Origin: Desulfobacterales bacterium
Lineage (GTDB): Bacteria > Desulfobacterota > Desulfobacteria > Desulfobacterales > QNYZ01
Length of the DNA: 11,028 bases
Assembly: GCA_029938515.1 (NCBI GenBank)
Contig: JAOZUU010000023.1
Location: forward strand, 2,164-13,191
Direction of reading: 5' to 3'
Both the position numbers and the translations under genes were made by a program. The notes beneath the pieces were generated by a model. The model saw nothing but the letters and a program-made list of their open reading frames with translations. It was not told where the DNA came from and ran no database searches. Below are positions 1 through 11,028 of this stretch, in pieces; positions within the stretch are counted from its first letter, which is position 1; each line of letters starts with the position of its first letter.

Positions 1-18
1 GGCAAGGAAGAGAATACG

Positions 19-1677
19 GTGGCCGAAGAAAGTCAAAAAAGCAGGGCATCGAAAAAAAAACTCAACTGCTGGGAAGTCACCATGTGCGGCAGGGAGCCGG
101 GGGGAAAAAACGCCAAGCTGGCCGGTGTTTGCCCGGCTGCGGTCGACATTTCATTCGACGGCATTAATTCAGGTACATACGGCGGCAGAATCTGCTGGGC
201 CGTGGCGGGCACTTTTTGCGGAGGATGCACCCAAGGGTCATTCGCCGAGAAACGCGCTTCCTGCCTTGAATGCAATTTTTATGAGATGGTTCAAGAAGAG
301 GAAGGGATGGCGAACCTGCAGACCAAATTTTTACAATTCATCACCCGTGAAGGCCCCAGCCCCTTTATCGACAGGCTGAGTTTTGTACATGTCAAGGCAG
401 GTACCCGCTTTGTTGTGCAGGGTGCAGTCGAACACACGGCGTACATCATTCAGCGCGGTTCGTGCCTGGTGGTGGTTGAGAAAGACGGTGAACTGCATCC
501 GGTGGATCACTACGGGGAAGGAGATATTGTCGGAGGTCTGGGGATACTGACCGGAGAGCCCCGGCGCGCGCACGTCGAGGCGGAGACCGACATGGATCTC
601 TGGGTGATGACCAAGGAACAGTTCGATGAAATTTCCAGCCAGGACCCCGATCTGCTCAACTTTATCACCGAATTGGTGGCAGACCGTCTGGACAGCCGAA
701 GGCCCACGGCCTACCGAACCATCGGCAAATTCATCGCCACGGACATTATCGGCCGCGGCGCCTTCAGTATTGTGTACAAGGGCGAGCACAAAAGCCTGGG
801 CATGCCGGTGGTGATAAAGATGATGCGCCACAACATGGCCCTCTACTCCGATTTTCTGGAAAACTTCCGTAACGAGGCCAAAACCATTGCCGGTCTGAAT
901 CACGACAACATTGTCAAGGTGTATGATTTCGACGAGCGTTACCGCACGCTGTTCATCATCATGGAGCACATACCGGGCGAATCGCTCAAAGACATGATTT
1001 GTCGCCTGAAGTCCCTGCCCCCGCGATTGGCGGTCCATTTTCTGGCCCAGCTATTATCGGCGCTTGAATATGCCCACCAGCGCGGCATCATTCATCGCGA
1101 TGTCAATCCGTCCAACATCATTGTCCGGCCCAGCGACCAGGTGAAGATCCTCGACTTCGGACTTGCCTGTCCCATTGGCACGGAAGATTTTGCCAATACG
1201 GGCACAGCTCACTACATGGCGCCGGAACAGATAAACGGCGAACCTCTGGATCCACGAACCGATATTTATGCGTTGGGGATTACGGCTTATGAAATGGTAA
1301 CCGGCAAGTGCCCTTTCCAGGAAAAGAGTCTCAAAGAACTGCTGGACCTGCATTTAACTTGTGACATCCCTGATCCGGGGCAGATCGTTCCGGAATTACC
1401 GGACAAGCTGCGGGCGTTTATCCGGCAAGCCGGCCGGCGTGATCCAAAACAGCGCTTTCAAGACGCGGGAGAGGCCATGGCGGCACTCCGCCCGCTGTTA
1501 AACCGAACGGGACTATCCCATAGCCAGCTGGAAATCGAAAAAAGAAAGATGTCCACCCTGTTTTTGATTTACAGCGAGCACAACCAACTGGAACTCAACC
1601 AGTTGATGGAGGACTTCACCAGCAAGGCCCTGGAACTGGGCGTCGACGTAAAAATGGCGGACTTCCGGGACCTTTAG
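19..1677 (+). CDS. Soluble Ser/Thr protein kinase with N-terminal cysteine-rich (two-CW) module and cyclic-nucleotide-binding-like domain
   Basis: Predicted cytoplasmic protein kinase of 552 residues with no membrane segment. Residues 16-96 are a cysteine module (Cys 17, 23, 38, 59, 67, 70, 82, 85; paired CW dipeptides at 17-18 and 59-60), of the kind I recall being named 'two-CW domain'. Residues about 117-205 look like a cNMP-binding (CAP_ED) beta roll, but the phosphate-cassette region reads VGGLG...PRRAHVEA, without the usual Glu, so nucleotide binding is uncertain. The kinase domain spans about 238-495: Gly loop GRGAFSIV 245-252, Lys267, helix-C Glu286, HRDVNPSN 359-366, DFG 379-381, APE 401-403. 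The catalytic-loop Lys is Asn363, a variation I recall in other bacterial kinases, so activity is still expected. The C-terminus (505-552) is a short helical-looking tail. The GTG start is chosen because AAGGAAG (4-10) precedes it by 8 bases; the frame is open to the window edge. It is followed 20 bases later by a phosphatase with the same module. Confidence 0.9.
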   Translation: MAEESQKSRASKKKLNCWEVTMCGREPGGKNAKLAGVCPAAVDISFDGINSGTYGGRICWAVAGTFCGGCTQGSFAEKRASCLECNFYEMVQEEEGMANLQTKFLQFITREGPSPFIDRLSFVHVKAGTRFVVQGAVEHTAYIIQRGSCLVVVEKDGELHPVDHYGEGDIVGGLGILTGEPRRAHVEAETDMDLWVMTKEQFDEISSQDPDLLNFITELVADRLDSRRPTAYRTIGKFIATDIIGRGAFSIVYKGEHKSLGMPVVIKMMRHNMALYSDFLENFRNEAKTIAGLNHDNIVKVYDFDERYRTLFIIMEHIPGESLKDMICRLKSLPPRLAVHFLAQLLSALEYAHQRGIIHRDVNPSNIIVRPSDQVKILDFGLACPIGTEDFANTGTAHYMAPEQINGEPLDPRTDIYALGITAYEMVTGKCPFQEKSLKELLDLHLTCDIPDPGQIVPELPDKLRAFIRQAGRRDPKQRFQDAGEAMAALRPLLNRTGLSHSQLEIEKRKMSTLFLIYSEHNQLELNQLMEDFTSKALELGVDVKMADFRDL

Positions 1678-1683
1678 GGCCTC

Positions 1684-1690
1684 GGAAAAG
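1684..1690 (+). promoter_or_regulatory. Ribosome binding site deciding the phosphatase start
   Basis: GGAAAAG lies 7 bases before the ATG at 1698, a normal spacing. It would be only 1 base from the in-frame TTG at 1692, so the ATG is preferred. Confidence 0.6.
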
Positions 1691-1697
1691 ATTGGAA

Positions 1698-2750
1698 ATG
1701 TCGAAAAAAATCAACTGCTGGGAATACATGCAATGCAAAAGAGAACCAGGGGGCGTCTTGGCGGATAAACTGGGTATCTGCCCGGCTGCAGCCCAACATG
1801 CTCTTGACGGCTTCAACCGGGGAAACAACGCCGGCAGGGCCTGCTGGCTGGTGGCAGGGACGTTCTGCAGCCGCCGCATCCAAGGGTCTTTTGCCGAGAA
1901 ACAATCCTCATGCAGGGAGTGCGCGTTTTACAAAAAAATTCATGCCGAAGAAGGAAACACCCATTTAGCCATGGGCCCCTTGAAGATTTTTGCGCATACC
2001 CACATCGGGCGGGTTAACCGTTCCAATGAAGACCGCTACCTTATAAAAAGTATGGCGGACGGCGGTACTTTGCTGGCCATCGCCGACGGCCTGGGTGGAA
2101 ATGTGGCCGGTGACTATGCCGCTGAAATACTGAGGGCCAGGCTGGCCGCTGTCACGAGCATGGCCAGGAATGAAGAACAGATCCAACTGGCGGGACTGGC
2201 CGTTGAAATCGACACGGCCATATGCCGTGAAAGAGATGAAGACCCTTCCCTGGGCGGCGGGATGGGCTCCACGCTGATCGCTGTCCTGTACCGGCATGGG
2301 AAGGCGCACTGGGTACACGTGGGCGACAGCCGTTTGTACCTTTTGAGAAACCGCCGGTTGACCCAGATCACCAAAGACCAGACCCTGGCCCGATTTCTCC
2401 TGGCCGAAGGCGAAATTACGGCAGAAGAAGTCCCGCGGCACTATTCCAGAAATGTCATGGATCAATATGTTGGCTGCGGTTACGCGGAACCGGAAACTGG
2501 CTGTCTTGACGTTTTTGACGGGGATGTACTGGTCCTTGCCACCGATGGTCTTTACAGGCAGATCAGCACGGAAACGATCGTATCCATTCTGAACACGGGC
2601 TTCGGGTTGGAAGAAAGGGCCGCGGCGCTGGTAAATGCCGCCCTTAAAGCCGGCGGAACGGACAATATTACCGTTATGCTGGCCCAAAAACAGCCACCGG
2701 TATCCATCCCAAGGAAACGGATAAAAAATGGACGACATCTCTCAACATAA
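1698..2750 (+). CDS. PP2C-type Ser/Thr phosphatase with N-terminal cysteine-rich (two-CW) module
   Basis: Predicted soluble metal-dependent (Mn/Mg) protein phosphatase, 350 residues, likely removing phosphate from targets of the preceding kinase. Residues 6-86 repeat the kinase's cysteine module without gaps: Cys 7, 13, 28, 49, 57, 72, 75, with CW at 7-8 and 49-50. By my count about 46 of 81 positions are identical. The PP2C domain occupies about 94-331 and keeps the family signatures: NED 110-112, DGLGG 130-134, GST 190-192, GDSR 209-212, TDG 282-284 and GGTDN 319-323. The Asp residues of these motifs are the expected metal ligands, so it should be active. The kinase's eighth cysteine (the second of its CGGC) is absent here. 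The last codons overlap the CBS gene by 23 bases, which points to co-transcription and translational coupling. The closest known parallel is the kinase/phosphatase pairing typical of bacterial Hanks-type systems. Confidence 0.92.
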   Translation: MSKKINCWEYMQCKREPGGVLADKLGICPAAAQHALDGFNRGNNAGRACWLVAGTFCSRRIQGSFAEKQSSCRECAFYKKIHAEEGNTHLAMGPLKIFAHTHIGRVNRSNEDRYLIKSMADGGTLLAIADGLGGNVAGDYAAEILRARLAAVTSMARNEEQIQLAGLAVEIDTAICRERDEDPSLGGGMGSTLIAVLYRHGKAHWVHVGDSRLYLLRNRRLTQITKDQTLARFLLAEGEITAEEVPRHYSRNVMDQYVGCGYAEPETGCLDVFDGDVLVLATDGLYRQISTETIVSILNTGFGLEERAAALVNAALKAGGTDNITVMLAQKQPPVSIPRKRIKNGRHLST

Positions 2751-3366
2751 AGATATATGTTCGCTGAGCCCGCCTGACATTTCAGATGACGACATCCTGG
2801 ACGCCATGAAGGGCATACAGGGATATCTGGACATCACCCCTGGTGATTTTAAGGCCCTGTATCAATCCGCCTATACACATGCCGTCGAGAGGCTGTCGCG
2901 AACTGTTACGGCTCGTCAGGTGATGACCGGCAGGGTCATTTGTGTTCAGGCCGACACTCCCGCAGTGGAGATAGCACGCACCATGGCCAACCACGGCATC
3001 TCGGGAGTTCCCGTGGTTGATCGTGAAAACAGGGTTATCGGCGTCATTTCAGAAAAGGACTTTCTTTTTCACATGGGAAGCAAGGATAAAACCTCGTTTA
3101 TGGAAATTATCGCCCATTGCTTGAGCAATAAGGGATGCGGCGCCATTTCCATGCGCCGGCAGAATGCAGACCACATCATGACATCACCTGCCATAACGGT
3201 GCAAGCGGATATATCGGTTTCATCTATTGCCGGCATCCTGACAGAAAACAGGATCAACCGGGTACCGGTAACTGACAAGGAAGAAAAACTGCTTGGAATT
3301 GTCGCCAGGGCGGATATCGTACAATCATCCTGCATACCGACCATCAAGACAGACGATCGCACATAA
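2728..3366 (+). CDS. Tandem CBS-domain protein
   Basis: A 212-residue soluble protein with an N-terminal extension of about 60 residues and two CBS motifs, about 61-115 (ARQVMTGRVICVQADTP...GVPVVDRENRVIGVISEKD) and about 146-200 (ADHIMTSPAITVQADIS...RVPVTDKEEKLLGIVARAD). CBS pairs usually bind adenine nucleotides and act as energy or ligand sensors on an attached or partner protein. The binding residues cannot be assigned here. AAGGAAACGG (2711-2720) precedes the ATG, which sits inside the end of the phosphatase gene. The next gene is an HPP membrane protein; HPP and CBS domains also occur fused in one polypeptide in other bacteria, so this protein may be the regulatory half of a split HPP-CBS unit. 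It could equally be a target of the kinase. Domain assignment is secure, role is inferred. Confidence 0.88.
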   Translation: MDDISQHKDICSLSPPDISDDDILDAMKGIQGYLDITPGDFKALYQSAYTHAVERLSRTVTARQVMTGRVICVQADTPAVEIARTMANHGISGVPVVDRENRVIGVISEKDFLFHMGSKDKTSFMEIIAHCLSNKGCGAISMRRQNADHIMTSPAITVQADISVSSIAGILTENRINRVPVTDKEEKLLGIVARADIVQSSCIPTIKTDDRT

Positions 3367-3388
3367 GGGAGGCTACAAGCTTAACGAC

Positions 3389-3925
3389 GTGGATTACTTT
3401 AATAAGATGAGAGGGACGACCAAGAGCCCTCCGATGGTGAATCTTTCCGAAATTATCTGGTCCTGGATAGGCGCCTTTGTAGGGATCGCCGCCGTCGCAT
3501 TTTTGCATTACACTATTCTCGCGGAAAGTGATCGGGTCATGATCATCGGTTCTTTCGGCGCTTCGGCTGTACTCATTTACGGTGCTATTAAAAGCCCCCT
3601 GGCGCAACCGCGAAATCTCATGGGGGGACATGTGCTTTCAGCCATCATCGGTGTCAGCGCATACAAACTGCTTCCCGACCACATGTGGCTGGCGTCGTCG
3701 GTTGCCGTCGCCACCGCCATCGCCGTGATGCACGCCACCAAAACCCTGCATCCGCCCGGCGGCGCCACCTCCCTGATTGCGGTCATCGGCAGCGAGAAAA
3801 TACACAACCTGGGGTATCTTTACGTGATCATGCCGGCAGGCCTTGGCGCCCTCACCATGCTTGTGGTCGCGCTTTTAGTAAACAACATCCCAAAAAAACG
3901 CAGCTATCCGGAGTTTTGGGTTTAA
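3389..3925 (+). CDS. HPP-family integral membrane protein
   Basis: About 178 residues with four to five hydrophobic segments (roughly 23-42, 49-68, 79-94, 98-116, 141-165) and the family signature LHPPGGATSLIAVIG at about 120-134. The C-terminus ends in a conserved-looking YPEFW. HPP proteins are inner-membrane proteins; some homologues in cyanobacteria and chloroplasts are linked to nitrite transport, but the substrate here is unknown. The start is uncertain. The frame stays open back into the CBS gene (TTG at 3293), yet family members usually begin near the YF-KM-G...KSPP stretch, so I prefer GTG 3389, with ATG 3407 as the alternative. The strong GGGAGG (3367-3372) is 16 bases before 3389, further than usual. 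The gene lies just after the CBS gene and 39 bases before the molybdoenzyme gene. Confidence 0.85.
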   Translation: MDYFNKMRGTTKSPPMVNLSEIIWSWIGAFVGIAAVAFLHYTILAESDRVMIIGSFGASAVLIYGAIKSPLAQPRNLMGGHVLSAIIGVSAYKLLPDHMWLASSVAVATAIAVMHATKTLHPPGGATSLIAVIGSEKIHNLGYLYVIMPAGLGALTMLVVALLVNNIPKKRSYPEFWV

Positions 3926-3950
3926 TATGACATTCCAATTCGTAAAGGTG

Positions 3951-3957
3951 AAAGGAG
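3951..3957 (+). promoter_or_regulatory. Ribosome binding site of the molybdoenzyme gene
   Basis: AAAGGAG lies 7 bases before the ATG at 3965. The whole 39-base gap between the HPP and molybdoenzyme genes shows no terminator hairpin and no recognisable promoter, so read-through from the upstream genes is plausible. Confidence 0.6.
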
Positions 3958-3964
3958 TATATTT

Positions 3965-6505
3965 ATGGAACTCAACAGACGTTCTTTTATGAAAATGAGC
4001 CTTGCCGCCGGTACCGCCGCTTCTCTGGACATGAAATTTTTCAGTTATGCAGGTGCTGAAGCGGCTTCACAGAAAACAGGGGTAGAGACGGTAACCCGTT
4101 CCACCTGCTCTCCCAACTGTACGGGCGCCTGCGGTTTTAACGTTCATGTCACGGATGATCGCATTACCACCCTTATTCAGAGTGCCGATTACCCGGAAAA
4201 GAGCTATAACCCACGCGGATGCCTTCGCGGACTTTCCATGATGAACCTTGTTTACGGGAAAGATCGGGTCAAGTATCCCCTGATTCGAACGGGTGAAAGG
4301 GGAAGCGGGGAATTCAGGAAAGCAAGCTGGGAAGAGGCCCTTGATTATGCCGCCGAAAAGCTGAAAAACATCATGGAAAAATACGGCCCCGAGGCGGTGG
4401 GTCTTACGGTTCAGGTACCGGGAACCGGTTATGTTCATAAGGGTGCCTTTGTGAGAATGGCCGGTCTGGCCCATTGGAGCATCCACCACGGCTACGACCA
4501 GAACGGTGACCTGCCCATGTTCTGGCCCATGACCTTCGGCGTTCAGACGGAAGAGCTGGAATCTTTGGAATGGCCCAATGCCCGCTATACCATGGTTTTT
4601 GGATCCAATCTTATCCAAACCCGTCTGCCCGATGCCCACCATCTCATAGAGGCCAAAAAAAACGGCAAACTGGTGGTTTTTGATCCCGACTACTGCTCAA
4701 CCGCCGCCAAAGCCGACGAATGGGTACCGCTGAAACCGGATACCGACGCAGCCATGGGCCTGGGCATGGCCAAAGTCATCATTGATCGAAAGTTGTATGA
4801 TGAGAATTTCTTGAAAGATTTTACGGATATGCCCATTCTGGTGCGAAAAGATACCGGCAAGCGGGTCCGTGCAAAAGAGGTCAAAGACCTGGTATCCCAA
4901 GCTGAAAAACGGAAGATACCGGATTATCGAGATCTCTTTGTGATTCACACTGAAAAAGGGTTTGAGATCCTCAATCCCGAACGTCTTGATCCTTCCGGTG
5001 CCGAGCTTGAAGGAGAATATCAAGTGGAACTGGTGGACGGACGTAAAGTCGAAGTGCGTACGGTATTCAGCGAATTCAGGGAGAGTCTGAAGGAATATAC
5101 CCTTGATAAGGTTTCATCCATTACCGAGGCGCCGGCCGAGCAGATAGAAAGAGTGGCCATTGAAGCAGCTACCAATAAGCCCCTTCATATCATATATGGT
5201 GCCAGCAACTACCAGTGGTATAACGGTGACCTCAAGGGCAGAGCCCTTTCCCTTCTTCCGGTTTTAACCGGAAGCATCGGCAAAAGCGGCGGCGGCATAT
5301 CTTCCTATGCCGGCCAATACCGGATTCGGTTTAATCTTAAAGAATGGTGGTTTCCGTCCGGTGGAAAACTGAACTGGGTGCCGTACCTTTATTTTCTGCA
5401 AGGCAAAGGAAAAAGATACCCGAAAAAAGGCATCAAGGCCATGGTGGGTGGCTGGGGAAATCCCTTTGATCAACACAATATGTCCAACCGTCTGAAAGAT
5501 CGAACGACTTCAGGCGATATTGAATTTGTGGCAACCTTCGACTTTTCCATGACCACCTCCTGTCAGTGGTCGGATGTCGTGTTTCCGGCCACTAGCTGGT
5601 ACGAAAATTACGAACTTACCGCCACCATTTTGCATCCCTACCTTCAGCTTCAACAGCCTGCCATCCAGCCGATGTTTGAAAGCAAGACGGCCTTTTGGGT
5701 GGCAAGAGAACTATCCAAACGGTTGAACCCGGAATTTGAAAAATATTTCTTCCCGGAACTGGATACAAATGCAGCCTCCCAAAAGATAATCGAAATACTT
5801 CTTGAGACCGGCGGCTTTGAAACCAAAGGGATTACCCTGGACATGCTGAAAAAAGGGCCGGTTCGTCTCCATTCCACGGTCCCCGATGACCGGCAGATCC
5901 CTTTTTATGATCAAATCCATGAAAGAGTCCCGTTTCCTCCCCAAAGCTATCCCCCGCCGCTGAAGGCCACCGCCAAATTTCTCAAAAGCGGACGAATTGA
6001 ATTCTACAAGGATGAAGATCTTTTTTTGAAAATGGGCGAACAGCTTCCGGTTCATAAAGAAACCTTTGCAGATACCGAATATAAGGTCGATCCTGAAGCC
6101 CGAAAAAAATACAGGCTCAGGTTCGTCACCAAAAACTCTTTATACAGGGTCCATTCGACCCATTCCAACAATGTATGGCTCAACGAACTCCAGGGACACA
6201 AACCCAAGGTTTTTCTGAATGAAGCCGATGCCGGGGAAAGACAAATCAATGCCGGAGATTTTGTTGAAATTTATAATAACCGGGGAAAGACCAAAGCCTA
6301 TGCCGTTATTGATTCCGGCTGTCGCAAGGGCACGGCGATTTTTGAACAAGGATGGTGGGCAAGGTATTTGAAAAATGAGTCATACAATTCACTCACCATG
6401 CCCTGGATCAAACCGCTTCATGAAATCTATTTTGTTCCCGGCATCTGGACACCGACCACGGCCTGGAATGAATGCCTGGTTGACGTAAGGAGGATATCAG
6501 TATGA
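3965..6505 (+). CDS. Tat-exported molybdopterin oxidoreductase catalytic subunit, type II (NarG/EBDH-like) features
   Basis: Catalytic subunit, 846 residues, of a periplasmic membrane-attached molybdoenzyme. The N-terminus carries a twin-arginine signal (NRRSFMKM, residues 4-11) with a weak hydrophobic stretch. The FS0 iron-sulfur motif is Cys48-x3-Cys52-x3-Cys56-x29-Cys86. The segment YDQNGDLP (177-184) followed by FGVQTE, VFGSNLIQTRLPDAH and VVFDPDY matches, from memory, the NarG pattern around its Asp molybdenum ligand, making Asp182 the likely ligand (type II). HPYLQLQQPAIQPMFESKT (557-575) and the C-terminal KPLHEIYFVPG block also resemble NarG, ethylbenzene dehydrogenase and relatives. 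NarG itself is much longer, about 1240 residues. The first FS0 ligand is Cys, not the His of NarG. ATGA overlap with the next gene indicates coupling. The substrate cannot be stated; generic annotation as polysulfide or thiosulfate reductase would be unsupported. Confidence 0.92.
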   Translation: MELNRRSFMKMSLAAGTAASLDMKFFSYAGAEAASQKTGVETVTRSTCSPNCTGACGFNVHVTDDRITTLIQSADYPEKSYNPRGCLRGLSMMNLVYGKDRVKYPLIRTGERGSGEFRKASWEEALDYAAEKLKNIMEKYGPEAVGLTVQVPGTGYVHKGAFVRMAGLAHWSIHHGYDQNGDLPMFWPMTFGVQTEELESLEWPNARYTMVFGSNLIQTRLPDAHHLIEAKKNGKLVVFDPDYCSTAAKADEWVPLKPDTDAAMGLGMAKVIIDRKLYDENFLKDFTDMPILVRKDTGKRVRAKEVKDLVSQAEKRKIPDYRDLFVIHTEKGFEILNPERLDPSGAELEGEYQVELVDGRKVEVRTVFSEFRESLKEYTLDKVSSITEAPAEQIERVAIEAATNKPLHIIYGASNYQWYNGDLKGRALSLLPVLTGSIGKSGGGISSYAGQYRIRFNLKEWWFPSGGKLNWVPYLYFLQGKGKRYPKKGIKAMVGGWGNPFDQHNMSNRLKDRTTSGDIEFVATFDFSMTTSCQWSDVVFPATSWYENYELTATILHPYLQLQQPAIQPMFESKTAFWVARELSKRLNPEFEKYFFPELDTNAASQKIIEILLETGGFETKGITLDMLKKGPVRLHSTVPDDRQIPFYDQIHERVPFPPQSYPPPLKATAKFLKSGRIEFYKDEDLFLKMGEQLPVHKETFADTEYKVDPEARKKYRLRFVTKNSLYRVHSTHSNNVWLNELQGHKPKVFLNEADAGERQINAGDFVEIYNNRGKTKAYAVIDSGCRKGTAIFEQGWWARYLKNESYNSLTMPWIKPLHEIYFVPGIWTPTTAWNECLVDVRRISV
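6487..6493 (+). promoter_or_regulatory. Ribosome binding site of the iron-sulfur subunit gene
   Basis: AAGGAGG, a full consensus site, lies inside the last codons of the molybdoenzyme gene and 8 bases before the ATG at 6502. Confidence 0.65.
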
Positions 6506-7176
6506 TACGAGGAATGGTTATCGACCTTGAGAAATGTATCGGCTGCCGGTCATGTGTGGTGGCCTGCAAACAGCACAACGCCCAGCCGGCAGGCAATTGG
6601 TGGAATCGGGTATTCACCCCTGGAAGCAGTCGTCACCTGTCCCCGCCCGAAAAAGGGAGGGAGTATTTTCTGCCCGTTCACTGCCAGCATTGCCGGAATG
6701 CCCCTTGTGAAAAAGTCTGCCCGGTGGGCGCCACCTACAAACACGATGACGGCACCGTCCTGGTTGACTTTGAAAGGTGTGTCGGCTGCCGTTATTGTAT
6801 GGCGGCCTGTCCGTATGGCGTCCGTCAATTCAACTGGGAAGATCCTAAAAAAGCAATGAAACGATATGAATACCAAAATGAGTATACTTACGGACATCCC
6901 AAAGACTATCGACTCAACGGGAGACTGGTTTACATGCAATCGCGTTTTAAGGGAGTGGTGGAAAAATGCAACTTTTGCGTCCATTACCTTGATCAGGGGC
7001 TGGATCCCGCCTGTGTTCGAGCCTGTCCCGGAAAAGCACGACATGTGGGAGATTTGGATGATCCGGACAGCAATGTATCAAAAATGATCCGGGATAAAAA
7101 CGGTTTTAATCTTTTAGCTGAAAAGGGAACCGAACCCACTGTTTTTTATCTTCCACCCAAGCGGAAGGAGGGTTGA
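6502..7176 (+). CDS. Four-cluster [4Fe-4S] ferredoxin-like electron-transfer subunit (DmsB/PsrB/TtrB type)
   Basis: A 224-residue iron-sulfur subunit that should pass electrons between the molybdenum subunit and the NrfD anchor. It has no signal peptide of its own, consistent with export by hitch-hiking on the Tat signal of its partner. Sixteen cysteines fall in four groups: 12/15/18/22 (CIGCRSCVVAC), 61/64/69/73, 93/96/99/103 (CVGCRYCMAAC) and 156/159/171/175. All positions are Cys, so four [4Fe-4S] clusters are expected. The beta subunits of the NarH/EbdB/DdhB class are longer, about 330 residues or more, and have one cluster modified by a Trp, so this subunit is of the Dms/Psr/Ttr kind. 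ATGA overlap with the upstream gene, and 3 bases before the downstream one. Confidence 0.95.
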   Translation: MIRGMVIDLEKCIGCRSCVVACKQHNAQPAGNWWNRVFTPGSSRHLSPPEKGREYFLPVHCQHCRNAPCEKVCPVGATYKHDDGTVLVDFERCVGCRYCMAACPYGVRQFNWEDPKKAMKRYEYQNEYTYGHPKDYRLNGRLVYMQSRFKGVVEKCNFCVHYLDQGLDPACVRACPGKARHVGDLDDPDSNVSKMIRDKNGFNLLAEKGTEPTVFYLPPKRKEG

Positions 7177-7179
7177 AAA

Positions 7180-8409
7180 ATGAGTAACAGCAAAAAAATC
7201 GGCTTTTTGGTAACGGGCCTTCTGATGATCGCTGGATTTGTGGCATGGATTTATCAGTATAAAGAGGGTCTTGTTTTGACAAACATGCGAAATTCCTATT
7301 CATGGGGGCTTTATGTCTCGGGACTCGCATTTTTCGTAGGGAATGCGGCCGGCGGCTTGGTATTGAGCTCATTGATATACCTTTTCGGCGTTAAAAGCCT
7401 GAAACCCTTCGCCAAAATTGGTGCCCTGACGGCCTTTGCCAATGTCACGGCCGCCATGATTTCAATTTTACCCGATATCGGCCAACCCATCAGACTCTAC
7501 CATATGCTTTTACATCCGAATTTAAATTCTCCTCTCGTATGGGATGTCATCGTATTGAACCTCTATGCCGCCCTGTCGCTGATTTATCTTTATATTTTAA
7601 TGCTTCCGGATCTCAAGGGGCCCTTGGCGAAAATCGCTTTGAAGGTCGATCAACCCAAGGAATTTTCTGAAAAATGGGCCAAGCGCCTTGCCCCCTTTTC
7701 CCTGGTGGCAGCCATGGGCATTCACGTGATTACCGCCTGGATTTTTGCCACCCAGGGCGGCAGGGACTGGTGGAACTCGGCGGTTCTCGCGCCGGACTTC
7801 ATTGCGGTAGCCGTGGCATCCGGAACGGCGGTGGTGTTTATCGTCTCTTTGCTGACTTACGGTTTTAAAAATGAACATCAACAGGCATATCGCAGCATGG
7901 CGATCATTATCGCAACGGCCTATTTTGTCCATATTTTCTTGATGTACAATGATTTTATCATCCATTACTGGTATGGCGCCCACGAGGCCCTGGAGACATT
8001 ATCGATTACTTTCATTGATTACGGTTTGGCCCATGCTTTTGAAGTGCTTGCCCCCCTTGCGGCCGTCATCCTGCTTTTAAACAAAAAAATAAGACAAAGT
8101 TCGGGTGCCATGATCTCAAGCTGTATCTTGCTGATCCTGGGAGTCTTTGCCCATCGATTTTTATTGATGCCGGCGGCTTTCGACAAGATTCAGCTTTCAA
8201 TGAATCCGTTGGGGTTACAGCATAATTACTGGTCTGTACCCATCTCATCGGGACAATACGATCCCTTCATCGATACCTTTGTAACGAAATGGCATTATTT
8301 TCCGAGCGCCATCGAGATCACCATTTTTCTTGGGGTTATAGCCTTTATGTGTTTTGTGGTGCTTTTTGCCATGGACCGTTTCCCCATTGCCGGCGAGGCT
8401 GAAGCATGA
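7180..8409 (+). CDS. NrfD-family integral membrane quinone-interacting subunit
   Basis: A 409-residue polytopic protein with about ten hydrophobic segments (roughly 8-28, 42-67, 79-99, 118-140, 170-190, 204-226, 238-258, 280-299, 308-328, 377-397). Family features include YSWGLYVSG (40-48), the small-residue stretch GNAAGG (54-59), a Gly-Gln-Pro-Ile-Arg turn after the third segment (101-105) and the LHP...PLVWD block (111-122). NrfD proteins anchor Psr-, Ttr- and Nrf-type complexes and exchange electrons with the quinone pool without haem. Ten segments places it with the longer NrfD forms; PsrC has eight. AAGGAGG (7165-7171) lies 8 bases before the ATG. The stop overlaps the chaperone start as ATGA. 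Confidence 0.92.
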   Translation: MSNSKKIGFLVTGLLMIAGFVAWIYQYKEGLVLTNMRNSYSWGLYVSGLAFFVGNAAGGLVLSSLIYLFGVKSLKPFAKIGALTAFANVTAAMISILPDIGQPIRLYHMLLHPNLNSPLVWDVIVLNLYAALSLIYLYILMLPDLKGPLAKIALKVDQPKEFSEKWAKRLAPFSLVAAMGIHVITAWIFATQGGRDWWNSAVLAPDFIAVAVASGTAVVFIVSLLTYGFKNEHQQAYRSMAIIIATAYFVHIFLMYNDFIIHYWYGAHEALETLSITFIDYGLAHAFEVLAPLAAVILLLNKKIRQSSGAMISSCILLILGVFAHRFLLMPAAFDKIQLSMNPLGLQHNYWSVPISSGQYDPFIDTFVTKWHYFPSAIEITIFLGVIAFMCFVVLFAMDRFPIAGEAEA

Positions 8410-8918
8410 ATCATTTGAAAATAGATGCCGAAAATCTCCGGAGCCTGTCCAGGCTTTATACCTATCCTGAAAAGTGGCCGGAAAACGGAGATTTACATCA
8501 AATAGCGGCGACAAATGATAAAAAATGGGGCAATACTTCAGGCGAGAGCCGGCTGCAGGTTCTTCAAAACAGCTACGTCAACCTGTTTATCAACGCACTC
8601 CCTGAAGTTCCATGCCCCCCTTACGGTTCTTTTTATCTTGAAGGAATTTTAATGGGGCAATCCACCATACAGGTGAAAAATATTTATCATGAATACGGCT
8701 TTCAAACCGATGAAGTGCCGGATCACATTGCCGTGGAACTGGAGTTTCTGGCCATGCTGTCAACCCTTTCGACCCATGATCCGGTTCAGCAGGATTATGA
8801 TTTTCTGCTCAATCATCTGAGGCAATGGCTCCCTGAGTTTTTTAAACAGGTGGAACGAAGTGATGACATCGGCTTTTACAAAAAAGTATCTCGATATGCA
8901 CAACAGGTGATTTTTTAG
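8406..8918 (+). CDS. TorD/DmsD-type molybdoenzyme chaperone
   Basis: A 170-residue, probably all-helical cytoplasmic chaperone that would guard the Tat signal and assist cofactor insertion of the molybdoenzyme subunit encoded three genes upstream. Family landmarks: YVNLFINALPEVPCPPYGSFYLEG-like block (57-80), PDHIAVELEFLAML (105-118) and HLRQWLPEF (137-145). It is shorter than TorD or DmsD (about 200 residues), and the N-terminal half is weakly conserved. Its ATG overlaps the NrfD stop codon, making it the last gene of the operon. No clear terminator follows: the next hairpin (9027-9042) has no T tract on this strand. Confidence 0.88.
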   Translation: MNHLKIDAENLRSLSRLYTYPEKWPENGDLHQIAATNDKKWGNTSGESRLQVLQNSYVNLFINALPEVPCPPYGSFYLEGILMGQSTIQVKNIYHEYGFQTDEVPDHIAVELEFLAMLSTLSTHDPVQQDYDFLLNHLRQWLPEFFKQVERSDDIGFYKKVSRYAQQVIF

Positions 8919-9009
8919 ATCATTAACCTGGAAGTTCCCGTCAGGCGATGATTAAGGGGTTCGGTGTTTAGCCGGCCTTGACGGATGATTAAAAAATCGC
9001 CGGCCATCA
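8919..9009. other. Non-coding stretch after the chaperone gene
   Basis: No gene is visible. It contains two copies each of GATGATTAA (8947-8955, 8984-8992) and GCCGGCC (8971-8977, 8999-9005), interleaved at similar distances. This may be the trace of an old short duplication. I see no terminator or promoter that I would defend. Confidence 0.4.
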
Positions 9010-9380
9010 TGCATGGTTAAAATAGGGGGGCCAATAGGCCCCTTGCGCAGCTCAGTATAAATTTTGTGCCAGGTCGCCACTTTCTTCTTAACCGGTTGCC
9101 AGATTTTTCTTTGATATAACAGCGGCATAGACGGTTTCCGCCAGCCAGGTGCGCTTTGAGATTTCGTGATACTGCCGGTAGCCGATGGACTCCACCAGTT
9201 TTAGATACACATGATGGGCTTCGACCTGAATATCCGGATAGATAGGCCGCAGATAGGCCTTGAGGGTGCCCAGTTGAATGGAAGGACGGTTGTAAAGCGG
9301 CCAGGGGTTGAGAGCAGGACGATTCTGTTTGCAGATGGAATCGCTTCGTTCTGTTTTTTCTTATGAATGAACGATTGCAT
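9010..9380 (-). pseudogene. Decayed N-terminal fragment of a B12-binding-type radical SAM protein
   Basis: Reading leftward from ATG at 9380 gives MQSFIHKKKQNEAIPSANRI then VLLSTP. One base must then be restored in the C-run near 9302-9305 to continue WPLYNRPSIQLGTLKAYLRP, IYPDIQVEAHHVYLKLVESI and GYRQYHEISKRTWLAETVYA. Without further correction the frame ends at a TAA (9088-9090). Restoring one more base near 9120 gives ...YAALLYQRKIWQPVKKKVATW in place of VISKK. The PWPLYNRPSIQLG start and AHH-YLK-VESIGY pattern resemble, from memory, the Rossmann-like N-terminal half of cobalamin-binding radical SAM proteins. The CxxxCxxC core and everything after it are absent. The left border is approximate. 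It is most likely a relic: there are two frameshifts and only about 115 residues of what should be a 500-plus residue protein. Exact subfamily unknown. Confidence 0.55.
9027..9042 (-). terminator. Possible hairpin at the end of the pseudogene
   Basis: GGGGCC-AATA-GGCCCC forms a perfect 6-base stem with a 4-base loop. On the minus strand it is followed by CCTATTTT, a poor T tract. On the plus strand there is none. It may be a weak terminator for the minus strand; it is not convincing for the molybdoenzyme operon. Confidence 0.25.
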
Positions 9381-9424
9381 ACATTAATTTACATTCACCA
9401 TTCAATTTTTTGAGACGACTTCTG

Positions 9425-9583
9425 CCTAAGTTGAGCGATTCTTAGGGAAGCTATGTGCCAAGATATTGAGATGATAAGGTCTTCAAAAAACGGAGGCATA
9501 CCCGTTGGAGATGCCGAGTATTTTTGAAAACCTTAGCGCTCAATAGATTGGTGCAGAGCGAGCTAAAAATCGCTCAATTTAGG
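9425..9583. repeat. 159-base near-palindromic element with 21-base terminal inverted repeats (MITE-like)
   Basis: The first 21 bases (9425-9445, CCTAAGTTGAGCGATT...) are the reverse complement of the last 21 (9563-9583) at 19 positions. The symmetry continues inward: GCTATGTGCCAAGATATTGAG (9451-9471) against the complement of 9542-9562 with several mismatches, AAGGTCTTCAAAAA (9477-9490) against TTTTTGAAAACCTT (9521-9534) at 13 of 14, and GGCAT (9495-9499) against ATGCC (9511-9515) around an 11-base loop. The outer ends also make a small hairpin of their own (CCTAAG 9425-9430, CTTAGG 9441-9446). There is no reading frame inside. A TTCT occurs on both flanks (9420-9423, 9584-9587), but one base off on the left, so a target duplication is doubtful. 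It begins 2 bases after the DUF2249 stop. It could be a non-autonomous mobile element or a large structured RNA or terminator. Confidence 0.7.
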
Positions 9584-9585
9584 TT

Positions 9586-9819
9586 CTATATTCTTTTGAT
9601 CTTGAAAACCCAGTCCACCGGCCCCTGTTCTTCGTATTCCCATTCAAACCGGCCCTTTTCCTCCGCTTCAAATTGATAATACAGCGGCTTGGGATCGTGG
9701 TCATTGATGATTTTCAGGGTATCTCCCGGGGTCAGTTTTTCCCATCTTTCGAAAATCTGCTTGTGACGTTCCACCGGCGGCAAGGGTCTTAAATCCAGCA
9801 CCTCGACATTTTCGGCCAT
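9586..9819 (-). CDS. DUF2249 family small protein
   Basis: A 77-residue soluble protein matching the DUF2249 pattern from memory: LDLRPLPPVERHKQIFERW near the start, a central LKIINDHDPKPLYYQFEAE and a C-terminal RFEWEYEEQGPVDWVFKI. The conserved His-Asp-Pro turn (NDHDPKPL) is intact. DUF2249 proteins occur alone, in tandem or beside hemerythrin-like and TusA-like proteins and are often found near nitrogen-oxide or anaerobic-respiration genes; the biochemical role is not known. ATG 9819 is preferred over ATG 9825 because GGAGG (9827-9831) is 7 bases from the former and 1 from the latter. It diverges from the phosphorylase gene, and its stop is next to the palindromic element. Confidence 0.88.
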   Translation of the reverse strand: MAENVEVLDLRPLPPVERHKQIFERWEKLTPGDTLKIINDHDPKPLYYQFEAEEKGRFEWEYEEQGPVDWVFKIKRI

Positions 9820-9826
9820 TTTCATA

Positions 9827-9831
9827 CCTCC
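9827..9831 (-). promoter_or_regulatory. Ribosome binding site deciding the DUF2249 start
   Basis: GGAGG on the minus strand with 7 bases to ATG 9819. The in-frame ATG at 9825 would leave only 1 base. Confidence 0.65.
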
Positions 9832-9860
9832 ATTGAATTCATGGGGTGGATACTGCTAAC

Positions 9861-9888
9861 AACATAAGCAACGATCGATTAAAATCAA
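9861..9888 (-). promoter_or_regulatory. Possible sigma-70-like promoter for DUF2249
   Basis: On the minus strand TTGATT (9883-9888) and TATGTT (9861-9866) are separated by 16 bases, each matching 4 of 6 consensus positions, about 40 bases before the start codon. The region is AT-rich, so chance matches are likely. Confidence 0.25.
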
Positions 9889-9942
9889 ATTTATTCTTCA
9901 ATTATTTGATAATATTTGTTAAAATTAGTGCCGAATAAAAAC

Positions 9943-9966
9943 ACCCTGTGTCTTTTCAGACAGGGT
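9943..9966 (+). promoter_or_regulatory. Leader hairpin upstream of the phosphorylase gene
   Basis: ACCCTGT (9943-9949) and ACAGGGT (9960-9966) form a 7-base stem with a 10-base loop, about 60 bases before the start codon. The left arm is also complementary to ACAGGG (10014-10019), which overlaps the ribosome binding site. No T tract follows, so a simple terminator is unlikely. Confidence 0.35.
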
Positions 9967-10015
9967 TTAACAAACTACAACCAATAAATTGTAAAAGACA
10001 ACAGAATCATTCAAC

Positions 10016-10021
10016 AGGGAG
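10016..10021 (+). promoter_or_regulatory. Ribosome binding site deciding the phosphorylase start
   Basis: AGGGAG ends 5 bases before ATG 10027. The in-frame GTG at 10021 overlaps this site, so it is not used as the start. Confidence 0.55.
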
Positions 10022-10026
10022 TGACC

Positions 10027-10869
10027 ATGAATACTGATCACAACAAATATCGTATCCAGGTGGAAGAGACTGTCGCCTGGCTCCGCAATCAGACCGAGTT
10101 CCAGCCGCGCGTCGGCGTGTTGACCGGCACCGGCCTCGGCGAGACCATCAAGGACATGCAGGTGAAGTCCGCCTTCGATTATCGACAAATTCCCCATTTC
10201 CCGCTCTCCACCGTACAAAGTCACCCGGGCCGGTTACTGGTTGGAAAAGTGGGCGGCGTGTCGGTCGTCGCCATGCAGGGACGATTTCATCTGTATGAGG
10301 GGTACACCCCCCTTGAAGTGACCTTTCCCGTGCGGGTCATGCAATCGCTGGGGATCGAATATCTAATTCTGACCAATGCAGCCGGCGGTTTGAATCCCGG
10401 TTACAACCCCGGCGATATCATGCTGATCACCGATCACATCAACCTGACCGGCGCCAATCCGCTGGTGGGACCCAACGAGGACCGCTGGGGCGTTCGTTTT
10501 CCGGACATGGGCTTTGCCTATGATCAGGCCCTGGCCCGGCGAACCGAATCCGTTGCCGCGAAACTGGGGATATCCCTCCGAACCGGGGTTTACGCGGGAT
10601 TAACGGGGCCGTCCCTGGAAACACCGGCCGAAATTCGCTTTTTACAATTAATTGGCGCCGATGCCGTGGGATTTTCCACGGTCCAGGAAGTTATCGCGGC
10701 GGTTCACGGCAATATCAAGGTCCTGGGACTTTCCACCATCACCAATGTCCACAACCCAACCGCACCGGTACCAGCCGATGTGGAAGTGATCATCGCCGTC
10801 GCTCAAAAAACAGCCCCTGCCCTGGGCAAGCTCATTCATGCTGTTATGAACACATTAATGAACGATTGA
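10027..10869 (+). CDS. Purine nucleoside phosphorylase (trimeric PNP/MTAP family)
   Basis: A 280-residue cytosolic enzyme expected to split purine nucleosides with phosphate into base and ribose 1-phosphate. Family signatures in order: GTGLG phosphate loop (34-38), SHPGRLLVG (65-73), GRFHLYEGY (85-93), TNAAGGLN (116-123), MLITDHINLTGANPLVGPN (132-150), RFPDM (157-161), GPSLETPAEIR (194-204) and GADAVGFSTVQEVIAA (210-225), then STITN with Asn240. By remembered alignment to human PNP, Glu198 and Asn240 match the base-binding Glu201 and Asn243. However, Phe216 replaces Met219, and Asp251 stands near where the 5'-hydroxyl-binding His257 should be. This raises the possibility of a modified substrate such as a methylthio-nucleoside. 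The partial gene that converges on it looks like an MTA/SAH-type deaminase. It is preceded by a spacer of about 200 bases shared with the divergent DUF2249 gene. Confidence 0.9.
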   Translation: MNTDHNKYRIQVEETVAWLRNQTEFQPRVGVLTGTGLGETIKDMQVKSAFDYRQIPHFPLSTVQSHPGRLLVGKVGGVSVVAMQGRFHLYEGYTPLEVTFPVRVMQSLGIEYLILTNAAGGLNPGYNPGDIMLITDHINLTGANPLVGPNEDRWGVRFPDMGFAYDQALARRTESVAAKLGISLRTGVYAGLTGPSLETPAEIRFLQLIGADAVGFSTVQEVIAAVHGNIKVLGLSTITNVHNPTAPVPADVEVIIAVAQKTAPALGKLIHAVMNTLMND

Positions 10870-10902
10870 CGCTCTCAATATAAAACAAAGGAACCAATCA
10901 CC

Positions 10903-10920
10903 AATCTTCAATCTTCAATC
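10903..10920 (+). repeat. Short heptamer tandem repeat
   Basis: AATCTTC is repeated twice, followed by a partial third copy (AATC), in the 59-base gap between the convergent phosphorylase and amidohydrolase genes. No terminator hairpin is visible in this gap. Confidence 0.5.
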
Positions 10921-10928
10921 GCAAATCT

Positions 10929-11028
10929 CTACCTGATCCACGCTCGCACTAACGCCGCCTTTTCCTCCGCCCTGGCCAGCACTTCCACCACATCAAGCGT
11001 CAACAGCCGCCGGTTTTCCATCACCATC
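10929..11028 (-). CDS. C-terminal end of a probable amidohydrolase (MtaD/SAH-deaminase-like), partial
   Basis: The last 32 codons plus stop (TAG at 10929-10931) of a minus-strand gene that continues beyond the window. The visible residues, ...MVMENRRLLTLDVVEVLARA then EEKAALVRAWIR, resemble the closing strand and helix of cytosine-deaminase-fold amidohydrolases, whose C-terminus typically reads like 'G-VM-n-RRLLTLDEEEVLARA'. In that family MtaD-type enzymes deaminate methylthioadenosine or S-adenosylhomocysteine, which would suit a neighbouring purine phosphorylase. The call rests on this short tail only; the catalytic His/Asp residues are outside the window. The Met at the window edge is probably internal. 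Confidence 0.5.
   Translation of the reverse strand, partial: MVMENRRLLTLDVVEVLARAEEKAALVRAWIR

Follow-up and report, generated by a model that had tools for sequence, protein, structure and literature searches.

The window, the whole 11,028-nucleotide stretch of Desulfobacterales DNA that was analyzed, raises the question of why two adjacent genes for antagonistic enzymes, a Ser/Thr kinase and a PP2C phosphatase, begin with the same cysteine-rich module. A preliminary description, made from the sequence alone, had pointed out this arrangement and suggested that one domain was duplicated onto opposing enzymes so that both respond to, or dock on, the same partner.

A two-CW module shared by adjacent enzymes

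Both genes are present side by side on the same strand, and the CBS-domain frame that follows overlaps the 3' end of the phosphatase gene. A Crp-like domain between the kinase's cysteine module and its catalytic domain is an addition to the preliminary description. The features are as follows:

19..1677, + strand: Ser/Thr kinase gene (552 aa; two-CW, Crp-like (cNMP) and Hanks kinase domains)
61..300, + strand: two-CW module of the kinase (aa 15-94; NF045718, 101.5 bits)
385..642, + strand: Crp-like domain of the kinase (aa 123-208; PF00027, cNMP_binding, 55.3 bits)
742..1461, + strand: Hanks-type kinase domain (aa 242-481; PF00069, 184.6 bits; catalytic residues conserved)
1692..2750, + strand: PP2C phosphatase gene with N-terminal two-CW; likely start ATG 1698
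1713..1946, + strand: two-CW module of the phosphatase (aa 8-85; NF045718, 103.7 bits)
1998..2684, + strand: PP2C catalytic domain (aa 103-331; PF13672, PF00481 and NF033484, 178.6 bits; metal Asp conserved)
2728..3366, + strand: CBS-domain protein (PF00571), a recurrent neighbor
3293..3925, + strand: HPP-family membrane protein (mechanical ORF; PF04982, 204 bits, scored from part 3383-3922 of the ORF), a recurrent neighbor

The shared stretch of 81 residues, from NCWE to EEG, aligned without gaps and with 46 identities, as had been counted by eye, and seven cysteines and both CW dipeptides are common to the kinase and PP2C sequences. The kinase stretch has eight cysteines and the PP2C stretch seven, all of which coincide. 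Chance resemblance was rejected: BLASTP gave 49/88 identities (E 8e-31), and 2000 shuffles of the PP2C N-terminus reached at most 17 identities per 81 residues. The module is already catalogued as NCBIfam NF045718, "two-CW domain"; both stretches scored far above its cut-off of 35 bits and matched nearly the whole length of the 80-position model. A literature search on this domain returned nothing relevant and no described function. AlphaFold predicted the two-CW fold with confidence (pLDDT 89.8). Foldseek comparison of this model with PDB gave no matches at E<=10, and a profile search of PDB sequences with two-CW gave none at E<=1. In the model of full-length PP2C, the two-CW part had low confidence (block means 41-66), and therefore no claim on docking is based on it.

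A PF00069 match together with the catalytic Lys, HRD Asp and DFG Asp places the kinase in the Hanks-type Ser/Thr family, and these residues were found in 62/62, 62/62 and 61/62 kinase rows, respectively. The phosphatase belongs to the PP2C/PPM family by its metal Asp motifs, PF13672 and PF00481; the Asp of five motifs, which we take to be the metal-binding ones, was present in 43/43 rows. Judged by these residues, both enzymes look active. Scores for PknB/Stk1 PASTA kinases (NF033483; 271 bits, kinase domain only) and Stp1/IreP phosphatases (NF033484) stayed under the respective cut-offs of 450 and 230 bits. In the Crp-like domain, the Glu and Arg that we assume to mark the phosphate-binding cassette occurred in only 4/62 and 37/62 kinase rows, and in the window kinase the canonical cNMP-binding Glu is replaced by Gly, with the Arg present. 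Canonical cAMP control as the default for this kinase was rejected because the cassette ligand residues are poorly conserved. As for anti-phage kinases in PADLOC (PD-T4-6, MADS), the 25 matches listed out of 27 all cover the kinase region only, and for PP2C there were none among the matches listed at E 1e-20; PHROGs matches were to generic kinase and unknown families.

Hosts of the module and origin of the phosphatase copy

The preliminary description had set against its own reading a module spread over many unrelated proteins with no tendency to pair kinase with phosphatase. The many hosts were found, but so was the pairing. Two-CW is spread over many phyla and is not confined to kinase and phosphatase: histidine kinases, a cyclase, chemotaxis proteins and XRE-type regulators carry it too, and it also makes up stand-alone proteins. 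In the class to which the window belongs, a long form of the module is carried mainly (65/90 modules) by one kinase family with two-CW, Crp-like and Hanks kinase domains, and by its PP2C partner. PP2C was directly downstream of or fused to 32 of the 49 scorable kinases and did not adjoin the other 17; 4 further kinases were not scorable, and the census omits the kinase remnants of L044, L057, L061 (second) and L099. Single polypeptides containing both enzymes were found at loci L071, L086-L088, L093, L094, L122, L131, L132, L136 and L138, with L122 and L136 repeating L093 and L071. The sequences thus show a kinase family that frequently teams up with a PP2C, whose domain comes from the gene directly downstream or is part of the kinase polypeptide itself. 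The proposed genome search for pairs in which both enzymes carry two-CW came out well from the phosphatase side, as 14/14 two-CW PP2C loci of the class survey lay next to the kinase, to its terminal part at the edge of a contig, or to the remnant of a kinase. It did not from the kinase side, as 20/32 partner PP2Cs are without two-CW. Among the at least 120 kinases listed, ten that seem to have no two-CW start where the module ends or further downstream, and these are probably cut or wrongly started records.

The duplication itself held up in phylogenetic analysis. Two-CW on PP2C arose once, within the kinase copies, and the 14 PP2C rows formed a single clade (99/88), which was recovered in 100% of the 200 bootstrap trees. 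The module is absent from 21/34 PP2C domains in the tree and, for example, from the PP2C partner at L117, whose two-CW is the closest in any named record. Since so many partners do not have it, the proposed switch works without the PP2C copy, which is dispensable. Where the copy is present, all seven cysteines were kept in 13/13 PP2C copies compared, spanning several families, as in 48/48 kinase copies; 58 aligned two-CW PP2Cs had six cysteines in every case and the first in 50, with a gap in the other 8. Five Cys were invariant and two nearly invariant among 85 two-CW rows. Residue 51 was Ala in 48/48 kinase copies vs Leu in 13/13 PP2C copies, and further shifts were seen at residues 39, 73 and 82.

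These patterns bear on two other readings of the PP2C copy. It could be no more than a functionless relic of a tandem duplication between neighboring genes, a view favored by the 20/32 partners that are without it; however, the retained cysteines in several families and the fixed PP2C-specific residues make this very improbable. Alternatively, the module may serve docking and not sensing: two-CW of PP2C would bind two-CW of the kinase, or the same scaffold, and co-locate eraser and writer, with the cysteines holding a structural metal only. The existence of kinase-PP2C fusions is in line with this idea, and so is the L094 fusion, which groups with two-CW PP2Cs yet has no second two-CW, as expected if fusion replaces docking; residue 51 and the shifts at 39, 73 and 82 would fit a heterotypic interface. 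On the other hand, the L093 and L138 fusions retain a second two-CW with seven cysteines, and the module is also found by itself, on DNA-binding and chemotaxis proteins, on histidine kinases and on a cyclase, a distribution like that of input domains. Thus, we regard docking as a possible but rather unlikely explanation.

Genes near the kinase and near short-form modules

Kinase loci are strongly associated with hemerythrin and HPP genes, an association that is new here. A hemerythrin gene lay within 2 kb of 22/52 kinase places (0.115 expected), an HPP gene within 6 kb of 16/52 (0.114 expected) and a NorB gene within 6 kb of 4/52 (0.046 expected), with the Poisson figures overstating independence because the genomes are related. 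No hemerythrin (<=2 kb) was seen at 30/52 places and no HPP (<=6 kb) at 36/52, where some contigs end. The 52 places came from the survey; in G206, G219 and G188 the place is that of the PP2C's module. They exclude three cut or broken long-form kinase-type places in G147, G264 and G154 (L043, L063, L099) as well as G216:C68, a cut module. Of 41 HPP rows, 39 were used; the other two were a further fragment in G126 and a row scoring below the cut-off. Hcp, like NorB, is sometimes found beside kinase loci, and CBS genes recur; the neighbor family that includes the window's CBS-domain protein was seen in 11 loci.

Many lineages have the gene of a distinct diiron-type hemerythrin directly upstream of the kinase. 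In addition, two-CW, Crp-like, kinase and hemerythrin domains are joined in 12 proteins (12/12 matches, one being that of L143 itself) that share 57-89% identity. His/Glu positions of the diiron type, presumably the metal ligands, were conserved in 32 hemerythrins. Assignment of the upstream hemerythrin to a RIC/YtfE equivalog was rejected, as 2/2 tested had no NCBIfam match at E<=1e-5. The linkage to nitrosative stress comes from relatives, at whose kinase loci HPP, hemerythrin and NorB are enriched; the window itself contributes only CBS-HPP, and hemerythrin, NorB and Hcp were not found on its 13.2 kb contig. The only hemerythrin found in this genome (72% complete) lies outside this contig, next to an XRE-two-CW gene. 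In Desulfovibrio desulfuricans, the response to NO includes the induction of hcp, of an HPP protein encoded next to hcpR1, of a hemerythrin-PAS protein resembling YtfE, of cooS and of an O-acetylhomoserine sulfhydrylase (PMC5701242). HPP proteins have been reported as nitrite transporters (Maeda 2014, as told in PMC4137279 and PMC7438415).

A short divergent form of two-CW, scoring mostly about 44-61 bits, has other neighbors. Its clustered loci (n=26) contained a hexapeptide transferase, probably serine acetyltransferase, in 15 cases, a PALP enzyme, probably cysteine synthase, in 12, NifS-like genes in 5 and O-acetylhomoserine sulfhydrylase-like genes in 4. XRE-two-CW genes are largely found with cysteine/methionine biosynthesis genes, so sulfur state as well as NO is indicated. 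These loci would fit a module that reads cysteine, sulfide or iron-sulfur supply, with the kinase/PP2C pair as one output and the NO link indirect. However, they represent the short form, whereas long-form kinases often occur with hemerythrin and HPP, and neither HPP nor NorB lay within 6 kb of any of the 14 short-form control places listed for genomes with the kinase (hemerythrin was at 2/14, in one case because the place lies at a kinase locus). We consider this reading unlikely.

A possible stress switch and its known counterparts

The likeliest reading, though a tentative one, is that kinase and phosphatase are a cognate write/erase Ser/Thr pair with which Desulfobacterota respond to nitrosative/oxygen stress, two-CW being a thiolate module on both arms. 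Two-CW might be a small module that binds Zn or an iron-sulfur cluster and informs both enzymes of one chemical state, be it NO, O2 or the thiol/sulfur state, and its signal would set the ratio of kinase to phosphatase activity. Hemerythrin may supply or tune the O2/NO signal, and the Crp-like domain may be a mostly degenerate gate with no ordinary binding of cyclic nucleotides. Likely substrates would be encoded in the same operon, the putative nitrite transporter CBS-HPP being the first candidate. A more specific and more doubtful version is a push-pull Ser/Thr switch of anaerobes. Here the cysteine-cluster module on both enzymes would read NO/O2 with a dedicated diiron hemerythrin, drive them oppositely and gate an operon for nitrite/NO detoxification, and two-CW would be an input domain of redox signaling that is widespread in bacteria and archaea. 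Operons and fusions give a testable role to a widespread cysteine domain for which no described function was found. If the proposal is true, reversible Ser/Thr phosphorylation takes part in nitrosative/oxygen defense of sulfate-reducing and related bacteria, by a design where writer and eraser read the same input.

Literature searches found no report of module sharing between kinase and PP2C, of the single duplication or of the hemerythrin link. Operon pairs of Hanks kinase and PP2C include PrkC-PrpC, PknB-PstP and StkP-PhpP. As in the window, antagonistic Ser/Thr kinase and PP2C genes are adjacent there; however, their sensor (PASTA) domains are known from the kinase only, whereas here the same N-terminal module is on both enzymes. 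DcrH and hemerythrin-GGDEF sensors (PMC9388753, PMC4919030) also attach hemerythrin to a signaling output; the output here is a Ser/Thr kinase, and the word "threonine" is absent from the main texts of these two papers. The HcpR/NO stimulon of sulfate reducers (PMC5701242, PMC1274295) includes the same gene classes, Hcp, HPP and hemerythrin, but is described as being under Crp/Fnr-type transcription factors and not under Ser/Thr phosphorylation. Combinations of PP2C with Pkinase or cNMP domains are on record (PMC12088040, PMC2887360); the main text of PMC12088040 has no mention of cysteine or two-CW. Finally, NF045718 is the catalogue entry for the module itself.

A common cysteine module on kinase and phosphatase

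The module occurs at the N-termini of two adjacent genes:

19-1677, + strand, Hanks-type kinase
1692-2750, + strand, PP2C phosphatase

As the preliminary description had claimed, the two N-termini align without gaps, with 46 of 81 residues identical and with seven cysteines and both CW pairs in common (BLASTP E 8e-31); the maximum for the shuffled PP2C N-terminus (n = 2000) was 17 identities. Each module matched the NCBIfam 'two-CW domain' (NF045718) with more than 100 bits, and no Pfam match was obtained over either of them. Identity of the two module segments at the DNA level is 162/264, so the duplication was not recent. The catalytic residues are conserved in the kinase as well as in the PP2C. 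The kinase additionally contains a Crp-like domain between the two-CW and kinase domains, which was absent from that description. The Glu by which such domains contact the cyclic nucleotide is missing in 58 of 62 aligned rows and the Arg is kept in 37 of 62, and for this reason cAMP control of the ordinary kind is unlikely for most members of the kinase family.

A tree was built from 87 two-CW domains (49 from kinases, 14 from PP2Cs and 24 from other hosts); it has few columns, and its bootstrap had not settled. In it, the 14 PP2C copies group within the kinase copies as a single clade (support 99/88, recovered in 100% of 200 bootstrap trees); other forks were weak. None of the seven cysteines is lost from the PP2C copies, whose fixed residue after the second CW is Leu (13/13) where the kinase copies have Ala (48/48). 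In a PP2C-domain tree (n = 34), two-CW is present in 13 proteins and six changes are needed; a single gain and several losses account for both trees. Sequence comparison establishes homology of the modules and one duplication, and the earlier proposal of one domain duplicated onto opposing enzymes agrees with the nested position of the single PP2C clade.

Distribution of the module and pairing of its hosts

Among 291 genomes of the class, 216 had a two-CW match (199 over the cut-off). Loci were fetched for all matches listed above 66 bits and for 4, later 20, weaker ones. The 90 stronger modules in these loci were found in the kinase family (51), in PP2Cs (14) and elsewhere (25), other survey hosts being a histidine kinase, a HAMP-cyclase, a PAS-MCP, tandem two-CW proteins and stand-alone frames. 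The tandem proteins have 293-298 aa (L039:5419-6312, L041:6275-7153 and L052:6123-7001, numbered by fetched locus), and the one of the three searched had no Pfam match. L068:5995-7758 encodes a two-CW HAMP guanylate/adenylate cyclase, and the next protein shows a weak match to a Crp-like domain. The window's genome (560 contigs, 72% complete) yielded four two-CW genes, the kinase/PP2C pair and two short proteins.

We also sampled 80 loci of at least 577 confirmed in named genomes. Among the matches listed, two-CW occurred in records labelled Nitrospirae, Nitrospinota, Acidobacteria, Planctomycetota, Spirochaetia, Omnitrophota and archaea, often as short frames of ~95-165 aa, and the kinase form occurred only in records labelled Deltaproteobacteria or Desulfo- groups. 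Tested hosts in the former records were histidine kinases and an MCP. One of these histidine kinases, in a record labelled Thaumarchaeota (L152:5228-7927), carries two-CW (aa 596-676) between HisKA (436-494) and HATPase_c (680-758), a position unusual for an input domain. The module was present in 110 of the best 120 kinase relatives listed and in 119 of the best 120 PP2C relatives listed; the others (10 and 1) are records that start at or behind the module boundary.

With profile models built in this analysis, 53 kinase genes were counted in the class survey, 51 with an in-frame two-CW; of the remaining two, L107 is broken near a contig start, whereas L074's second kinase lacks the module. 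PP2C was fused to 6 kinases, separate with two-CW for 11, separate without it for 15 and absent for 17, and 4 kinases at contig ends were unscorable. There are two further two-CW PP2C genes, one adjoining a kinase remnant (L044) and one that follows the end of a kinase where its contig begins (L057). Further pairs came from five named records (L126, L127, L137, L138 and L145); other named records are repeats of survey genomes. Thus, the suggested pairing was borne out for the PP2C copy, which adjoins a kinase or its remains at 14/14 survey loci; the module at large is not specific to the two enzymes, with 25 of 90 on other hosts. The cognate operon and the fusions with PP2C and with hemerythrin are established by gene order and domain content, the latter by 12 proteins (665-688 aa, 57-89% identical, including that of L143) with two-CW, Crp-like, kinase and hemerythrin domains in one polypeptide. 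The arrangement is real and conserved, and uses an already known, unexplained domain. Searches of the open-licence literature turned up nothing relevant to the two-CW domain, and no paper that combined four of the terms cysteine-rich domain, PP2C, kinase, hemerythrin and HPP family.

Neighboring genes of the kinase/PP2C pair

Neighbor families were defined by gene clustering, with a Pfam test on one example per family. Hemerythrin was found in 18 loci, HPP in 14, a NapH/NosR-like Fe-S membrane protein (scoring below the NapH cut-off) in 12, CBS in 11, NorB-like in 6 and prismane/Hcp in 5; the L051 member of this last family scores as hydroxylamine reductase. One typical arrangement is CBS-HPP-hemerythrin-kinase-PP2C, to which L072 adds NorB and Hcp. 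Against the background of 48 whole kinase genomes (124 hemerythrins, 39 typed HPP of 41 rows, 18 NorB), the 52 kinase places showed excesses.

Neighbors observed at 52 kinase places and expected from the genome background
Hemerythrin, within 2 kb: 22 observed, 0.115 expected
HPP, within 6 kb: 16 observed, 0.114 expected
NorB, within 6 kb: 4 observed, 0.046 expected

At 14 control places of the short-form module in kinase genomes, among the matches listed, there were no HPP, no NorB and 2 hemerythrins. Prismane-type genes occur in 48/48 kinase genomes, several per genome. With kinase loci counted in, 8/18 NorB genes have an HPP gene no more than 15 kb away. Away from the kinase, at least two of HPP, NorB, prismane-family and hemerythrin genes lie near each other on six contigs (genome:contig G138:C3, G123:C55, G046:C28, G173:C1, G185:C1 and G132:C1). 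Gene neighborhoods establish, in relatives, a tie to NO/nitrite/O2-handling genes.

In the window, CBS (its frame overlapping the PP2C stop) and then HPP directly follow PP2C, and the contig contains no hemerythrin, NorB or Hcp. A respiratory operon at 3965-8918 encodes a molybdopterin oxidoreductase that weakly matches a Tat signal, a ferredoxin-type Fe-S protein, an NrfD membrane subunit and a TorD-like chaperone; the same oxidoreductase family lies near the kinase in L054, L056, L064 and L103. Directly upstream of the window (L005:1-2163) are phosphopantetheinyl-transferase-like, Usp-like and GAF-like genes (named by eye), with a run of N between the GAF-like gene and the kinase.

Candidate signals and comparison with the NO response

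The predicted structure of the module is confident (pLDDT 89.8), and Foldseek found no PDB relative of the model. On the likeliest reading, the cysteines would hold a metal or cluster through which two-CW would read a signal such as NO or O2, affecting kinase and PP2C in opposite directions and thereby the state of their substrate. The main rival is that the module, which is common to both enzymes, serves in docking instead of sensing. A second candidate signal is sulfur or cysteine state, because short-form two-CW genes are largely found with cysteine/methionine biosynthesis (hexapeptide transferase in 15/26 loci, PALP enzyme in 12/26). These short proteins (L006:3541-3945, L007:164-559, L113-L116 and L197-L216) appear to regulate the supply of sulfur amino acids or clusters. 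The one Pfam-tested, of the two in the window's genome, has an XRE-type helix-turn-helix. A lyase/fumarase-family enzyme with an N-terminal Crp-like domain (L197:445-2334) belongs to a family present in 4/26 short-form loci.

HPP is reported to be a nitrite transporter (PMC4137279, PMC7438415), and predicted HcpR regulons include hemerythrin-like genes (PMC1274295). The XRE-two-CW gene of the window's genome adjoins a hemerythrin-PAS gene and a cooS-like gene (named by eye and by the Prismane/CO dehydrogenase family), and O-acetylhomoserine sulfhydrylase-like genes lie beside other two-CW genes. D. desulfuricans responds to NO by inducing hcp and cooS, an HPP protein encoded next to hcpR1, an O-acetylhomoserine sulfhydrylase and a hemerythrin-PAS protein that is YtfE-like (PMC5701242). 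The gene classes of this set recur beside two-CW genes, and its HPP, hemerythrin and Hcp have counterparts beside the two-CW kinase.
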